In this document: positions 1 to 64,000 of the stretch, piece after piece
Layout: the number at the start of each line of letters is the position of its first letter
How positions within the stretch are numbered: the stretch's first letter is position 1
Origin: a bacterium
Lineage (GTDB): Bacteria > Auribacterota > UBA3054
Direction: 5' to 3'
Length of the DNA: 64,000 nt
NCBI GenBank assembly: GCA_017557885.1
Contig: JAFYXV010000002.1
Coordinates: forward strand, 255,056 to 319,055
Made by a program: the position numbers and the translations under genes
The notes under the pieces: generated by a model
Databases searched by the model: none
Told to the model about the DNA's origin: nothing
Seen by the model: the letters and a program-made list of their open reading frames with translations, nothing else

Positions 1-184
1 CTTTAGTCAGACGCTCCGAACCGAAAAAGCCGGGTAGGACGAGCGCTAAGAGCTCCTCCGTTAAGGAGGCGATGTCGTCGCTGCTCGGCAGATTCAGTCC
101 GTCGATATGGTTTATATTGCCGTCCTCTTTGTAGCTTTCGACTAAGTTGGAGGCGGCGTCGCTGACTAATTTTTGATCGGGCAT
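1..184 (-). CDS. Serine O-acetyltransferase, N-terminal part (cut by window edge)
   Basis: The frame opens with ATG at 184-182 and runs off the left edge after about 61 codons. The visible residues include LPSSDDIASLTEELLALVLPG followed by FFGSERL, which resembles the helical N-terminal region of CysE/EpsC-type serine acetyltransferases, where a conserved LFPGYFG-like stretch occurs. That family makes O-acetylserine for cysteine synthesis. The catalytic left-handed beta-helix lies outside the window, so the call rests on the N-terminal pattern only. The start lies 7 nt downstream of the EIIA stop, so it is probably the last visible member of the atpB-led operon. Confidence 0.55.
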   Translation of the reverse strand, partial: MPDQKLVSDAASNLVESYKEDGNINHIDGLNLPSSDDIASLTEELLALVLPGFFGSERLTK

Positions 185-191
185 CTTGTTT

Positions 192-659
192 TTAGTTCTC
201 GAATGCCGCTATCGTGTCGATAGCTTCCTGAGGAGTCTTGACCTGGGCCAGCTTTTCTCTGACTTCGCTCTTCCCTAAGAGGCGGGAGATCCTAGCCATA
301 GCGTGGAGATACTGGTTGTTGTCGCCGGAATCGGGGGCGATGATGAGGATCACCAGATTGACGGGCAGACCATCCAGGGCGCCGTACTCGATGGGACGGG
401 CGGGACGGGCCAACAGGACGGAGATCTCTTCGACCTGGCTGGATTTGGCGTGCGGGAAGCCGATGCCGCGGCCGATACCGGTGTTGCCGAGGGCTTCGCG
501 TTCCGTCACTTCCCTGGCCAGGGCTTCCGGATCAGCGATGTTGTTCACTTCCGAGAAGGTCTTGATGATCTTGGCCAGAAGGGCGTCTTTATCTTTTTCT
601 TTGACGTCCAGAAGAATGTTTTTGGGAGTTAAGAGATTGGAGAGTTTCAGTTCGTTCAT
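192..659 (-). CDS. PTS EIIA type-2 domain protein (PtsN-like)
   Basis: This 155-residue single-domain protein matches the fructose/nitrogen EIIA fold. The segment TGIGRGIGFPHAK near residues 61-72 carries the phosphorylatable histidine of the family, and the C-terminal half has the usual LARISRLL-type helix (here MARISRLLGKSEVREKL). Stand-alone EIIA proteins of this kind usually regulate rather than transport sugar. No EIIB, EIIC or HPr gene is visible, so a regulatory role is inferred. It begins 1 nt downstream of the Usp stop codon and is followed 7 nt later by the serine acetyltransferase, which suggests co-transcription with the V-ATPase genes. Confidence 0.85.
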   Translation of the reverse strand: MNELKLSNLLTPKNILLDVKEKDKDALLAKIIKTFSEVNNIADPEALAREVTEREALGNTGIGRGIGFPHAKSSQVEEISVLLARPARPIEYGALDGLPVNLVILIIAPDSGDNNQYLHAMARISRLLGKSEVREKLAQVKTPQEAIDTIAAFEN

Positions 660-660
660 G

Positions 661-1089
661 TTACTTTACCACCAATACCGCGCATGCGGCATGTTCGATT
701 AATTGCTGAGCCAATCCGCTCTGGCCTACGTCTTTGCCGTGGCCGGCGGGTTGGCCGACTATAATGAGATCTGCGCCATACCCCTGGGCGAGCCTGGGAA
801 GGACTTCCTCCGGATATCCGGATTCCTGAAGTATGACGATCTGCGCACCGGCGCTTTTTGCTATTTCTTCCGTGTTGTACAGATAACACCAGCCGTTTTC
901 TTCCAGTTCCACTTCCGCTTCAGCAATGCTTTTGCTGCCTCCGCGGGCAAGCTGAATGACCGTTTGGCGGTTGACTACGTTGACCGCAATGATCGTCACC
1001 TGCGGACCGGAAAAATCCAACGCCGCCTTTAGGGCAGCCTCGGATTCTTTGCTGGAGTCAACGTATAGGAGGATCGTTTTCGGTTTCAC
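661..1089 (-). CDS. Universal stress protein (UspA family)
   Basis: This 142-residue protein has the Usp Rossmann-like layout: an N-terminal ILLYVDSSKESEAALKAAL strand-helix, a central region ending ADLIIVGQPAG, and a C-terminal ACAVLVVK strand. The ATP-binding G-2X-G-9X-G(S/T) motif is only loosely kept (GQPAGHGKDVGQSG), so nucleotide binding is uncertain. It sits between V-ATPase subunit D (13 nt upstream) and the EIIA gene (1 nt downstream). A role in monitoring energy or ion status together with the rotary ATPase is possible but is only inferred from position. Confidence 0.85.
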   Translation of the reverse strand: MKPKTILLYVDSSKESEAALKAALDFSGPQVTIIAVNVVNRQTVIQLARGGSKSIAEAEVELEENGWCYLYNTEEIAKSAGAQIVILQESGYPEEVLPRLAQGYGADLIIVGQPAGHGKDVGQSGLAQQLIEHAACAVLVVK

Positions 1090-1102
1090 GGCGTTCCTTT
1101 AG

Positions 1103-1720
1103 TTATTTTTGCAAATTCATCTTGACTTTCTTGCGCTGGAAGAAGCTTTGGCGCTCTCCCTCCTCAAGGGATTCCGAGATGAATTTGATGGTGTCTGAGG
1201 CGTTGGGGATCGTTATGTTTTCAAGGGCGTTCACCCTGCGCTGGGTCTTCTGGACTTCCTTGGCCAGACGGGAAAGGGTGAGGGCCGCCTGGGCGTATTC
1301 CAGGAGCAGGGGCACCACTGCGGAAAAGCTTTCCACCGCGGAATCGAAGCTTCCTGAAGTGCCGAGAAGGCCTATCTCAACTTTTCCCGGAGCGCTTTCC
1401 AAGGAAAGCTCCGGCAGCATGACGCCCATCACCGTATGTTCCTTCATGTTGATCCTCAAGGGTTCCCTGAAGGCGAAGTTCGCCCTTTCAATTTCTTCGG
1501 AACCCATTTCCACATAAGCCTCGTAAAGATCTTCGTAGGCCTGCTGCAAAGCGGTGTTGAGCTTTCTTTGCAAATGCGAGATGCCGTGGATGACCTGCAT
1601 CATCTCCATGATGAGGACTTCCCTTTTGCGGTCCAACAGTTCATAGCCGTCCCTGGCGAATTTCAGTTCGCTTTGCAGCTTGAAGAGATTGGACTTGGTT
1701 GGCGGCATCTTAAGGATCAT
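1103..1720 (-). CDS. atpD: V-type ATP synthase/ATPase subunit D
   Basis: This 205-residue protein starts with the family pattern PPTKSNLFKLQ followed by LLDRKREVLIMEM, and the rest is helical, as expected for the central stalk subunit D of V/A-type rotary ATPases. It links the catalytic A3B3 head to the membrane ring. I favour the ATG at 1720 because a GAGGAA ribosome site lies 5 nt upstream; an internal ATG four codons later is an alternative. The gene is separated from subunit B by the repeat-containing exported protein at 1738-2490. Subunits A, E, I and K are absent from the window. Confidence 0.92.
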   Translation of the reverse strand: MILKMPPTKSNLFKLQSELKFARDGYELLDRKREVLIMEMMQVIHGISHLQRKLNTALQQAYEDLYEAYVEMGSEEIERANFAFREPLRINMKEHTVMGVMLPELSLESAPGKVEIGLLGTSGSFDSAVESFSAVVPLLLEYAQAALTLSRLAKEVQKTQRRVNALENITIPNASDTIKFISESLEEGERQSFFQRKKVKMNLQK

Positions 1721-1737
1721 AAGAATTCCTCAGAGCT

Positions 1738-2490
1738 TTATTTCTCGGCGGACTTGGTCTCGGCAGCCTTGGTTTCAGCCGGCTTCGTCTCAGCGGGCTT
1801 GGTTTCGGCTGGCTTCGTTTCAGCGGGCTTCGTCTCAGCAGGCTTGGTCTCAGCGGGCTTGGTCTCAGCAGGCTTCGTCTCAGCGGGCTTGGTTTCAGCG
1901 GGCTTGGTTTCAGCAGGCTTCGTTTCAGCAGGCTTCGTTTCAGTAGGCTTCGTTTCAGCAGGCTTGGTCTCAGCGGGCTTGGTCTCAGCGGGCTTGGTCT
2001 CAGCTGGCTTGGTCTCGGCGGGCTTCGTTTCCTCAGCTTCGCTTTCCTCGGCTTCTTCGCCTTCGTCAGAGTCGTCGGTCTCGTCAACCTTGGGCATTTC
2101 GTTCATGCCGCTGCCGGCCAGGGCGGGATCCTTGGACTGGAAAGACTCGCCTTCCGGCTCGACCTCTTCCTTGCGCATGATGATCTCGATGGGCTCCATG
2201 TCCTCTTCGTCTTCGTACATCTCCGTGCCGAAGGAAGTCTGGGCCATCATGAAGCCTTCTTTTTCCGCTTTGACGGCATAGCGGTTGCCGGGGACGAGTT
2301 CGTCGCTGGTGAGCTTGAACTGGCCGCGGTTGTCCGTTTTGCTCTTAATGTTTTCCTTTCCCCAGACGGAGACTTCCACGCCAGCCATGGGCGCGTCTTT
2401 TTCATCCGTCACCGTTCCTTTCAAAGTCCCGGCGGTTGCGCCAAGGGAGATGAAAAGGACTGAAGCGGTCACGATAAGTTGGTTTTTCAT
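1738..2490 (-). CDS. Secreted Cna/CarboxypepD-reg-like protein with Glu-Thr-Lys-Pro-Ala repeat tail
   Basis: This 250-residue protein has a signal peptide (KNQLIVTASVLFISLGATAG), then a region reading GTLKGTVTDEKDAPMAGVEVSVWG and TDNRGQFKL. That pattern is typical of carboxypeptidase-regulatory or Cna B-like beta-sandwich domains. An acidic segment around residues 125-152 leads into 19 copies of a five-residue ETKPA-type repeat that reach nearly to the stop. It sits between atpB and atpD, an unusual place for an exported protein. The repeat resembles cell-wall-spanning or TonB-like extended Pro-rich rods. The function is unknown, and transcription with the V-ATPase genes is inferred from spacing. 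Confidence 0.85.
   Translation of the reverse strand: MKNQLIVTASVLFISLGATAGTLKGTVTDEKDAPMAGVEVSVWGKENIKSKTDNRGQFKLTSDELVPGNRYAVKAEKEGFMMAQTSFGTEMYEDEEDMEPIEIIMRKEEVEPEGESFQSKDPALAGSGMNEMPKVDETDDSDEGEEAEESEAEETKPAETKPAETKPAETKPAETKPAETKPTETKPAETKPAETKPAETKPAETKPAETKPAETKPAETKPAETKPAETKPAETKPAETKAAETKSAEK
1747..2031 (-). repeat. 19-unit 15-bp in-frame tandem repeat
   Basis: The 285-bp stretch is exactly 19 units of 15 bp, each coding Glu-Thr-Lys-X-Ala or Thr (mostly ETKPA). Units differ mainly at third codon positions (for example GGTTTC, GGTCTC and CGTTTC variants on the plus strand). That suggests the array is old, or that codon changes build up while the peptide is held constant. Such an array can change length by slippage in whole-codon steps without breaking the frame. 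Confidence 0.95.
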
Positions 2491-2511
2491 GATCTTTACT
2501 CTTTTTTGGGT

Positions 2512-3909
2512 TTATTTTTTGGGAAGATATTTTTCTATTTCTTCGCGGCTCACCCTGGTGAGTTCGCGTTCCGGCAGGATGCTCATGAGCTCCCAGCCGA
2601 TCTTAAGCGTGTCTCTTATGGAGCGGTCTTCACGGAGGTCCTGCCTGACGAAGGAATTCTCGAATTCCTCGCCGAAGCGCATGTAGGCTTTGTCAGTTTC
2701 CGTGAGTTCCTCGGCGCCGATGATGGAGGCCAGGCTCCTGACGTATTCCACCCGGCTGTAGGCCGCGTAGAGCTGGGATGACCAGTTGGGATGGTCTTCC
2801 CTGGTGTAGCCTTTGCCGATGCCGTCCTTCATGATTCGGGAGAGGCTCGGAAGGACGTTGATGGGCGGATAAATGCCTTTGGCATGCAGTTCCCTGGAGA
2901 CCACGATCTGGCCTTCCGTGATGTAGCCGGTCAGGTCGGGCACCGGGTGGGTAATGTCGTCGTTGGGCATAGTGAGAATGGGCAGCTGCGTGATGGAGCC
3001 CTTGCTGCCGGAGACGCGGCCCGTGCGCTCATAGAGGCTCGCCAGATCGGAATAGAGGTAGCCGGGATAGCCTTTGCGGCTCGGCACCTCGCCTCTTGCG
3101 ATGGCGACTTCACGCAGAGATTCGCAGTAGTTGGTCATGTCCGTGAGGACAACCAGCACGTGGTGGCCGCAGTCGAAGGCCAGATGCTCCGCCAGCGTCA
3201 GGGCGATCCTGGGCGTCACGATACGCTCTTCGGGAGGATCGTTGGCGAGGTTAAGGAACATCGCGGTGTTCATAATGGCGCCGGAACTCTCGAACTCTTT
3301 TCTAAAATACTGCGCCACGTCGTACTTCACGCCCATGGCGGCAAAGATGATCGAGAATTTGTCGCTCAAGGGTTTGCCTTCCTCATCCACGATCTTGGCC
3401 TGACGGACGATCTGGGCCGCCAGTTCATTGTGCGGCAGTCCGTTGCCGGAGAAGATGGGAAGTTTTTGCCCGCGGATCAGAGTGTTCATGCCGTCGATGG
3501 ACGAGATGCCGGTCTGGATGAACTCTCTGGGATAGACTCTGGCCACCGGGTTGATGGGCTCGCCGTCGATGGAACGCGTCACGCCGCCGAAGGGCTCAGG
3601 TCCGCCGTCGATGGGACGGCCCAGGCCGTCGAAGACTCGGCCCAGCATTTCCTCGGAGACCCTGGCGGTCAGGGAGTGGCCCATGAAGCAGACTTTCGTT
3701 TTGCTTGGCGACAGTCCGCCGGTCCCTTCGTAAACTTGAATCAGCGTGAGGCCGCGGCTCACGTCCAGAACTTTGCCGTGGCGCTTCGCGCCGTCGGGCG
3801 CTATTATCTCAACCACTTCACCGTAGCCGGCGCCGATGACGTCCCCTATTCCAAGAATGGGGCCGGAAAGGCGCGTAACGCCGGTGTATTCTCTGGTCAG
3901 ATTGCTCAT
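2512..3909 (-). CDS. atpB: V-type ATP synthase/ATPase subunit B
   Basis: This 465-residue protein matches the non-catalytic nucleotide-binding subunit B of V/A-type ATPases. Seen features include [56 protein letters not shown] (a degenerate P-loop, as normal for B), [15 protein letters not shown], and [19 protein letters not shown] chose the ATG at 3909, preceded by AAGGAAAA. A longer reading to 3972 would run into the tRNA-Leu gene and lacks family similarity. Subunit A normally lies just upstream in this operon, but here tRNA-Leu and a promoter take that position. Confidence 0.96.
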
Positions 3910-3934
3910 ATAAAATTTTCCTTGCTTACGAAAG

Positions 3935-4015
3935 TGCGAAAGGCGGGACTCGAACCCGCACGTCATAAACACCAGAACCTAAATCTGGCGCGTCTACCAA
4001 TTCCGCCACTCTCGC
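3935..4015 (-). tRNA. tRNA-Leu (anticodon UAG)
   Basis: Reading the minus strand from 4015, a 7-bp acceptor stem (GCGAGAG with CTTTCGC, one G-U pair) closes an 81-nt molecule. It has a D-arm (TGGCGGAATTGGTAGACGC), an anticodon arm CCAGATTTAGGTTCTGG with anticodon TAG, a short variable arm, and a T-arm GCGGGTTCGAGTCCCGC. The CCA end is not encoded. It lies 25 nt upstream of atpB with no terminator between them, so the tRNA is probably cut from the 5' end of the ATPase transcript. Confidence 0.95.
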
Positions 4016-4038
4016 TTTTTATGTTCTATCTTTATTTT

Positions 4039-4067
4039 ATTGTATTTTATCTTCGGTTTTTAGTCAA
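4039..4067 (-). promoter_or_regulatory. Sigma-70-type promoter for tRNA-Leu and the atpB operon
   Basis: On the minus strand TTGACT (4067-4062) and TACAAT (4044-4039) are separated by exactly 17 nt. This puts the transcription start about 4032, roughly 17 nt before the tRNA 5' end. The match to consensus is strong, as expected for a tRNA promoter. Confidence 0.75.
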
Positions 4068-4212
4068 ACGGCCTTGAAAGCGCAGAAACAAACGCCTTTG
4101 AAAAAGAAGCTCTGAGAAAGCGGCGGAATAAGGCGGACGCTCCGGCGCGCAAAACAAAGGTAAGGCGCAGCGCGCGCCTTCCCGGCCCGCATGACGCAAA
4201 GCCGTTTTTGCT

Positions 4213-4241
4213 TTGCTTTTTTTCCACTATGGTGGTATAAT
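4213..4241 (+). promoter_or_regulatory. Promoter of the secretin-led operon
   Basis: TTGCTT (4213-4218), a 17-nt spacer and TATAAT (4236-4241), the latter preceded by TGG to give an extended -10, lie 57 nt before the secretin ATG. The rest of the 4068-4212 interval between the two divergent promoters holds no convincing gene; a 77-codon minus-strand frame there looks accidental. Confidence 0.7.
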
Positions 4242-4297
4242 AAAATAATTAACATAGAATTAATTTTATTCCGAACCAAATTCGACGAGGACTGCAA

Positions 4298-6889
4298 ATG
4301 TCACACACCTCCGGAAATTCCTTTGGAACGCTGAATATCAAAATATTAACGGCGGCGGTTCTTCTGGCCGGCGCCGCCGCGGCCATCCCGCCCAACCAGC
4401 AGCAGGTCCCGCCCTCCCCGAGAGCAGGAACGTCCAGCGCTGCCGGAACGGCCGGAACGACGAGGACGGCAACGCAAAATCAAGGCGCCGCCGGCCAGAA
4501 CCGCGCGGACTCCGGGCCCGCCGGAACGCTCACGGTCTCGGACGCGCTGAGCACCGAACTGCGCTCATTGGATCCCACCAATTCTCTTGACTACAGCGAA
4601 GGCAGTTTCGTCATGAACTTCGAGGACGTTGACATCCGCTACGTCCTCCTGCTGCTCTCCCACATCACCGGCAAGACGATCCTGCCGGACCGCAGCATGT
4701 CCAAGGACACCATCACGATCATCGATCCCAGGCCCCTTACCCGATCTGAAGCCAAAAGCCTGATCTTCACAACTCTGCGCTCCCGCGGCTTCACGATCGT
4801 TGAGAACGATTATCTTATCCGCATCATCGCCGTGGCCGACGCCCAGGGCGAGCCGGTGAAAACGATCCTTCCCACCAAGGAAGAGCTCGACACGGAAGAC
4901 ATCATCAGAACTCAGATCGTCTATCCGAAATACGTTCCCGCCAAACAGCTGGCGGACACCATCAAGCCTTTGATGAGCAGGCTGGGCGGCAGCTCCGTGG
5001 TGGATGAGAACGCCAACATTATCATGCTTTTCGACAACGGCGCCAACATCAAGCGCCTTTTGGAAATAATCGACCTTATCGATACGGAAAAAGCCGGCAG
5101 CGACATCGACGTGAAGATCGTGACCATGGAATACGCCGACGAATACGAAATGGTCAGCAAACTTGAGCAGATCTTCTCCTCCCCCGTTCTTTCCGACGAA
5201 TCCGCCAGGCAGATGAACCTGCAGTCCGGAACTTCTGCCAACCGCGCCACGCCTCCCGCCCAACAAACCCAGCAAGGTCAGACCAGCATGTCGCTGGGAA
5301 AGTCCGCGGCGAACGTCGCCAAGGCGACCTTCATCCCTGACGACAGACTGCACGCCGTCATCATCCTCTCCTCCCGCCAGAATTTCCCCATGATCCTGGG
5401 CCTCATCCACGAGCTGGACGCTCCCAGCAAAAACAGCGACGAGATGTACAGGATCTATCCGCTGCAGCACGCCAAAGCCGAAGAGATCAGCAGCACATTG
5501 GTGGCCATGTTCGGCTCCGATTCCGTAGCCCGCTCCAGCAGCACCTCCAGCAGCCGCAACACCTCCAGCAGCCGCAGCGGTTCGTCCACCGGTCAGAACA
5601 GGACCGGGACGACCACCGGCAGAACGACCTCCACTACCCGTTCCCTGGGAAGTTCCGGCGGCTCAAGCTTCCTCTCCGGCAAAGTCAGTTTCCAGATCGA
5701 CGAGCCCAGCAACTCCCTTATCATCATGACGAGCCCCCAGTATCTTGACGCGGTCTTGGCCGTCGTCAAGAAACTTGACCAGCGCACTCCCCAGGCCTAT
5801 ATCGAAGCCATCATCGTGGAAGTGACCAGGGAGAAAGACTTCAATTTCGGCGTAGGCTGGCAGAAAGTCTTAGGGAAAGGCGAGCACGTCAACCTCATCC
5901 AGGCCCTCGACACCACCATGGCCCCCGCCTTGGAATCCGGCAGGAAAGAGATCGTCCCCGCCACCATGCAGGGCTTCAACTACGCCTTCGGCAAATACGA
6001 CAAGTCCGGAAATTTCGATCCTTACTTCACGCTGCAGACCGACGAGAAGATCAACGACATCAACATTCTCTCCACGCCGTCCATCATTGCTTCAAATAAC
6101 AAAACGGCCATGATCTCGGTCGGCCAGCAGATACCTATCGCGCGCTACAGCCGCAGCGGCAGCGACTCCTCCACCAGAGACTACAGCTACGACTACATCG
6201 ACGTCAACGTGGAACTGGAGGTCACGCCCAGAATAAACCGCCACAGGGAAGTGTCCCTGGAAGTGCACGTGACCGTGAAGGAAGACGGCGGCGTGGCCTA
6301 CGCCAGCGACCCCACTTCCCCGCCCATCATTCTTGACCGCGAAGCCCAGACGGAAGTCGTGGTCCAGGACAGCCACACGCTGGTCATCGGCGGCCTTATC
6401 AAAGACTCCACCCAGACGACCTTCTCCACGGTGCCGATCCTCTGCGATATTCCTTTGGTGAAATATCTCTTCCGCTCGGAAGTCAAGAGCCAGTCCAAGA
6501 CCGAACTGATGGTCTTCATCACTCCCACAGTCATCCTCGACTCCTCCGAAGAGGAAGTCATGACCGAGGAAGTCAGGGCCAAGTTCCCCAACGCCATCCG
6601 CTACATCAAGGATGAGACCAGGGAGAACCTGACGGACAAGATGAACTCCACGGACCGCCGCAAGACCATCATGGACGACTGGAAAGTCTTCGAGGATCAT
6701 TTCGACGACGCCGAATATTATTTGACCGGCAAGAGCCCCAAGCAAAACGAGACCATAGAGCTCTTCAAGGAATCCTACAAGCCGCAAGCCACTCCCGGCT
6801 ACGAGCCCCTTTTTGACTCTTCCGCCGCCAGAAGGCAGAAAGCCGAGGAGGAATTCCTTGAAAAGGAACAAGAGCTTCTTTCCGAATAA
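4298..6889 (+). CDS. Type II/IV secretion-type secretin (GspD/PilQ superfamily)
   Basis: This 863-residue outer-membrane channel protein has a hydrophobic export segment around residues 14-30 and a Pro/Thr/Gln-rich linker to about residue 85. An N0-like domain (MNFEDVDIRYVLLLLSHITG) and repeated N1-type ring domains follow. A Ser/Thr/Arg-rich linker lies near residues 410-455, then the secretin core from about 500. The core ends with VVQDSHTLVIGGLIKDS and VPILCDIPLVKYLFRSE, both hallmark secretin motifs. A charged tail of about 100 residues follows. No ATPase, platform or pseudopilin gene is adjacent, so its partner machine lies elsewhere. It heads a run of closely spaced genes. Confidence 0.93.
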   Translation: MSHTSGNSFGTLNIKILTAAVLLAGAAAAIPPNQQQVPPSPRAGTSSAAGTAGTTRTATQNQGAAGQNRADSGPAGTLTVSDALSTELRSLDPTNSLDYSEGSFVMNFEDVDIRYVLLLLSHITGKTILPDRSMSKDTITIIDPRPLTRSEAKSLIFTTLRSRGFTIVENDYLIRIIAVADAQGEPVKTILPTKEELDTEDIIRTQIVYPKYVPAKQLADTIKPLMSRLGGSSVVDENANIIMLFDNGANIKRLLEIIDLIDTEKAGSDIDVKIVTMEYADEYEMVSKLEQIFSSPVLSDESARQMNLQSGTSANRATPPAQQTQQGQTSMSLGKSAANVAKATFIPDDRLHAVIILSSRQNFPMILGLIHELDAPSKNSDEMYRIYPLQHAKAEEISSTLVAMFGSDSVARSSSTSSSRNTSSSRSGSSTGQNRTGTTTGRTTSTTRSLGSSGGSSFLSGKVSFQIDEPSNSLIIMTSPQYLDAVLAVVKKLDQRTPQAYIEAIIVEVTREKDFNFGVGWQKVLGKGEHVNLIQALDTTMAPALESGRKEIVPATMQGFNYAFGKYDKSGNFDPYFTLQTDEKINDINILSTPSIIASNNKTAMISVGQQIPIARYSRSGSDSSTRDYSYDYIDVNVELEVTPRINRHREVSLEVHVTVKEDGGVAYASDPTSPPIILDREAQTEVVVQDSHTLVIGGLIKDSTQTTFSTVPILCDIPLVKYLFRSEVKSQSKTELMVFITPTVILDSSEEEVMTEEVRAKFPNAIRYIKDETRENLTDKMNSTDRRKTIMDDWKVFEDHFDDAEYYLTGKSPKQNETIELFKESYKPQATPGYEPLFDSSAARRQKAEEEFLEKEQELLSE

Positions 6890-6926
6890 AGAGCGCTCCT
6901 TAATCTTGAACTAGGGAAGGTCTTTT

Positions 6927-7937
6927 ATGCAAAACGTCTTTGATCCCGACAACGCCCCAAAAGAACAGGGCAAGCATTCCTTTGTCGTCAAGAACATCCT
7001 GCCTTACCTTAATTCCGCTTTTATTCTCATCATCCTCATCGTGATCGTGATGAGCTTGAAAAGCCGGAAGGAGCCTGTCCTGCAGACGCCCACCAGCGAC
7101 GTGCCCTTGACTGTGGCCGTGGAGTCCCTGAACGAGCGCATGGAAGCGGTTGACAAATCCCTGGAGGCCGTCAGGGACGAGATCCAGGGCCTGGCGCAGG
7201 ACCAATTTAAAAACTTGGCTGACAAGAACGGCGCCGAGGACGCTTTGGCGGAGGCTGACGCCAAGAACGTCGTCACGCCGCAAATGGGCGCCAAGCTCGT
7301 AGCCTCCACGAAACCCGTCTCCCTCTCCCAGGACCAGCGCTCAGCCTTCGACGAAATGATCAACGGCGACGACGACAACGGCGACAACGTTTCCCGCTTT
7401 CTGGATTCCCTGGAAAATCCCGGAGAAAAGACCGCTTATCTGAAGATTCTTCAAAGCAAAGGCGACAGTTGGTTCAATTCCGCTCTGAAAACCTTACAGT
7501 CCGGCAATCAGGAAGAAGCCGACAAACTTTTTTCCACCGCCAATTATTTTTACAACATAATCAAGGAAAAAAGCGACAGCAATCTGATGACCTCCCACGT
7601 GACCGCGAAACTTTCCCAGTATAACTTGGAGACCCAGAAACTGCAAATGCAGCAGCAGATGCAGCAGCAAAAGGAAGAGCTGGAGGGAAAGATAGCGGAG
7701 AACGCCCAGGCCGCCCAGGAAAAGAACGACCAGCTCAAGCAGGAACTGGAAGCCGCCACCGCCCATCAGGAAACAGCGGAGGAAGCCGCCCAGCGTCTGG
7801 AAGACAACCGCATGCGCAATTCCGGCATCAAGGCCTACAAAGGAACTCATCCCAAACATTATCAAACCGACTGGGATCCCGACCCCAGAGTCCGCGAACA
7901 GCGCGGCATAATCCAGGAAAACGAGCGCGGCGAATAA
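6927..7937 (+). CDS. Single-pass membrane protein with Gln-rich coiled coil
   Basis: This 336-residue protein is not a family I recognise. It has one hydrophobic segment, LPYLNSAFILIILIVIVMSL, at about residues 26-45. A helical region follows (residues 65-95), then a moderately acidic central domain. A strong Gln/Glu/Ala coiled coil occupies roughly residues 225-290 (repeated LQMQQQMQQQKEELE-type heptads). It lies 37 nt after the secretin gene and 19 nt before purB. Position suggests it may be an inner-membrane or periplasmic partner of the secretin, as coiled-coil accessory proteins often are; this is inference. Confidence 0.85.
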   Translation: MQNVFDPDNAPKEQGKHSFVVKNILPYLNSAFILIILIVIVMSLKSRKEPVLQTPTSDVPLTVAVESLNERMEAVDKSLEAVRDEIQGLAQDQFKNLADKNGAEDALAEADAKNVVTPQMGAKLVASTKPVSLSQDQRSAFDEMINGDDDNGDNVSRFLDSLENPGEKTAYLKILQSKGDSWFNSALKTLQSGNQEEADKLFSTANYFYNIIKEKSDSNLMTSHVTAKLSQYNLETQKLQMQQQMQQQKEELEGKIAENAQAAQEKNDQLKQELEAATAHQETAEEAAQRLEDNRMRNSGIKAYKGTHPKHYQTDWDPDPRVREQRGIIQENERGE

Positions 7938-7956
7938 GCCGCTAAGAAGAAAAAAC

Positions 7957-9390
7957 GTGAGCAAAGACTATTATTCCAATCCCTTGGTGGGCCGCTACGC
8001 CGGCGAACAGATGTCGCATCTCTTCTCAATGCAGAAACGCCTGGAAGTCTGGCGCGCGCTATGGATCGCCCTGGCCGACGAGGAACGCAAACTGGGGCTG
8101 CCCATCACCGCAAAACAGGTCAAGGAACTTGAAAAATACGCCACCGACATCAACTTTGACGTCGCAGAAAAATACGAACGCGAAGTGCGCCACGACGTGA
8201 TGGCCCACGTGAAGGCTTACGGCGACCAGGCCAAAAGCGCCGCAGGCATCATCCACCTGGGCGCCACCAGCTGCTATGTCACCGACAACGCCGACCTCAT
8301 CATCTACCGCGACGCCCTGCGCCTCGTGTCCGACCATCTCGTTGACGTCATGCGCTCCCTGGCGGCCTTCTGCGAAAAATACCGGAAGCTTCCCACTCTG
8401 GGCTTCACCCATCTCCAGCCGGCGCAGCTTACCACCGTGGGAAAAAGAGCCTCCCTCTGGCTCCAGGATCTGCAGCTTGATTTTGAAAACGTCCAGTTCG
8501 CCATAGAAAAGCTCAGGTTCCGCGGCATCAAGGGAACCACCGGCACCCAGGCCAGCTTCATGGAGCTTTTCAAGGGCGACCAGAAGAAGATCAAAGCCCT
8601 GGACAAAGCCCTCGCCAAGCGTTTCAATTTCAGCGCCGCCTACGCCGTGGGCGGCCAGACTTATCCGAGAAAAGTTGACGCCGACGTAATGCATCCTCTG
8701 GTCACGCTGGCTCTTTCCGCCTGCAAGATGACCAACGACATCAGGTATCTCCAAAGTATCGGCGAAATAGAGGAACCGTTTGGCAAAAAGCAGATCGGCT
8801 CCTCCGCCATGGCCTACAAGAGAAACCCCATGCGCTGCGAAAGGACCGCCTCCCTCTCCAGACTGATCCTCTCTTTGGCCACCAGCCCTCAGCTCATCGC
8901 CTCCACCCAGTTCCTGGAAAGAACGCTGGACGACTCCGCCAACCGCCGCATCTCCATTCCGGAGGCCTTCCTGGCCGCCGACGCGGTCCTGGCTATCCTT
9001 AAGAACGTCTGCTCCGGATTGGTGGTCTATCCCAAAGTCATCGCCAAAAGAGTGCAGGAGAACCTCCCCTTCATGGCGACGGAAGCCATCATCATGGAAG
9101 CCGTGGCCCGGGGCAAGAGCCGCCAGGATGTCCACGAAGCCATCCGCTGCCATTCCATGGACACCGTTAAACAGATAAGAAGCGGCGGGACAAACGACCT
9201 CATCAAGCGCCTTGGCAGCGATCCGGCCATCGGCATCAGTGAAAAAGAGATCGCCGCGATCCTGGACCCCATGCGCTTCACCGGCCGCGCGCAATACCAG
9301 GTGGAGGATTATCTCAAAGAGATCATCAAACCTCTCCTGCGCCGCTACCGCCGCAACTTCCCCTCCCAGGAAGCGCAGGTAAAATACTAA
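7957..9390 (+). CDS. purB: Adenylosuccinate lyase
   Basis: This 477-residue enzyme of the fumarase/aspartase superfamily splits adenylosuccinate to AMP, and SAICAR to AICAR, in purine synthesis. The superfamily signature appears as GSSAMAYKRNPMRCER near residues 285-300, along with HLGATSCYVTDNADL and TLGFTHLQPAQLTTVGKRA. The N-terminal NPLVGRYAGEQMSHLFSMQKRLEVWR and the overall length are closer to animal ADSL than to the short B. subtilis type. The start is GTG at 7957. It is co-directional with the secretin genes, an unexpected partner; purA is also in the window (62416-63900). Confidence 0.95.
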   Translation: MSKDYYSNPLVGRYAGEQMSHLFSMQKRLEVWRALWIALADEERKLGLPITAKQVKELEKYATDINFDVAEKYEREVRHDVMAHVKAYGDQAKSAAGIIHLGATSCYVTDNADLIIYRDALRLVSDHLVDVMRSLAAFCEKYRKLPTLGFTHLQPAQLTTVGKRASLWLQDLQLDFENVQFAIEKLRFRGIKGTTGTQASFMELFKGDQKKIKALDKALAKRFNFSAAYAVGGQTYPRKVDADVMHPLVTLALSACKMTNDIRYLQSIGEIEEPFGKKQIGSSAMAYKRNPMRCERTASLSRLILSLATSPQLIASTQFLERTLDDSANRRISIPEAFLAADAVLAILKNVCSGLVVYPKVIAKRVQENLPFMATEAIIMEAVARGKSRQDVHEAIRCHSMDTVKQIRSGGTNDLIKRLGSDPAIGISEKEIAAILDPMRFTGRAQYQVEDYLKEIIKPLLRRYRRNFPSQEAQVKY

Positions 9391-9393
9391 AAA

Positions 9394-10449
9394 GTGGCTT
9401 ATTCCTTTGATAACTTTAGCAGCCTCGCCAACGACCCCTTCGCGGACGTCAACGAGCAGATAAAGGATATCGAGCCTCTGGTCTTCGATAAAGGCGAAGA
9501 CAACACTTTCATCGCCTGCTTCAGGCGCTATCTGGCAGCCTGCGGCGACAATTTCCCCTACTATCTTCTGATGGCCGTCTCCGGCGCCGCCTTCCGTCTT
9601 CAGATACACTACGCCGGCTGGCGCCTTGTCTCATTGGACGCCGCCTGCGGCCAAAACCTCCTGCCCTTCCTCTATGAACAGACCGGGCACACTTTTGAGG
9701 AGCGCTGGATCTGCGCTTCAAGGGAGCGCCACGAAGCGGTGAAATACGAGATCCTGGAGCACCTGAAGGAAAAGCGCCCCGTCATCGGCCTTGGTCTGGA
9801 CGGCTACGCCCGCTACGGCCTGGTGACAGGCATCCGCCCGGGAGGGATCCTCATAGCCCAGGACTATTCCCTGAGTTTCTATCCCCATCCCGTCTCCGAG
9901 GAGATGGTCTGGTGCTATTTCATGGGCAAGAAAGATCGGCAAAAAAAGCCCACAGCGGAAAAAGACCTTTACATCGCCGGCTTCCGCCAGGCCCTCAAAA
10001 TGGCAAGATTGGAAAGAGTCCACGGCTATTACCTTGGCCAGACCGCCTACGCCTACTGGTACGCCACGCTGGTCAACCCCCAGCACCACGACCCCATAAG
10101 CCAGGACTGGCGGGCCCAGGAACGCAACGAGGGCAATTACCAGCTTATGAAGGATCTTCTGCACTCCCGCACCCAGGCCGCCCTGTTCTGCCGGGAGACC
10201 GCCCTCAACTACCCGGAGACCGCCACCTTCGCGGAAGCCGCCGCCACCTGCTTCGACGCCATGACTGAGGAGATCAGGCCCTTTTTGGACCGTCACATCG
10301 TCAGGCCCGCCGCCCACATCAACCAGGCCCGCCCCTGGACGCTCCGTGAGCGCCGCCAGCAGGCCAAAGCCCTGCAGAGGGTATCCGATATCGAATTAAA
10401 GGCGATCCCCCTTTTAGAGGCCGCCCTGACAATTTTAGAAGGAAAATAG
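9394..10449 (+). CDS. BtrH/C39-like cysteine-peptidase-fold protein of unknown role
   Basis: This 351-residue protein starts with GTG at 9394, 3 nt after purB. Residues 35-75 (NTFIACFRRYLAACGDNFPYY, then LLMAVSGAAFRL) resemble the N-terminal Cys-containing region of BtrH-like proteins, a papain/C39-related fold found in acyl transfer and some peptide-handling proteins. A central GLDGYARYGLVTGIRPGGILIAQDY could supply a catalytic or structural strand. The C-terminal 150 residues are helical and not recognised. It may be an enzyme acting on thioesters or peptides, but no substrate can be named. It belongs to the run of closely packed genes from 4298 to 12012. Confidence 0.8.
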   Translation: MAYSFDNFSSLANDPFADVNEQIKDIEPLVFDKGEDNTFIACFRRYLAACGDNFPYYLLMAVSGAAFRLQIHYAGWRLVSLDAACGQNLLPFLYEQTGHTFEERWICASRERHEAVKYEILEHLKEKRPVIGLGLDGYARYGLVTGIRPGGILIAQDYSLSFYPHPVSEEMVWCYFMGKKDRQKKPTAEKDLYIAGFRQALKMARLERVHGYYLGQTAYAYWYATLVNPQHHDPISQDWRAQERNEGNYQLMKDLLHSRTQAALFCRETALNYPETATFAEAAATCFDAMTEEIRPFLDRHIVRPAAHINQARPWTLRERRQQAKALQRVSDIELKAIPLLEAALTILEGK

Positions 10450-10450
10450 C

Positions 10451-11425
10451 ATGACCTACGACATTGAGCTTCAAGTTGCCAAATCCGCCCTGCGCCAAGC
10501 CGCGCTCCTAACTTCCGGCATCCAGAAAAAACTCCTTAAAAAAGACGTCCTGGAAAAGGAAGACCGCTCCCCCGTCACGGTGGCGGACTTCGGCTCCCAG
10601 GCCCTGGTCAACCAAATTCTGGCGGAAAGCTTCCCCGCTGATCCGATGATCGCGGAAGAAGGATCCGCCGCCTTAAAGGAAGAGGAAAACCAAGCCCTCA
10701 AAGCCAGACTTGAGGAAGAAATAGGAAAATTAAGCGACCTCAAAGAAGAAGCGATCCTCAAAGCCATCGACCACGGAAGAGTGGAAACAGGCACGATCCC
10801 CGAAAGGTTCTGGACTCTCGACCCCATCGACGGCACCAAGGGATTTTTAAGAGGCGACCATTACGCCATCGCCCTGGCCCTCATAGAAAAAGGCAAAGTC
10901 AGAGCCGCCGCCCTGGCCTGTCCCAACATGCTCCTGCCCTCCGGGGAAAAAGGCCTGCTCATGCTAGCCAGCGAATATAAGGAGACCGTTTACACCTCCC
11001 TCTTCTCCGACGGACCGGAGGAAAAAACGCAAGAGAAAAAAGCCCTGGATTTCCAAAACGCCCTCATCTGCGAATCCGTGGAAAGCGGCCACACCTCCCA
11101 CTCCCGCAGCGCTCTCATAAAAGAATCTCTCGGCATCACAAAGGAGCCCTACCGCATCGACAGCCAGTGCAAATACGCCGCCGTGGCCCTGGGATTGGCC
11201 AACATCTACTTGAGGCTTCCCAGCCAAAAGGGCTACAAGGAAAAGATCTGGGACCATGCCGCGGGCAAAATGATCGTGGAAAGAGCCGGCGGCGCCGTCA
11301 CCGACACCCTGGGAAATCCCCTGGACTTCACCACGCCTCCCCTTCTCTCAAACAACCTGGGCGTCGTGGCCTCCAAAAATATCGACCACGCCAGACTCAT
11401 AGAAGCCGTTAAAAATTCCGAATAA
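10451..11425 (+). CDS. 3'(2'),5'-bisphosphate nucleotidase (HAL2/CysQ-like)
   Basis: This 324-residue protein belongs to the inositol monophosphatase superfamily. Metal-binding motifs are visible: DRSPVTVADFGSQ, AEEG, and the key FWTLDPIDGTKGFLRGDHYAIAL around residues 118-140. The late motif KIWDHAAGKMIVERAGG supplies the last metal ligand. The 'GTKGFLRG' wording is typical of HAL2-type enzymes, which remove the 3' phosphate from PAP left over by sulfotransfer. This could pair with sulfur metabolism (a serine acetyltransferase begins at the left edge). It lies 1 nt after the BtrH-like gene and 2 nt before the YigZ gene. Confidence 0.88.
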   Translation: MTYDIELQVAKSALRQAALLTSGIQKKLLKKDVLEKEDRSPVTVADFGSQALVNQILAESFPADPMIAEEGSAALKEEENQALKARLEEEIGKLSDLKEEAILKAIDHGRVETGTIPERFWTLDPIDGTKGFLRGDHYAIALALIEKGKVRAAALACPNMLLPSGEKGLLMLASEYKETVYTSLFSDGPEEKTQEKKALDFQNALICESVESGHTSHSRSALIKESLGITKEPYRIDSQCKYAAVALGLANIYLRLPSQKGYKEKIWDHAAGKMIVERAGGAVTDTLGNPLDFTTPPLLSNNLGVVASKNIDHARLIEAVKNSE

Positions 11426-11427
11426 AA

Positions 11428-12012
11428 GTGGAAAGCTTCCTGACCATAAAAGCCAAAAAAGAGGCGGAACTCAAGGAGCAGAGATCAGAGTTCATCGCCT
11501 ACGTCTCCCCCGCCGAGACCAGGGAGGAGGCCATGGCTTTTCTTGATTCCATAAGGAAGCTGCATCCCCAGGCCACCCACTGCTGCTGGGCTTACAGAGT
11601 AGGCGCGCCCGACGAGCCCACCTCCTATTACAGCGACGACGGCGAGCCCTCCGGCACCGCGGGGCAGCCCATCCTCCAATCCCTGGAGAAAGAAGAATTG
11701 CAGAACGCCGTGCTGGCGGTTGTGAGATATTTCGGCGGCATCAAGCTGGGCGTCCGGGGACTTATCGACACCTACCGCGCCGCCGCGGAAAACGTCCTGA
11801 AAACAACAGAAAAAATTAAAAAGCAAGCCACAGAAGAGATCCCCTTCTCCTGCCCTTACTCCTTTTACAACACCCTTCTTTACAAAACGGAAAAACTGGA
11901 AGGCGAAATTAAAGACGCCTCCTTCGGCGAACTCGTCCAGGGCCGCGTCGTGCTGCCCAGGACGAACGCTCCTCAAATCAAAGCCTTCCTGGAAGAGATC
12001 AGGCATTCCTGA
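11428..12012 (+). CDS. YigZ/IMPACT family protein
   Basis: This 194-residue protein begins with GTG at 11428. It contains the UPF0029/IMPACT core, seen as HCCWAYRVG, SYYSDDGEPSGTAGQPIL and VVRYFGGIKLGVRGLIDTY. The C-terminal quarter is the ferredoxin-like second domain of YigZ proteins. In eukaryotes the IMPACT domain antagonises GCN2 activation, while the bacterial role is unsettled. It is the last gene in the run that starts with the secretin. No terminator hairpin was seen after it, only about 65 nt before the next promoter. Confidence 0.92.
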   Translation: MESFLTIKAKKEAELKEQRSEFIAYVSPAETREEAMAFLDSIRKLHPQATHCCWAYRVGAPDEPTSYYSDDGEPSGTAGQPILQSLEKEELQNAVLAVVRYFGGIKLGVRGLIDTYRAAAENVLKTTEKIKKQATEEIPFSCPYSFYNTLLYKTEKLEGEIKDASFGELVQGRVVLPRTNAPQIKAFLEEIRHS

Positions 12013-12073
12013 CACAGCGCTTTGCAGAACGACGAGAAAGAAAGAAAAAGTCTTTTTTCTTTTCCCGAAACTT

Positions 12074-12082
12074 TGCTAAAAT
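12074..12082 (+). promoter_or_regulatory. Extended -10 element upstream of the EamA transporter
   Basis: The sequence TGCTAAAAT (hexamer TAAAAT at 12077-12082) lies 30 nt upstream of the transporter ATG. The -35 region is only T-rich. The predicted 5' leader of about 24 nt shows no clear ribosome-binding site. Confidence 0.5.
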
Positions 12083-12112
12083 ACTTCCCAATATTTTTCC
12101 TGTTTACTTTTT

Positions 12113-13015
12113 ATGACCTTCAAAAGCAAATTACTGGGTTTCTCCTTAGCCGGCATATCCGTCGTCGTCTGGGCCGCCACTTTCGTGGCGACCAAGTACC
12201 TTCTGCGCGATTTCTCCGCCCTGGAGATCCAGTATTTCCGCTTTCTTTTAGCCTACGTGGTGCTCTGGGGAATTTACCCCAAGATGGACAAAATAGAAAA
12301 GGGCGACGAAAAATTATTTTTCTTCCTCGGTCTTACCGGCGCAGCCCTATACCAGATGCTGGAAAACTGCGCGCTCTACTATTCCACCGCCTCCAACGTC
12401 TCCATCATCGTGGGCGCCGCGCCCATCATGACCGCCATCGTCGGCCGCTTCTGGCTTAAGACCAAATTAAGGCCCGCCTTCTGGCCTGGACTTTTCCTGG
12501 CCATGGCCGGCATAGTTTTGGTCAGCACGAAAGGCAATTTCTCCCTGCAGCTTCACCCTCTGGGCGACCTTTTGGCCGTTGGCTGCATGATGTCCTGGGG
12601 CTTCTATTCCCTGGTCATGGACAGGCTGAACGAAAAAGGCTATTCCCAGTTCTTCCAGATCAGGCGCTCCTTCTTCTGGGCCCTCGTGACGCTGCTCCCC
12701 TTATTCCTTTTAAGCCCCATAAAAGAGCTTCACGGCCTCTTCGGCCTTAGCTTAGACTTCGCAAGGCTCCTTAAGCTTAATTTCCTCCTGCCCTTGCTTT
12801 TCCTCGGCATCCTGGCCTCCGCCGTCAGTTTCGTGACCTGGAACAAAGCCTCCCAGATCATAGGCACCGTAAAATGCGCCGTGGGCATTTATCTCTGCCC
12901 CATCATCACGCTCCTTTTAGCCTGGGCGACGCTGGGCGAAACGCCCTGCGCCATGAGCCTCCTCGGCACCGCCCTTATCTTGATCGGCGTTTTCATCACC
13001 TCATTGAAAGGCTAA
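12113..13015 (+). CDS. EamA/DMT family membrane transporter
   Basis: This 300-residue protein has about ten hydrophobic helices in two repeated halves, the standard EamA (RhaT/YdcZ-like) arrangement. Conserved features are VVWAATFVATKYLLRDFSALEI near the N-terminus, VSIIVGAAPIMTAIVG at the end of the first half, and CAVGIYLCPIITLLLAWATLGE at the end of the second. Members export or import small metabolites such as amino acids and nucleotides. The substrate cannot be read from sequence. It has its own extended -10 promoter and stands as a single gene. Confidence 0.92.
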   Translation: MTFKSKLLGFSLAGISVVVWAATFVATKYLLRDFSALEIQYFRFLLAYVVLWGIYPKMDKIEKGDEKLFFFLGLTGAALYQMLENCALYYSTASNVSIIVGAAPIMTAIVGRFWLKTKLRPAFWPGLFLAMAGIVLVSTKGNFSLQLHPLGDLLAVGCMMSWGFYSLVMDRLNEKGYSQFFQIRRSFFWALVTLLPLFLLSPIKELHGLFGLSLDFARLLKLNFLLPLLFLGILASAVSFVTWNKASQIIGTVKCAVGIYLCPIITLLLAWATLGETPCAMSLLGTALILIGVFITSLKG

Positions 13016-13270
13016 AAAAGGCCCGTGGTGCGGTCTTGAAAATCCAAGTTCATTGCTGCTCACTTTCAAAATTTCAACATTTTTAAAGTTTCGAAAGTGC
13101 GGAGCCCAGTTGGAAAATCAGACGCTCCTTTTTCTAGGCGCTCGTCACGCTGAGTCGCTACTCAAACAGTGCATTGCTAAATAACGCGTTTTACGATAGA
13201 ACGATATTGCTATTTTAAAAAAAGGGAACATGTACCCGAAAATTGAAATAGGAATAATTTTTCAAGCAAT
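13016..13270. other. Non-coding interval with a decayed terminator-like copy
   Basis: No gene is visible in about 255 nt. The segment at 13014-13043 looks like a worn copy of the terminator and flank at 13271-13303: both have an A-run, then ggcccg, then a GC-rich stretch, then cttgaaa. The following bases also loosely resemble the 3' end of the SUMF1-like gene. It may be the remnant of a duplicated exported-protein gene. Confidence 0.4.
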
Positions 13271-13297
13271 AAAAAAAGGCCCGCGGACGCGGGCCTT
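13271..13297 (-). terminator. Rho-independent terminator of the SUMF1-like gene
   Basis: An 8-bp perfect stem (13278-13285 with 13288-13295, GGCCCGCG type) is followed on the minus strand by a run of seven T from 13277 down to 13271. It lies 19 nt after the stop codon. Confidence 0.9.
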
Positions 13298-13315
13298 GAA
13301 ATGTTAAAATCACAT

Positions 13316-14890
13316 CTACTCGCTTTGAACCAGGACAACGCGGAAGCCGCTCAGATTGCTGCATCTGTGGGGGTATCCGCGGTAGTAGCGGTTGGCGGAG
13401 CGGCAACTGTAAGCTAAGAGATTCCAGCCGCCGCCGCGGATCACCCGTAACGATCCCACACTAGGCCCATACGGCTCCGTCGCGGGAGTTGTGCCCAGGT
13501 CTTCCTCAAACCAATCCCGGCACCATTCATACACGTTGCCAAGCATATCGTACAAATCCCAGGCGTTGGGTTGATATGAACCTACGGCTGTGTGTTCGCC
13601 ATAACCACCTTTGCCGTCGTCGCGGTTAAAACAGTAACGAGCCAACTTGGCCAGGCTCCCGTCGCTATATGTATTGGTAATATTACTGCCATCGTTAAGC
13701 GCCGTGGTCGTGCCTGCCCTGCAGGCATATTCCCACTGTGCTTCAGTGGGAAGATCGAAAGTCATTTGAGTTTTGGAGCGAAGTTTGCCAAAAAAGGAGT
13801 CTTCGTCCACGTCATAACCATAAGGCCAGCTCGCGCCTTTATCATTTCCACGAAGCATATCGTATGAAACGCTTTCCACAGGCCTGGTCGCTCCTACATA
13901 TTCTGACGGTTCCATTCCGGTAATCAATTCGTATTGCTTCTGCGTCGTTTCAAAAACGCCAATGTAAAAAGCGTTTGTCAAAGTTACCTGGTGCTGAGTT
14001 TCGAAAATACCAACATCAATGGGAATTCTACCTAATTCATTAGTGGGGCAGCCCATCACGAAGGTTCCGGGCTCGATCCTCCTTAAGACAAGCTTCGTAG
14101 TCTTGTATTCTTCCGTCCAGCCACCTTCCGGCACATCGTCAAGATAGCTTATCGCAAAGCTAGTTGCGTTGGTTCCGCCGGAAAGATCGATCACCATGTA
14201 CAATCTGTTTGTCTCTGCCGGAGGGGCGGGAGGAACATACCCGCCAACAAACGCGGGGGAGGCGGCGTTGGGAAGAAACTTGAACGCCGCCGTCGCCTTG
14301 CCCTTCGCGTTGGCGGAAAACTTGACTTGCAGATCCGCGCCTTTACTTGCGTGCTTAAAGTTTTTGCCAACAAGTTCAGGAGTGAAAGCGTAGGCGGCGA
14401 CGCTTCCGGAGCTGTTTTCGTGGGACAGTATGTCCAAAACCGCTGCCTTTTGCGTCTTGAAGTTGTCGATTTCTTTCGTATCTATCGTTCCGGAAGATTT
14501 CAAAGACGCTTGCGTTGGTTTGTTTGTTTCGGTCCCGACCACAAAGGCAAAATTCGCGGCAACGTCTTTTTCCGCCCAACTGAATTTTCCTTTTTTCGAT
14601 TTGACGGAGATCTTTTGGGTAGCGGTCTTCGTCCCGAAACCATTCTTCGCTTCGGGAAGCAGTGTCGGAACAGAAAGGCAGCTGCCGAGAGCGTTGCAGA
14701 TCGAGACGCTGCTCTCCCCTTCTGCAAGCGCTTTCATGGCGGTTTCGCTAAGCGTTCCGCTCAGCTTAAGCGTGGTCTTACCCTTAACATATTTTTGAAC
14801 GTTCACGACTTCCTGCGTGACAGTGTCGGATAACGCCGCTCCCGCCGTAAAGAAAATTATGGCAAAGAAAGTCAGGATATATCTTTTCGT
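13316..14890 (-). CDS. Secreted SUMF1/FGE-sulfatase-domain protein with apparent ACG start
   Basis: About 524 residues if translation starts at the ACG at 14890-14888. From there the protein reads (M)KRYILTFFAIIFFTAGAALS, a complete signal peptide. A poorly conserved N-terminal region follows, with an LSG(T/G)-type segment. A C-terminal SUMF1/formylglycine-generating-enzyme-like domain starts at about residue 270. Its features are PGTFVMGCP, FETTQKQYELITG, LPTEAQWEYACRAGT, MLGNVYEWCRDWFEE and RVIRGGGWN. Many such domains in PVC genomes are non-catalytic C-type-lectin-fold modules, and I cannot confirm the FGE cysteines. No in-frame ATG or GTG exists upstream of the signal peptide. It is monocistronic, with its own terminator. 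Confidence 0.88.
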   Translation of the reverse strand, partial: TKRYILTFFAIIFFTAGAALSDTVTQEVVNVQKYVKGKTTLKLSGTLSETAMKALAEGESSVSICNALGSCLSVPTLLPEAKNGFGTKTATQKISVKSKKGKFSWAEKDVAANFAFVVGTETNKPTQASLKSSGTIDTKEIDNFKTQKAAVLDILSHENSSGSVAAYAFTPELVGKNFKHASKGADLQVKFSANAKGKATAAFKFLPNAASPAFVGGYVPPAPPAETNRLYMVIDLSGGTNATSFAISYLDDVPEGGWTEEYKTTKLVLRRIEPGTFVMGCPTNELGRIPIDVGIFETQHQVTLTNAFYIGVFETTQKQYELITGMEPSEYVGATRPVESVSYDMLRGNDKGASWPYGYDVDEDSFFGKLRSKTQMTFDLPTEAQWEYACRAGTTTALNDGSNITNTYSDGSLAKLARYCFNRDDGKGGYGEHTAVGSYQPNAWDLYDMLGNVYEWCRDWFEEDLGTTPATEPYGPSVGSLRVIRGGGWNLLAYSCRSANRYYRGYPHRCSNLSGFRVVLVQSE

Positions 14891-14895
14891 TTGAT

Positions 14896-14900
14896 CCTCC
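14896..14900 (-). promoter_or_regulatory. Ribosome-binding site that points to an ACG start
   Basis: On the minus strand a perfect GGAGG (14900-14896) sits 5 nt before the codon ACG at 14890-14888. The codons that follow spell a full signal peptide. No ATG, GTG or TTG lies at a usable distance in this frame. Confidence 0.75.
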
Positions 14901-14984
14901 GAAAAAACAAGCTTGCCAATGGTTAACCGTATCTTGCTTTCTTTTACAATGTTATCAAAAAAGCCGATTTTTTGTATATGCAAC

Positions 14985-15018
14985 AAAAAAGGCCCGCGTC
15001 AGTCCGCGGGCCTTTTTT
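14985..15018 (-). terminator. Terminator of the beta-helix gene (symmetrical)
   Basis: An 8-bp GGCCCGCG stem (14991-14998 with 15005-15012) is flanked by six A on the left and six T on the right, so it could work in both directions. The minus-strand gene ending at 15039 is the only one needing it. Confidence 0.9.
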
Positions 15019-15038
15019 CATTCGCTGTCGTTTGCTTT

Positions 15039-16355
15039 TTACTTGATGTTCTGAGCGCCTTTGCCGGGGATGGCGCCGAAGAGTTTCAGGGCGTCTTCCA
15101 GGGGGTAGCGGTTGCCGAACATGTCGACTTTGGAAACGATCGTGCCCTGCTGCGGGAGGCCCAAAACGGAACGGAGAGCGTTCAGTTTGTCGGTGTCCAG
15201 AGTCGCGGTCTCGGAATACTTCATGGAGAGGAAGGCGTTGAGGTACGGGGCGTTCAGGCGGCCTTTGAAGACGTTGGGATCTTCAAGCGTGGTGTTTTCC
15301 TGAGCGCTTTCGATGCCGAAGTTGCCTTCCATGTCATCCTCGAAGTCCTCGACTTTGACTTTGATGATGGAGGGGGATTTCGTGACCTGAGCGTCGGACT
15401 GACGGTTCAGGAAGAAGACGTTGCCGTCCAGTTTCGTCTTTTTGGTCTTGTCGAGGCCCTTGGTGTTGTCGAAGCCACTGAGCACGCTGAGGCCGATGAC
15501 GTTGTCCTTGATCTCGGAATTCATGTTGGCGTTGACTCGGACGCCGAAGCCCATGTCAGAGAGCTCGCTGGTGCGGCTCCAGGTGTAGAGGACGGTGTTG
15601 TTCTTGAAGAGCCACTGCACGGCGCCCTGCTCGGGGTTGGAGCTGATGACGTCGGCGCCAATCATGAGGTTGTTGCAGAAGACGTTGTTCTCCATGATGA
15701 CCTTGCCCTTGTACCAGTTGAGGTTCACGGCGATGTTGCCGGCGTTCACGAAAGCGCAGTTCTTGAAGGTGATGTCGCCTTCGGCTCTGTTGGCGGTGGC
15801 GGCGTAGACCAGATAGCGCTTGCTGGAAGCAAAGGGCGTGTCGCCCTTGGCCGGGGGCTCCAGCCACATGCCGGTGTCAACGCCTTCCGGTTTGCCCTTG
15901 GTGGCGTGATAGCTCTGGGCTAAGCCGTCGTCGAAGATGAGGCCGTCGAAGACCATGTTGACGCCCTTGGGAGCCGGTTTGGTCTTGTCGAATTCGATGG
16001 TGAAGATGCCCAAGCCCGTTCCCTTCTTGTCGTTGTTTTCGTTCAGGGGCTGGAACATGGTCTTGTACTTCAGAGGATCTCTTTCACTGAAGTCGGCTTT
16101 GTAGCCGCCGATTATGGAAACGGGCTTGTCAATAAGGAACCAGTTGCATTTCAGGTTGCCGGGATAGATGCCTTCGGCCAGGTGGATGGTGTCGCCGTCC
16201 TGGGCTTTTTCCAAAGCTTTCCAGAGGCTCTTCAAAGGCTCTTCCTTGGTGCCTTCCTTGCTGTTCTTACCGGTGGAGAGAGAAACGTAGATGTCGCCGG
16301 CCATAAGGGAACCGGAAACGGCAAGCAGGGCCAGAAGCATAAAGACTTTTTTCAT
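15039..16355 (-). CDS. Secreted right-handed beta-helix protein (DUF1565-like)
   Basis: This 438-residue protein begins with signal peptide MKKVFMLLALLAVSGSLMAG. The next residues read DIYVSLSTGKNSKEGTKEEPLKSLWKALE and GDTIHLAEGIYPG. This is the usual opening of DUF1565-type parallel beta-helix proteins (pectin-lyase fold). The middle contains the repeated N- and V-rich rungs expected of a beta-helix (KNCAFVNAGNIAVNLNWYKGKVIMENNVFCNN). It shares this opening with the helix modules of the giant proteins at 41888-52551 but lacks a PEP-CTERM tail. Likely an extracellular or periplasmic carbohydrate-binding or surface protein; catalysis cannot be claimed. It lies downstream of the alpha-galactosidase, which may be read through into it. 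Confidence 0.88.
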   Translation of the reverse strand: MKKVFMLLALLAVSGSLMAGDIYVSLSTGKNSKEGTKEEPLKSLWKALEKAQDGDTIHLAEGIYPGNLKCNWFLIDKPVSIIGGYKADFSERDPLKYKTMFQPLNENNDKKGTGLGIFTIEFDKTKPAPKGVNMVFDGLIFDDGLAQSYHATKGKPEGVDTGMWLEPPAKGDTPFASSKRYLVYAATANRAEGDITFKNCAFVNAGNIAVNLNWYKGKVIMENNVFCNNLMIGADVISSNPEQGAVQWLFKNNTVLYTWSRTSELSDMGFGVRVNANMNSEIKDNVIGLSVLSGFDNTKGLDKTKKTKLDGNVFFLNRQSDAQVTKSPSIIKVKVEDFEDDMEGNFGIESAQENTTLEDPNVFKGRLNAPYLNAFLSMKYSETATLDTDKLNALRSVLGLPQQGTIVSKVDMFGNRYPLEDALKLFGAIPGKGAQNIK

Positions 16356-16396
16356 GTAAATCTCCTTATTTTTAATTATGGGGTAACTTCAGGTTA

Positions 16397-16405
16397 ATTT
16401 TAGCA
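16397..16405 (-). promoter_or_regulatory. Extended -10 element for the beta-helix gene
   Basis: On the minus strand TGCTAAAAT occupies 16405-16397, 42 nt upstream of the ATG at 16355 and overlapping no gene. A -35 element is not evident. Confidence 0.45.
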
Positions 16406-16419
16406 AAAAAAGGGAATGA

Positions 16420-18645
16420 TCACTCCACTTTGGTGAGTTTCAGAACGGCCGAATCGTACTCCGGACGCATGGAGAAACCGATGCCGACTTCCATCAATGC
16501 CTCGCCGGTCAAAACCTCGCCGTTGACCACGGTGTGGAGTTTGGGATTGCCTTTTTTGTCCAGAAGGTAGTTGACTTCCTCCACTTTGTACCTGGCCTTG
16601 GGATCCAAGCCCTGGAGCTTCACGGGCGGCGGATAGTCGCCGCAATAGACCATGTTGAGGCCGTAGAAGAACTGCACGGCTTTTTTCTTGTTTTGAGAGA
16701 CGTACATTATGGAAGCGTAATTCTCTTTGTAGGGAGAAACGAGGCGGTAGAGGTCGCCCTGCTGGACAACGGGCCTTATTTCCTTTTTGTAAAGGTCGAT
16801 GGCCTTGGTGGAGAACTCAAGCTCCTCCTCGGTCATGTTCTTGGGATGCAGCTCAAGGCCCAGACGGCCGGACATGGCCACGTCGAAACGGTACTTGATG
16901 GGCGTCACTCTGCCTGTCTGATGGCTGGGAACGGCGGTGACATGGCAGGCCATGGCGTTGGCGGGATAGAACTGCGTCTCGCCCCACTGGATGAAGATCC
17001 TTTGCCTGGCGTCGGTGTCGTCGGAGCCCCAGAATTCCTCGGCGTGCTGCAGGAAGCCGTACTCCGCGTGGGCGCCGCCGGAAGAGCAAGCCTGGAAGAC
17101 GATCTTGGGGTATTTCTTGCGCAGTTTGGCGATAAGTTCATAAACGCCCATGGTGTAGTCGAACCAGAGGTTGGCGCATCTTTCGCCTTTCAGAAAATCC
17201 GAGCCGTAGTTCATGAAGTCCGCGTTGGCGTCCCACTTGATGTAGGAGAGGCCCGGGGCGGCTTTCAAAACTGCGTCGATCTGGTTGAAGATGTTTTCCC
17301 TGACCTCGGGGTTGGACATGTCCAGGACGACCTGGGTGCCGCCGCGGCCGCAGCGCAGTTCCCTGTTCTCGCCTCTTATGATCCACTCGGGATGGTCGTG
17401 GGCGATCTGGCTTCTGGTGTTGGCCATTTCCGGCTCGAACCAAAGGCCTAATTTAAGCCCCCGCTTCTTGGCCTGCTTGACAAGGTAATTGAGGCCCTTG
17501 GGAAGTTTCTCCCTGTTCCAGGTCCAGTCTCCCAAACCGGTGCAGCCGTTGTTGCGGACAAATTCGCCCTGGGCGAACCAGCCGTCGTCGATGACGAACA
17601 TCTCGCCGCCGATCCTCTTGACACCGTCCATCATGTCCAGAAGGACCTGGTCGGAAAGATTGAAATAAGCGCCCTCCCAGCTGTTCAGAAGAATGTTTCT
17701 CAGTTCGTGTCCCCTGGGAATGCAGAAATCCCTGGCCCAGGTGTGGAAGTTGCGGGAGACCTGGCCCTTTCCTTTGTCCGAGTAAGTGAGAAGGAATTTC
17801 GGGAGCGTCAGCGTCTTGCCGGGATCCAGGATATAGGGGCCGGAAAGGTTGGCGGCGCCGGCGTAGATGTGCAGATCGTCGTTGGCGTCGTGGAGGATGT
17901 CGATGTGCCAGGAGCCGGACCAGGCCAGGGCGCCGGCTATTATGTGACCCTCGGTCTCCGTGGCTTTTCCGCCGATGGAAAGCATAAAGGAGGGGTTGTT
18001 GCCCCAGGCGTCCCTGACGCCGGAACGGGCGTCCAATTCAAGATGTCCGCCGCGGGGGATCTCGCTTTCCGCCGCGAAAGCTTCCGAAGCCCAGGTGCCG
18101 TAGAGATTCTGGAGGAAGTAACGGTTGGAAAGGCCCCGGAACTTAAGTCCGGCGGAATCCATTCTGGGAAGCCTTACGGGCGTCTTCTCGTTGTGGCTCA
18201 GTTCCACCCAGGTCTCGATTATGTCGGTCTCGTGGGCCGCGCGGTAATGCTGTTTGACGAAGAAAGGATAAGCCCTGTCTTTGTAACTGAAGACATAGTG
18301 CTTGAAACCCTGCTTGTCCTTTATTTCCTCTATCCCCTCGCTCTTAAGTTCCGTGGTGGGGTCGCCGTTGGCGTGGATCGCCAAAAGGGCGCCGTGCTTG
18401 TTCATGGACTGCTGCTGGGGCTGAGTCTCCAAGTCTCCTCCGAAAGCCGGATAGGTTTCCTGAACGTTGCCGCCTAAAGTGTAGAACCAGCGCTCCGTCT
18501 GCCCCCACAGTTTCGCCACGTCCGCGGCGCTGGAGAGACGTTTGCCGTAATAAATAAGCGTCCATGTGTCCTTCCTGGGAACGAAGATCATCATGGTGTT
18601 TTTCGTTTTGATCTGAAAGATCTTTCCGACGGGGGCTTTTTTCAT
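16420..18645 (-). CDS. Alpha-galactosidase, GH36 family
   Basis: This 741-residue enzyme has the length and order of GH36: an N-terminal beta-supersandwich, a central (beta/alpha)8 barrel and a C-terminal beta domain. The catalytic nucleophile aspartate lies in LSYIKWDANADF near residue 472 and the acid/base aspartate in FWGSDDTDARQRIFIQWGE near residue 540. The CSSGGA motif (residues 517-522) is also typical. It would remove alpha-1,6-linked galactose from raffinose-family sugars or galactomannans. No signal peptide is present, so it probably acts in the cytoplasm. No transporter sits beside it. It is monocistronic, or reads through to the beta-helix gene. Confidence 0.94.
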   Translation of the reverse strand: MKKAPVGKIFQIKTKNTMMIFVPRKDTWTLIYYGKRLSSAADVAKLWGQTERWFYTLGGNVQETYPAFGGDLETQPQQQSMNKHGALLAIHANGDPTTELKSEGIEEIKDKQGFKHYVFSYKDRAYPFFVKQHYRAAHETDIIETWVELSHNEKTPVRLPRMDSAGLKFRGLSNRYFLQNLYGTWASEAFAAESEIPRGGHLELDARSGVRDAWGNNPSFMLSIGGKATETEGHIIAGALAWSGSWHIDILHDANDDLHIYAGAANLSGPYILDPGKTLTLPKFLLTYSDKGKGQVSRNFHTWARDFCIPRGHELRNILLNSWEGAYFNLSDQVLLDMMDGVKRIGGEMFVIDDGWFAQGEFVRNNGCTGLGDWTWNREKLPKGLNYLVKQAKKRGLKLGLWFEPEMANTRSQIAHDHPEWIIRGENRELRCGRGGTQVVLDMSNPEVRENIFNQIDAVLKAAPGLSYIKWDANADFMNYGSDFLKGERCANLWFDYTMGVYELIAKLRKKYPKIVFQACSSGGAHAEYGFLQHAEEFWGSDDTDARQRIFIQWGETQFYPANAMACHVTAVPSHQTGRVTPIKYRFDVAMSGRLGLELHPKNMTEEELEFSTKAIDLYKKEIRPVVQQGDLYRLVSPYKENYASIMYVSQNKKKAVQFFYGLNMVYCGDYPPPVKLQGLDPKARYKVEEVNYLLDKKGNPKLHTVVNGEVLTGEALMEVGIGFSMRPEYDSAVLKLTKVE

Positions 18646-18688
18646 TCTCTTAAATTTGGTTTTAGGTTATGAAGAGTTTATAAGCAAT

Positions 18689-18697
18689 ATTTTACCA
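18689..18697 (-). promoter_or_regulatory. Extended -10 element for the alpha-galactosidase gene
   Basis: TGGTAAAAT on the minus strand at 18697-18689, 43 nt before the ATG at 18645. The -35 region (about 18711-18716) reads TTTGCG, a weak match. Confidence 0.55.
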
Positions 18698-18822
18698 AAA
18701 TCGCCTTTTCCGCAAATGGTCTTCCGGCAGACGAGTTTAGCCCGGATATGAGCGGGCGGGGAAAACCTCCGACGCAACTTTTTCCGATTTTTGTCCGTTA
18801 GTTTAAAAAAGGAGCACAAATT

Positions 18823-19104
18823 ATGAAAAAGATCTTTCTTGCCGTCACCGTCCTCTTCTTTCTCTCTATCAGCGCCTACGCCACGCCGCCCTCCGGCGGC
18901 GGAGGGAGCGGCAGCGGAGGCCTCTCCCCGATCGGGGAGATCTACTGCGGCGGGGCGCAGACCAGCGTCCTAAGGAACGGACGACCCTTGTCCGGCTCTT
19001 CTTCCCTGGAGACCTACAGCCGGATCTTCCTCCTGCCGGAACCGGGGCTGCTTCCCCTCTTCCTGGCCCTTTTCCTAATCTCTAAAAAAACCAAACGGAG
19101 TTGA
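18823..19104 (+). CDS. Small exported protein with PEP-CTERM-like tail
   Basis: A 93-residue protein with signal peptide KKIFLAVTVLFFLSISAYA, a Gly/Ser-rich stretch (PPSGGGGSGSGG), a short central part with a single Cys, and a C-terminal end LLPEPGLLPLFLALFLISKKTKRS (residues 70-93). That end is Pro-Glu-Pro, a hydrophobic helix and a basic tail, as in PEP-CTERM sorting signals. This family is cut and anchored by an exosortase, which is not in the window. An AAGGAG site lies 8 nt before the ATG. It overlaps no neighbour but lies only 1 nt before the next gene, so the two are surely co-transcribed. Confidence 0.8.
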   Translation: MKKIFLAVTVLFFLSISAYATPPSGGGGSGSGGLSPIGEIYCGGAQTSVLRNGRPLSGSSSLETYSRIFLLPEPGLLPLFLALFLISKKTKRS

Positions 19105-19105
19105 A

Positions 19106-20824
19106 ATGAAAAAAACAATTGCCTTACTTTGCCTTGCCGTTGCGGCGCTGAGCCTGCGGGCGCAGGACCCCCTGCTGCCCGTGAGACTGGAGCTTGACTC
19201 CTCCTTTGCGCCGGCCAATTCCACGGCCTACCTGAAATTTACCATCCACACGGGGAACCCCGCTTCCGTTCTCTGGTCCAACAGTCTGCTGACTCCGGAC
19301 TACGAGCCCCTTTACGGCGTGGCCTGTCAGCTGAGCGGCAGCACCGCTTATCTCCTTCTGGGCAACACAGCGCTGCCCAATATGGCGGCGCTGCCCAAAG
19401 ACCTCTTCTCCGAAGGATCTGTCAGAAAAATAAGGGTCTGGATCGCCTCGAGCGCCAACGGGAGCTTCAGGCAGCTGACGCCGGATCTCGACCTGGTGGC
19501 CGCGCCCTATTCCCTTTATTCCGAGGAAAGCAAGGACGTGGACCCGGCCGTCATCGCCGAACACACCGGATCTCTTGCCTCCCTCAACAATTCCCTTAGG
19601 ACCGCCAACGCCAAAATAGCCGGATTGCAGGCGGTCTCCACGGGCTTGACCAACGGGACCGTCACCATCCCCTCGGCTGCCTCCTTCTTCAGCCGTCTTG
19701 TCACGGGAGCCTCCGGCGAGACGATCTACAAGATAAGCTCGGCGGTGAAAGGGCCGCCCGCCCCCGCCCTGACGCCCGAGCATTTCAGCATAACCTACGC
19801 CACGCATTTTTCCAGCTCCATCAGGGTAAAGGAAACCGCTTATCCCGAAAGCGTGACGCTTTACTTTAAAAACGCTTCGGAGATAGCGCCGCCCCAGGCG
19901 GTCTGCATTTTCCTGCCCAAGGCCGAGATCACGCTGTTGGCCAGCGCCGTTTCCGTCTCCACCGCCGCCTTCCCCCGCTGCGTTTACAGTTTTTCCCAAA
20001 ACGTTTCCCGCCTGGTACCGGGGGAATATTACGTTGGTTTGCGGACGACCTCCGGCAACGCGGCGATCCACCCCTATGTCTGCCAAAGCTACCGGCAGGG
20101 CGGCTCGCGGTATTATTACGAAGAGCCTGAGATAGAGCCCGTCATATCCGCCACCGTTCCGACCGTCGGACCCTATTGGAAATTCAGCGACGCCAAGGAG
20201 CTGTGGTTCGAGATCTCCTTCAGGGAAGACACGGGCCTGGCGCTCTCCTCCGCCGGGCTGACGGTGAAAGGCGGGCTCAGCGTCGGCTCCGACGCGGTGT
20301 TAACGGAGAGGAACATTTCGGGGAACGTTTCCTCCCTTCTGGGAGAAAGCGTTTTCATCGGCGAAGAGGCGCTCTCGCCGGATCTGAGAAGCAAGCTCAT
20401 AACCACCGCCGGCGGCTCCATAACGGGCGCCCTGACGGTGGCCGACCTTAGGCTTCCCAACAACGGCAACTGGTACATAGGGACCGCCTCCGCCCGCTGC
20501 GACCTGGTCCTGGTCAACACCAACGCCTGCCTGAGGTCTGAAACGGGAGACCTCCTCCTAGGCGCCTCAGGAAATATCAGGCCGCTGGCCTTCGTGGATT
20601 TCTCCCCCTCCCAGGGCGGCCGCGCGGATATTCCCAAAGGCAAAACGGAGATCGTCCTTTTCTCCTCCGGCATCTCCGACAATTCCGTCATCTGTGTCAC
20701 TCCCGCCCAGAGGATCGACACGCTCTACTGGGTGGAGACAGACCCGCTTGGAAGGGCCAAGCTCTGCCTGGGGACGGCCCTTGACCACACCGTGAGTTTT
20801 CACTATGTCCTCCTTAGAAAATAA
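19106..20824 (+). CDS. Secreted fibre-like protein of unknown function
   Basis: This 572-residue protein has a signal peptide ending near ALSLRAQ. Residues 20-140 (PVRLELDSSFAPANSTAYL, then ALWSN-like and LDLVAAPYSLYSEE) follow a pattern common in exported proteins that resemble bacteriophage tail-fibre heads. A later segment, LITTAGGSITGALTVADLRLP (residues 432-452), closely recalls the GGSMTGALTL repeats of tail fibres. I do not see a chaperone domain or a sorting tail. Its position straight after the small PEP-CTERM protein suggests a surface-displayed structure; this is inference. The family is otherwise unknown to me. Confidence 0.8.
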   Translation: MKKTIALLCLAVAALSLRAQDPLLPVRLELDSSFAPANSTAYLKFTIHTGNPASVLWSNSLLTPDYEPLYGVACQLSGSTAYLLLGNTALPNMAALPKDLFSEGSVRKIRVWIASSANGSFRQLTPDLDLVAAPYSLYSEESKDVDPAVIAEHTGSLASLNNSLRTANAKIAGLQAVSTGLTNGTVTIPSAASFFSRLVTGASGETIYKISSAVKGPPAPALTPEHFSITYATHFSSSIRVKETAYPESVTLYFKNASEIAPPQAVCIFLPKAEITLLASAVSVSTAAFPRCVYSFSQNVSRLVPGEYYVGLRTTSGNAAIHPYVCQSYRQGGSRYYYEEPEIEPVISATVPTVGPYWKFSDAKELWFEISFREDTGLALSSAGLTVKGGLSVGSDAVLTERNISGNVSSLLGESVFIGEEALSPDLRSKLITTAGGSITGALTVADLRLPNNGNWYIGTASARCDLVLVNTNACLRSETGDLLLGASGNIRPLAFVDFSPSQGGRADIPKGKTEIVLFSSGISDNSVICVTPAQRIDTLYWVETDPLGRAKLCLGTALDHTVSFHYVLLRK

Positions 20825-20889
20825 GCGTTTAAAAAGGCGCCGCGGGTTTTGTCCCCCTCCTTTCTCTGACGGCATCTTTTTTAACGCCA

Positions 20890-20912
20890 GGGAGGAGAGC
20901 TCATCTCCTCCC
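20890..20912 (+). other. Perfect 9-bp hairpin in the leader of the lipase-like gene
   Basis: GGGAGGAGA (20890-20898) pairs perfectly with TCTCCTCCC (20904-20912) across a 5-nt loop, 24 nt before the next ATG. There is no T-run, so it is not a standard terminator. It also locks a strong Shine-Dalgarno-like sequence in a stem. Confidence 0.7.
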
Positions 20913-20935
20913 GCCAACCCCATGAATCAGACACC

Positions 20936-22354
20936 ATGTCAAAACGCATCCCAACTTTTCTCCTGCTGTGCGCCTGCGCGCTGCTGTCTGATGATCAGCT
21001 TGACAACGACCACATCCTGCGCTTCAACAGGGAAAACCTCACCAACAGCTTTTCGGTGAGAAACAATCTTCTGAACTACGCCGGCTATGAAAACCCGGGC
21101 GACTGGCTCTCCTTCGAAACAGTGGACAACGGCGGCACGATGATATTCATCGCGGAAAACGCCGAGGAATACCTGGACCGCCGGGACGCAATGGTTTCCG
21201 TGACCTACGAGGGCAGCAACTCCTTCGGCCAGGCCGTCTCGGAGGGCCGCGCCTTCCGTTTCCTCTGTCAATGGGACGACTGCGGAGCGATAAGGGAGGA
21301 CGAACCGTCCCCCGGCTCCATCGCGGCGACGCCCAAGGATTTCCTCGGCTCCGCTCCGGACGAAGACACCTGGCACTTCACGCCCGCAAGGCAAGCCTAC
21401 TGCCTGGAATACGCCGCCAGCAACGATCTTTTGGTCGTGGCCAGGCAAAGCGGCGGGCAGGTCTGGAGCAACGCCGTGGAGACCATCGGAAGCAACGCCA
21501 AAAGGCTTTACCTTACGAACATCGCGCTGAACAGCCAGGTGAACTTCAAGCTCTCCAACCCCTCCTCCAACCAGACAAGCACCATATCGTACAGGCTGAA
21601 CCTGACGCCCGTCCGGCCGCTGATACTGGTCCACGGCATCCGCTCCAGCCCCACCAGCCCCTCCGATCCTGGAAGCGCCTTCGGAGAATTCAAGGAAAAG
21701 GCGTTCAAATACAAGGAATTCCCTCCGGTCATGGTCTTTGATTTCCCCTGGAATTCCAACCGGGGAAGCATCCTGGATTACTGCGGAGGCCTTGCCGACA
21801 TCCGCACGCTTTACGGCTTCGCCTACGGAAAATGCGGCGACTGGAAGCTGAAGCCCGTTTTCTTCGTCCACTCCATGGGAGGGCTCCTCCTGCTGGAGCA
21901 GCTGAAGGAGGACGGTTTCAGAAGTTTCGCCAATGCGCTCATATTCGGAGGCTCGCCTTTCTGCGGCTCCGACCTCGCCAACTTCTTAAATTTCAAAAGG
22001 GCCGGGAAAGCCATGAAGCTGGTGGGCCGGGCCCTCAACAAAGTCAGGACCACGGACAAAAACCTCAAGCTCCTCGCCCGGGGCTCCTCCGAGATCTGGA
22101 AAAGGATGAAGGATCTTCCCGGCGAGATCAAATCCCTCTTCATCGTGGGAGACGGGAAAAACGCTTATCCCACCGGCCAGGGCGACGGCACCGTGAACCT
22201 CTCCTCCGCTTCGCTGAAAAATTCCGTCCCCTGGCCCGAAGGCGAGATACTGAACGTCGGGCTGGAGCACGGCGAGATCGTGGAAATAAATTTTCCGCCG
22301 CACCCGAAGCACCTGAACATAATCAATAAGATCAAAACGATCCTGGAGCACTGA
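20936..22354 (+). CDS. Lipase-like alpha/beta hydrolase, exported
   Basis: A 472-residue protein with a short hydrophobic N-terminus (PTFLLLCACALL) that may be a signal peptide. The first 210 residues form an unrecognised domain. The hydrolase part begins with RPLILVHGIRSSPTSPSD (oxyanion-hole HG motif). The nucleophile follows in VFFVHSMGGLLLLEQL near residue 309, an HSMGG form of GXSXG. Late residues GDGTVNLSS (Asp) and GLEHGEIVE (His) complete a likely triad. This resembles PGAP1/lipase families that act on esters of lipids or GPI. It shares the bases ATGA with the next gene and belongs to the exported four-gene cluster. Confidence 0.85.
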   Translation: MSKRIPTFLLLCACALLSDDQLDNDHILRFNRENLTNSFSVRNNLLNYAGYENPGDWLSFETVDNGGTMIFIAENAEEYLDRRDAMVSVTYEGSNSFGQAVSEGRAFRFLCQWDDCGAIREDEPSPGSIAATPKDFLGSAPDEDTWHFTPARQAYCLEYAASNDLLVVARQSGGQVWSNAVETIGSNAKRLYLTNIALNSQVNFKLSNPSSNQTSTISYRLNLTPVRPLILVHGIRSSPTSPSDPGSAFGEFKEKAFKYKEFPPVMVFDFPWNSNRGSILDYCGGLADIRTLYGFAYGKCGDWKLKPVFFVHSMGGLLLLEQLKEDGFRSFANALIFGGSPFCGSDLANFLNFKRAGKAMKLVGRALNKVRTTDKNLKLLARGSSEIWKRMKDLPGEIKSLFIVGDGKNAYPTGQGDGTVNLSSASLKNSVPWPEGEILNVGLEHGEIVEINFPPHPKHLNIINKIKTILEH

Positions 22355-24078
22355 TGAAAAAATATTTGTTTCTTTTCCTTCTGGCCCCCGCCCTTCTGGG
22401 CGGCTACAACACCTCGTTGGAAATAAGGAAGGATCTTCCCGGTCTGGATATATTGATAAGCGAGGACGGCCTCAAGTGGAATTATCTGGAGGAAGGGGAA
22501 GGCTTCGAAAAAGACTACCTTTACTCCTCCCTGGAGATCCCGGAAAAAAACAAGACCTGTTATTTTTCCCTGGGCAGAAAAACTCCTTTCAAACACGCCC
22601 GCTCGCTTTTCCGGGCCCTCAGGCCGCTCAGCGCCCCCCTGGCGGCTCCCCTGAAATCCCGGGCCTCCAACTTCCTGGATCTTTCCCTCGGCAAAGCCAC
22701 GGCGGGAAGATCCGTAAACCTGGACGGCCTGGAGGTGAAAAAGCTCGCCTTCTCCCTTCTGCCCGACGCCGACGAGGACGGCCTGCCCGACGATAAGGAA
22801 TACGCCCTCTACGGAGCCTGGCCGGGGCTTTGGGACACCGACGGCGACGGATTGCACGACGGGATAGAAGCCTTTGGCGGGCTCTCTCCCTTCCTGGCCG
22901 ACAGCGACGGCGACGGGCTCACGGACGCGAACGACCCTCACCCCCTCGTTCCGGAGTTTGGATTGTCCTACGAGGCCTGGTCCTCCCATTGGGCGCGCGT
23001 CGTAAACCAAAGGCCGAGTCTCAACGCTCCCGGGATCTTGAGCGAAAGCAATTACGTCGCCGGAAGGACGCCGCTCCAGGGTGCCGGAGCGGGCGAGGCT
23101 GTCTTCTCCCCTGCTTTTGTGACCGTCGGCGGGATCCGCGAACTCACCAACGCCTTTTCCCTGACCTTTTTCTCCGAAGGCTCGGTGACAGGACTGGTCT
23201 TGTTCAGCGAAGAAGCGGAACTCGTCCCGGATTCGGTGCAGCTGATCCCGGAGGATATGCTGCCCGCCGTTCCCGAAGGCCGCGGCGCCCTGCCCTTCCT
23301 GGCCCGCCACGGAATGCCTTTAAATTTTACGCTGATCCTGAAGGAAGTTCCGGAGGAAAACGAAGAGATCCGCCTTGTGACATCGGTTGGCTTGCGAAGC
23401 GAAAAGCTCATAGTGGCGGCATTAGGGGCGCAGCCTGCCAAGCCGACGCTTCTGCTTCCGGAGAACAAAAGTCAAGTCAGCCAAAGCGTAAGCTTCCGCT
23501 GGGAATATCCGGGTAACAACGTCACCAACTATATCCTTAGCGTGAGCGGCGAGGAATACCGGGAGTTTTCCCTTTCCGGCTCCTCCTTCGAGCTTGCCCT
23601 TTCCTCTTCCGGAAACTACGCCTGGAGCGTCACGGCTCAAGGGCCGGGTTTTGAAAGCGAGAGCGAGACACGGATCTTTTTCTATTCCAGCCCGCAGGGC
23701 GAAGCGGACGGCGACGGCGACGGCTATTCCGACAACGAGGAAAAACGCCTGGGCTCCGATCCCCAGGATTCCCGGGACGTTCCCTTGCAGGCGGTCTCCA
23801 ACGCCCTTTTGAGAGCAAGTAAGGATCTGTTTTTCAGCCATAGGCTGCAGGCCCGGGGCGGCCTGCGTCCCCTGAGTTTCCGAGCCCTCTCGGTTCTTCC
23901 CCGGGGGCTGAAGCTTAGCCGGGAGGGCTTGCTGACCGGACTGCCTCTCCGCAAGGGAAGGTTCCCCCTGCGGGTGGAAATTTCCGACCAGGCGGAAAAG
24001 AGCCTCGTCACCGAAACGGAGATCGTAATTGAAAACGGCCGGAGCGACATCCTCAAACTCGGCGGAAACGATCGCTAA
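22354..24078 (+). CDS. Secreted calcium-repeat (TSP3-like) and Ig-like protein
   Basis: This 574-residue protein starts with signal peptide MKKYLFLFLLAPALLGGY. Residues 130-190 hold aspartate-rich thrombospondin type-3-like repeats (DADEDGLPDDKEYAL, WDTDGDGLHDGIEAF, DSDGDGLTDANDPHPLV). A beta-sandwich region follows, then a fibronectin-like PTLLLPENKSQVSQSVSFRW stretch from about residue 367. A single late calcium repeat comes next (DGDGDGYSDNEEKRLGSDPQDS), and finally a putative Ig (He_PIG) domain with SFRALSVLPRGLKLSREGLLTGLPLRKGRFPLRVEI. It shares the same architecture as the protein at 26468-28081. The start overlaps the lipase stop by ATGA, so the two are translationally coupled. Confidence 0.9.
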   Translation: MKKYLFLFLLAPALLGGYNTSLEIRKDLPGLDILISEDGLKWNYLEEGEGFEKDYLYSSLEIPEKNKTCYFSLGRKTPFKHARSLFRALRPLSAPLAAPLKSRASNFLDLSLGKATAGRSVNLDGLEVKKLAFSLLPDADEDGLPDDKEYALYGAWPGLWDTDGDGLHDGIEAFGGLSPFLADSDGDGLTDANDPHPLVPEFGLSYEAWSSHWARVVNQRPSLNAPGILSESNYVAGRTPLQGAGAGEAVFSPAFVTVGGIRELTNAFSLTFFSEGSVTGLVLFSEEAELVPDSVQLIPEDMLPAVPEGRGALPFLARHGMPLNFTLILKEVPEENEEIRLVTSVGLRSEKLIVAALGAQPAKPTLLLPENKSQVSQSVSFRWEYPGNNVTNYILSVSGEEYREFSLSGSSFELALSSSGNYAWSVTAQGPGFESESETRIFFYSSPQGEADGDGDGYSDNEEKRLGSDPQDSRDVPLQAVSNALLRASKDLFFSHRLQARGGLRPLSFRALSVLPRGLKLSREGLLTGLPLRKGRFPLRVEISDQAEKSLVTETEIVIENGRSDILKLGGNDR

Positions 24079-24102
24079 GAAGCGTCTCGCCGCGGCGCTT
24101 TT

Positions 24103-24111
24103 TGCTAAAAT
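24103..24111 (+). promoter_or_regulatory. Extended -10 element for the ATP-grasp gene
   Basis: TGCTAAAAT at 24103-24111 lies 41 nt upstream of the GTG start at 24153, with AAGGA just before the start. Confidence 0.5.
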
Positions 24112-24152
24112 GAGTTCAAACCCAATCGTTTATCGGAACAAAAAGGAACGCC

Positions 24153-25520
24153 GTGAAAAGAGGAAACGAAGTCAAACCTTTGTGCGATTTTTACGCCGGG
24201 GATCTGGAGCGCTTCAATTTTCTGAAAAAAGAGCTGCACCTGTATTTAAGGCAGAAAAACATCAAATACGGGGAATTTCTGCTGCACGCGGAAATGGCCC
24301 CCCTCTTGATAAACCGTAAGGAACTGCAGGCCTTCAGGGACACCGCGGAACTCGTTCTGAAAGGCTGCGAGATATTTTCCCGCCTGGCCCTGGAAAACGA
24401 AAAATGGCTGAAGGACTGCCTGCCGGGCGGCACGATGCGGGAGCTGGCCAAAGTCGATCCCGGCTACGATCAGTTCATCCCCTGCGCGCGCTTCGACTCT
24501 TTTCCGAAAAAGTCCGGTCCGGTTCTTATAGAACTGAACACGGACGGCTGCTCCGCCATGAGCAACATCGACGCTTTTCAAAAGCTGTACCTGGAGCTGA
24601 TAGCGAAGGAAAAATTCTCCGGCCTGGCCTCCGCCGCCGCGCCGGAGATCATGCCGCATCTTTTGGAAACGCTTATAAAGTGCTACCGTTCCTTCAGGAA
24701 ACGCTTTCCCAACGCCGCCGCGCCCTGGCCGGCCAGGCCGACCGTCGCCATTCTGGACTGGGAAGAGGAACCCACCAGCTGGGAATTTTACGCCTGCGCG
24801 GAATATTTCCGCAGCAAAGGCTTCAAGACCGTTGTTACGGATCCTTCCCAATTGCGGTATTCGGAAGGCATACTGAGCGTAGCCGGGGAAAGGATCCATC
24901 TTGTTTACCGCCGCCTCCTGGGGGAGGACTGGGAGAAGAAGCCCAAGCTTTTGGAGCCCCTGGCCGCCGCCTACCGGGACCACAAGGTCTGCTTGGTCGG
25001 CTCTCCCCGCTCCCAGATCGCCTTCAGCAAAAAGCTTTTCGCCTACCTGAGACACCAAGAGGTCTTGAAGCGCTTCCCGCCCAAAGTCAGGGAAGCCGTC
25101 CTGAAGACCGTCCCCTGGACCATCCCCTTGAAAAAAAGCTTGAAAAAAGTCCTTTTCAAAGGCAGGGAGATCGATCCCCTTCCCTTTGTCCTGGAAAACA
25201 AGGACTTCTTCGTTCTGAAGCCCTGCGTCTCGAAATGCGGGCTGGGCATCCTACAGGGCTGCCACACGGAAAAAGAAGCCTGGCAAAAAGCGGTGAAAGC
25301 CGCTTTGAAAAAAGATTTCATCATCCAGGAGTTCGTGCCCTTGGAAACGGCGCTCTTCCCGGTCCACGGTAAGACAAGGGAAGACGAGAAGCGCTACCTG
25401 CACACTGGACTTTATGTCTTCGGAGGCAAGTTTTCCGGCTTCTTCGGCCGGACCTGCAAGGATCCGCTCTTGACGCTGCGCCACGGCGAAAGAATGCTGG
25501 CCGTGCTGGTGAAGAAATAA
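24153..25520 (+). CDS. Circularly permuted ATP-grasp protein
   Basis: This 455-residue protein starts with GTG. Several motifs fit the circularly permuted ATP-grasp group related to glutathionylspermidine synthetase: GPVLIELNTDGCSAMSNIDAF (residues 122-142), TVAILDWEEEPTSWEFYACAEYF (201-223), IHLVYRRLLGEDW (249-261), FFVLKPCVSKCGLGILQG (353-370) and FIIQEFVPLETALFPV (390-405). Such enzymes use ATP to join a carboxylate to an amine, often on peptides or polyamines. No peptide precursor or amidase partner is adjacent. It is monocistronic, ended by a strong terminator, with a regulator encoded convergently. Confidence 0.85.
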   Translation: MKRGNEVKPLCDFYAGDLERFNFLKKELHLYLRQKNIKYGEFLLHAEMAPLLINRKELQAFRDTAELVLKGCEIFSRLALENEKWLKDCLPGGTMRELAKVDPGYDQFIPCARFDSFPKKSGPVLIELNTDGCSAMSNIDAFQKLYLELIAKEKFSGLASAAAPEIMPHLLETLIKCYRSFRKRFPNAAAPWPARPTVAILDWEEEPTSWEFYACAEYFRSKGFKTVVTDPSQLRYSEGILSVAGERIHLVYRRLLGEDWEKKPKLLEPLAAAYRDHKVCLVGSPRSQIAFSKKLFAYLRHQEVLKRFPPKVREAVLKTVPWTIPLKKSLKKVLFKGREIDPLPFVLENKDFFVLKPCVSKCGLGILQGCHTEKEAWQKAVKAALKKDFIIQEFVPLETALFPVHGKTREDEKRYLHTGLYVFGGKFSGFFGRTCKDPLLTLRHGERMLAVLVKK

Positions 25521-25525
25521 CGGGA

Positions 25526-25553
25526 GGGGGGCCCGAAGGCCCCCCCTTTTTTT
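25526..25553 (+). terminator. Strong terminator between convergent genes
   Basis: An 8-bp GGGGGGCC/GGCCCCCC stem (25526-25533 with 25538-25545) with loop CGAA is followed by seven T. On the other strand the loop is TTCG closed by C-G, a very stable tetraloop, though without a T-run. Confidence 0.92.
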
Positions 25554-26160
25554 ATTCTTTCTCTTCCTCAGTCTTCTCGCCGGCGTAATGCGTCATCGTC
25601 AGAGTGTCGCTGACAACATAGCTGGGAAAAGCGCTGTGATAGTTCGGGTCATAGGACACGACGTCCGCGCCAGTGGGGCTTATAATAAGGGCCTGCTGGC
25701 CGCCGACGGGACGCTGGTCCCTGACGACCAACGTGTCAGCCTTTATCCTGTCCTTCCTGGGATTGCGCAGCAAAAAATCGCAATTGGTTCCGGAAAGCCT
25801 GACTATCTCCTCGGGAGTCGAGGCGTACCTCAAAAGCCCGAAGGGCGTCATGACAATGTGCGTCTTCAGGTGGGCGGCGCGGTATTGGGAGAGTTCGTTC
25901 TCCCTTCTCCTGCTCCGCTCCACCACGGCCTTCACTCCCAAAAGCGCCTTGTCGCTGGCTAAAAGCGCGATGGCGGTAGGCAGGTCGAAACTGTAATAAA
26001 GCGTGGAGAGCTTTATGAGCAGCTTCATGGAAGCCAGGCTGCGGCTGTTCTCTATGTTGGAGAGAAAGCGGTAATTAATGTTGAGCTTATCTGACAATTC
26101 CTTGATCGTCAGTCTTTCGGCGCGCCGAAAAGCTTTTAAAAATCGGGCTGATTTGTTCAT
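25552..26160 (-). CDS. XRE-family HTH protein with S24-like or unknown C-terminal half
   Basis: A 202-residue protein. Residues 5-60 (FLKAFRRAERLTIKELSDKL, NINYRFLSNIENSRSLASMKLL) form a helix-turn-helix of the lambda/P22 repressor type. The C-terminal half reads RIKADTLVVRDQRPVGGQQALIISPTGADVVSYDP. This is a strand pattern like S24 peptidase-type repressor tails (LexA/CI), but no Ser-Lys catalytic pair is clear. The last 12 residues are acidic. The stop codon lies within the T-run of the opposite terminator. It may regulate the ATP-grasp gene or the calcium-repeat paralogue; this is inference. The target is unknown. Confidence 0.82.
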   Translation of the reverse strand: MNKSARFLKAFRRAERLTIKELSDKLNINYRFLSNIENSRSLASMKLLIKLSTLYYSFDLPTAIALLASDKALLGVKAVVERSRRRENELSQYRAAHLKTHIVMTPFGLLRYASTPEEIVRLSGTNCDFLLRNPRKDRIKADTLVVRDQRPVGGQQALIISPTGADVVSYDPNYHSAFPSYVVSDTLTMTHYAGEKTEEEKE

Positions 26161-26208
26161 ATCATCCTCATTCTTTAAGAAAATTAATAGAAGATTTTTT
26201 CAGGAATA

Positions 26209-26236
26209 ATTTTACTCACGCAAAAAATAAACGCAA
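26209..26236 (-). promoter_or_regulatory. Promoter of the XRE-type gene
   Basis: On the minus strand TTGCGT (26236-26231), a 16-nt spacer and TAAAAT (26214-26209) lie 49 nt before the ATG at 26160. The leader contains GAGGATG just before the start. Confidence 0.55.
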
Positions 26237-26420
26237 GATTTTGTAAAACAACTATTTATTCCTGTGTAACAAATGATCCGAAACGCAAAAAGCGCCGGGA
26301 GCCCAAAAACGCCTGTAACGACGCAAAACCTGTCTGGCAAAGGGAAAAAGACTCCCGCGCCCGATCGAAGTCAAAAGAACTCCCCTTTTAAGGCGCTATT
26401 AAAAATACAAGCCTCGGATA
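26237..26420. other. Non-coding interval
   Basis: About 185 nt between the XRE promoter and the terminator of the next gene. A 61-codon plus-strand frame exists at 26273-26458 but it lacks a ribosome site and runs into the terminator, so I see no gene here. Confidence 0.6.
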
Positions 26421-26454
26421 TAAAAAAACGGGCCGCGCTTACAAGCGGGCCCGT
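26421..26454 (-). terminator. Terminator of the second calcium-repeat gene
   Basis: A GC-rich hairpin (about 26428-26438 with 26443-26454, one mismatch) is followed on the minus strand by seven T (26428-26422). Confidence 0.85.
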
Positions 26455-26467
26455 TTGAGAATTCCAA

Positions 26468-28081
26468 TTACTTGGGGTTGGGCGGCTCTTCCAAGGCCGG
26501 AAGAACATTTAGGATGAAGACCTTCTTGCGGGTGGTTTTGTTCTGATCCCGCATGCCGATGGTGAACTTGTATGTTCCTTCCCTTTCCGGAAGGCCAAGC
26601 AGCAGGCCGTCCTCTTTAAGGAGGAATCCCGGAGGATTGCCGGGAGTCAGCATCATCGTTTCATAGGGCGGCGCGCCGCCGGATGCCTTGAAGTTGAAGT
26701 AATACTGCTCTTTTATCCTGGCGTCGGGAAGTTTTTCCGGCGTGGTGAATCTGAAAGGAACGCTCGCGGGGTCGCTTGGATCAGAATCAGCCACGACTTC
26801 GTCGTTGTCGCAGTACCCGTCCTCGTCGGTGTCGAACATTCCGCTGTTGGGCAAATACCTGAAAAGTTTGCTGGCGCCGCAGGAAGCCTTGCCCTTGGCG
26901 TTTTCGCAGGCCACCTGCCAGATGTAAGTGCCGGGAAGTTCCGGCCTGAAGATATAGCGGTTTTTCTTCAGGGCCTTGTCTTCAAAGGGCGTCAGCTCTC
27001 CCTGGGATCTGAAATAGACCCTGAGATGGTAAATAAGATCATCCTCCGAGGCGTGCCAGTTCAAAAGGATCTCGTTTTCCGTAAGTATCTCCTCGCCTTC
27101 TTCAGGCAAAGTCAATTCAGGAACGGAGGGCGCGCAGTCTTTCAAGGGGTTTTTGATGATCAGATTGCTTTTCCAATATCCGTCCTTGTCCCTGACCCTG
27201 ATCTTTTCCTGAGCGGGCTGATCTGGGGAAGCCGGAGGAAGGATCACGGTGAAGTCCAGGGGAACGGAATAGCGGGACAAGAAAAGGCAGCCCTGCATGT
27301 CGAAGGGCATGAAAAGGCCCTCCGTCAGTTCGCAGCCCTGGGCTTTGGCGGGAAAGATCTTTGCCGGCATATTGTTCAGACTGCTTATGCAAAGCATCCC
27401 GGTGACGGAGGTGTGGGCGAAGAAGACCGCCGTGACAGTGGCGGTGAGGGCCGCGCCTTCTTTCAAGGTTATTTCGGCGGGAGAAAAGAGCGCTATTTTT
27501 TTATCCGGCTTCATGAAGGGGCAGGTCCCCATTTCGAATTCCTTCTCGTTGGAAAAGGAATCCCCGTCGTAGTCTTTCCTCTTGGGAATGAGGCCTTCCG
27601 TGGACAAGCCCAGAAGCAGGGCTTTCTGCTGCCACCACAGGACCCAGTCTTCATAGCCGGCGCGCATAAAAGGCTTCGTCGGAAAAGGGTCTTCCAGATC
27701 GGACAGGCCGTCTCCGTCCGTGTCGTAAAAAAGCGGATTGGTGTGGGGGATCTTTTGCCCGAGGGATCCTTTCAAACGGTAGGCCAGGAGCTCCTCCCCG
27801 TCCAGAAGGCCGTCCCCGTCCGTGTCGGGGTTCTTGGGATTCGTGCTGTAGGCTATTACTTCATTCTCATTCAGAAGGCCGTCTCCGTCCAGATCGTCCT
27901 CGGCGGATTTCCCGGCTACCCTGTCGTAAATAGAGGAGATGGTTTTTTCTTTCTTGACTTTGGGTGCTGCGTCCTGGAGGACGTCGTCTATGAAGTTCAC
28001 AGCCGCGGCGGGCTTCTGCTCGGCGCCAAAGCTTATAAGGGCGGCGAGGGAGATGAACATCAGCAATGTTTTTCTGCTCAT
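26468..28081 (-). CDS. Secreted calcium-repeat (TSP3-like) and Ig-like protein, paralogue
   Basis: A 537-residue paralogue of the protein at 22354-24078, encoded on the opposite strand. It has signal peptide MSRKTLLMFISLAALISFGAE. TSP3-like repeats fill about residues 55-135 (DDLDGDGLLNENEVIA, PDTDGDGLLDGEEL, YDTDGDGLSDLEDPFP). A beta-rich region follows, then a fibronectin-like segment beginning PSVPELTLPEEGEEILTENE. A late calcium repeat (DTDEDGYCDNDEVVADSDPSDP) comes next. The final He_PIG-like Ig domain reads YETMMLTPGNPPGFLLKEDGLLLGLPEREGTYKFTI. Calcium would be expected to stiffen the repeats outside the cell. There is no sorting tail. Confidence 0.9.
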   Translation of the reverse strand: MSRKTLLMFISLAALISFGAEQKPAAAVNFIDDVLQDAAPKVKKEKTISSIYDRVAGKSAEDDLDGDGLLNENEVIAYSTNPKNPDTDGDGLLDGEELLAYRLKGSLGQKIPHTNPLFYDTDGDGLSDLEDPFPTKPFMRAGYEDWVLWWQQKALLLGLSTEGLIPKRKDYDGDSFSNEKEFEMGTCPFMKPDKKIALFSPAEITLKEGAALTATVTAVFFAHTSVTGMLCISSLNNMPAKIFPAKAQGCELTEGLFMPFDMQGCLFLSRYSVPLDFTVILPPASPDQPAQEKIRVRDKDGYWKSNLIIKNPLKDCAPSVPELTLPEEGEEILTENEILLNWHASEDDLIYHLRVYFRSQGELTPFEDKALKKNRYIFRPELPGTYIWQVACENAKGKASCGASKLFRYLPNSGMFDTDEDGYCDNDEVVADSDPSDPASVPFRFTTPEKLPDARIKEQYYFNFKASGGAPPYETMMLTPGNPPGFLLKEDGLLLGLPEREGTYKFTIGMRDQNKTTRKKVFILNVLPALEEPPNPK

Positions 28082-28109
28082 AAAATTCCCTTGAAAAATT
28101 GTTTCTTTA

Positions 28110-28115
28110 ATTATA
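28110..28115 (-). promoter_or_regulatory. Possible -10 for the second calcium-repeat gene
   Basis: TATAAT on the minus strand at 28115-28110 lies 28 nt before the ATG at 28081. A second TAAAAT (28125-28120) is close by. Neither has a clear -35. Confidence 0.4.
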
Positions 28116-28182
28116 ACGAATTTTAGGCCTCAAAGCGGAAAAAGGCCGGCTGCGGCTTTATGGTTTTTACACCTTTGGTTTA

Positions 28183-28191
28183 TGATAAAAT
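28183..28191 (+). promoter_or_regulatory. Extended -10 element of the 11-gene operon; leaderless transcript predicted
   Basis: TGATAAAAT at 28183-28191 ends 6 nt before the ATG at 28198. A start site 7 nt downstream of the -10 would fall on the A of the ATG itself. No ribosome-binding site precedes the ATG. Confidence 0.6.
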
Positions 28192-28197
28192 AATAAT

Positions 28198-29385
28198 ATG
28201 CGTATTTATATCCGTAAATATCTTTGCCTGGCGGCCCTCTTCTTCTGCGCCTTATCGGCACACTCGGAGGGAAGGGACGCTTTGACAAAAAAGCACATAT
28301 CCTACGGCAACGCCGCTCTGGAAGAGGCGGATTACAAGAGCGCGGTGGAGTATTACGAAAAGGCTCTCGCGGAAGATCCCGATTCCAAAAGCGTCATGTA
28401 CTCCCTGGGCGTCCTCTACATCCAGACCGGCGACACCGGGAAGGCCTCGGAGCTTTTCATGAATTACCTGGAGCGCTACCCGCTGGACGTGGACGGCCTT
28501 TTCGGGCTTAGCAACGTCTATATCCTGGAGGGCGAATACGAGAAAGCCTGCCGCCTTCTGACCCAGGCCGCCTCCCAGGACAAGAAGAACGAGGCCCTGC
28601 GCAGGAACCTGGGTTACGCCCAGCTGCAGAGCGGCTACGTTCAGGCCGCCAAGAAAACTCTCCTGGACTTGACGGCGGAGTTCCCCTCCAACCGCCTGAC
28701 CCGCTTCGACCTCGCCCTGGCCTACGCTGCGGAAAAGGATTACCCCAACGCCCTCAAGCAGGTCAAGGCCGGGCTTATGATGTCCCCGGACGCGGAAGGG
28801 AAACTGATCTACGGAGACCTTCTGGATCTGGCCGGCGGCGCGCTTTTGGAAGAAGCCATCGGCCACTTCCGCAAAAACGAGATGGAAAAAGCCATCGCCA
28901 TACTGGAGCCTCTCTGCAACCAGTATCCAGATTACGCCAGAGCCCAGGCCTACCTGGGCCACGCCTGCAATTTTAAATTTCCGCCGGACCGGGAAAAAGC
29001 GGAGAAAGCTTACCGCGCCGCCCTTCAGGCTTCCCGCTTCGTTCCTGTCACGCCTCAGGATTTCGCCGTGATTTACGACAACCTGGGCTCCATAGTGCTG
29101 CGAAAAGGAAATACGGAGGAAGCGGAGAGCTACTACCGCTCGGGCATCGCCCAGGAGAGCGACTACGCTCCGGTCTATTTTAATTTCGGCCTCCTGCGGG
29201 CCCACAAGGGCGCTTTCACGGAAGCTTCCGTGGCGCTGATGGACGCCGTCAGAAGAGACCCCCACATGGAAAGCTACATCGCCGGCCATCCCAAGCTGGC
29301 CGCTTTCCGTTCCAGCGTCGATTACACTAACTTGGTAAATACAATCAAAAAGGAGATCGCCAAAGATGAGCAAAGCAAAGATTAA
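28198..29385 (+). CDS. Exported TPR-repeat protein
   Basis: This 395-residue protein has an N-terminal signal segment (YLCLAALFFCALSAHSEG) and about eight tetratricopeptide repeats. Examples are HISYGNAALEEADYKSAVEYYEKALAEDP (residues 33-61) and AVIYDNLGSIVLRKGNTEEAESYYRSGIA (residues 285-315). TPRs bind partner proteins, often in envelope complexes. It is the first gene of an 11-gene run. The last 20 bases overlap the start of the phosphohexomutase gene. No function can be given beyond a likely scaffold role in the periplasm. Confidence 0.88.
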   Translation: MRIYIRKYLCLAALFFCALSAHSEGRDALTKKHISYGNAALEEADYKSAVEYYEKALAEDPDSKSVMYSLGVLYIQTGDTGKASELFMNYLERYPLDVDGLFGLSNVYILEGEYEKACRLLTQAASQDKKNEALRRNLGYAQLQSGYVQAAKKTLLDLTAEFPSNRLTRFDLALAYAAEKDYPNALKQVKAGLMMSPDAEGKLIYGDLLDLAGGALLEEAIGHFRKNEMEKAIAILEPLCNQYPDYARAQAYLGHACNFKFPPDREKAEKAYRAALQASRFVPVTPQDFAVIYDNLGSIVLRKGNTEEAESYYRSGIAQESDYAPVYFNFGLLRAHKGAFTEASVALMDAVRRDPHMESYIAGHPKLAAFRSSVDYTNLVNTIKKEIAKDEQSKD

Positions 29386-30772
29386 ATTCGGTACTTCCGG
29401 CTGGCGCGCTATTTTAGCCGAGGATTTCACCTTCGAGAACGCCGCCCGGGTCATAGACGCCATAATCCTCTACCTCCGCTCCACCAAAAAAGAGCATCTT
29501 TCCGTGGCGGTGGGCTCCGACGCCCGCTTCCTGGGCAAGGAGTTCAGGGAAAGGACCGCCAGGCAGTTCGCCAAGGCCGGCATCGACGTTTACTGTACCG
29601 AAAGGGACTGCCCCACGCCCGTTTTGTCTTTCTGCGTGCGCTCCATGGGGCTTGACGGCGCCGTCAACTACACCGCCTCCCACAACCCCGCGGAATACCA
29701 GGGCCTCAAATTCTCCGTGGAGCACGGGGAAGGCGCCGGCACGGAAGTGACGAAATTCATCGAGAGCCACATCGACGAGCCTCTTGCGCCCTCAGAGAGG
29801 GAAGGCAAGATCGTCATGCTGGATCCCAGGGAAGCCTACTTTGCGGAGATCTCCAAAATGGTGGATCTCTCCGCCATCAGAAAAGCCAATCTGAAAGTGG
29901 CCTGCGACGTTTTGTACGGCACCGGCAGAGAGTATCTCGACGAGATGCTGAGAAGAGCCGGCGCGGAGGTCACCATCCTCCACAACTGGGTGAATCCTTC
30001 CTTCGGCGGCCGCCGGCCGGAACCCGCCGCGGAAAACATGCCGGAGCTTATCCAAATGGTCAAGGAAGGCCCCTACGCCCTGGGCTTGGGCACTGACGGC
30101 GACGCCGACCGCTTCGGCATCGTGGACGGCGACGGAACTTTCTACAACGCCAACCAGGTCCTGTGCCTGGTCTCCTGGCACCTTGCCAAGAACCGCGGTT
30201 TGAAAGGCGCCATCGTGCGCAGCGTGGCCACCACCGGTTATCTCGACCGCCTGGCGAAATATCTCGGCGCGGAGCTTATTGAAGTTCCCGTGGGCTTCAA
30301 ATACATCGCCCCCTACGTCCTGGAAGGCAAAGTGCTTCTGGGCGGCGAGGAGAGCGGCGGCCTGACCATCGGCGCCCACATTCCGGAAAAGGACGGCATC
30401 CTGGCCTGCCTTTTGATCACGGAATTGGTGGCAATATCCGGAAAATCCCTGGGCGAGACCATGGAGGAGATCAAAGCCGCCATCGGCACGGTCTGGACCG
30501 GCAGGACGGATCTTTTCCTCACGCCGGAAAACAAAGCGAAGATCCTGGAGGCCGTCGCCAAAGAGGAAGGCGACACTTTCCTTGGCCGCAAGGTCGTTTC
30601 CACAAACCGCATGGACGGCCACAAATTCTGCTTTGAAAACAACGAATGGGTGCTCATAAGGCCCTCCGGCACGGAGCCCATCATCAGGTGTTACGTGGAA
30701 AGCAACACCAAAGAGGAAGGCGAAAAACTCACAGCCGACCTTAAGAATTACACGGATCAGTTCACGAAATAA
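29366..30772 (+). CDS. Phosphoglucomutase/phosphomannomutase family enzyme
   Basis: A 468-residue alpha-D-phosphohexomutase with four-domain layout. Seen motifs are the phosphoserine loop VNYTASHNPAEYQGLKFS near residue 105, the metal-binding loop GTDGDADRFGIVDGDG near residue 242, the sugar-binding loop GGEESGGLT near 330, and the phosphate-binding RPSGTEPIIRCYVES near the C-terminus. It interconverts hexose 1- and 6-phosphates to supply sugar nucleotides. Whether the substrate is glucose, mannose or glucosamine cannot be told from sequence alone. It overlaps the TPR gene by 20 nt and precedes dxr by 3 nt. Confidence 0.93.
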   Translation: MSKAKIKFGTSGWRAILAEDFTFENAARVIDAIILYLRSTKKEHLSVAVGSDARFLGKEFRERTARQFAKAGIDVYCTERDCPTPVLSFCVRSMGLDGAVNYTASHNPAEYQGLKFSVEHGEGAGTEVTKFIESHIDEPLAPSEREGKIVMLDPREAYFAEISKMVDLSAIRKANLKVACDVLYGTGREYLDEMLRRAGAEVTILHNWVNPSFGGRRPEPAAENMPELIQMVKEGPYALGLGTDGDADRFGIVDGDGTFYNANQVLCLVSWHLAKNRGLKGAIVRSVATTGYLDRLAKYLGAELIEVPVGFKYIAPYVLEGKVLLGGEESGGLTIGAHIPEKDGILACLLITELVAISGKSLGETMEEIKAAIGTVWTGRTDLFLTPENKAKILEAVAKEEGDTFLGRKVVSTNRMDGHKFCFENNEWVLIRPSGTEPIIRCYVESNTKEEGEKLTADLKNYTDQFTK

Positions 30773-30775
30773 AAA

Positions 30776-31906
30776 ATGCCGTCCCTTTCCATCCTAGGAT
30801 CCACCGGCAGCATCGGACGCTCCGCCCTGGACGTCGTCAGGCTGCACGCCGGGCGCTTTCAGATAAAAGCGCTGGCGGCCGGTCATTTTTCCGATCTCCT
30901 CGCCGGGCAGATCAGGGAGTTCTCTCCCGATATCGCGGCGGTGAAAGACCCCTCCGGCGCAAAGGAACTGCAGAAGCTTTTCCCCTCCCTTGAGGTGCGC
31001 TCCGGGAGCGAAGGCGTCGCTTCCCTGGGATGCGTCGGCGACATCGTGCTTCTCTCCGTGGTGGGAGTCGCCGGGCTTCAGCCCGCCCTCAATGCCGTCA
31101 GGAATAAAAAACGCCTGGCCATCGCCACCAAGGAAGCGCTGGTCGCGGGAGGCGAAATGATCATGGCGGAAGCCAAAAGATCCGGCGCGGAAGTTATTCC
31201 GGTGGACAGCGAGCACAGCGCCATTTTCCAATGCCTCATAGCCAACGGCCGCAAAGCTCCGGAGGAGATCGCCAACCTGATCATCACGGCTTCCGGAGGC
31301 CCCTTCCGGGGCAAAACGGCGGATTATCTGGAAAAAGTCACCCCCGAGGAAGCATTGGCGCATCCCGTTTGGAGAATGGGCAAAAAGATCTCCATAGATT
31401 CCGCCACCATGATGAACAAAGGGTTGGAAGTCATCGAGGCCTCCCGGCTCTACAACGTCCCGGGAGAAAAGATCAAAGTCCTACTTCACCCCCAGTCCAT
31501 AGTCCACTCCCTGGTGGAGTTCGCGGACGGCGCCCAGCTGGCCCAGCTTTCCCTGCCGGACATGCGCTTGGCGATCCAGTATGCCCTGACCTTCCCGGAA
31601 AGAGCCAAATCTCCCGTTAAGCCTCTCGATCTCTCGGAGGTGGGAAAATTGGAATTCTTCCCGCCGGATCTTGTGAACTTCCCCTCCCTGGAACTGGCTT
31701 ACCGCGCCCTCAAGGAGGGCGGCGTCGCTCCGGCTGTTTTGAGCGGAGCCAACGAAAGGGCGGTCGGCGATTTCCTGGAGGGCCGGATCTCCTTTAACCA
31801 AATACCCCGCTTTGTGGAGCGAAAGCTTGATGCGGCGCCGAGGATCCCCTCCCCGACCCTTGAGGACATCATTATGGCCGACAGCTTCGCCAGAGAGCGC
31901 GCTTAA
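30776..31906 (+). CDS. dxr: 1-deoxy-D-xylulose 5-phosphate reductoisomerase
   Basis: This 376-residue enzyme makes 2-C-methyl-D-erythritol 4-phosphate using NADPH, the second step of the MEP pathway to isoprenoids. The NADPH-binding GSTGSIGRSALDVV is at residues 8-21. The active-site stretches IPVDSEHSAIFQCL, ITASGGPFRGK and ISIDSATMMNKGLEVIEASRLY are intact, followed by the flexible HPQSIVHSLVEF. It is of normal length. Both dxr and dxs are in the same run of genes, with rseP and xseB between them. Confidence 0.97.
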   Translation: MPSLSILGSTGSIGRSALDVVRLHAGRFQIKALAAGHFSDLLAGQIREFSPDIAAVKDPSGAKELQKLFPSLEVRSGSEGVASLGCVGDIVLLSVVGVAGLQPALNAVRNKKRLAIATKEALVAGGEMIMAEAKRSGAEVIPVDSEHSAIFQCLIANGRKAPEEIANLIITASGGPFRGKTADYLEKVTPEEALAHPVWRMGKKISIDSATMMNKGLEVIEASRLYNVPGEKIKVLLHPQSIVHSLVEFADGAQLAQLSLPDMRLAIQYALTFPERAKSPVKPLDLSEVGKLEFFPPDLVNFPSLELAYRALKEGGVAPAVLSGANERAVGDFLEGRISFNQIPRFVERKLDAAPRIPSPTLEDIIMADSFARERA

Positions 31907-31927
31907 CAAAAAAACAACAGTCTATTC

Positions 31928-33565
31928 ATGCTGACTTTCGTATATTTCTGCATCGTATTGGGCCTTCTGGTCTGCGTCCATGAATTCGGGCACTTCGCCG
32001 CCGCCAAACTTTGCGGCGTCTATGTCCACCGCTTTTCCATCGGCTTCGGCCCGGCCATTCTGAAGTGGCAGGGCAAGGAGACCGCCTACACCATCGCCTG
32101 CATCCCGCTGGGCGGCTTCGTGCAGATGGCCGGGCAGAGCGACCTGCCGGACGAGGAGGAGGACGAGCTGAACAAGGACGTTCCCAAGGACCGCTTTTAC
32201 ACTTCCAAGAAGATCTGGCAGCGCCTCCTGATCATCCTGGCCGGCCCGGGCATGAACTTAATTTTCGCCCTGCCCCTGGCCGTCGCCATTCTCTGCTACG
32301 GGCAGAGCACCACCATCACGCCCAACGGCATCGTGGTCTCTGAGATCATTCAGGAATCCCCCGCGGAAAAAGCCGGCTTGCTGCCCGGCGACAGGATATT
32401 GGCTGTCGACGGCGAAAGCGTCACGACCTGGAACAAATTCGTGGAGACCATCAGGGCCAAAATTTACAGCGACATCACCCTCAGGGTGGAAAGGAACGGC
32501 GAGGAGCTTACCCTTGAAGCCTACCCGGAACTGAACGAGGAAAAAGGCTACCTGGGGCTGGGCTTCATGATGCTGCCGCCCCCTCAGGTGGAAAGTTTGG
32601 AAAACAGCGACTCCCCCTTGAAGAAAGGCGACGTGGTTCTCTCCATAGACGGCCGCCCGCTTTCCGACTGCTCCGTGGACGGCATGGTGAGATTGCTTTT
32701 GAATTCCCCCAACACCAACATCACGGTCAGAGTGGCCAACTACAAAGCCCGCCGCAAGACCGACGAGACCGCCGTCCCCGAGGAAAGGACGGTGACCTTC
32801 CCCGTAGGGGAAAAGAAAAAATGCGAATATTTCGACATCCTCAACATCGACGGCCGGGCGCGCTTCGTCCCCAGGAGCGGCGCTCCGGATGAATTCTGGG
32901 AGCTTGCGGGCGCCAAAGTCCTGGCCTTGAACAAAAGGCCCCTGGAGCTTTCCGCCGGCGATTATTTTGCCGACATCCCCGTGGGCTGCGTGACGGCTTA
33001 CGTGGCCGTGGCGGTCCAAAGCGGACGCTACAAAAGGGAGACCGTCGTGACCAGCGTGGTCTCCCGGATCGATTATTTCGGACACGCCGGCATCGGCTTC
33101 CGCTCCGCCTCGGAAATGGTCTGCGAGCCCTTCGGCGCGGCTCTGGCTCACTCTCCCAGGAAAGCCTGGAGCAAAGTCGCGGAGACTTTCAGGACGCTGA
33201 AGCTTCTTTTCACCGGCTCGTTGAAAGTCAACAATCTCTCCGGCCCGGTGGGCATCGCCCGCATGACCGGAGTCGCCGCGGCCCTGGGCTTCGACGTGCT
33301 TTTGAATTTTGTGCTTTTGATCACCGTCAACCTGGGCGTCCTGAACCTTCTGCCCCTGCCGGTCCTGGACGGCGGGCACGTGGTCCTTCTTATCGCGGAA
33401 GGCATAAGGGGCAAAGCCCTTCCGGAAAAATTCCTCATCTGGTACCAAAGGATCGGGCTGATCTTTATCCTGGCGCTCTTCGCGCTGGTCATGATGAACG
33501 ATATCGGGCGCTGGATCAGGGAAAGCGAATTTTTAGGAACGCTGCTCGGCAAGTTTTTCCATTAA
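31928..33565 (+). CDS. RseP-like site-2 metalloprotease with PDZ domains
   Basis: A 545-residue intramembrane zinc protease. The metal-binding HEFGH is at residues 18-22 in the first helix, and the conserved NLLPLPVLDGGHVV lies in the C-terminal membrane part. Between them are PDZ domains, the first beginning near VVSEIIQESPAEKAGLLPGD (residue 138) and a second near PLKKGDVVLSIDG (residue 232). It is about 100 residues longer than E. coli RseP, mainly in the periplasmic part. Such proteases release membrane-bound regulators or clear signal peptides. The order dxr-rseP matches many bacterial genomes. Confidence 0.94.
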   Translation: MLTFVYFCIVLGLLVCVHEFGHFAAAKLCGVYVHRFSIGFGPAILKWQGKETAYTIACIPLGGFVQMAGQSDLPDEEEDELNKDVPKDRFYTSKKIWQRLLIILAGPGMNLIFALPLAVAILCYGQSTTITPNGIVVSEIIQESPAEKAGLLPGDRILAVDGESVTTWNKFVETIRAKIYSDITLRVERNGEELTLEAYPELNEEKGYLGLGFMMLPPPQVESLENSDSPLKKGDVVLSIDGRPLSDCSVDGMVRLLLNSPNTNITVRVANYKARRKTDETAVPEERTVTFPVGEKKKCEYFDILNIDGRARFVPRSGAPDEFWELAGAKVLALNKRPLELSAGDYFADIPVGCVTAYVAVAVQSGRYKRETVVTSVVSRIDYFGHAGIGFRSASEMVCEPFGAALAHSPRKAWSKVAETFRTLKLLFTGSLKVNNLSGPVGIARMTGVAAALGFDVLLNFVLLITVNLGVLNLLPLPVLDGGHVVLLIAEGIRGKALPEKFLIWYQRIGLIFILALFALVMMNDIGRWIRESEFLGTLLGKFFH

Positions 33566-33585
33566 TCACAAAAGGCTGAAGTTTT

Positions 33586-33852
33586 ATGTCTGAGAAAAAG
33601 GAAACCAAACAAACCAAGATGTCCTTCGAGGACGCCCTGGACAAACTGCAGAAGATAGTCGAGAAGATCGAGGAAGGCGAACTGAGCCTCAACGAATGCC
33701 TCGCGGAATACGAGGAAGGCATCAAGCTGGCCACTTTCTGTTCGCAGGAACTGAAGGCCGCCAAAGCCAAAGTGGAAAAACTGCAGAAGGAAAACGACGG
33801 CGCCGTGGAAGCCCTGGAATGCGAGATCTCCGCCGCCAGAAGCGAGGAATAG
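33586..33852 (+). CDS. xseB: Exodeoxyribonuclease VII small subunit
   Basis: An 88-residue protein matching XseB, seen as SFEDALDKLQKIVEKIEEGELSLNECLAEYEEGIKL, then a helical acidic C-terminus. It binds XseA to form the single-strand nuclease exonuclease VII. XseA is not in the window. It lies 20 nt after rseP and 2 nt before dxs, an arrangement often seen, in which xseB precedes isoprenoid genes (ispA or dxs). Confidence 0.94.
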   Translation: MSEKKETKQTKMSFEDALDKLQKIVEKIEEGELSLNECLAEYEEGIKLATFCSQELKAAKAKVEKLQKENDGAVEALECEISAARSEE

Positions 33853-33854
33853 AA

Positions 33855-35714
33855 ATGTCCCTTTTGGATAAAGTGCAAACGCCCTCTGACATCAGGAAAC
33901 TGAAAGTCGAGGAACTCCCCGAACTCTGCTCCGAAATAAGAGCGGAGATCGTGAATACCGTCTCCAAAACGGGCGGACACCTTGCTTCGAGCCTGGGCGC
34001 CGTGGAGTTGGCGGTCGCTTTGCACTACGTTTACGACACGCCGAAAGACAAGCTCGTCTGGGACACGGGGCACCAGGCCTACGCCCACAAATTATTGACG
34101 GGCCGCCGCGAAAAGTTCCATACTCTCAGGCAAAAGGACGGCCTCAGCGGATACCCGACGCCTGAGGAAAGCCCCTACGACTGCTACCCAGTAGGACACG
34201 CCGGCACTTCCATTTCCGTAGCCTTGGGCCTGGCCGCCGCCAGGGACGCCAAAGGCGAAGACTATCAGGTCGTCGCCGTAATAGGCGACGGCGCCATGAC
34301 GAGCGGACTGGCCCTGGAAGCCTTGAACAACAACGCCGCCAGAGGCAGATTCACGGTCGTCCTGAACGACAACGCCATGTCCATCTCGCCCACCAAGGGC
34401 GCCATCGCCAAACATTTCGCGAGATTGGTCTCCAACGTTCACTACCGCCAGTTCAAGAGGAATTGCAAAAACATCTTGAGCAGCATTCCCGTGATAGGAG
34501 TTCATCTGACGAATTTCAACATGCGCCTCTTGGGCGCTTTCAAGCTGCTTTTCATCGTCGACAATATCTTCGAGAAGATGGGCTTCCACTACATCGGCCC
34601 GGTGGACGGCAACGACGTGAAAGAACTGGTGCGCATCCTGAAAGCCCGCTCCACGGAGCAGGTCATGCCGGTGGTGCTGCACTGCCGCACCAAGAAAGGC
34701 AAAGGCTACGCTCCCGCGGAAAAGAATCCTGAACGCTACCACGGCGTCGGCAAATTCGACCCCGCGACCGGCGAACTCATAAAGACTGAGAAAAAATATC
34801 TGACATACACCGACGCCGTCTCCAAGACCGTCCTGGATCTGGCGGAAAAAGACGAGCGCGTCGTGGTGGTCTCGGCCGCCATGTGCGGCGGCACGGGCAT
34901 GACGAATTTCGCCAATCACTTCCCCGACCGTTTCTTCGACGTCGGCATAGCGGAGCAGCACGCCGTCACCTTCGCGGGCGGCCTGGCCAGCAGCGGCCTC
35001 CGTCCCATCGTCGGCATCTATTCGACTTTCATGCAGAGGGCTTACGACGAGATCGCCCACGACGTCTGTCTGCCCAACGCCAACGTTATTTTGGCGCTCG
35101 ACCGCGCCGGCCTTGTCGGAAGCGATGGCAAGACTCACCACGGCGCCTTCGACCTCTCTTACCTCAGGCACCTGCCGAATCTGAAGATCTTCTCGCCCAG
35201 AGACGAAGAAGCTGTGCGCGCCGTTTTTAAATTCGCCCTGCTGCACGACGGGCCCGTGGCCGTCCGCTATCCCAGGAGGACCATCCCCTACGACCTGCCG
35301 AAGGAAAACGCCCCGGCTTTCGCCGGCGACGTCACAAAATGGCAGACTTTGAGAGACGGCGATCTCTGCGCCGTTATCGCGACCGGTCACATGGTCTTCC
35401 ACGCCCTGAGGGCTGCCGAAATAGTGAAGGAAAAATACGCCAAAGACGTGCGCGTCATCGACGCCTGCGCCATCAAGCCGTTGGATATGGAAACGCTTGC
35501 TTCCCTGAAAGACCTGCCCCTTGTGACGATGGAAGACAACGCCCTGATAGGCGGCCTTGGGGAAACGATCGCTTTCCAACTCAAGAAGCCTGTTCTTTCC
35601 TTCGGCATCCCGGACGATTTCATCGCCCACGGCACGCTTGACGAACTTTATTCCGAACTCGGCTGGCAGCCCGAGCAGGTAGCAATTAAGATCGCGGAGG
35701 CCTTCAAACTATGA
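33855..35714 (+). CDS. dxs: 1-deoxy-D-xylulose 5-phosphate synthase
   Basis: This 619-residue enzyme condenses pyruvate and glyceraldehyde 3-phosphate using thiamine diphosphate, the first step of the MEP pathway. The features are TGGHLASSLGAVELAVALHYV (family pattern, here KTGGHLASSLG), KLVWDTGHQAYAHKLLTGR, the ThDP motif GDGAMTSGLALEALNN, and the C-terminal transketolase part with GIAEQHAVTFAGGLA. The start is the ATG at 33855. A longer reading from 33696 overlaps xseB in another frame and has no family similarity. It shares ATGA with the histidine kinase gene. Confidence 0.97.
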   Translation: MSLLDKVQTPSDIRKLKVEELPELCSEIRAEIVNTVSKTGGHLASSLGAVELAVALHYVYDTPKDKLVWDTGHQAYAHKLLTGRREKFHTLRQKDGLSGYPTPEESPYDCYPVGHAGTSISVALGLAAARDAKGEDYQVVAVIGDGAMTSGLALEALNNNAARGRFTVVLNDNAMSISPTKGAIAKHFARLVSNVHYRQFKRNCKNILSSIPVIGVHLTNFNMRLLGAFKLLFIVDNIFEKMGFHYIGPVDGNDVKELVRILKARSTEQVMPVVLHCRTKKGKGYAPAEKNPERYHGVGKFDPATGELIKTEKKYLTYTDAVSKTVLDLAEKDERVVVVSAAMCGGTGMTNFANHFPDRFFDVGIAEQHAVTFAGGLASSGLRPIVGIYSTFMQRAYDEIAHDVCLPNANVILALDRAGLVGSDGKTHHGAFDLSYLRHLPNLKIFSPRDEEAVRAVFKFALLHDGPVAVRYPRRTIPYDLPKENAPAFAGDVTKWQTLRDGDLCAVIATGHMVFHALRAAEIVKEKYAKDVRVIDACAIKPLDMETLASLKDLPLVTMEDNALIGGLGETIAFQLKKPVLSFGIPDDFIAHGTLDELYSELGWQPEQVAIKIAEAFKL

Positions 35715-36787
35715 ACGACCTTTCCGTTTTCCTGAACGCCCTGCCGGACGGCATCGTAGCCGTCAGCGAACAGAACGTCGTGCTCTTCGCCAACGCCGCG
35801 GTCTATGACACCCTGGGCGTCCTTCCCAACAGCATCACGGGGCTTCCTTTGAGCGACTGCCTGAAGGACCAGAACCTCATGATGCAGCTCGACAAGACCG
35901 GGCACGAATCTTTCCTGACGCTGGAAGCGGACGTAAGCTATCCCAGAAAACTGAAGCTCAGGATCAGAATAGTCCCTCTCCAGGAAAAGAACGGCGAAAT
36001 CGATTCCCCTGTCGCGCTCATCATCTTCACCGACGTTTCCAGGGAGATGAGCACGGCGGAGGACAGGGAACGGAATTCCAAACTGGAGACCATGCGGCTC
36101 TTGACCGCCGGCGTGGCCCACGAACTTGGCAATCCCCTTAATTCCATCATCATGAAGGCCGACCTTACCGAGCGTCTGGTCATGAAGCTTCCGGATTCGG
36201 AAACAAAAGAAAAAATAGCGAAAGACCTGGCCGTCATCATAAGCGAGAGCGAAAGGCTGAAAAGGATCGTGGAAGATTTCCTGAAGGCCGCCAGGCCGCT
36301 TTCCTTCCGGCCCAGCGAGGCCGATCTCAGGAAACTCTGCGAAGGCTGCATTGCCGTCATGGAGCCTGAATTGCACGCCCGGGACATCGCCATCCAGAAA
36401 TATCTTTCCCCTGTTCCCCCCGCCCTTCTAGACGAGGATCTATTGCGCGGCGCCATCATAAACGTCATCAGGAACGCCGCGGAAGCCATGCCGGAAGGCG
36501 GGCTTCTCATAATGCGCCTGGAAACGGAAGGCGACTTCTTCAAGCTCTCCGTAAGGGACAACGGCGTCGGCATGACGGAGGAAACAGCCGAGCGGATCTT
36601 CGATCCCTTCTACACCACCAAGCAGACCGGAACGGGCCTGGGCATGCTGCAAATAAAGCGCGCCATGGAGGCCCACTCCGGCACGATAGAAATAAAGAGC
36701 CGCGTCGGCAAGGGCACGACCGTCACTTTAAAGGCGCCCCTGCGCCAGAGCGAGACCCACGTTCTCGATTCCCCGGAGGCAAAATGA
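35711..36787 (+). CDS. PAS-domain sensor histidine kinase (NtrB-like)
   Basis: A 358-residue cytoplasmic kinase without membrane helices. Residues 1-110 form a PAS-like sensor domain. The phosphorylated histidine is in AGVAHELGNPLNSIIM (residue 138). The ATP-binding domain shows NVIRNAAEAMP (N box), DNGVGMTEE (G1) and TGLGMLQIKRAMEAHSG (G2-like). It is the cognate kinase of the next gene, sharing a 4-nt overlap. The signal is not known; PAS domains often sense redox state or small molecules. Confidence 0.94.
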   Translation: MNDLSVFLNALPDGIVAVSEQNVVLFANAAVYDTLGVLPNSITGLPLSDCLKDQNLMMQLDKTGHESFLTLEADVSYPRKLKLRIRIVPLQEKNGEIDSPVALIIFTDVSREMSTAEDRERNSKLETMRLLTAGVAHELGNPLNSIIMKADLTERLVMKLPDSETKEKIAKDLAVIISESERLKRIVEDFLKAARPLSFRPSEADLRKLCEGCIAVMEPELHARDIAIQKYLSPVPPALLDEDLLRGAIINVIRNAAEAMPEGGLLIMRLETEGDFFKLSVRDNGVGMTEETAERIFDPFYTTKQTGTGLGMLQIKRAMEAHSGTIEIKSRVGKGTTVTLKAPLRQSETHVLDSPEAK

Positions 36788-38142
36788 AAAAGACCATCCT
36801 TGTCGTTGACGACGAAAAGAACGCCCGCGATAATCTCCGGGAGATCATAGAAGACATCATGGGGCTCTCCATGGCGGAGGCCGACTGCGCCAGGACCGCC
36901 GTGGAGCTCCTGCGCAACCGCGTCTTCGACCTCATCCTGACGGACCTCAGGATGCCCGGCGATTCCGGCATGCTGGTCCTGGAGGAAGCCCGGAAGATCT
37001 GCCCCGAGACGCCGGTCATCATAATGACGGCCTTCGGCTCCGCCGACGAAGCGGGCGAAGCGCTCCAAAAGGGCGCCTACGACTTTCTCTCCAAACCATT
37101 GCGCGCCGGCACAGTGGAGGAAAAGATCGCCGAGACGCTCCGCCTTGACGAGAAGCAGGAAGCGCCAGACGCCTTCGACAGGATCATCGGCAGTTCCGAC
37201 GCTTTGAAAGAAACGCTGAAGACCGCCCGCCAGGCCGCGCCAACGGACGCGACGATCCTTATAGAGGGCGAGAGCGGCACAGGCAAAGGCCTCCTTGCCG
37301 AATGCATCCACGAAGCCAGCCCCCGAAGCAAGGGCAAGTTCGTCGTCATCCACTGCGCCAACACGCCCCAGGACATCCTTATGAGCGAGCTCTTCGGGCA
37401 TGAGAAAGGCTCCTTCACCGGAGCCATCTCCCAGCACAAAGGCAAATTCGAGGAGGCGGGCGAAGGCACGGTCTTCATCGACGAAGTGGGAACGCTGCCC
37501 CTGAAGGTCCAGACCATTCTTCTGAGAGTCCTGCAGGATAAGAAATTCGAGCGCTTGGGCGGCAACGAGACCATAATTTCCAAGGCGCGCGTCATCGCGG
37601 CCACCAACGAGAACTTGAGCGAGCTTGTCAAGGCCGGGCGCTTCAGAGAGGATCTTCTCTACCGCCTGAAAGTCGTCTCGCTGACCATGCCTCCATTAAG
37701 AGTCCGGAAAGGCGACATTCCCCTTTTGATCGACCACTTCCTCGCCCAGGCCAACAAGGAGACTTCCAAGAACGTCACGATCTCCAAGATCGCCAGGGAA
37801 ATGATGGAGAAATATTCCTGGAGCGGCAACATCCGGGAGATCCACAACGTTATCGAAGCTTTGGTCATCAAGAATTCCAGCGGCGAAGTGACTCCCAGGG
37901 ATCTGCCCAAGGAGATCCTGCAGGAGAACGGCGCCCCCAAAGAGGACAAAACCTCCGCCGCGGCCCTTTGGGAAAAACTGGACAACATGACTTTGGAAGA
38001 GATCAAGAAAGAACTTATAGACCGCAAGCTGAAAGCCGGCAAGACCAAGACTCAGATCGCCGACGAACTGGGTATCAGCCGCCGCAGCCTCTACAGGCTG
38101 CCGGAAAGCTACGGCATCAAGAAAAAGAAGGAGGAAGAATGA
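36784..38142 (+). CDS. Sigma-54-dependent response regulator (NtrC family)
   Basis: A 452-residue activator in three parts: a receiver domain (VDDEKNARDN; phosphorylated Asp in LILTDLRMPG), an AAA+ domain and an HTH. Walker A reads GESGTGKGLL and Walker B VFIDEVGTLP. The sigma-54-contact loop is GSFTGA instead of the usual GAFTGA. The C-terminal Fis-like helix reads KTQIADELGISRRSLYRLPESYGI. It controls sigma-54 promoters together with the kinase just upstream. Targets cannot be assigned, but lying in an envelope-biosynthesis operon suggests control of envelope or polysaccharide genes. Confidence 0.95.
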   Translation: MKKTILVVDDEKNARDNLREIIEDIMGLSMAEADCARTAVELLRNRVFDLILTDLRMPGDSGMLVLEEARKICPETPVIIMTAFGSADEAGEALQKGAYDFLSKPLRAGTVEEKIAETLRLDEKQEAPDAFDRIIGSSDALKETLKTARQAAPTDATILIEGESGTGKGLLAECIHEASPRSKGKFVVIHCANTPQDILMSELFGHEKGSFTGAISQHKGKFEEAGEGTVFIDEVGTLPLKVQTILLRVLQDKKFERLGGNETIISKARVIAATNENLSELVKAGRFREDLLYRLKVVSLTMPPLRVRKGDIPLLIDHFLAQANKETSKNVTISKIAREMMEKYSWSGNIREIHNVIEALVIKNSSGEVTPRDLPKEILQENGAPKEDKTSAAALWEKLDNMTLEEIKKELIDRKLKAGKTKTQIADELGISRRSLYRLPESYGIKKKKEEE

Positions 38143-39920
38143 GCGAGCTTCCCAAGATCTCCGTTCTGATGCCGGCCTACAACGAGGGAGACCACATAAG
38201 GGCCAACGTTGAGAAAGTAAAGGCCACCCTTGAGGACATGCTCTCCTCCTCCTGCAAGGACGCCGCCGGCAGCTTCGAGATCATTGTGATAAACGACGGC
38301 AGCACGGACAACACTAAAAAAGAGATCGAGACCGCCGCCGCCCGCAGCGATTGCGTGAAGTGCGTTAACCACCGGGAGAACCGCGGCAAATGCGCCGCCC
38401 TAAGGACCGGCTTCCAGCACTCCTCGGGAGAGTACGTCTTCTTCCTGGACTCCGATCTGGAGATAGACCCCGCTTTCCTGGAACCGCTCTTTTTGAAGAT
38501 GCGGAAAGAAAACTGCGACGCGGTCTTCGGCTCCAAGCAAAAGGGCTCCAAGGAACACTATCCCCTTCTGCGCCGCATTGCCAGCAAATGCTTCTCCGCC
38601 TTCGTCTCCTTCCTGCTGCCTCTCCCTGTGAAAGACACCCAGACCGGGCTGAAGCTTTTCCGCCGCCAGCTGCTGGAGCGCCTTTTCGACTGCATGCTGG
38701 TGAGACGCTACGCCTTCGACGCGGAGCTGGCGGTGCTGGCGGTGCACAACGGCTTCAGCGTCACCGAGGAGCCCGTCACCGTAAACTTCCTGGGACGCCG
38801 GGGCAGCATGTCGTTTTCCAACGTCTTCAACATGACCGTGGACATCCTGGCCATCTTTTACCGCCTGAAGATCCTGGGCTACTACGACTCCTGGGTCCCC
38901 AAGCGCAACAAGGAAACTCCCTTCATATCCGTCGTCATCGCCGTCAAAAAAGACAACGACTACCTGAGGCAGTCCATCCGTCATTCCCTGAACCAGGATT
39001 ACCCCAAGGACCGTTACGAGATAATCGTTCTGCCGGACGAAGGATTCGAGAGCCCCGATCCTATGGTCAGGATCATTCCCTCCGGCCCGGAACTGCCCGC
39101 CATCAAAAGGAACATGGGAGCCAAGGCCGCCCGCGGGACCATCATCGCCTTCCTGGACGACGACGCCTACCCCATGGAGAACTGGCTCTCGGAATTGGCC
39201 GGCAACTTTTATGACGAAAGGCTGGCGGGCGTAGGCGGCCCGGGCACCACGCCCAGGGACGACTCCTTCTGGCAGAAGGTGGGCGGCTCCGTCTATGAAT
39301 CGAAGATGATGAGCGGAGGCTACTCCTACCGCTACCTGGTGGACCGCCGGCGCATGGTGGACGATTATCCCACCTGCAACCTGGCCTTGCGGAAAGACGT
39401 CTTCCTGGAGGCCGGCGGCTTCCAGACCAACTTCTGGCCCGGGGAAGACACGGAGCTCTGCCTGACGGTCACCAAGAAGCTGGGCTACAACATCGTTTAC
39501 GACCCCATGGTGGAAGTCTGCCATCACCGCCGCCATCTCTTCAAAGGCCATTTCCGCCAGCTGACGCAATACGCCCTGCACCGGGGATATTTCGTGAAGA
39601 AGTTCCCGGAGACCTCCCGCAAGCTCTCCTATTTCCTGCCCACCCTTTTCCTCTTTGGCGTCCTCTTGGGCCCCCTGACTTTTTTCCTCAAGCCGCTGGC
39701 GCCCCTTTGCGTAGTTTACGTCGCGACGCTGGCAGTTTACTTTGTCCTCTCTTTTTTCTGCGCTCTTATCAATCACCCGAAACTAACCATCTTTACGGTC
39801 CTCGGCGTTTTTCTCTCCCACCTTGCTTACGGCTGGTATTTTCTTGTCGGCCTGCTCTCGTCCAAATTAAGCAAAGAGGAAGAATATCACGCCTCCCTAA
39901 GGAGAAAACATGAAGCGTAA
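38139..39920 (+). CDS. Double GT2 glycosyltransferase with membrane segments
   Basis: A 593-residue fusion. The first GT2 domain (residues 7-230) has ISVLMPAYNEGDHI, VINDGSTDNTK and FFLDSDLEIDP, and resembles polyprenyl-phosphate sugar transferases (DPM1/DolP mannosyltransferase-like). The second GT2 domain (about residues 265-500) begins FISVVIAVKKDNDYLRQSIR and has FLDDDAYPMENW and a late GGFQTNFWPGEDTELCLTV. Two or three hydrophobic helices follow (about residues 510-580). I chose the ATG at 38139, which overlaps the regulator by 4 nt. A role in lipid-linked glycan assembly is likely; donor sugars are unknown. Confidence 0.92.
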   Translation: MSELPKISVLMPAYNEGDHIRANVEKVKATLEDMLSSSCKDAAGSFEIIVINDGSTDNTKKEIETAAARSDCVKCVNHRENRGKCAALRTGFQHSSGEYVFFLDSDLEIDPAFLEPLFLKMRKENCDAVFGSKQKGSKEHYPLLRRIASKCFSAFVSFLLPLPVKDTQTGLKLFRRQLLERLFDCMLVRRYAFDAELAVLAVHNGFSVTEEPVTVNFLGRRGSMSFSNVFNMTVDILAIFYRLKILGYYDSWVPKRNKETPFISVVIAVKKDNDYLRQSIRHSLNQDYPKDRYEIIVLPDEGFESPDPMVRIIPSGPELPAIKRNMGAKAARGTIIAFLDDDAYPMENWLSELAGNFYDERLAGVGGPGTTPRDDSFWQKVGGSVYESKMMSGGYSYRYLVDRRRMVDDYPTCNLALRKDVFLEAGGFQTNFWPGEDTELCLTVTKKLGYNIVYDPMVEVCHHRRHLFKGHFRQLTQYALHRGYFVKKFPETSRKLSYFLPTLFLFGVLLGPLTFFLKPLAPLCVVYVATLAVYFVLSFFCALINHPKLTIFTVLGVFLSHLAYGWYFLVGLLSSKLSKEEEYHASLRRKHEA

Positions 39921-40641
39921 TCTTTTTGTGATCCTGGCTCTTTTATTGACAACCGCTGCGCACTCCTCTCCCCGCCTTGCCTTCCCCATTCCCTCCGGGC
40001 AAGTGACGGAGCCCTCCCTGGCCGCGGGAGAGCGCAAGGCGGTCATGCAGATCGCCAACGCGGGCGACGAGCCCCTCGAAATAAACAAACTGCGCCCTTC
40101 CTGCTCCTGCGTGAAAGTCGTCCCCCAGGCGCCCATTTTGATCAAGCCCGGGGAGACCAACACTTTCAGCTGCACCCTTGACCTGGGCGGCGAGCTGAAA
40201 AAGGGCCCGAAAAACTACACGGTCTATGTGGAGAGCAACGATCCGTGCACCCCGGTGGGCAGCTGGTTCGTGACGGTGCCCATCATCCCCTGCGTGGAAC
40301 TCATTCCCAGGAACATCAGCTTCAAGGAAGGCGAAGCCTCCACCCAGACCGTGACGGTCATCCAGCAGTTCCGCACCCCCTCCTCCCCCATAAAAGCCTA
40401 TTTCCTGGACGATCTTTTCGGCGCGCCCCCGGACGAGAGCAAAAAGCCGGAGAAATTCCTGGGCTTTTCCCTGGAGGAGCCCCTGGAGTCCATAACCAAC
40501 AGGCTCTGCGTTTACAGGCTTCAGAAAAAGACCTATTCCCGCTACGGCACCGTGCGGCTCTCATTGGACGCCGGCCAGAAATTCAACGTGCTGCAAATAG
40601 AAACGGACAAATTTCCTGAGGAAGGCCAGAAAGCCGAATGA
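39910..40641 (+). CDS. DUF1573 family secreted protein
   Basis: A 243-residue protein with signal peptide KRNLFVILALLLTTAAHS. Residues 45-100 (MQIANAGDEPLEINKLRPSCSCVKV) match the immunoglobulin-like DUF1573 pattern, including the conserved Cys-x-Cys pair (residues 65-67). The domain binds or transfers metals or sulfur, or acts as a structural beta-sandwich; this is not settled. It begins inside the glycosyltransferase 3' end (11-nt overlap) and shares ATGA with the thioredoxin/CcdA-like gene. The pair probably works together on extracytoplasmic thiols. Confidence 0.87.
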   Translation: MKRNLFVILALLLTTAAHSSPRLAFPIPSGQVTEPSLAAGERKAVMQIANAGDEPLEINKLRPSCSCVKVVPQAPILIKPGETNTFSCTLDLGGELKKGPKNYTVYVESNDPCTPVGSWFVTVPIIPCVELIPRNISFKEGEASTQTVTVIQQFRTPSSPIKAYFLDDLFGAPPDESKKPEKFLGFSLEEPLESITNRLCVYRLQKKTYSRYGTVRLSLDAGQKFNVLQIETDKFPEEGQKAE

Positions 40642-41813
40642 ACAATCCGGTGACAAAACTATCCGTCTTCAAGCCCTTCCTGGCCTTCTTGGCCCTCACA
40701 GGGCTTCTTTGGGCCGTTCCAGCCCCTTCCCGGGGCGCCGAAATAAACCTCAGCTTCTTCCATTCGGAATGCCGGGAATGCGAGGAGACCGCCTTTTTCC
40801 TAAATCAGCTGCAGGGCGCCTTTCCGGAATTGAAGGTCAACGAATATCCCCTGGAGGAAGAGGAGAATTACCTTCTCCTGATGCGGCTGGAGAAACATCT
40901 TAAAGCGGAAAACCGCAAAAACGCTCCGGTCTCCGTATTCCTCCACACCAACGCCTACTACGGCTTCTCCTGCATCACCAACAAACTGCCCGCCAAGGTC
41001 GCCAGCCTTCAAGGGCAAGACGTTCCCCTCATCGACCCGGAAAACACAGAATCGGCGGAGACTTTGGTCAACGAACGGATGAAGGGCTTCACCCTTACGT
41101 CCGTCCTCATCAACGGGCTTCTGGACGGCATCAACCCCTGCGCCTTCGCGACGCTCATCCTCTTCATTTCCTTGCTTTCCGTTTACGGCTCCTCCAAAAA
41201 GGAGATGCTTCTGACCGGCCTGGCCTTTACAACGAGTGTTTTTCTGACCTACCTGGCCCTGGGCCTGGGCTTTTTGAAAGTCATCCAGACTCTCTCCTTC
41301 TTCCCCAAAATTAAATTCGGCTTCGATATTTTCCTCATCGCCTTTTGTTTTGTCTGCGCCGCTCTTTCCCTGAAAGACGCCGTAGTGGTCTGGAAAAAAG
41401 GGCTGGACAATTCCTCCAAAGACGAGTTATCCCTTAAGCTGCCGCCCAGGATCAGGAATCTCATCACCAGGATACTTTCCAACCGGGCGGGAAAAAAGCG
41501 CTTCGTCCTGGGCGTCATGCTGGCGGGCTTTCTGGTCTCACTTTTGGAGTCCGTCTGCACTGGCCAGGTCTATATCCCCACCATCAACCTCATCATCAAA
41601 AACGACCCCGCAAGCCTCACCGCCTGGCTCTGGCTCGTTTTTTACAACCTGCTCTTCGTCCTGCCCCTTGTCCTTCTGACTATCCTGGCGGCCTTCGGGC
41701 TTAGATCCCAATTTATGCTGAAGGTCCAGAGGAAAGGCGCGGTCGGCATAAGGGTGGGCATGACGCTGCTGTTTGTTTTCATGGGCGTCCTGATGCTTCT
41801 GCAGATGCGCTGA
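40638..41813 (+). CDS. Thioredoxin-like/CcdA-DsbD-like membrane protein
   Basis: A 391-residue protein. A leader segment (LAFLALTGLLWAVPAP) precedes a short thioredoxin-like domain with FFHSECRECEETAFFL, a Cys-x-x-Cys site at residues 45-48. From about residue 155 it has six or more membrane helices with LLDGINPCAFATLILFISLL and SVCTGQVYIPTI, each holding one Cys in places matching the CcdA/DsbD core. Electrons could pass from the cytoplasm through the membrane cysteines to the outer thioredoxin, and on to the DUF1573 partner; this is inference. It is the last gene of the operon. Confidence 0.85.
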   Translation: MNNPVTKLSVFKPFLAFLALTGLLWAVPAPSRGAEINLSFFHSECRECEETAFFLNQLQGAFPELKVNEYPLEEEENYLLLMRLEKHLKAENRKNAPVSVFLHTNAYYGFSCITNKLPAKVASLQGQDVPLIDPENTESAETLVNERMKGFTLTSVLINGLLDGINPCAFATLILFISLLSVYGSSKKEMLLTGLAFTTSVFLTYLALGLGFLKVIQTLSFFPKIKFGFDIFLIAFCFVCAALSLKDAVVVWKKGLDNSSKDELSLKLPPRIRNLITRILSNRAGKKRFVLGVMLAGFLVSLLESVCTGQVYIPTINLIIKNDPASLTAWLWLVFYNLLFVLPLVLLTILAAFGLRSQFMLKVQRKGAVGIRVGMTLLFVFMGVLMLLQMR

Positions 41814-41822
41814 CAGGGATGT

Positions 41823-41858
41823 AAAAAAGGGCTCCCGGCTTTCGCCGGGAGCCCTTTT
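41823..41858 (+). terminator. Bidirectional terminator between convergent genes
   Basis: An 11-bp stem (41829-41839 with 41844-41854) is flanked by six A and four T. On the minus strand the loop is a GAAA-type tetraloop. Nearly the same hairpin ends the next giant gene (46643-46675). Confidence 0.93.
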
Positions 41859-41887
41859 CGCTTGAGCAAACATTTGCCTATCGCGGC

Positions 41888-44800
41888 TTACTTTCTGCGG
41901 AGGAAGAGAGCGGCGAAGACTAAAAGACAGAAAACCGCGGGTTCGGGGATCGCGCGCCAGCCCACATAATCATAGATCGGGTTGGTCGGGGTGAGCATGT
42001 AGCCGTCGATCTCCTGGAAATCCGGGTCTTCGGTGCCGTACGCGTAGTACAGACAGTTTGTTTCCACAACGTCCGCAGATGAATCGAACGCGCTTTCCGC
42101 CTCACAGCCGTAATAGAGGGAATCCTCGATCACGACCTCATTCTCCGCTTCCGCCTTGAAGGGCATATGAGCGTCCGCTATGAGAACGCTGGCGAAGGAC
42201 AGCCCGGCGCTGGCGCCCCAGGGCCAGTTGCCGACATAAACTGCTGGCCAGCCTTCCGCGCCGGCACAGACGACGGTCATTTTGTCGAGCGCGCAGTCGC
42301 TGACCTGATTGAGAAAAACAGGGCTGGCGCAATTGGGCGCCAGGACGCAGACATTCCGCGCCGAAAAGTCCGTAACACTGTAGATCGAGAAGGGCCTGGT
42401 GTAAGGTTCGTCCGTTCCCTGCAGACTGTATATGGCTACGTTCCGGACGCTCATATTGCTTTTATTGCAGGCGCAAAGGGCGCCTTGCATATGCCAGTTG
42501 TAGCGGTAATTGGAAAGCGGCCTGCCGCCCTGCATGATCATCAGATCCTCCAGCGCCGCGCCGTCCCTTTCCATACGCACGCCCACGTAGCCTTCGGGAA
42601 TTATTATGACGGTCTTGTCCGGGCCCGCGCCCTTAAGAGTGACGTTGTCCGCCTTAAAGCAGAGCGCCGTCATGCCGTTTCCCCAGATGTCGTACTGGTT
42701 GTTGTACCTGGCCAGGGAATAGTCCCCCGCCGCCAGATGGATAGTCTGTCCGGAAACAATTTCTTCCATGGCTTTGACAAGATCGCCGGATGGATCGTCG
42801 GCGCTCCTGCCGCTTCCCTTTGCGCCCGGGGCGATGAACCAGTCTCCTGAGTTTCTCTTGGTTATGTGCATGGTGAAGGCGCCCTGGGATCCGGCGTGCC
42901 CGTCCCAGCAAATGTAGTAGGCTGTCCCGGCTAGAGCTTCAAGGTCGTAGCATTCGTCCCGATCGCTGTCCAGACTTTCCACCACCGCCAAAAGGTTCGG
43001 AAAAGTTACTTCATTTCTTTCCACAGTGTATAAGGAGAGCATGGCGTCAAAGCCGGAAACTTCATACGAGCCAAGGTCGTCGATCCTGTAAACGCCGTCT
43101 TCCGGGGGAACGAACTTGTACCAGACGGAAGAATTGTGCAAAGCGTTCTCGCCCAATTCCACCGTCGCGCCGGTGTTGTCGCCAGCAGTGTCGCCGGGTA
43201 AAACCGTGACGGCATTCCTAAGATCGTCGTTTTCCATGCTCGCCGCAGTGCACCAGCCGATATTGGCGTAATAGATCTTCGTGGCGCAAAGGATGTGGCC
43301 GCCAACCTCCCGGAAGGCCGGGTCGTTGACGCCTTCCTCGAAGGAAACGCACTTTTGTTCGCTCAGCTTCACGTTTCTTCCCATGAAGCTTTCCTTCGTT
43401 GCGGCGTAGTAAACGCAGTTGCTGGCGGAAAGTTCAACGTTGTCCTCCAGATAGAAAGGCCTGCTCGCCTTGTAGAAGAGGCAGTTGTTGTAACTGATGT
43501 CCGTCGAGGCGCCAAGTCTCTGCCTGCTCTGGTAAACGGCGCACTGTCCGCCAACTTTCCCGCAAACGGTCAGGTTGTTCAGAACGTCGTTCTGGCAGCC
43601 GAGCATGACGGTAGGCGCGGGATGGTTCGGGGCGGAAACAGCCAGGCGGCAGACGCGAGAGTTTTTAACGCCGTACATCGTGAAGGGACGGACGCCGCCT
43701 CCCGTCTGCTCGCTTATCACGGCGACGTTGGTGACAAACGCGCCCTCGGCGTCGCAGACGCAGAGGGCTCCCTGTAAGGCGTCCCGGTATCCGGCGGCGC
43801 GGTTATAGGATGTTCCTATTGACCTGACGGTCAGATCCGCCAGGGTGCAGTTGCTAGCTTCCAAACGTAAGCCGGTGTAGCCCTCCGGCGCCAGGATAGT
43901 GGTGCTGCCAGGTCCGGCGCCTCTAAGTCCGGTCCCCTCCGCTTTAAGGCAAAGCACGGTGTTGCCAACGCCCCAGCAGTCGTATTTGTTGTGGTGATCG
44001 GCGATAGAGTAAGTGCCGGGCGCCAAAACGACCTCGAAGGGCGGCTTGATATTTTCCAAGGCCTCCGCCAGGTCTGCCATGGGCGTCTTTGGGGTGCGGC
44101 CGTCTCCCTTCCCGCCCGGAGCCACGTAGAGGTTGCCCGCCCAGCCGGATCTCAGGAAGAATCTGCCAGCGCCCTCTTTTGAACCGACGGCTATGTAATA
44201 ATACTTACCGGGAGCTACGTCAAAGGACACGCTCTCGTCCTTGTCGGCATCAGTCAAGGGAACGACGGATTTCAGATCGGAAAAATCCGCGGAAGCGGAG
44301 GAGGAGGAATATATCGCCAGCGTCGTGTCGTTGCCGAACGCTTTCCAGCTGCCCGCGGTTGACAGCTCCAGTTTCTCGCTGGTTTCGCCCTTGAAACGGT
44401 ACCAGACCGTGGCGCGGCTCGCAGTGTTTTCGCCCGGTTCGATCTTGGCGTAAGCGTTGTCGCCGGTAATGTCCGTATTTCTTTCGTAAGGAAACGGCCG
44501 GGAAAGATGATCGTTCAGAGGACCGTCCAGGCAGTATTCGATCTTAAAGTGATCCAGCGCCATGGTCACGCCGCCCGCCCAGAAGAAAAAGCGCAGGGTG
44601 CTGAAAATATCGGAGTCGTTCTCCTGCATGGTGAATTCTCCAATCTCCTCCGTCACGCCGTTCACGGTTATGGACTTCAGCCAGTGGTGACCGTCCGTAA
44701 AGTTGGCGTAATAATCCAGAGTGATGTCGAACCATTCTCCCGCAGGGACCTCCAGTTGGGAATCCTGATGGGCGTCCGTCGCCCGCAACTGGTAATGGTC

Positions 44801-46591
44801 CCCGTCTTTCCTGAATTCTATTTCCGCGCAGGCAGGGCTCCAGAAACCGAAATTCAGGTATCCTTCCGTCTCGGGAAGCTTCATCCTGGCGCTGTACCGC
44901 CAGATCCGGTAGCGGTTGGCAGCTCCCCCGCCCCAGCCCGAGGAGACGGGATTACTAAAATCGTAATGGGCGCCCCAGAGGCCGTTGGGATGGATCTCCA
45001 CATAAGTCTTGCCGCCCTCTTTCACGGCCGTGATATTTCCGTCGCTGCCGTAGCCGTCGCCCCAGCCGTACTTCCCTTTGATGTCGCCCGCCTCATAATC
45101 CGAGAAATCTTCCTCCAGAACGGTAACGTATGGCTCTATGGGGACATATGTGTCTTTGCCGGCCTTGACGGCCGCGTGACGGCAATCCTCGTCAGTCAAC
45201 GGATCGAAAGTATTGTCGCAGTTCGTGTATGTGACGATCGCCCGGGAAGAGTTGTCGAGCGAAGCGCCGGGCATAAAGCAGTCCCTGACGTTGAAGACCC
45301 ACTGCACGTCGGATCCTCCTCCCTGTTCGGAAACAGGATGCAGCGTGTTTAAAAAGACGCAGCAGTCCACGTTCACCGTCAGAGGAACGTTGCCGTACCA
45401 GGTGTTGCCGTAAACGGCTGTCTGGTGGTCAAGGGTATCCTCGCTTTTCTTGCCGGCTATAAGATCCCTGTTGCTCCTGAAAGTGCAATAGGAAAAATCC
45501 ATCCTGCTCTTTTTTTCAGCGTCGGCCGAATCGTCCCAGGTGAACGCCTTTATGAGGCAGGAGGTAAGAAGGCCGTAGGAAATGAAAGCACAGTCGCGGG
45601 CCTTCAGGCTGCCGCCGGGATTAAGCTGCAAAGAGGCCGGGCGAATGAGGGCGCCGCTGTCAGGATTCTCAGTTTCCCCCTCGCTTCCCACGTAAACATA
45701 AACGTCTTCCAAAGTCACATCGTCCGCATCCACCACCGTCAGGGCGCCCGTCAGGCCGTAGTAGGAGCCGCCCCAGTCCCCGTTGCCCTTGATGTCTTTG
45801 GGGTGGATTATGGAAACGCCCTTTAGGGTGATACCCGTGCCTGTGATATACACGCCGATGTCATCAGTCTCGTCGCAAAGTATGATAGTTTGGTCCGAGC
45901 CGGCGCCTATTATGGAAATGCCGGATGTGTCTATGAGAAGGAAGTTGCCGTCCGTCCAGCGCAGATTCTGCATCGCGCCAACTTTTGAGAGCTTGTAGGT
46001 GCCGGGAGCCATGAAAATGGCGTTGCCTCCCTGTACGTCGGACAAAGCCGTGTTCAAAGCGCAGGGGTCGTCAAAAGAATCTCCTGATCCGCGGCCGTCG
46101 GGAGAGCAGTACATATCCCTCAAAGGCGTAGAATAAGTGCTGATCTTGAAATCGCCGCAGTTATCGGAGGTCCAGGCGTAGATGCCCACGTAGTAGTCCT
46201 TGTTCCCCTTGAATATCCCGGAATAGATCTCGTCAACGTTCGTGTCCTGGGTGACGATATACTTAAGATCCCTTACGTTTGTGCCGGTGGCGATGACAAG
46301 GCAGGTGTCCTGAGCGCTGTCCACGGCATTGATCTCGAAGTAAACATTCTGATTAAAAGATGTGCCGAGGTTGAACTTGTACCAAACGGATTTCACCCAG
46401 CCCTGGCCGAGATGATCTGTTTCGCCCGCTTCCAGCGTGGCCTCCGTGGTGGTGCCGAAAACTTCCGTCCCGATCACGAGGGTCTCGCAATCGGCGAAGT
46501 TGTCGTTTGCGGGAGCGGCGGCCCGGGCGCTTAAAGCCAAGGCGAGCGTCATGGCCAGGCAAAGAAAGCGTTTCATGCTGTTTTTCATCAT
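41888..46591 (-). CDS. Giant exported multi-domain beta-helix protein with PEP-CTERM tail (1567 residues)
   Basis: A signal peptide is followed by three rounds of a PPC-like domain plus a right-handed beta-helix. Helix openings fall near residues 160 (CSPDGRGSGDS), 820 (YVAPGGKGDGR) and 1250 (FIAPGAKGSGR). A LamG-like beta-sandwich lies near residue 489. The PPC-like domains begin PANDNFADCETLVIG, PLNDHLSRPFPYE and ENDDLRNAVTVLPG. The tail IPEPAVFCLLVFAALFLRRK is a PEP-CTERM sorting signal, so anchoring by an exosortase is expected. Comparison with the paralogue suggests translation starts at the internal ATG at 46576. No catalytic residues were identified. Likely a large surface adhesin or glycan-binding protein. 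Confidence 0.93.
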   Translation of the reverse strand: MMKNSMKRFLCLAMTLALALSARAAAPANDNFADCETLVIGTEVFGTTTEATLEAGETDHLGQGWVKSVWYKFNLGTSFNQNVYFEINAVDSAQDTCLVIATGTNVRDLKYIVTQDTNVDEIYSGIFKGNKDYYVGIYAWTSDNCGDFKISTYSTPLRDMYCSPDGRGSGDSFDDPCALNTALSDVQGGNAIFMAPGTYKLSKVGAMQNLRWTDGNFLLIDTSGISIIGAGSDQTIILCDETDDIGVYITGTGITLKGVSIIHPKDIKGNGDWGGSYYGLTGALTVVDADDVTLEDVYVYVGSEGETENPDSGALIRPASLQLNPGGSLKARDCAFISYGLLTSCLIKAFTWDDSADAEKKSRMDFSYCTFRSNRDLIAGKKSEDTLDHQTAVYGNTWYGNVPLTVNVDCCVFLNTLHPVSEQGGGSDVQWVFNVRDCFMPGASLDNSSRAIVTYTNCDNTFDPLTDEDCRHAAVKAGKDTYVPIEPYVTVLEEDFSDYEAGDIKGKYGWGDGYGSDGNITAVKEGGKTYVEIHPNGLWGAHYDFSNPVSSGWGGGAANRYRIWRYSARMKLPETEGYLNFGFWSPACAEIEFRKDGDHYQLRATDAHQDSQLEVPAGEWFDITLDYYANFTDGHHWLKSITVNGVTEEIGEFTMQENDSDIFSTLRFFFWAGGVTMALDHFKIEYCLDGPLNDHLSRPFPYERNTDITGDNAYAKIEPGENTASRATVWYRFKGETSEKLELSTAGSWKAFGNDTTLAIYSSSSASADFSDLKSVVPLTDADKDESVSFDVAPGKYYYIAVGSKEGAGRFFLRSGWAGNLYVAPGGKGDGRTPKTPMADLAEALENIKPPFEVVLAPGTYSIADHHNKYDCWGVGNTVLCLKAEGTGLRGAGPGSTTILAPEGYTGLRLEASNCTLADLTVRSIGTSYNRAAGYRDALQGALCVCDAEGAFVTNVAVISEQTGGGVRPFTMYGVKNSRVCRLAVSAPNHPAPTVMLGCQNDVLNNLTVCGKVGGQCAVYQSRQRLGASTDISYNNCLFYKASRPFYLEDNVELSASNCVYYAATKESFMGRNVKLSEQKCVSFEEGVNDPAFREVGGHILCATKIYYANIGWCTAASMENDDLRNAVTVLPGDTAGDNTGATVELGENALHNSSVWYKFVPPEDGVYRIDDLGSYEVSGFDAMLSLYTVERNEVTFPNLLAVVESLDSDRDECYDLEALAGTAYYICWDGHAGSQGAFTMHITKRNSGDWFIAPGAKGSGRSADDPSGDLVKAMEEIVSGQTIHLAAGDYSLARYNNQYDIWGNGMTALCFKADNVTLKGAGPDKTVIIIPEGYVGVRMERDGAALEDLMIMQGGRPLSNYRYNWHMQGALCACNKSNMSVRNVAIYSLQGTDEPYTRPFSIYSVTDFSARNVCVLAPNCASPVFLNQVSDCALDKMTVVCAGAEGWPAVYVGNWPWGASAGLSFASVLIADAHMPFKAEAENEVVIEDSLYYGCEAESAFDSSADVVETNCLYYAYGTEDPDFQEIDGYMLTPTNPIYDYVGWRAIPEPAVFCLLVFAALFLRRK

Positions 46592-46616
46592 TTGGTTAAG
46601 GCTTATTCCTTCTGCT

Positions 46617-46625
46617 ATTTTACCA
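46617..46625 (-). promoter_or_regulatory. Extended -10 element for the 1567-residue gene
   Basis: On the minus strand TGGTAAAAT at 46625-46617, 26-41 nt before the possible ATG codons. A TTTATT -35 (46645-46640) lies 17 nt upstream of the hexamer, inside the terminator of the next gene. Confidence 0.55.
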
Positions 46626-46642
46626 CATTCCCTTTCCGCAAT

Positions 46643-46675
46643 AAAAAAGGCTCCCGGCTTTCGCCGGGAGCCCTT
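46643..46675 (-). terminator. Terminator of the 1946-residue gene
   Basis: A 10-bp stem (46649-46658 with 46663-46672) with the same sequence as at 41829-41854, followed on the minus strand by six T (46648-46643). The bases after it toward the gene also match the other copy, evidence of duplication of gene plus terminator. Confidence 0.92.
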
Positions 46676-46710
46676 TTCGCTAGTTTGAGCTAGCAGTTGC
46701 TAATCGCAGC

Positions 46711-49700
46711 TTACTTCCTGCGGAGGAAGAGAGCGACGAGAGCCAGCAGACCGATGATGGCCGGTTCGGGGACCACGGGGCGGACGCAGGCAACCGTATT
46801 CGGAGTGCCGCAGAACACGTCGCCGTTTTCGAGAACGACCGGGCGCATATGGTTGCTGGTGCCGGAGGCATCGCTGATCTCGTAGGACCAGACAACGTCG
46901 GCCTGAGCGCCATCGGTGCCGTCAGTCAGGAAGACGAGGAAGGATCCGTCGTCGCCTTCGGTCACGGCATAGAGGCCGCCTTCGTTGATCGGAACGACGC
47001 AGTTGCGAACGTGGCCGATCTTGGCGTCCCAGATAGCGGAGCCGTCTTCCGTCTTGAGGGCGGTCACGCCTTCAGAGTAGGAAGCGTAGATGATGTCGCC
47101 GCCAAGGTTGAGGGCCAAGCCGCCATCGTCGCCAGTGGCTTCGGAGAGCTCGGCAGTCCACTTCTTGGAGCCATCGGGGTTGAAGGCCATGACTTGGCCG
47201 TTTTCGCCGCCGATTCTGACAACGGCATAGACCGTGCCGTCAGCGCCGACGATCGGTTCGCGGCAGGTCATGTTGTCGTCTTCGTCGGTCTCGGCTTCCC
47301 AAGCCAAGGTGCCGTCAGCGGTGTTGACCGCGATGACATAACCTTCGTCCTTGTAGTAGACCTGAGAGCCGTCGGGGCTGAAGCTGACGCCGTTGCCGCC
47401 CCAGCCGTCTTTGCAGTCGGAATCTTCGTAGCACCAAGCGACGTTGCCGCCGGAGGTGACAGCGAAGAGACCCTTGCCAGCAACTTTCACGTAGGCTTTG
47501 CCGCCGTTGAACTTGATGGCGCTGCTGGTCAGACGGTCGCCGGTGGAAACGAGCTGGGTGATCCAGACGGTTTCCTTGGTGGCCAGATCGACTTTGCAGA
47601 GGTTGGCCTTTTCGTCGCAGACATAGAGATAGCCGGCATCCGTGATGGTCGGAGCGCCGTTGTCCCAGCTGGGTTCGGTGTAGAATTCTTCAACATCGCC
47701 GGTCTCAACGTTGATCTTGAGGACCGTGGCGTTGGGTGAAGGATCGTTGGCGAGATAGAGGAAGCCCTCGTATTCGACCGCGGAACCGCAGATGTACATG
47801 TCTTTGAAGTATTCGCTCTTCCAGACTTCTTCGCAGCCGTCATTGCCGTCGACAGCGATGGCGCCGGTGCCCTGGAGGTCATAGCCCAGAGTGGCGACAG
47901 CGGTCTCGGAAATGTAGGTGTGCCAGCCAATGTTCTTGTAGAACGGATTGACAGCGGTCAGGATGTAGCCTTCGACTTCCTGGAGTTCAGGATCGTTTTC
48001 ACCAGCTTCGAAGTACTGGCAGTTGGTCTCGGTGACGTCAGCATCTTCGTTGAAGTTGCTTTCTTCGGAGACATTGTAGTACACGGAGTCGTTGATGAAG
48101 ACTTCTTCGTCGATCTCAACCGTGAACGGATAGTAGGTGTTGCAGAGCAGGACGTTGTTGAAGGTCAGGCCTTCGTTGACGCCCCACGGCCAGTTGCCGC
48201 AGTACACAGCAGGATTCTGATCCTCATTGGCGCCGCTGACGGTCAGGTTGTTGACCGTAACGTCTTTGACCTTGTCGAAGAAGCAGGGGCTGGCGCAGTA
48301 AGGAGCTTCAACGCCCAGTTTATCGACGGTAAAGTCGGTGACGCTGTAAACGGCGAACGGACGGATCTCGTCGGTCTTCTGTTCGCTGTAGATAGCGACG
48401 TTCTTGATGCTCATACCGGCGCAGTTGCAGGCGCAGATGGCGCCCTGCATATGCCAGTTGTAGTGGTAGGGCATACTTTCAGGACGATAGGCCTTAACGG
48501 TCAGATCCTGGACGGAAGCGCCGTCGCGTTCCATACGGATACCAACGTAGCCGGCAGGAACCGTGAAGACGGTCTTGTCGGGGCCAGCGCCCTTCAGGGT
48601 GACGTCGGTGGCCTTGAAGCACAGAGCGGTCATGCCAGCGCCCCAAATGTCGGTCTGGTTGTAGAATTCAGCAATGCTGTATTCACCAGCGGCGAGGTTG
48701 ACGGTCTGGCCGGGAACCACGTTCTCCATAGCGAAGATCAGGTCGCCCGTAGGATCATCTTCGGAATAACCGGTGCCGGTGGCGCCCGGAGCGACGTACC
48801 ACGGACCATCATGCAGTTTGGTGATGGTCATGGTGAATTCGCCCTGAGAGCCTTCATAGCCGTCCCAGCAGATGTAGTAGGTCGTGCCGGCGGTGGCTTT
48901 CAGATCATAGGTCTCGTCCGTTCCGGTGTCCTGAGTCTCGACGACGGCTTCCAAGGTCGCGAAGGACACTTCTTCGCCGTTGACGGTGTAGATGCTCAGC
49001 ATGGCGTCGTAACCGGAGATGGCATGAGAACCTTCGTCGCTGATGCGGAAGGTGCCGTCTTCGGACGGAGTGAAGGTGTACCAAACGGAGGCTTTGTGAG
49101 CTTCGTTTTCGCCTTCTTCAACAGTAGCGAGGGTATTGTCGCCGACAGTGGCGCCTTCGCCGACATCGATGGCATCAGCCAGGTTGTCGTTTTCGGGGCC
49201 AGCCACGGTGCGCCAACCAACGTTCTTGTAGGTGGAAGAAGTGGAGGTCAGGACGAAGCCTTCGAGGGTTTCGAAGCCAGGATCATGATCGCCTTCTTCA
49301 TAGGACACGCAGCCTTCTTCGACGACGTCAGCGTCTTCGTTGAAGTTGCTGTCATTCGGGCAGTTGTAGTAGATGGAATTGTAGATGAAGACTTCTTCAT
49401 CGATTTCCACGGTGAACGGCATATAAGCGTTGGCCAGGAGGACATTGTTGAAGGTCAGGCCTTCGTTGGCGCCCCAGGGCCAGTTGCCGCAGTAGATAGC
49501 CGGGTTGTTAGCGACGTTCTTGGCGTTGACAGTCAGATAGCTGACCGTGACGTCTTTGACCTTGTCGAAGAAGACAGGGCAGCCGCAGTTCGGGGCATCG
49601 ACAGCAACTCTGGTGACGGTGAAGTCAGTGACGCTGTAGGTGGGGAACGGACGGAGCGCGCCGCCGTCGGTGCCAGCTTCGCTGACGATGGCGACGTTGC

Positions 49701-52551
49701 TGACAACCATGTCTTTGCAGTTGCAAGCGCAGAGAGCGCCGTTCATGTGCCAGTTGTAGTGGTTGACGAAGTGTTGTTCGCCATGAGCTTCGATGGTCAG
49801 GTCGCGGAGGGTTGCGCCGTTGCGTTCCATACGGACGCCGACGTAGCCTTCGGGAGCCACGATCTTGGTCTTGTCAGGGCCAGCGCCCTGCAGAGTGACA
49901 TTCTCGGCCTTGTAGCAGAGGATGGTCATGCCAGCGCCCCAAGCGTCGATCTGGTTGAAGTTGTCAGCGATGCTGTATTCGCCGGGAGCGAGCTTCACGG
50001 TGTAGCCCGGAGCAATGGCGTCCATAGCTTCGGAAACGCTGCCCATAGGATCGTCTTCGGACTGACCGCTGCCGGTGGCGCCCGGAGCGACGTAGAGGTC
50101 GCCAATGTAGATGTCTTCGGAGCTCAGCTTCACATTGCCGGCGCCTTCATAGGAGCCGATGACGATGAAGTAGTACTTGCCGGCTTCTTTCGCGAACTTG
50201 AAGGTCTCGTCTCTGCCGGTGTCGGTCAGAGGAACGACTTCGGTCAGGTCTTCGAAGGTCGGGGTGGCCGTTTCGGCGGAGAAGACGCCCATCATGGTGT
50301 CGTTGGCGAATTCATCCCAAGTGCCGGCGGTGGTGACCTGCAGGCCCATGTTGTTTTCAGCCTTGAAGGTGTACCAGATGGAGTAGAGCTCATCGGTGCT
50401 TTCGCCGGATTCGACGCGGGCGTATTCGTTGTTGCCGATGACCGTGGTGCCGGGAGTGTACTCTTTGGCGCGGGCCAGATAATCGTTGGCCGGGCCGTCG
50501 CACATATACACGAGCTTGAAGCTGTCGATAGAGACGCTCAGACCGCCGCCCCAGAAGAAGTAACGGAAGGTCTTGAAGATGTCGGAGTCATTTTCCTGAC
50601 CGCCGGCGACATTCAGTTCTTCAGTCACGCCGTTGATGGTGACGTACAGAGTGTTGTGATGTTTGTTGACCGCGGTGGGATCAACAGCGATCTCGAAGTC
50701 GAACCATTCGTCAACAGGGATCTCGAGGGAGGACCAAGTCGCGCCGTCCGGGGAGAACAGATAATGGTCTCCGTCTCTCTTGAACTGGGACTCGTAAAGC
50801 TGAGGATCCCAGAGACCGAACCAAGGATTAGCGGTGGAGCCGCTGTATTTCAACCTGGCGGAATAGACCCACAGACGATAGGGGTTCAAAGAACCGCCAA
50901 GCCAGCCGGTCTCGACCGGATTGTCGAAGGTGTAGTGGGCGCCCCAGAGGCCGCTGCCGGAAGTCAGCGTGACATAGGTGTTCTCGCCGTCTTTGACAAC
51001 GGTGCCGCTGCCGTCGTTGCCGTAGCCGTTGGACCAGCCATAGTGGCCGATGAGGCTTCCTTCATCATAAGAGGAGAAGTCTTCGTCAACGACCGTGACG
51101 TATTCATCGTAGGGGATGACGCAGCCTTTGCCGGCTTTCACCAAGGAGGTAGTCCAGGTGGTGGTATCGACCTGCGGATCCATCACATTGTCGCAATTGA
51201 TGTAGTTGGCGGTGGCGCGGGTCTGTCTTTCAAGGTCGGCTTCGGGCATGAAGCAGTCTTTGACATTGAAAGTCCAAGCCCTTTCGTCGTCGTTGGCCTG
51301 TTCGCCAACGGGATACTTGGTGTTCAGGAAGACGCAGTTCCTGACGTTGCAGACAGTGTCAACATTGCTGTACCAAACGTTGCCGAAGATGGCGCTGTTG
51401 TGGTCAATGTTCTCAGGACGCTGTTCCTGGATGACGTCTTTGTTGCTTCTGAAAGTGCAGCAATCGAAGTTGTAGGTCACGGTCTTGTCGCCGTCAGCGG
51501 CGGCATCCCAAGTGAAGGGCTTGATCTGGCAGGAGGTCAGGAGGCCGTAGGAGATGAACGCGCAGTTCTTGATGTTCATCGTGGTGCCGCAGGTGGTCTG
51601 GATGCAAGCGGGACGAATGAGTCTGCCGCTGTCAACGTTGGTCTCGCCGCCTTCGGCGCCGACGTAAACGTAAACGTCTTCCAGATTGAGGCCGCCAGCG
51701 TCAACGGTGGTCAGAGCAGCAGTGAGGCCGTAGAAAGCGCCGCCCCAGGAGTCGTTGCCTTTGATGTCCATCGGGTGCTGGATCTGGACGCCCTTGAAGG
51801 TGACGTCCTTGGCAAGGATGGCCACGCCCACGTCGTTGGTCTGATCGCAGAGAATGATGGTCTGATCGCTGCCAGCGCCGATGACGGAAACGCCAGCGGT
51901 CTGGAGGAGCAGGAAGGTACCATCAGTCCAACGGACGTTGGAAGCTTCGCCGACTTCGGAAAGCACGTAGGTGCCGGGAGCCATGTAAACGGCGTTGCCG
52001 GCGGCCACATTGGCGAAAGCGGTCTTCACGTCGCAAGGATCTTCGAAGCTGTCGCCGGAGCCGGCGCCATCAGGAGAGCAGTACCAGCTCTTGATGGGGA
52101 CGCTGGTGGATTCCAGCGTGAATTCGCCGCAGGAATCGGCATTCCAGCCGTACACGCCGACGTAATAGTCCTTGTCGCCGTCGAAAGTGCCGGCGTAAGT
52201 CTCATCGACCGTCGTGTCCTGACGGGTGAGGTACGTGAAATCAGCGAAACCGGTGCCGGTGGCGACGACCAGGGCGGTGTCCTGGGCGCTGCCTTCGGTA
52301 GCCTTGACGGTGATCGTCACTTTCTGCTGGAAAGTCGTACCGAGGTTGAATTTGTACCAAACGGAGTTCACCCAGTCGGACTCGATAGAAGCGGCTTCAC
52401 CCTCTTCCAGGGTGGCTTCCACGGTCGTGCCGGTGACCTGCGTTCCGATAGTGTAAGCCTGAGCGTCAGCGAGGTTGTCGTTCGCCGGAGCATCGGCCCA
52501 CACGTAAGACGCCAATGCAAGGATCAGCGCCAGACAAAGGAATTTTTTCAT
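46711..52551 (-). CDS. Giant exported multi-domain beta-helix/beta-propeller protein with PEP-CTERM tail (1946 residues)
   Basis: Paralogue of the 1567-residue protein, with matching domains in the same order. They are signal peptide (KKFLCLALILALASYVWA), PPC-like domains starting near residues 22, 684 and 1115, beta-helices near 154, 817 and 1249, and a LamG-like domain near 487. From about residue 1549 an extra 375 residues occur, with repeats such as LYLANDPSPNATVLKINVET, LYVCDEKANLCKVDLATKE and TVYAVVRIGGENGQVMAFNPDG. These look like a PQQ-type beta-propeller. The tail VPEPAIIGLLALVALFLRRK is a PEP-CTERM signal. The codon choice looks stronger than in the paralogue, hinting at high expression. 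A GAGGAAATC site precedes the ATG. Confidence 0.94.
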   Translation of the reverse strand: MKKFLCLALILALASYVWADAPANDNLADAQAYTIGTQVTGTTVEATLEEGEAASIESDWVNSVWYKFNLGTTFQQKVTITVKATEGSAQDTALVVATGTGFADFTYLTRQDTTVDETYAGTFDGDKDYYVGVYGWNADSCGEFTLESTSVPIKSWYCSPDGAGSGDSFEDPCDVKTAFANVAAGNAVYMAPGTYVLSEVGEASNVRWTDGTFLLLQTAGVSVIGAGSDQTIILCDQTNDVGVAILAKDVTFKGVQIQHPMDIKGNDSWGGAFYGLTAALTTVDAGGLNLEDVYVYVGAEGGETNVDSGRLIRPACIQTTCGTTMNIKNCAFISYGLLTSCQIKPFTWDAAADGDKTVTYNFDCCTFRSNKDVIQEQRPENIDHNSAIFGNVWYSNVDTVCNVRNCVFLNTKYPVGEQANDDERAWTFNVKDCFMPEADLERQTRATANYINCDNVMDPQVDTTTWTTSLVKAGKGCVIPYDEYVTVVDEDFSSYDEGSLIGHYGWSNGYGNDGSGTVVKDGENTYVTLTSGSGLWGAHYTFDNPVETGWLGGSLNPYRLWVYSARLKYSGSTANPWFGLWDPQLYESQFKRDGDHYLFSPDGATWSSLEIPVDEWFDFEIAVDPTAVNKHHNTLYVTINGVTEELNVAGGQENDSDIFKTFRYFFWGGGLSVSIDSFKLVYMCDGPANDYLARAKEYTPGTTVIGNNEYARVESGESTDELYSIWYTFKAENNMGLQVTTAGTWDEFANDTMMGVFSAETATPTFEDLTEVVPLTDTGRDETFKFAKEAGKYYFIVIGSYEGAGNVKLSSEDIYIGDLYVAPGATGSGQSEDDPMGSVSEAMDAIAPGYTVKLAPGEYSIADNFNQIDAWGAGMTILCYKAENVTLQGAGPDKTKIVAPEGYVGVRMERNGATLRDLTIEAHGEQHFVNHYNWHMNGALCACNCKDMVVSNVAIVSEAGTDGGALRPFPTYSVTDFTVTRVAVDAPNCGCPVFFDKVKDVTVSYLTVNAKNVANNPAIYCGNWPWGANEGLTFNNVLLANAYMPFTVEIDEEVFIYNSIYYNCPNDSNFNEDADVVEEGCVSYEEGDHDPGFETLEGFVLTSTSSTYKNVGWRTVAGPENDNLADAIDVGEGATVGDNTLATVEEGENEAHKASVWYTFTPSEDGTFRISDEGSHAISGYDAMLSIYTVNGEEVSFATLEAVVETQDTGTDETYDLKATAGTTYYICWDGYEGSQGEFTMTITKLHDGPWYVAPGATGTGYSEDDPTGDLIFAMENVVPGQTVNLAAGEYSIAEFYNQTDIWGAGMTALCFKATDVTLKGAGPDKTVFTVPAGYVGIRMERDGASVQDLTVKAYRPESMPYHYNWHMQGAICACNCAGMSIKNVAIYSEQKTDEIRPFAVYSVTDFTVDKLGVEAPYCASPCFFDKVKDVTVNNLTVSGANEDQNPAVYCGNWPWGVNEGLTFNNVLLCNTYYPFTVEIDEEVFINDSVYYNVSEESNFNEDADVTETNCQYFEAGENDPELQEVEGYILTAVNPFYKNIGWHTYISETAVATLGYDLQGTGAIAVDGNDGCEEVWKSEYFKDMYICGSAVEYEGFLYLANDPSPNATVLKINVETGDVEEFYTEPSWDNGAPTITDAGYLYVCDEKANLCKVDLATKETVWITQLVSTGDRLTSSAIKFNGGKAYVKVAGKGLFAVTSGGNVAWCYEDSDCKDGWGGNGVSFSPDGSQVYYKDEGYVIAVNTADGTLAWEAETDEDDNMTCREPIVGADGTVYAVVRIGGENGQVMAFNPDGSKKWTAELSEATGDDGGLALNLGGDIIYASYSEGVTALKTEDGSAIWDAKIGHVRNCVVPINEGGLYAVTEGDDGSFLVFLTDGTDGAQADVVWSYEISDASGTSNHMRPVVLENGDVFCGTPNTVACVRPVVPEPAIIGLLALVALFLRRK

Positions 52552-52582
52552 GATTTCCTCTTATCTTTTGGTTAAAGGAGTT

Positions 52583-52664
52583 GGGATCATTCTGGGAACG
52601 ATCCCGTTAATTAAAAATTTGGTTGCGGTTTCGATAGGACATCCCGCCGATTTATAAATTCGGC
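52583..52664 (-). promoter_or_regulatory. Structured 5' leader of the 1946-residue gene
   Basis: Between the promoter and the ATG lie about 125 nt with two hairpins: 52646-52664 (8-bp stem, AT-rich middle) and 52583-52605 (10-bp stem with one G-U, 3-nt loop). They are well spaced from the ribosome site. I do not recognise a known riboswitch; stabilisation of a highly expressed mRNA is one explanation. Confidence 0.6.
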
Positions 52665-52682
52665 TAGAGGTCCATCGTGTTC

Positions 52683-52711
52683 ATTTTACCAAAATCAAGG
52701 GACTAAAACAA
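52683..52711 (-). promoter_or_regulatory. Promoter of the 1946-residue gene
   Basis: On the minus strand TTGTTT (52711-52706), a 17-nt spacer and TAAAAT (52688-52683) preceded by TGG. The start site is about 52676, giving a leader of about 125 nt. Confidence 0.7.
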
Positions 52712-52896
52712 TGCGTTAGTCCGGGAGAGGCCTTTCTAAATTTTAAACTACTTTAAATTAACAATTTAACCGCAAAAAGAGGCCCCTACCAAGTTGTGGA
52801 TAACTTTTCGCATACCCCCTTGACAAGCATTAATTCAAAAAACACCTGGCCGCGGCTCAATTTTATCCCGCGCTTTGCCTCCGCCGCGAATGCTGT
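52712..52896. other. Non-coding AT-rich interval
   Basis: No gene in about 185 nt. It contains one perfect DnaA-box-like 9-mer, TGTGGATAA at 52795-52803, and a TTGACA at 52820-52825 without a matching -10. Nothing else supports a replication origin. Confidence 0.5.
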
Positions 52897-52936
52897 AAAA
52901 AAGAAAAGAGGCCGCGAAATATCCGCGGCCTCCCTT
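52897..52936 (-). terminator. Terminator of the Gly-rich exported protein gene
   Basis: A 9-bp stem (52908-52916 with 52924-52932) is followed on the minus strand by a T-rich run (TTTTCTTTTTT, 52907-52897). Confidence 0.9.
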
Positions 52937-52956
52937 TTATCCCGCCTTTGGTCAGG

Positions 52957-53874
52957 CTAATTGAACCTGGCCGATCTCGCGGGATCTCTCGGATCGTTTC
53001 TGTAAGCGGGATAGAAATCCATCAAAGCCGTGTCTTGCTTTTTGGAGGGACGGGGCTCGAGGAAGGAGCAGGGCGTCACCACCGCCAGGTTCCAGGTCTC
53101 CTCGATCGTCGTGGCGAGCGTTCCGGCCATTCCGGAAAAGAGGGCGCCCGCTCCGGGAGTAAGGGAAGAGTGCAGGCAGGCCGCGGGCACGCTGCCGGCG
53201 ACGGCGCCGCCGGCCGTCAGAAAGCTGCCGCCTATGCAGCCTACGCAGCCGCCCGCCAGCATACTCTGGAATATCCCGCCCAGGGCGCCGACCGTCACGC
53301 TGCCAATTCCGCACATGGGATACCAGACGGAAGCGCCAAGAATACCTAGCCCCGCCAGCGGCGGAGTAAGCCAGCCGCCCAAAGATTTCCCGAGGTTGTC
53401 GCCGACGAAGCGGCCGCAAGTGGAATAAGCTTCCGGCATATCCTCAAAAACAAATTCGCCGGCGGTCACAAAACTTTCCTTCACCGTGTTCCCCGCACCC
53501 CAGAGGTTTTCCCTGGCTTTGGTGGGGAAATAAACGAGCGCGTAATTGGTGACGGTGTTGTTTGCGAAACGGCAGGAGCTAGGGACCATGCTGAAACAGT
53601 TGGAATACCATTCCGAACTCACGTACCTTTTGAGATAGTTGGTGCAGGCCTCGGACATCCCGCCGCGAAGGGGCTGGACGCCGCCCACGAAGCCCGGGGC
53701 GAAGACGACGTCGTAAGTGTTGGACTCAGAATCCCAGACATAGCCGTACATCACGTAGTCGAAATGCTGGCCCGGGGAGAGAAACAACCCCTTGTCGCTT
53801 TTGGGAGCGTGAGCGGCGAAAGAAGAAAGAGAAGAGAAAAAGGAAAGGGCGAAAAGCAAAAAGAGTTTTTTCAT
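52957..53874 (-). CDS. Exported Gly/Cys-containing protein of unknown function
   Basis: A 305-residue protein with signal peptide KKLFLLFALSFFSSLSSFAA. The N-terminal half is mixed. Residues 165-255 are Gly/Ala/Val-rich with small residues and scattered Cys (GIGSVTVGALGGIFQSM, GGCVGCIGGSFLTAGGAVAG), like glycine-zipper membrane segments. These could form small membrane-spanning hairpins. It does not match a family I know. The gene has its own terminator, and the upstream 68 nt to the 66-residue gene could hold a promoter, so it may be single or form a pair. Confidence 0.78.
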   Translation of the reverse strand: MKKLFLLFALSFFSSLSSFAAHAPKSDKGLFLSPGQHFDYVMYGYVWDSESNTYDVVFAPGFVGGVQPLRGGMSEACTNYLKRYVSSEWYSNCFSMVPSSCRFANNTVTNYALVYFPTKARENLWGAGNTVKESFVTAGEFVFEDMPEAYSTCGRFVGDNLGKSLGGWLTPPLAGLGILGASVWYPMCGIGSVTVGALGGIFQSMLAGGCVGCIGGSFLTAGGAVAGSVPAACLHSSLTPGAGALFSGMAGTLATTIEETWNLAVVTPCSFLEPRPSKKQDTALMDFYPAYRNDPRDPARSARFN

Positions 53875-53942
53875 GAATACCTCCTTTTAAATGTTTTTGG
53901 TTTTCCCGGATCTATACGCCTATATATATAGTGGGAAAAATA

Positions 53943-54143
53943 TCAGCGGGACTTGGATTCCACATAGTGCAGGGCGAAGGCTCCGGAGACCTGGTTGTCC
54001 GCGCTGAACTTCGTGTACCTGATTCCGCAGTGCGGATCGGGGCTGACGTTTGCGAGCGCTTTGAACACGTTGAAGGTGAAGACGGAAAGCGCGATGAACG
54101 CTATAACAGCGGCTGCTAAAACGATCATTTGACTTTTTTTCAT
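53943..54143 (-). CDS. Small single-pass membrane protein
   Basis: A 66-residue protein, MKKSQMIVLAAAVIAFIALS and so on, with one hydrophobic helix (residues 6-29) and a short polar C-terminal half holding a single Cys. A strong AAGGAGG site lies 6 nt before the ATG and a TGATATAAT -10 lies 48 nt upstream, so it is likely real despite its size. The helix plus short tail resembles many small envelope proteins, but no function can be read. Confidence 0.7.
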   Translation of the reverse strand: MKKSQMIVLAAAVIAFIALSVFTFNVFKALANVSPDPHCGIRYTKFSADNQVSGAFALHYVESKSR

Positions 54144-54190
54144 AACATCCTCCTTGATGGGTTTGAGACGTTTTCATTTTGTTCACTTCC

Positions 54191-54199
54191 ATTATATCA
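54191..54199 (-). promoter_or_regulatory. Extended -10 for the small membrane protein gene
   Basis: TGATATAAT on the minus strand at 54199-54191, 48 nt before the ATG at 54143. No -35 at the usual distance; TTGACT at 54226-54221 is too far (24 nt). Confidence 0.5.
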
Positions 54200-54296
54200 T
54201 AAACTAGTAAACAATTTACAAGTCAACTGTTTCGTAGGAAACTTTTGTGAGGCGCTTTTATAGGTAAATCGCAAATCAACAATTATTTACGCCATG

Positions 54297-55490
54297 TCAG
54301 AGTGAGGCGTAAGCTTTGAGCAAAGCCGCTTCTCCCTGGCCTTCCCAGGTCAATTCCCCTATTCTCTCCCGGGCTTCCCCTGCGATTTTTTCTCTCCGAT
54401 CTTTGTCAGCGGCCAGCTTTATTATTCCCTCCGCAAGAGCCTCGGGCGTGCTGGGAGAAACGTAAAAAGCCGCGTCCTTGCAAGTGGCGCGGTGTTCCCT
54501 GAGATCGAACATAACTTGCGGCAGCCCCGCGGCCATGTAGTCGAAAGTCTTCAGCATGGTGGAGGCGTCGTTCATGGGCGTCAGGGGATCCGGGGTGACG
54601 CCCAGGTCGCTTAAAATTAGGCGCTGCTGAAACTCTTCCTTCTTTAAAAAACCCGTGAACTCCGTTTCGTTTTCCACCCCCAGGGTTTTCGCGAGGGCTT
54701 TCAGATTCTCAAACTCCGGCCCGTCCCCCATCAGGGTGAGTTGGAAATTCAGCTTTTTTTCTTTTAAGATCGCCGCGGCTTTCAAAAGGATGTCAACACC
54801 GTCCTGGCGCGCCATGACGCCCACGTAGGCCAGCTTCAAAACCTCCGCAGAGCCGCCGCCTGCTTTACGCCCGCCGAATATGAGGTCGCTCTTTTTGGGA
54901 CCGGAGCGCACCACGAAACTTTTCCCGGCGGCGAGGCCGTCCCTTTCCAGGGCGATCGCTTCATAGGTGGCGTTGGTGGAAAGAACGAGGTCCGCTTTCC
55001 GGACGGCCTTCCTTTCAAGATACAGCATCAGGCGGTAGAGAAGCCTGAACGGGAAAGCAAGTTTTTCCGGCGCGTCGATGTTCTTTTTGGCCAATATTAG
55101 TTCCGGGCACAGGTCGTGGTGGTCGTAAACATATTTCACTCCCCGCTTCTTAAAGAAAGACGCCAGAAGCCAGATGAGGTCGGGAGGGTTGCAGGCGTGA
55201 ATAATCTGGAAAGGTGCCAATTTATAGATCTTTTTCATAAGGCAGAACTCTTTGCAGAGCGCCTCAAGATATTCCAGGGGATAGCCTATCCAGCTTCTGG
55301 CCTGGTAGAGCTTGTGCCTCACTATCACGATCCCGTCTTTTTTGAAAACGCCCGGCGCCGCCTTGTCGTCGGAAGGCGAGATCACCGTCACCCGGAAGCC
55401 CTTCCTTCTGAGGGAAGAGGCTATGAGCCAGGCGCGATAGTCCCTGGGGACCGGAAGGTTTTCCACGATAATGAGAACGTGGGAAGGCAT
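54297..55490 (-). CDS. Family 4 glycosyltransferase
   Basis: This 397-residue protein has the two Rossmann-like halves of GT-B enzymes. The first half reads HVLIIVENLPVPRDYRAWLIASSLRRKG and contains LICRYFQIIHACNPPDLIWL-like segments (IIHACNPPDLIWLLASF). The second half has LKLAYVGVMARQDGVDILLKA and the donor-binding GLPQVMFDLREHRA, with the E-x7-E-like region replaced by MNDASTMLKTFDYMAAGLPQ. It transfers a sugar from a nucleotide donor to a growing glycan. It is the last gene of the minus-strand run starting at purA, starting 4 nt after the heparinase-like gene ends. Confidence 0.9.
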   Translation of the reverse strand: MPSHVLIIVENLPVPRDYRAWLIASSLRRKGFRVTVISPSDDKAAPGVFKKDGIVIVRHKLYQARSWIGYPLEYLEALCKEFCLMKKIYKLAPFQIIHACNPPDLIWLLASFFKKRGVKYVYDHHDLCPELILAKKNIDAPEKLAFPFRLLYRLMLYLERKAVRKADLVLSTNATYEAIALERDGLAAGKSFVVRSGPKKSDLIFGGRKAGGGSAEVLKLAYVGVMARQDGVDILLKAAAILKEKKLNFQLTLMGDGPEFENLKALAKTLGVENETEFTGFLKKEEFQQRLILSDLGVTPDPLTPMNDASTMLKTFDYMAAGLPQVMFDLREHRATCKDAAFYVSPSTPEALAEGIIKLAADKDRREKIAGEARERIGELTWEGQGEAALLKAYASL

Positions 55491-55494
55491 TTTC

Positions 55495-57432
55495 TCAAAG
55501 CGGGGTTATTTTGAAAAGGCTTATCAGCTCATCCTGGCCGATACAGTTGGAATCCGTGACAATGACCTGGCAGGGAGACCATTTTCCGAGATGCGAGGCG
55601 GCGAATCCCAAAGGCTTCTTCTCGTCGCCGGCCGTCAGCCTGGCGCTCATGACGTCCATGAAGGAAAGCTCAAGCTTAAAATCCGGACCTTTTATCAGGA
55701 AAGTCTTGTTGCCGGTCTGGGACGCTTCGCACAAGGGCGAAACATGGAAATACTGCTTGACATGCACGTTGTCGCAGCCCAAGAGCACGTCCTTCATCTG
55801 CATTACGCCTTTCTTTGCGTCCAATTCCAGCATTCTCCTGTGAGTCAGCATGAAGCGTTTCTTGTAGCCGTAGTGCCTGGCGGAAAAGGAGAAGCCCTCT
55901 TCCGTCATTGTAGAGTCCTCGATCTCCGTGCGGTAATTCTCCCGCCACATGAAAGGCCCCAGGCTCATGCTCTGGCTCTGAGCGTTAGCCTCCAGGGCGT
56001 TGTGGGCCGCCGTGGAGCGGAAGTATTCCCGCCATTTCCTGTTCTGATGGTAGGCTCCGGTGCCGCTGTCGATGAAGACCGGCGTTCCGTTCACGCTCAT
56101 GAGGAAGGAAAGGGTGTCCGCGTGCCCGTGGGCCGCCAGTTTCCCAAATCCCAAAGGCCCGGTCTTGAAGAAAAGATCGACTTGCAGTCCTTCCTCCGTT
56201 CTGCCTTTCCAAAAGAGTCCGCACTCCTTGGAAAGGTCGAGGAGAGCCGCCGCGGGAGCGGGTTCGCTCCGGGCGCCGGTGTACCACTGAAAATCATCCT
56301 GAAGGACCGCCTCCTCCCTGGGGCTGGGATCGGCCAGGGTGCAGGCCAGTTTCACGACCTCGCCGTAATAATCTTCGGACCTTGACAGAATGCCGGAGGC
56401 TGTCGCTTCGTCGCTGTCTCCGTAATCGCCGCAAAGAGGCATCAGCGTCCGGGCGCGGTTCAGGACATCCGCCGCTTTTCCCAGAAGGCCGGAGACTTTT
56501 GGCAAAAGCTCCCGGGATTGGGAAGCCGCGGCGCAGAGCAATTCCAGACTGAAGGCGTGATAGGAGATTGCCTGCTCAAGGTTGACTCCCGATTCGGAGA
56601 ACTGAAGGGCCGCCTCCTCCGCCAGTTCTTTCGCAAGGTCGTCCTTCTCTTCTTCAAAAAGCAGCGGCCAGGTCTCCCTGGCGCAAAGGAGGGCCGCCAA
56701 TTCCGCCAGGGCGTGGTTGTTGGCGCTGGAATAGCGGGAGCGGTTGAATTTCACGTAAGCGTAATGCTGCTTTACGGCGGTGAAAAAATACAGGGCGAAG
56801 CGTTCGTTAAGACACTTCGGAGGAGCCTGGGCTAAGAAGCGGTAAACGAAAGTCCAGACCAAAAGCCGCATGGCGGCTTCCATGGAGGTAGTCCAGGGAA
56901 GGCCGTAGGGATAATGGCATTCCTTCTGCCAATCGTTCAGCTCCGTCACTATCTCCTCGGCGAATTCCTCCCTGCCGCTGGCAGCGTAAGCCTGGGCCAG
57001 AGTGACAAGGTGGTAATGGCGGTTCAGGAACCAAACGCGCATCACGGAGGCTTCGCTCTTCAGGTCGCGGTAGTTTATCTCCAGAAAATCCTTCCTGGGC
57101 GTCTCCGCTCCGTTCAAAGGATCCTTCAGCCAGCTGATCGGACCTTCCAGCTTCACGCTTTCGCCGAAAAGATCGAACTCATGGCGCAGGATCTTTTCTG
57201 CTTTTTCCACGAGCTTCTTCTCCCCCGCCGGCGCGACTTTGAATTCGTTCCGGATCCGGAAGCCCAGGGGCGAGAGCTCCTCTGAGAGCTGCTTTTTCGC
57301 CAGCTCCAGGGAGACGGCGGGCATTTTTCTAAGATCCGGCTGATTGACGGCGCAGTCGATCCTCCAGGCGATCTCCCCGAGAGACATTTTGGAAAGCCTG
57401 TAAATATACCAGCAAAGTTTTTTCTTATCCAT
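55495..57432 (-). CDS. Heparinase II/III-like polysaccharide lyase family protein
   Basis: A 645-residue protein with an alpha/alpha-toroid N-terminal half and a beta-sandwich C-terminal half. Family signs are YIYRLSKMSLGEIAWRIDC at the start, RYSSANNHALAELAALLCA (residues 235-253) and HGHADTLSFLMSVNGTPVFIDSGTGAYHQN (a Heparinase II/III hallmark at about residues 437-466). No signal peptide is evident. Such genes often sit in capsule or exopolysaccharide clusters, where they cut or remodel uronate-containing polymers; that fits the adjoining glycosyltransferase and PaaK-like genes. It overlaps the PaaK-like gene by 8 nt. Confidence 0.9.
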   Translation of the reverse strand: MDKKKLCWYIYRLSKMSLGEIAWRIDCAVNQPDLRKMPAVSLELAKKQLSEELSPLGFRIRNEFKVAPAGEKKLVEKAEKILRHEFDLFGESVKLEGPISWLKDPLNGAETPRKDFLEINYRDLKSEASVMRVWFLNRHYHLVTLAQAYAASGREEFAEEIVTELNDWQKECHYPYGLPWTTSMEAAMRLLVWTFVYRFLAQAPPKCLNERFALYFFTAVKQHYAYVKFNRSRYSSANNHALAELAALLCARETWPLLFEEEKDDLAKELAEEAALQFSESGVNLEQAISYHAFSLELLCAAASQSRELLPKVSGLLGKAADVLNRARTLMPLCGDYGDSDEATASGILSRSEDYYGEVVKLACTLADPSPREEAVLQDDFQWYTGARSEPAPAAALLDLSKECGLFWKGRTEEGLQVDLFFKTGPLGFGKLAAHGHADTLSFLMSVNGTPVFIDSGTGAYHQNRKWREYFRSTAAHNALEANAQSQSMSLGPFMWRENYRTEIEDSTMTEEGFSFSARHYGYKKRFMLTHRRMLELDAKKGVMQMKDVLLGCDNVHVKQYFHVSPLCEASQTGNKTFLIKGPDFKLELSFMDVMSARLTAGDEKKPLGFAASHLGKWSPCQVIVTDSNCIGQDELISLFKITPL

Positions 57433-58744
57433 GGTTTTCCTTGGCGACTTTGGAAACTACCGCCCTGAACTTGCCTCTGGCCGTCCTGGGCAGGAAAGAA
57501 CGATAAGTGAACTGTATGGCGATGTCCGGGGAAGTCCTCTCCAAAAATTTCGCCCGGATGACTTTTTCCGAAGACTGTTCGTAATGTATGTCAGGCACGA
57601 TTATTATCTCCGTGTGGTAGAGATCGTGCTGGATTATCTGGGCCGCCACGATGTGGGGAACGGCTTTGAAGACATGGTCGAGCCTGCCTATTTTCCTGCC
57701 GTCCGGCAGTTGGAAGAGATCGTCCGCGCGCCCTATGATCTGCCGGCAGCCCGGGCCCCTGGCGCCGCATTCGCAGCGGTCCTTCCAGTCGAAGGGGCCG
57801 ATGGCGATGTCGCCGGTCTGATAGCGTATGAGAGGCTGGGCGTCGTTGATGAAGCTGGTGGCCACGATCTCGTAGCGTCCGTCGCCCAAGGGCGCGTATT
57901 CCGTGAAGCCGTAGCTGGTGTCCTCGTGGTAGCAGCCCGCCTGGCAGGTGGTCATCCAGCAGACTCTCTCCGCCATGCCGTACTGCACGTGCACCGGACC
58001 GATGAACTCGCTGATGAGATCGATCATCTCCTGGCTCACGGTCTCTGAGGCCAGAAAGACCGCCTTCATCTGCAAAGGCCTGAGTCCCTTCCGCCAGAGA
58101 AACTCCGCCAGAATGTAAGCGGAGCTGGGATAAGCGCTCATGAAGATGCTGCCGGAGGACCTGATGACTTCCAGATACCAGGGCAGGGTGGCGTCGGACA
58201 TGTGGTAGGAGGAGAGCACCCAGCGGCGGCCGATGAAATCATGCACTCCGAAGGGCGGTACCTGGCGGTCCCGGGGCACCACAAGGTCTCCCCTCAGGAC
58301 GATCATGGGCCAGCCCGGACGCCAGCCGGCCTGGCAGTACCAGGAGAAGAAGCCCGCCTCTTCCCTGGCGATGGAGCGGAGGCTGCGCCTCAACTGCAAG
58401 GGCGTTCCCGTGGTGCCGCTGGTGTAGGCTGGCGCGGTCAGTTTTTCCCCCGTCAGAAAAAGCTCCGGGCGGGCCCGCAGCGCTTCCTTTTCCAGGTACG
58501 GCAGCGTCTTCAGAAAATCGATGGCGTTCTGCTTGGCCTTGAAATTCGAAAGCATGTCGCGGTAGTAAACGCTTTTTTTCGCCACCGTCAAAGTATGGGC
58601 CAGCTTCAGGATCTGCTCCATATGGCGGCTCTCCGTGTCCATGTCCCGCCACTCCGCCAGCTCGTTGACCTGACGGTGGAACTCCGGATTGCGCTTGCCG
58701 AAAAGGCGCCAGAGCATCTTAAGGTTGTAGGAAAGCGTGCCCAT
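57425..58744 (-). CDS. PaaK/CapK-like AMP-binding protein
   Basis: A 439-residue adenylate-forming enzyme. The phosphate-binding loop appears as AYTSGTTGTPLQL (residues 105-117), and the late segments IRYQTGDIAIGPFDWKDRC and IIGRADDLFQLPDGRKIG fit phenylacetate-CoA ligase-type proteins of the CapK group. That group is frequent in polysaccharide clusters and probably adds acyl or amino-acyl groups to sugars, but no substrate is proven. It overlaps the heparinase-like gene and follows the SIS gene by 11 nt. Confidence 0.9.
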   Translation of the reverse strand: MGTLSYNLKMLWRLFGKRNPEFHRQVNELAEWRDMDTESRHMEQILKLAHTLTVAKKSVYYRDMLSNFKAKQNAIDFLKTLPYLEKEALRARPELFLTGEKLTAPAYTSGTTGTPLQLRRSLRSIAREEAGFFSWYCQAGWRPGWPMIVLRGDLVVPRDRQVPPFGVHDFIGRRWVLSSYHMSDATLPWYLEVIRSSGSIFMSAYPSSAYILAEFLWRKGLRPLQMKAVFLASETVSQEMIDLISEFIGPVHVQYGMAERVCWMTTCQAGCYHEDTSYGFTEYAPLGDGRYEIVATSFINDAQPLIRYQTGDIAIGPFDWKDRCECGARGPGCRQIIGRADDLFQLPDGRKIGRLDHVFKAVPHIVAAQIIQHDLYHTEIIIVPDIHYEQSSEKVIRAKFLERTSPDIAIQFTYRSFLPRTARGKFRAVVSKVAKENHG

Positions 58745-58755
58745 GAAAAAATCTT

Positions 58756-59388
58756 TTATTCAGGAAAATTTTCCTTCTCCACCTTCTGGCAGAGATAGTG
58801 ATAGATTGGCAGATGGTATTCCTGTATTTCCGGCGTGCTGTCTGAGGGCGCCAGGATCGCATGGTCGCAAAGGGCGGCCATTCTTCCGCCGCTCGCTCCG
58901 GTGAGGCCGACGACTTTCACGCCCTTCGCTTTGGCGGCCAGTATGGCGTATATGACGTTCTTGGAATTCCCGGAAGTGCTGATGGCTATCAGGGCGTCGC
59001 CCTTTTTGCCAAGGGAATAGATCTGCTGGGCGAAGATAAGTTCCGGCGCCACGTCGTTGGCAAAGGCCGTGCCCAGTCCAACGGAATTGACGAGGGAAAC
59101 CGCCGGCACGCCCTTTTGCAACTCGGCGGCCAGATACTCCCCTTCCGCTCCCAGTGAACTCAACTCTTCCTTTTCCGCGCCGCTCAAGGGACGCTTCTTC
59201 AAAAAGCCCTTCATCAGTTCGCCCACGATGTGCTCGCAGTCCGCGGCGCTGCCGCCGTTGCCGCAGCAATAGATCGTGCCGCCTTTTTTGTAAGTCTCGT
59301 CCAGAGTCTGCGCGGCCGCTTCGATAGCCTCCGAGCATTCCTTGAGAGCCGGGTAGCGCTCATAGAGGAAATAAGGTTTTTTCTCCAT
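58756..59388 (-). CDS. SIS-domain phosphosugar isomerase (GmhA-like)
   Basis: This 210-residue protein has a single SIS domain with CCGNGGSAADCEHIVGEL (residues 42-59), NDVAPELIFAQQIYSLGKKGD, and AISTSGNSKNVIYAILAAK. This is the pattern of sedoheptulose-7-phosphate isomerase GmhA and its relative DiaA. GmhA starts ADP-heptose synthesis for lipopolysaccharide or glycans. DiaA instead binds DnaA, so the assignment to heptose is inferred from polysaccharide neighbours. An insertion (KGFLKKRPLSGAEKEELSSL) after the first motif is also found in other GmhA-like proteins. Confidence 0.88.
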   Translation of the reverse strand: MEKKPYFLYERYPALKECSEAIEAAAQTLDETYKKGGTIYCCGNGGSAADCEHIVGELMKGFLKKRPLSGAEKEELSSLGAEGEYLAAELQKGVPAVSLVNSVGLGTAFANDVAPELIFAQQIYSLGKKGDALIAISTSGNSKNVIYAILAAKAKGVKVVGLTGASGGRMAALCDHAILAPSDSTPEIQEYHLPIYHYLCQKVEKENFPE

Positions 59389-59396
59389 GCTTCACC

Positions 59397-60749
59397 TCAC
59401 TTTTTTCTTTTCAAGCCGCCTCTCGCCGATCCCTTGAAGGAACGGCCGGCCGGCTTTCTGCTGCCGAAATTATGTCTTCCGCCTTCCTCTTTGAAGCGGG
59501 AAGGGGGCCTTTTCCCGAAGCGGGGCTTCCCGCCTTCTTTTTTGGGGCCGCGCTCGAACTCCCGGGCCGGCTTGCCCAGGCCGTAGCGTCCCTGATAGCC
59601 TTCCTCTTCCCTTCTGTTTTTGAAGGCGCCGGATCTGCCGCGCTTTTCGTTGTTCCTGGCTCTGGCCGGACGTCGGAAGCCGTCCCGGGAGCGCGGCGCT
59701 CTCTTTTCTTCCGCAAAGGATCCCTCGCCGCGCCGCTCACCCCTTGCCGGAGTGTGGTCGATCTCCGATTTGAGTTCCTCAGGGCTTTCCCCTTCCGTCA
59801 GACGCCGGCCCCGGGACTTTTTCGCCCTGGGCTTCCGGCTGGCGAAGCCTAAAGAGTCTTCTTTTCCCTCCTCGCCGAAATAGGAGACTTTTTCCTCGCC
59901 CTGTTCAAAATCCTCCGGGGAAAAGGCGTCTTCCGGATCTTCTTGCTTCTTTTCCTGACGCTTTTTGGCCCATTCGCTCAAATGGACTTCCGGTTCCTTT
60001 TTGGGGCTTTTGCGGTTGGCGGACTTCAAAGCCTCCGCGTGCCTTACCAATCCCGCCCGCTGGAAGAGCTCGTATTCCTCCTCGAAATTCAGATCCCGCC
60101 AGGCGCCCTGGGGAAGGGAGCCCAGCCTCACGTTCTCGATCCTGATCCTCTCCAGTCGGACCACTTCCGTGCCCACCTTGCTGACCATCTTTCTGATCTG
60201 ACGGTTGCGCCCTTCCTTGAGAACGATCCGGAAGCGCCTGGGGCCGATCTTTATGACCTTGCAGGGAGCGGTCAGAACGCCCTCTATCTTCACGCCTTTG
60301 GCGATCTTTTCCAGCATGCCTTCCGTCACGGGATCCTCAGTGTCCACCACATATTCCTTTTCGTGCAGGAATTTCGGATGCATGAGGCGGTAGGCCAGCG
60401 TGCCGTCGTTGGTCATCAGGACCAAGCCTACGCTGTCCTTGTCAAGCCTTCCCACCGGGAAAAGCCTTTCCTTGGCGTCCACCAGGTCCTTTATCGTAAC
60501 TTCCCCCTTCTGCAGGCAGGAAGTCACTATGCCGAAGGGTTTGTTCAAGATCACGTAACGCAGCTTCTGCGGCGTCTCCACCACTTCCTGATCGTACTCC
60601 ACCAGGTCCTTCTCCGGATCGACTTTCGTGCCCAGGATCGTGACCGTTTCCCCGTTCACTCTGACCCGGCCGGCCAGGATATGCTCCTCGGCCCGGCGGC
60701 GGGAGCAGATCCCGTGTTCGGAGAGATATTTTTGCAATCGCATCAACAT
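59397..60749 (-). CDS. rRNA pseudouridine synthase with long basic tail
   Basis: A 450-residue protein. Residues 1-60 are an S4 RNA-binding domain (RLQKYLSEHGICSRRRAEEHI). The catalytic core shows PVGRLDKDSVGLVLMTNDG with the conserved Asp near residue 100, and ends near residue 235 with AWRDLNFEEEY. The core belongs to the RsuA/RluB/E/F family, which pseudouridylates rRNA. The final 210 residues are low complexity, rich in Arg, Lys, Gly, Glu and Ser, similar to the RNA-binding tails of DEAD-box proteins; this is longer than usual for the family. It overlaps the hydrolase upstream by 7 nt (ATGTTGA). Confidence 0.93.
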   Translation of the reverse strand: MLMRLQKYLSEHGICSRRRAEEHILAGRVRVNGETVTILGTKVDPEKDLVEYDQEVVETPQKLRYVILNKPFGIVTSCLQKGEVTIKDLVDAKERLFPVGRLDKDSVGLVLMTNDGTLAYRLMHPKFLHEKEYVVDTEDPVTEGMLEKIAKGVKIEGVLTAPCKVIKIGPRRFRIVLKEGRNRQIRKMVSKVGTEVVRLERIRIENVRLGSLPQGAWRDLNFEEEYELFQRAGLVRHAEALKSANRKSPKKEPEVHLSEWAKKRQEKKQEDPEDAFSPEDFEQGEEKVSYFGEEGKEDSLGFASRKPRAKKSRGRRLTEGESPEELKSEIDHTPARGERRGEGSFAEEKRAPRSRDGFRRPARARNNEKRGRSGAFKNRREEEGYQGRYGLGKPAREFERGPKKEGGKPRFGKRPPSRFKEEGGRHNFGSRKPAGRSFKGSARGGLKRKK

Positions 60750-61630
60750 GTATGTTCCTTTAAAAATGCAATGCCGCGTTCAATGTCCGGACGCGACGAA
60801 ACGTTGTAAACTTCCGTAAAAGGGAGCTCCCAGTGGCCGTAGGGGCCCAAAAGCAGCTCCGCCTTCGGCAAAAGCGCGCTGAGGCGCATCAGCCATTCCT
60901 CCGGGACCTGACGGTCCCTGGCGCCGCCGATCAAAAGGATCGGCATTTCCTCCAGGTGCCTGGCCGCCCGCGCCACGTCCACTTCCTCGGCCCTGACGCC
61001 CTGGAAGCGCTTCAAAAGCGAAAGCACCAGGAAGACGCAGGCCCGGCCGGGCACGTGGTAGAAGGTCCTGGCGTAATGTTTGAGGACCTGAACGAGGCTC
61101 ACGAAAGGACTGTGGGCGATGACCGCCCTGACCTTGCCGTTCTGGGCCGCCGCCAGAAGCGAGATGGTCGCCCCCAGGGAAAAGCCCCAGTAGAAGATCG
61201 GCAAACCTTCCGCCAGCTCCGAAGCCACGTAATCCGTCAGGATGGCCAGATCCCTGGTCTCGTGATATCCCATGGTGCAGTAAGCCTTCTCGCTGTCGCC
61301 GTGCCCCCGGAAATCGTACATCACCAGGGAATAGCCCTCCTCCACGTATGGCCTGAGGTAAGTGAAGGCGCTGCTTTTGTTGCCGCCCAGGTTGTGGCTG
61401 GCGATCAAAACGCCTTTCTTGTCCTTGGCCGGGATATACCAGACCGCCAGCTCCACGCCGCCTTCGCCCTTCACCCGCATTTCGCTGTAGGCGTATCCGA
61501 AATCCCCGGGCAGGCTGGAAAAAGTTTTCTTGCCGGCCTGGCGGGTGATCTTGAAGTAGCACCAGACTCCGGGAACGAAAGTCCAAAGCCCGACGCCAAC
61601 CGCGATGATCACAAGAAGAGTCGTCAGCAT
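60743..61630 (-). CDS. Alpha/beta hydrolase with N-terminal membrane anchor
   Basis: A 295-residue protein. Residues 3-22 (TTLLVIIAVGVGLWTFVPGV) form a membrane anchor. The hydrolase part has VLIASHNLGGNKSSAF, MYDFRGHGDSEK, the nucleophile in FYWGFSLGATISLLAA (residue 150), Asp in GGARDRQVP and His in GPYGHWELP. This is the serine aminopeptidase S33/thioesterase-like group. The substrate is not known. It overlaps both neighbours by 7 nt, so the three are translationally coupled. Confidence 0.9.
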   Translation of the reverse strand: MLTTLLVIIAVGVGLWTFVPGVWCYFKITRQAGKKTFSSLPGDFGYAYSEMRVKGEGGVELAVWYIPAKDKKGVLIASHNLGGNKSSAFTYLRPYVEEGYSLVMYDFRGHGDSEKAYCTMGYHETRDLAILTDYVASELAEGLPIFYWGFSLGATISLLAAAQNGKVRAVIAHSPFVSLVQVLKHYARTFYHVPGRACVFLVLSLLKRFQGVRAEEVDVARAARHLEEMPILLIGGARDRQVPEEWLMRLSALLPKAELLLGPYGHWELPFTEVYNVSSRPDIERGIAFLKEHTC

Positions 61631-62406
61631 GAGGTGAAGCGGTCCTCTTTTTCCAGTTCCTTGAGATAATCCTGCAAGCCCTTTATCTCCTCGCGGGCTT
61701 CCGAAAGATGCTCCGCTTCGTGACCCTCCGCATGGCAGAGAACGTAGTCGTCGAAGCCAGCCTTGTGCAGGAGCAGGAGAGCCTGATGGGTCTCTTTGGG
61801 ATCCGCGCCCTCCTCCGGCGTCAAGACCACCATCAGAAGATAGCTTTTGACCACTTCCGCGGCGTTTATGGGCATCTTTTCGTCGGAGAAGCGATGGAAA
61901 GCCGGATTGTAAACAAGCCCGAAGTGGCTGCTGTCCACGGCATCCACAAGGTCAAGCGCGGCGGCCAGGCTGTCGACGGCCGAGTCTTTCCTGGGTTCGA
62001 TTCCCAAACAGACGTCCAGGTCTTCCGCAAAATCAGCGGCCTCCGCAATAGTCTCCCGCAGCGATTCCAAGGGCCTTTCCCCGGGCTTGAAGCCCACCCT
62101 CAGGCTGACCAGTTCCGAACCGACGGCGTGGGAGAAGCAGATGGCTTTCTTAAGATAACTCTTCTCCGCCTCCGGCTCCTTGTCGAAAAGCGTCAGGCCG
62201 TAAAGGCACATCACCTTCACGTGATGATGCCTGGCCTCCTTCAAAAAGGAGATCTCCCCCGGGGCCAGGATGCCCATATGGAAAGGCGAGGCCGGAGTAA
62301 GGGAGATGGCGAGGCCCTGCAAATGACTTTCCGCGGCTTTGTGAACCGCGGCGCCAAGGTCGTCCCTGAGCGGGATCAGAAGGTCTGTGCTGCAGGCTAA
62401 TTTCAT
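61624..62406 (-). CDS. Sugar phosphate isomerase/epimerase-like TIM-barrel protein
   Basis: This 260-residue protein follows the xylose-isomerase-like TIM-barrel pattern: KLACSTDLLIPL at the start, HHHVKVMCLYGLTLFDKE in the middle, LGIEPRKDSAVDSL and FGLVYNPAFHRF. Usual metal ligands (Glu, Asp, His, Glu) cannot all be placed, and the fifth strand carries NPAFHRF where many members have D-x-x-H. The role may be a sugar or cyclitol epimerase. It is 9 nt after purA and overlaps the hydrolase by 7 nt. Confidence 0.82.
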   Translation of the reverse strand: MKLACSTDLLIPLRDDLGAAVHKAAESHLQGLAISLTPASPFHMGILAPGEISFLKEARHHHVKVMCLYGLTLFDKEPEAEKSYLKKAICFSHAVGSELVSLRVGFKPGERPLESLRETIAEAADFAEDLDVCLGIEPRKDSAVDSLAAALDLVDAVDSSHFGLVYNPAFHRFSDEKMPINAAEVVKSYLLMVVLTPEEGADPKETHQALLLLHKAGFDDYVLCHAEGHEAEHLSEAREEIKGLQDYLKELEKEDRFTSC

Positions 62407-62415
62407 TTTTTCCTT

Positions 62416-63918
<1,503 letters not shown>

Positions 63919-63964
63919 TTATTTTTTTTAATATTTTTAAGCGCTGGAAAACGCTTGGTCTTCC

Positions 63965-64000
63965 TTACAAAGTTTTCTCCAGTTTGAGGTAGTCGGGATA
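63965..64000 (-). CDS. Possible 3' end of an upstream gene
   Basis: On the minus strand the last 12 codons before a TAA at 63967-63965 read YPDYLKLEKTL, a plausible C-terminus. No terminator separates it from purA, 65 nt away, so this could be an upstream gene of the same run. Too little is visible to identify it. Confidence 0.35.
   Translation of the reverse strand, partial: YPDYLKLEKTL

Follow-up and report, generated by a model that had tools for sequence, protein, structure and literature searches.

Four adjacent genes on one strand of the 64,000-nucleotide bacterial DNA stretch analysed here (the window) encode exported proteins, and the question they raise is whether their products form one working set and, if so, on what such a set would act.

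Layout of the locus

The features discussed below are as follows.

16420 to 18645, minus strand: gene for a GH36 alpha-galactosidase, a divergent neighbour without a signal peptide, syntenic in orthologous loci
18823 to 19104, plus strand: g1, 93 aa, exported, with a PEP-CTERM-like C-terminus
19106 to 20824, plus strand: g2, 572 aa, exported fibre protein
20825 to 20935, plus strand: intergenic RNA element with a stem that partly covaries and, 3' of it, an invariant hairpin
20936 to 22354, plus strand: g3, 472 aa, exported alpha/beta-hydrolase (lipase fold)
22354 to 24078, plus strand: g4, 574 aa, exported, with TSP3 calcium-type repeats and Ig-like regions
26468 to 28081, minus strand: paralogue of g4 (TSP3/He_PIG), also syntenic

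A preliminary description had recognised four exported-protein genes on one strand at 18823-24078, and all four open reading frames are indeed present, each starting with an obvious Sec signal peptide in its sequence. The spacing it gave is borne out for the 1 nt that separates g1 from g2 and the 111 nt that separate g2 from g3, but the last junction, reported as ATGA, reads TGATG, a 1-nt overlap of g3 and g4. The number of terminator-like sites in a pattern scan was not above the expectation from shuffling, and the strongest site (25526-25545) lies 3' of the gene after g4.

The gene order is kept within a genus and its last three genes recur as a core

The hydrolase gene was found in all 8 of the genus genomes examined and in 2 genomes of another family in the same taxonomic order; elsewhere in the phylum (44 genomes) and in 145 relatives it was essentially absent, with weak matches in G122 and G019. 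The idea that the genes occur together in relatives is thus correct for the whole genus and for the two genomes of another family, but does not extend more widely. For six of the genus relatives, the matching contigs carry titles of isolates from rumen, reticulum or omasum (yak, water buffalo, sheep). Across the genus the locus runs GH36, g1, g2, g3, g4, a 455-aa gene, an HTH gene and the TSP3 paralogue, being only partly on the contigs of G005. The orthologs of g1 to g4 are syntenic at about 36-79% identity, with pairwise dN/dS of 0.25-0.42 for all four genes, and these are therefore real genes under purifying selection.

Beyond this locus, the core recurs as divergent paralogous cassettes, giving approximately 24 hydrolase loci in 10 genomes with an uneven number per genome (2 in that of the window, 3 in G006, 5 in G007, 8 in G002 and 1 in each of the others). 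A profile of the fibre tip (A5) gave 23 strong matches in the 10 genomes, every one of them beside a hydrolase gene (23/23), and the sole hydrolase locus without a tip (contig C47 of G002) begins at a contig end. The core set is kept at 20-30% identity among cassettes. In L060 it is retained with a permuted gene order, and in L054 (8707-11280) hydrolase and TSP3/Ig protein are fused in one 857-aa open reading frame. The second cassette of the window's genome (L010, contig C9) encodes fibre, hydrolase, a further TSP3 protein, the TSP3/Ig protein and a GH36-like enzyme that is exported; stop and start codons of its genes overlap. Exported GH36-like enzymes occur in eight islands, with conservation of a K-x-D motif and a second Asp, which we take to be the catalytic residues expected of GH36; these enzymes and the GH36 of the window belong to two GH36 groups that do not match each other.

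The conserved unit is the fibre, the alpha/beta-hydrolase and the TSP3/Ig protein (g2-g4). The cluster is more than chance, because the order of g1 to g4 is kept under purifying selection and the core recurs many times. As a linked set it has nevertheless to be narrowed: recurrence, the hydrolase-TSP3/Ig fusion and the co-divergence described below support the linkage of the last three genes, but the four-gene set is limited to the window-type locus. A literature search found no description of such a gene set.

The gene outside the core, g1, had been called a small PEP-CTERM protein, and its sequence fits this call: after the signal peptide, its C-terminus consists of PEP, a hydrophobic stretch and a basic tail, a pattern kept in 6 orthologs (L043, L045, L046, L047, L048 and L049; 34-72% identity), which are all the genus relatives whose contigs cover the g1 position. 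The protein is absent from the 29 PF07589 matches of the window's genome and gave no Pfam match. An exosortase is encoded in the same genome (PF09721, 126 bits, above the cut-off). Both the C-terminal pattern of g1 and the sorting enzyme resemble PEP-CTERM/exosortase systems, whereas the core proteins g2, g3 and g4 have no PEP-CTERM tail. A search of the paralogous cassettes found no g1-like gene, and g1 is accessory, limited to the window-type locus.

These observations bear on the possibility that the fibre and the TSP3/Ig protein build the cell's own coat or matrix, the hydrolase editing or releasing its own lipids or an acylated exopolysaccharide alongside the PEP-CTERM/exosortase system. 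The g1 tail, the exosortase and the 29 PEP-CTERM matches agree with such a role, as do four shorter fibres of the g2 kind that occur without a hydrolase, most of them adjoining giant PEP-CTERM proteins. However, the paralogous cassettes do without g1, and a copy number that varies widely between species, together with the horizontal movement documented below, would be odd for a housekeeping coat, which makes this explanation rather unlikely.

Predicted folds of the hydrolase, fibre and TSP3/Ig proteins

The g3 protein models as a lipase-fold esterase/lipase, with an additional N-terminal beta-sandwich (pLDDT 83.4, pTM 0.81), and in the PDB it matches lipases best (E 4e-7, TM by target 0.6). 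Ser313, Asp417 and His445, as well as the oxyanion residues His233-Gly234, are invariant in 22 of 22 aligned hydrolases (g3 and 21 relatives with 21-71% identity to it). The Pfam match of g3 is below threshold (12.8 versus 26.3 bits), yet the triad and the fold are unambiguous and uphold the earlier identification as a lipase-like hydrolase; a weak LCAT match was seen in 9 of the 22 proteins. Lipase-fold alpha/beta-hydrolases (LCAT PF02450, PGAP1, Abhydrolase_6; PDB 5h6b, 4lip and PlaB 6zth) share with g3 the fold, the nucleophile-elbow Ser, the order of Asp and His and the oxyanion HG. The differences are the extra beta-sandwich of g3 and its marginal sequence match to curated families.

The fibre g2 is composed of a signal peptide, an N-terminal/stalk part, a middle jelly-roll-like domain (aa ~212-340) and a tailspike-like C-terminal tip (aa ~500-572). 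Its monomer model is poor overall (pLDDT 59). Structure comparison matched the last ~70 residues to tailspike C-termini (7eea, 74 columns, 2.9 A), and the tip also to the BFVD entry A0A482IFD6 (71 columns, 2.3 A); the beta-sandwich in the middle is weakly similar to F5/8-type and CBM32 domains, and the stalk of some relatives carries long AxTxxKI repeats. Searched as a profile against PDB sequences, the fibre returned coiled-coil and unrelated chance matches only, and the PHROGs search gave nothing useful. Membership of the MAT family was considered and rejected (MAT_N NF053851, 11.9 bits versus a cut-off of 60; best of 20 members, E 0.034).

The tip fold is also what would speak for tail fibre genes taken from a phage, or for a phage-tail-like particle. 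An identity of g2 as phage tail fibre or tailspike was rejected, and a phage origin of the set is largely refuted and very improbable: all members have Sec signal peptides, structural phage genes are missing nearby, a search of 50,697 phage records gave no match, and the hydrolase had none in viral contigs.

The designation of g4 as a calcium-repeat/Ig-like protein was confirmed, since its TSP3_bac repeats score 32.5 bits against a Pfam cut-off of 25 and D.D.DG motifs lie at aa 138, 161, 183 and 452. TSP3 repeats likewise occur in exported bacterial surface proteins of cohesion and motility (MtsC/MtsD, CglD), but g4 lies far below the equivalog cut-offs of these proteins and differs from them in architecture.

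Paralogous cassettes move between sites and recombine within the fibre stalk

In base composition, 14 of 14 paralogous cassettes measured had 34-43% GC against 53-58% in their flanks; the window-type cassettes are at genome GC and the window copy keeps its position throughout the genus. Two insertion sites could be compared between genomes. At the first, bounded by a 212-aa gene and metG, a cassette is present in the window's genome, G001, G003, G004 and G005 have a gap of ~115 bp instead, and G002 has a different cassette beside metG, inside which the contig ends. Between tRNA-Leu(gag) and a convergent 658-aa gene, a cassette is present in G002 and G006, interrupted by an IS in G005 and missing in G000 and G003. 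Islands at both sites start just after an intrinsic terminator, and such a terminator lies 53-196 nt before the first gene in 7 of 12 islands tested; we draw no mechanism from this, because genes often end in terminators. The genomes are metagenome-assembled, but each island shares its contig with its flanks, so mis-binning does not account for it. Empty sites and unlike composition thus mark the paralogous cassettes, the window copy not included, as mobile genetic islands. No integrase or transposase was found in intact cassettes.

Two pairs of cassettes place the exchange more precisely. L051 and L052, at unrelated sites in two species, share 94.3% identity across 5.6 kb, a stretch that runs from the distal end of the cassette into the fibre gene; the stalk part reaches 83.7%, and the window locus of the same two species is 78-88% identical, which indicates a recent horizontal transfer. 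L039 and L040 are 89% identical, with the stalk part at 77%. The breakpoints of both pairs lie inside the fibre stalk.

We compared the divergence of the parts by Mantel tests over nine non-orthologous copies. The tip correlated with the hydrolase (r = 0.76, p = 0.003), with the hydrolase N-domain (r = 0.83, p = 0.0004) and with the TSP3/Ig C-terminus (r = 0.74), and the hydrolase correlated with the TSP3/Ig protein (r = 0.84, p = 0.0004), values that do not amount to proof of protein contact because physical linkage alone makes adjacent genes co-diverge. In contrast, the stalk gave r = 0.00-0.03 with the other parts and 0.31 with TSP3 (p = 0.09). These comparisons show tip, hydrolase and TSP3/Ig protein diverging together, and since the similarity of the stalk tracks no other part, the stalk is exchanged independently.

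A close parallel is found in the MAT fibres of Bdellovibrio, secreted modular trimeric proteins with phage-like tips, many paralogs per genome and exchanged modules, in which the N-terminal domain is invariant and the tips are swapped (Caulton et al. 2024, PMC10769870). The arrangement here is the reverse: exchange affects the N-terminal stalk, and the tip keeps its linkage with the hydrolase.

Exchange of this kind could also belong to an antagonistic weapon, in which the fibre would attach to rival bacteria and the lipase would act against their membranes while the cassettes spread like polymorphic toxins, systems for which lipase effectors are known. The cassettes are diverse, multi-copy, low in GC and horizontally exchanged, with a lipase and an adhesive tip, and polymorphic toxin systems likewise consist of modular proteins with exchanged specificity modules (PMC3482391). 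Those systems differ in that no immunity gene or toxin C-terminal cassette is present here and the enzyme is a separate secreted protein. A conserved small immunity-type gene is missing, the hydrolase being followed by the TSP3/Ig gene or a non-conserved open reading frame; enzyme and fibre are separately Sec-exported; and the GH36-like enzymes of eight copies suggest that the substrate bears sugar. We therefore regard a weapon as unlikely. Low-GC islands might, finally, passively carry independent neighbours that are merely kept together and have no joint function, and contact between the proteins is our inference only. A lack of joint function is quite improbable, given that the set has persisted at 20-30% identity despite rearrangement, that two of its genes are fused in one case and that the pairing recurs in a second family.

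A candidate surface module of adhesin and esterase

We favour, at a probability of about 0.5, the reading that g2-g4 encode an adhesin-esterase module at the cell surface, whose tip and enzymes are exchanged together as the specificity unit while the stalk stays resident. The preliminary description had guessed at one surface structure acting on membranes or esterified glycans; functional linkage is the part of it that the data support. The fibre, probably trimeric, with the exchangeable N-terminal stalk as its anchor or spacer, would present the tailspike-like tip, and the secreted lipase-fold hydrolase and the calcium-repeat/Ig scaffold would act with this tip on an ester-bearing extracellular target. 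The three products would accordingly be in contact at the cell surface, with the tip targeting the enzyme.

This module is supported by the synteny and dN/dS values in the genus, the 23/23 linkage of tip and hydrolase, the fusion and the permuted set of L060, by the invariant triad, the lipase fold, the tailspike-like tip, the Mantel co-divergence and the L051/L052 transfer, and by the GH36-like enzyme in eight islands and the GH36 gene beside g1. Several points weigh against it. With so poor a fibre model, trimerisation and binding are inferred; a route across the outer membrane is putative, though secretins are present in the genome; some fibres of the g2 kind stand alone; and linkage could by itself account for the co-divergence. 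The alpha-galactosidase neighbours may be coincidental, as the window's genome (2.24 Mb) has two Melibiase matches above the cut-off and several weak ones, the best being the gene at 16420-18645.

A bolder form of the adhesin-esterase reading, which we put forward tentatively as the less probable one, is that the islands constitute a previously undescribed class of mobile cassette, in which a tip with its own lipase and calcium-repeat scaffold, often with a glycosidase, is recombined onto a resident stalk, so that the target of a surface machine degrading lipids or esters would be switched as one unit. Whatever the substrate, a surface specificity unit made up of several proteins seems to be exchanged horizontally, with its breakpoint in the fibre stalk, the reverse of the tip-swapping of Bdellovibrio (PMC10769870).

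As for the substrate itself, plant chloroplast galactolipids are a guess, and a doubtful one. It is prompted by the alpha-galactosidase-type enzymes beside the window locus and in eight islands, and by hosts that are rumen bacteria of forage-fed animals, galactolipid hydrolysis being known in grazing ruminants (PMC9626764). Our literature search found nothing on DGDG lipolysis in the rumen. Lipid breakdown there is credited mainly to a few bacteria, Butyrivibrio-like ones for galactolipids and phospholipids and Anaerovibrio for triacylglycerols (PMC9626764). Should the module break down lipids of plant or other membranes at the cell surface, this list would gain an uncultured and so far unrecognised member.

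An RNA element and expression of the hydrolase

The 111 nt between the fibre and hydrolase genes g2 and g3 have a strong predicted fold (z from -3.0 to -4.3 in 5 orthologs). It contains an invariant hairpin, GGGAGGAG-loop-CTCCTCCC, at 20890-20912, and 5' of it a stem in which five pairs are changed on both sides; covariation of this stem, seen in seven imperfectly aligned sequences, is suggestive. An Rfam search with the element gave no match. Seven of the 8 genus genomes have a single copy of the hairpin each, always between fibre and hydrolase at the window-type locus. A ribosome-binding site was found at 0 of 10 hydrolase starts and at 8 of 10 fibre starts (Fisher p = 0.0007, an optimistic value given that the 10 copies are related). 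Because the hydrolase start is devoid of such a site and the fibre mostly has one, less hydrolase than fibre is probably made.

Paralogous cassettes in low-GC islands

The paralogous copies of the fibre, hydrolase and TSP3/Ig cassette (loci L010, L039-L041, L050-L054, L057 and L059-L062) have a GC content of 34-43%, which marks them as low-GC islands, and sister genomes carry empty counterparts of these islands at the metG and tRNA-Leu sites. Beside the metG-site island on contig C9 of the window's genome (locus L010) lie two large proteins, one of which has a PEP-CTERM at its C-terminus.

L010 14134-19000: pair of large proteins bearing metalloprotease motifs of the HE(L/A)GH type (HELGHSFGLPHIEG)

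At locus L051, a direct repeat of about 100 bp from the fibre 5' region (2426-2525) recurs 3' of the cassette (~9598-9697), where it is perhaps the leftover of a second cassette. Transposases of the same type were seen at two loci.

L011 6477-8232: two-ORF transposase adjoining a truncated TSP3/Ig gene (contig C13)
L123 2010-3259: two-ORF transposase within a fibre gene (G005, same genus)

Conserved elements of the window locus

Two further features accompany the window genes.

20825-20935: conserved structured RNA element between the fibre and hydrolase genes
24153-25520: 455-aa protein gene with a GTG start, downstream of the TSP3/Ig gene

The RNA element contains one invariant hairpin, which occurs once per genus genome; the element matched no Rfam family. 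Synteny of the 455-aa gene after the TSP3/Ig gene is kept in the genus, and a strong terminator lies 3' of it; its product matched no Pfam family.

Related proteins elsewhere

At L119, L120 and L124, fibres of roughly 510 aa stand alone with no hydrolase, and most of them adjoin PEP-CTERM proteins of 1200-1500 aa. The distant genome G122 encodes a secreted protein whose single chain carries numerous Ig-type domains together with a TSP3 repeat and a PGAP1-like hydrolase domain.

L042 3794-11887: secreted 2697-aa protein
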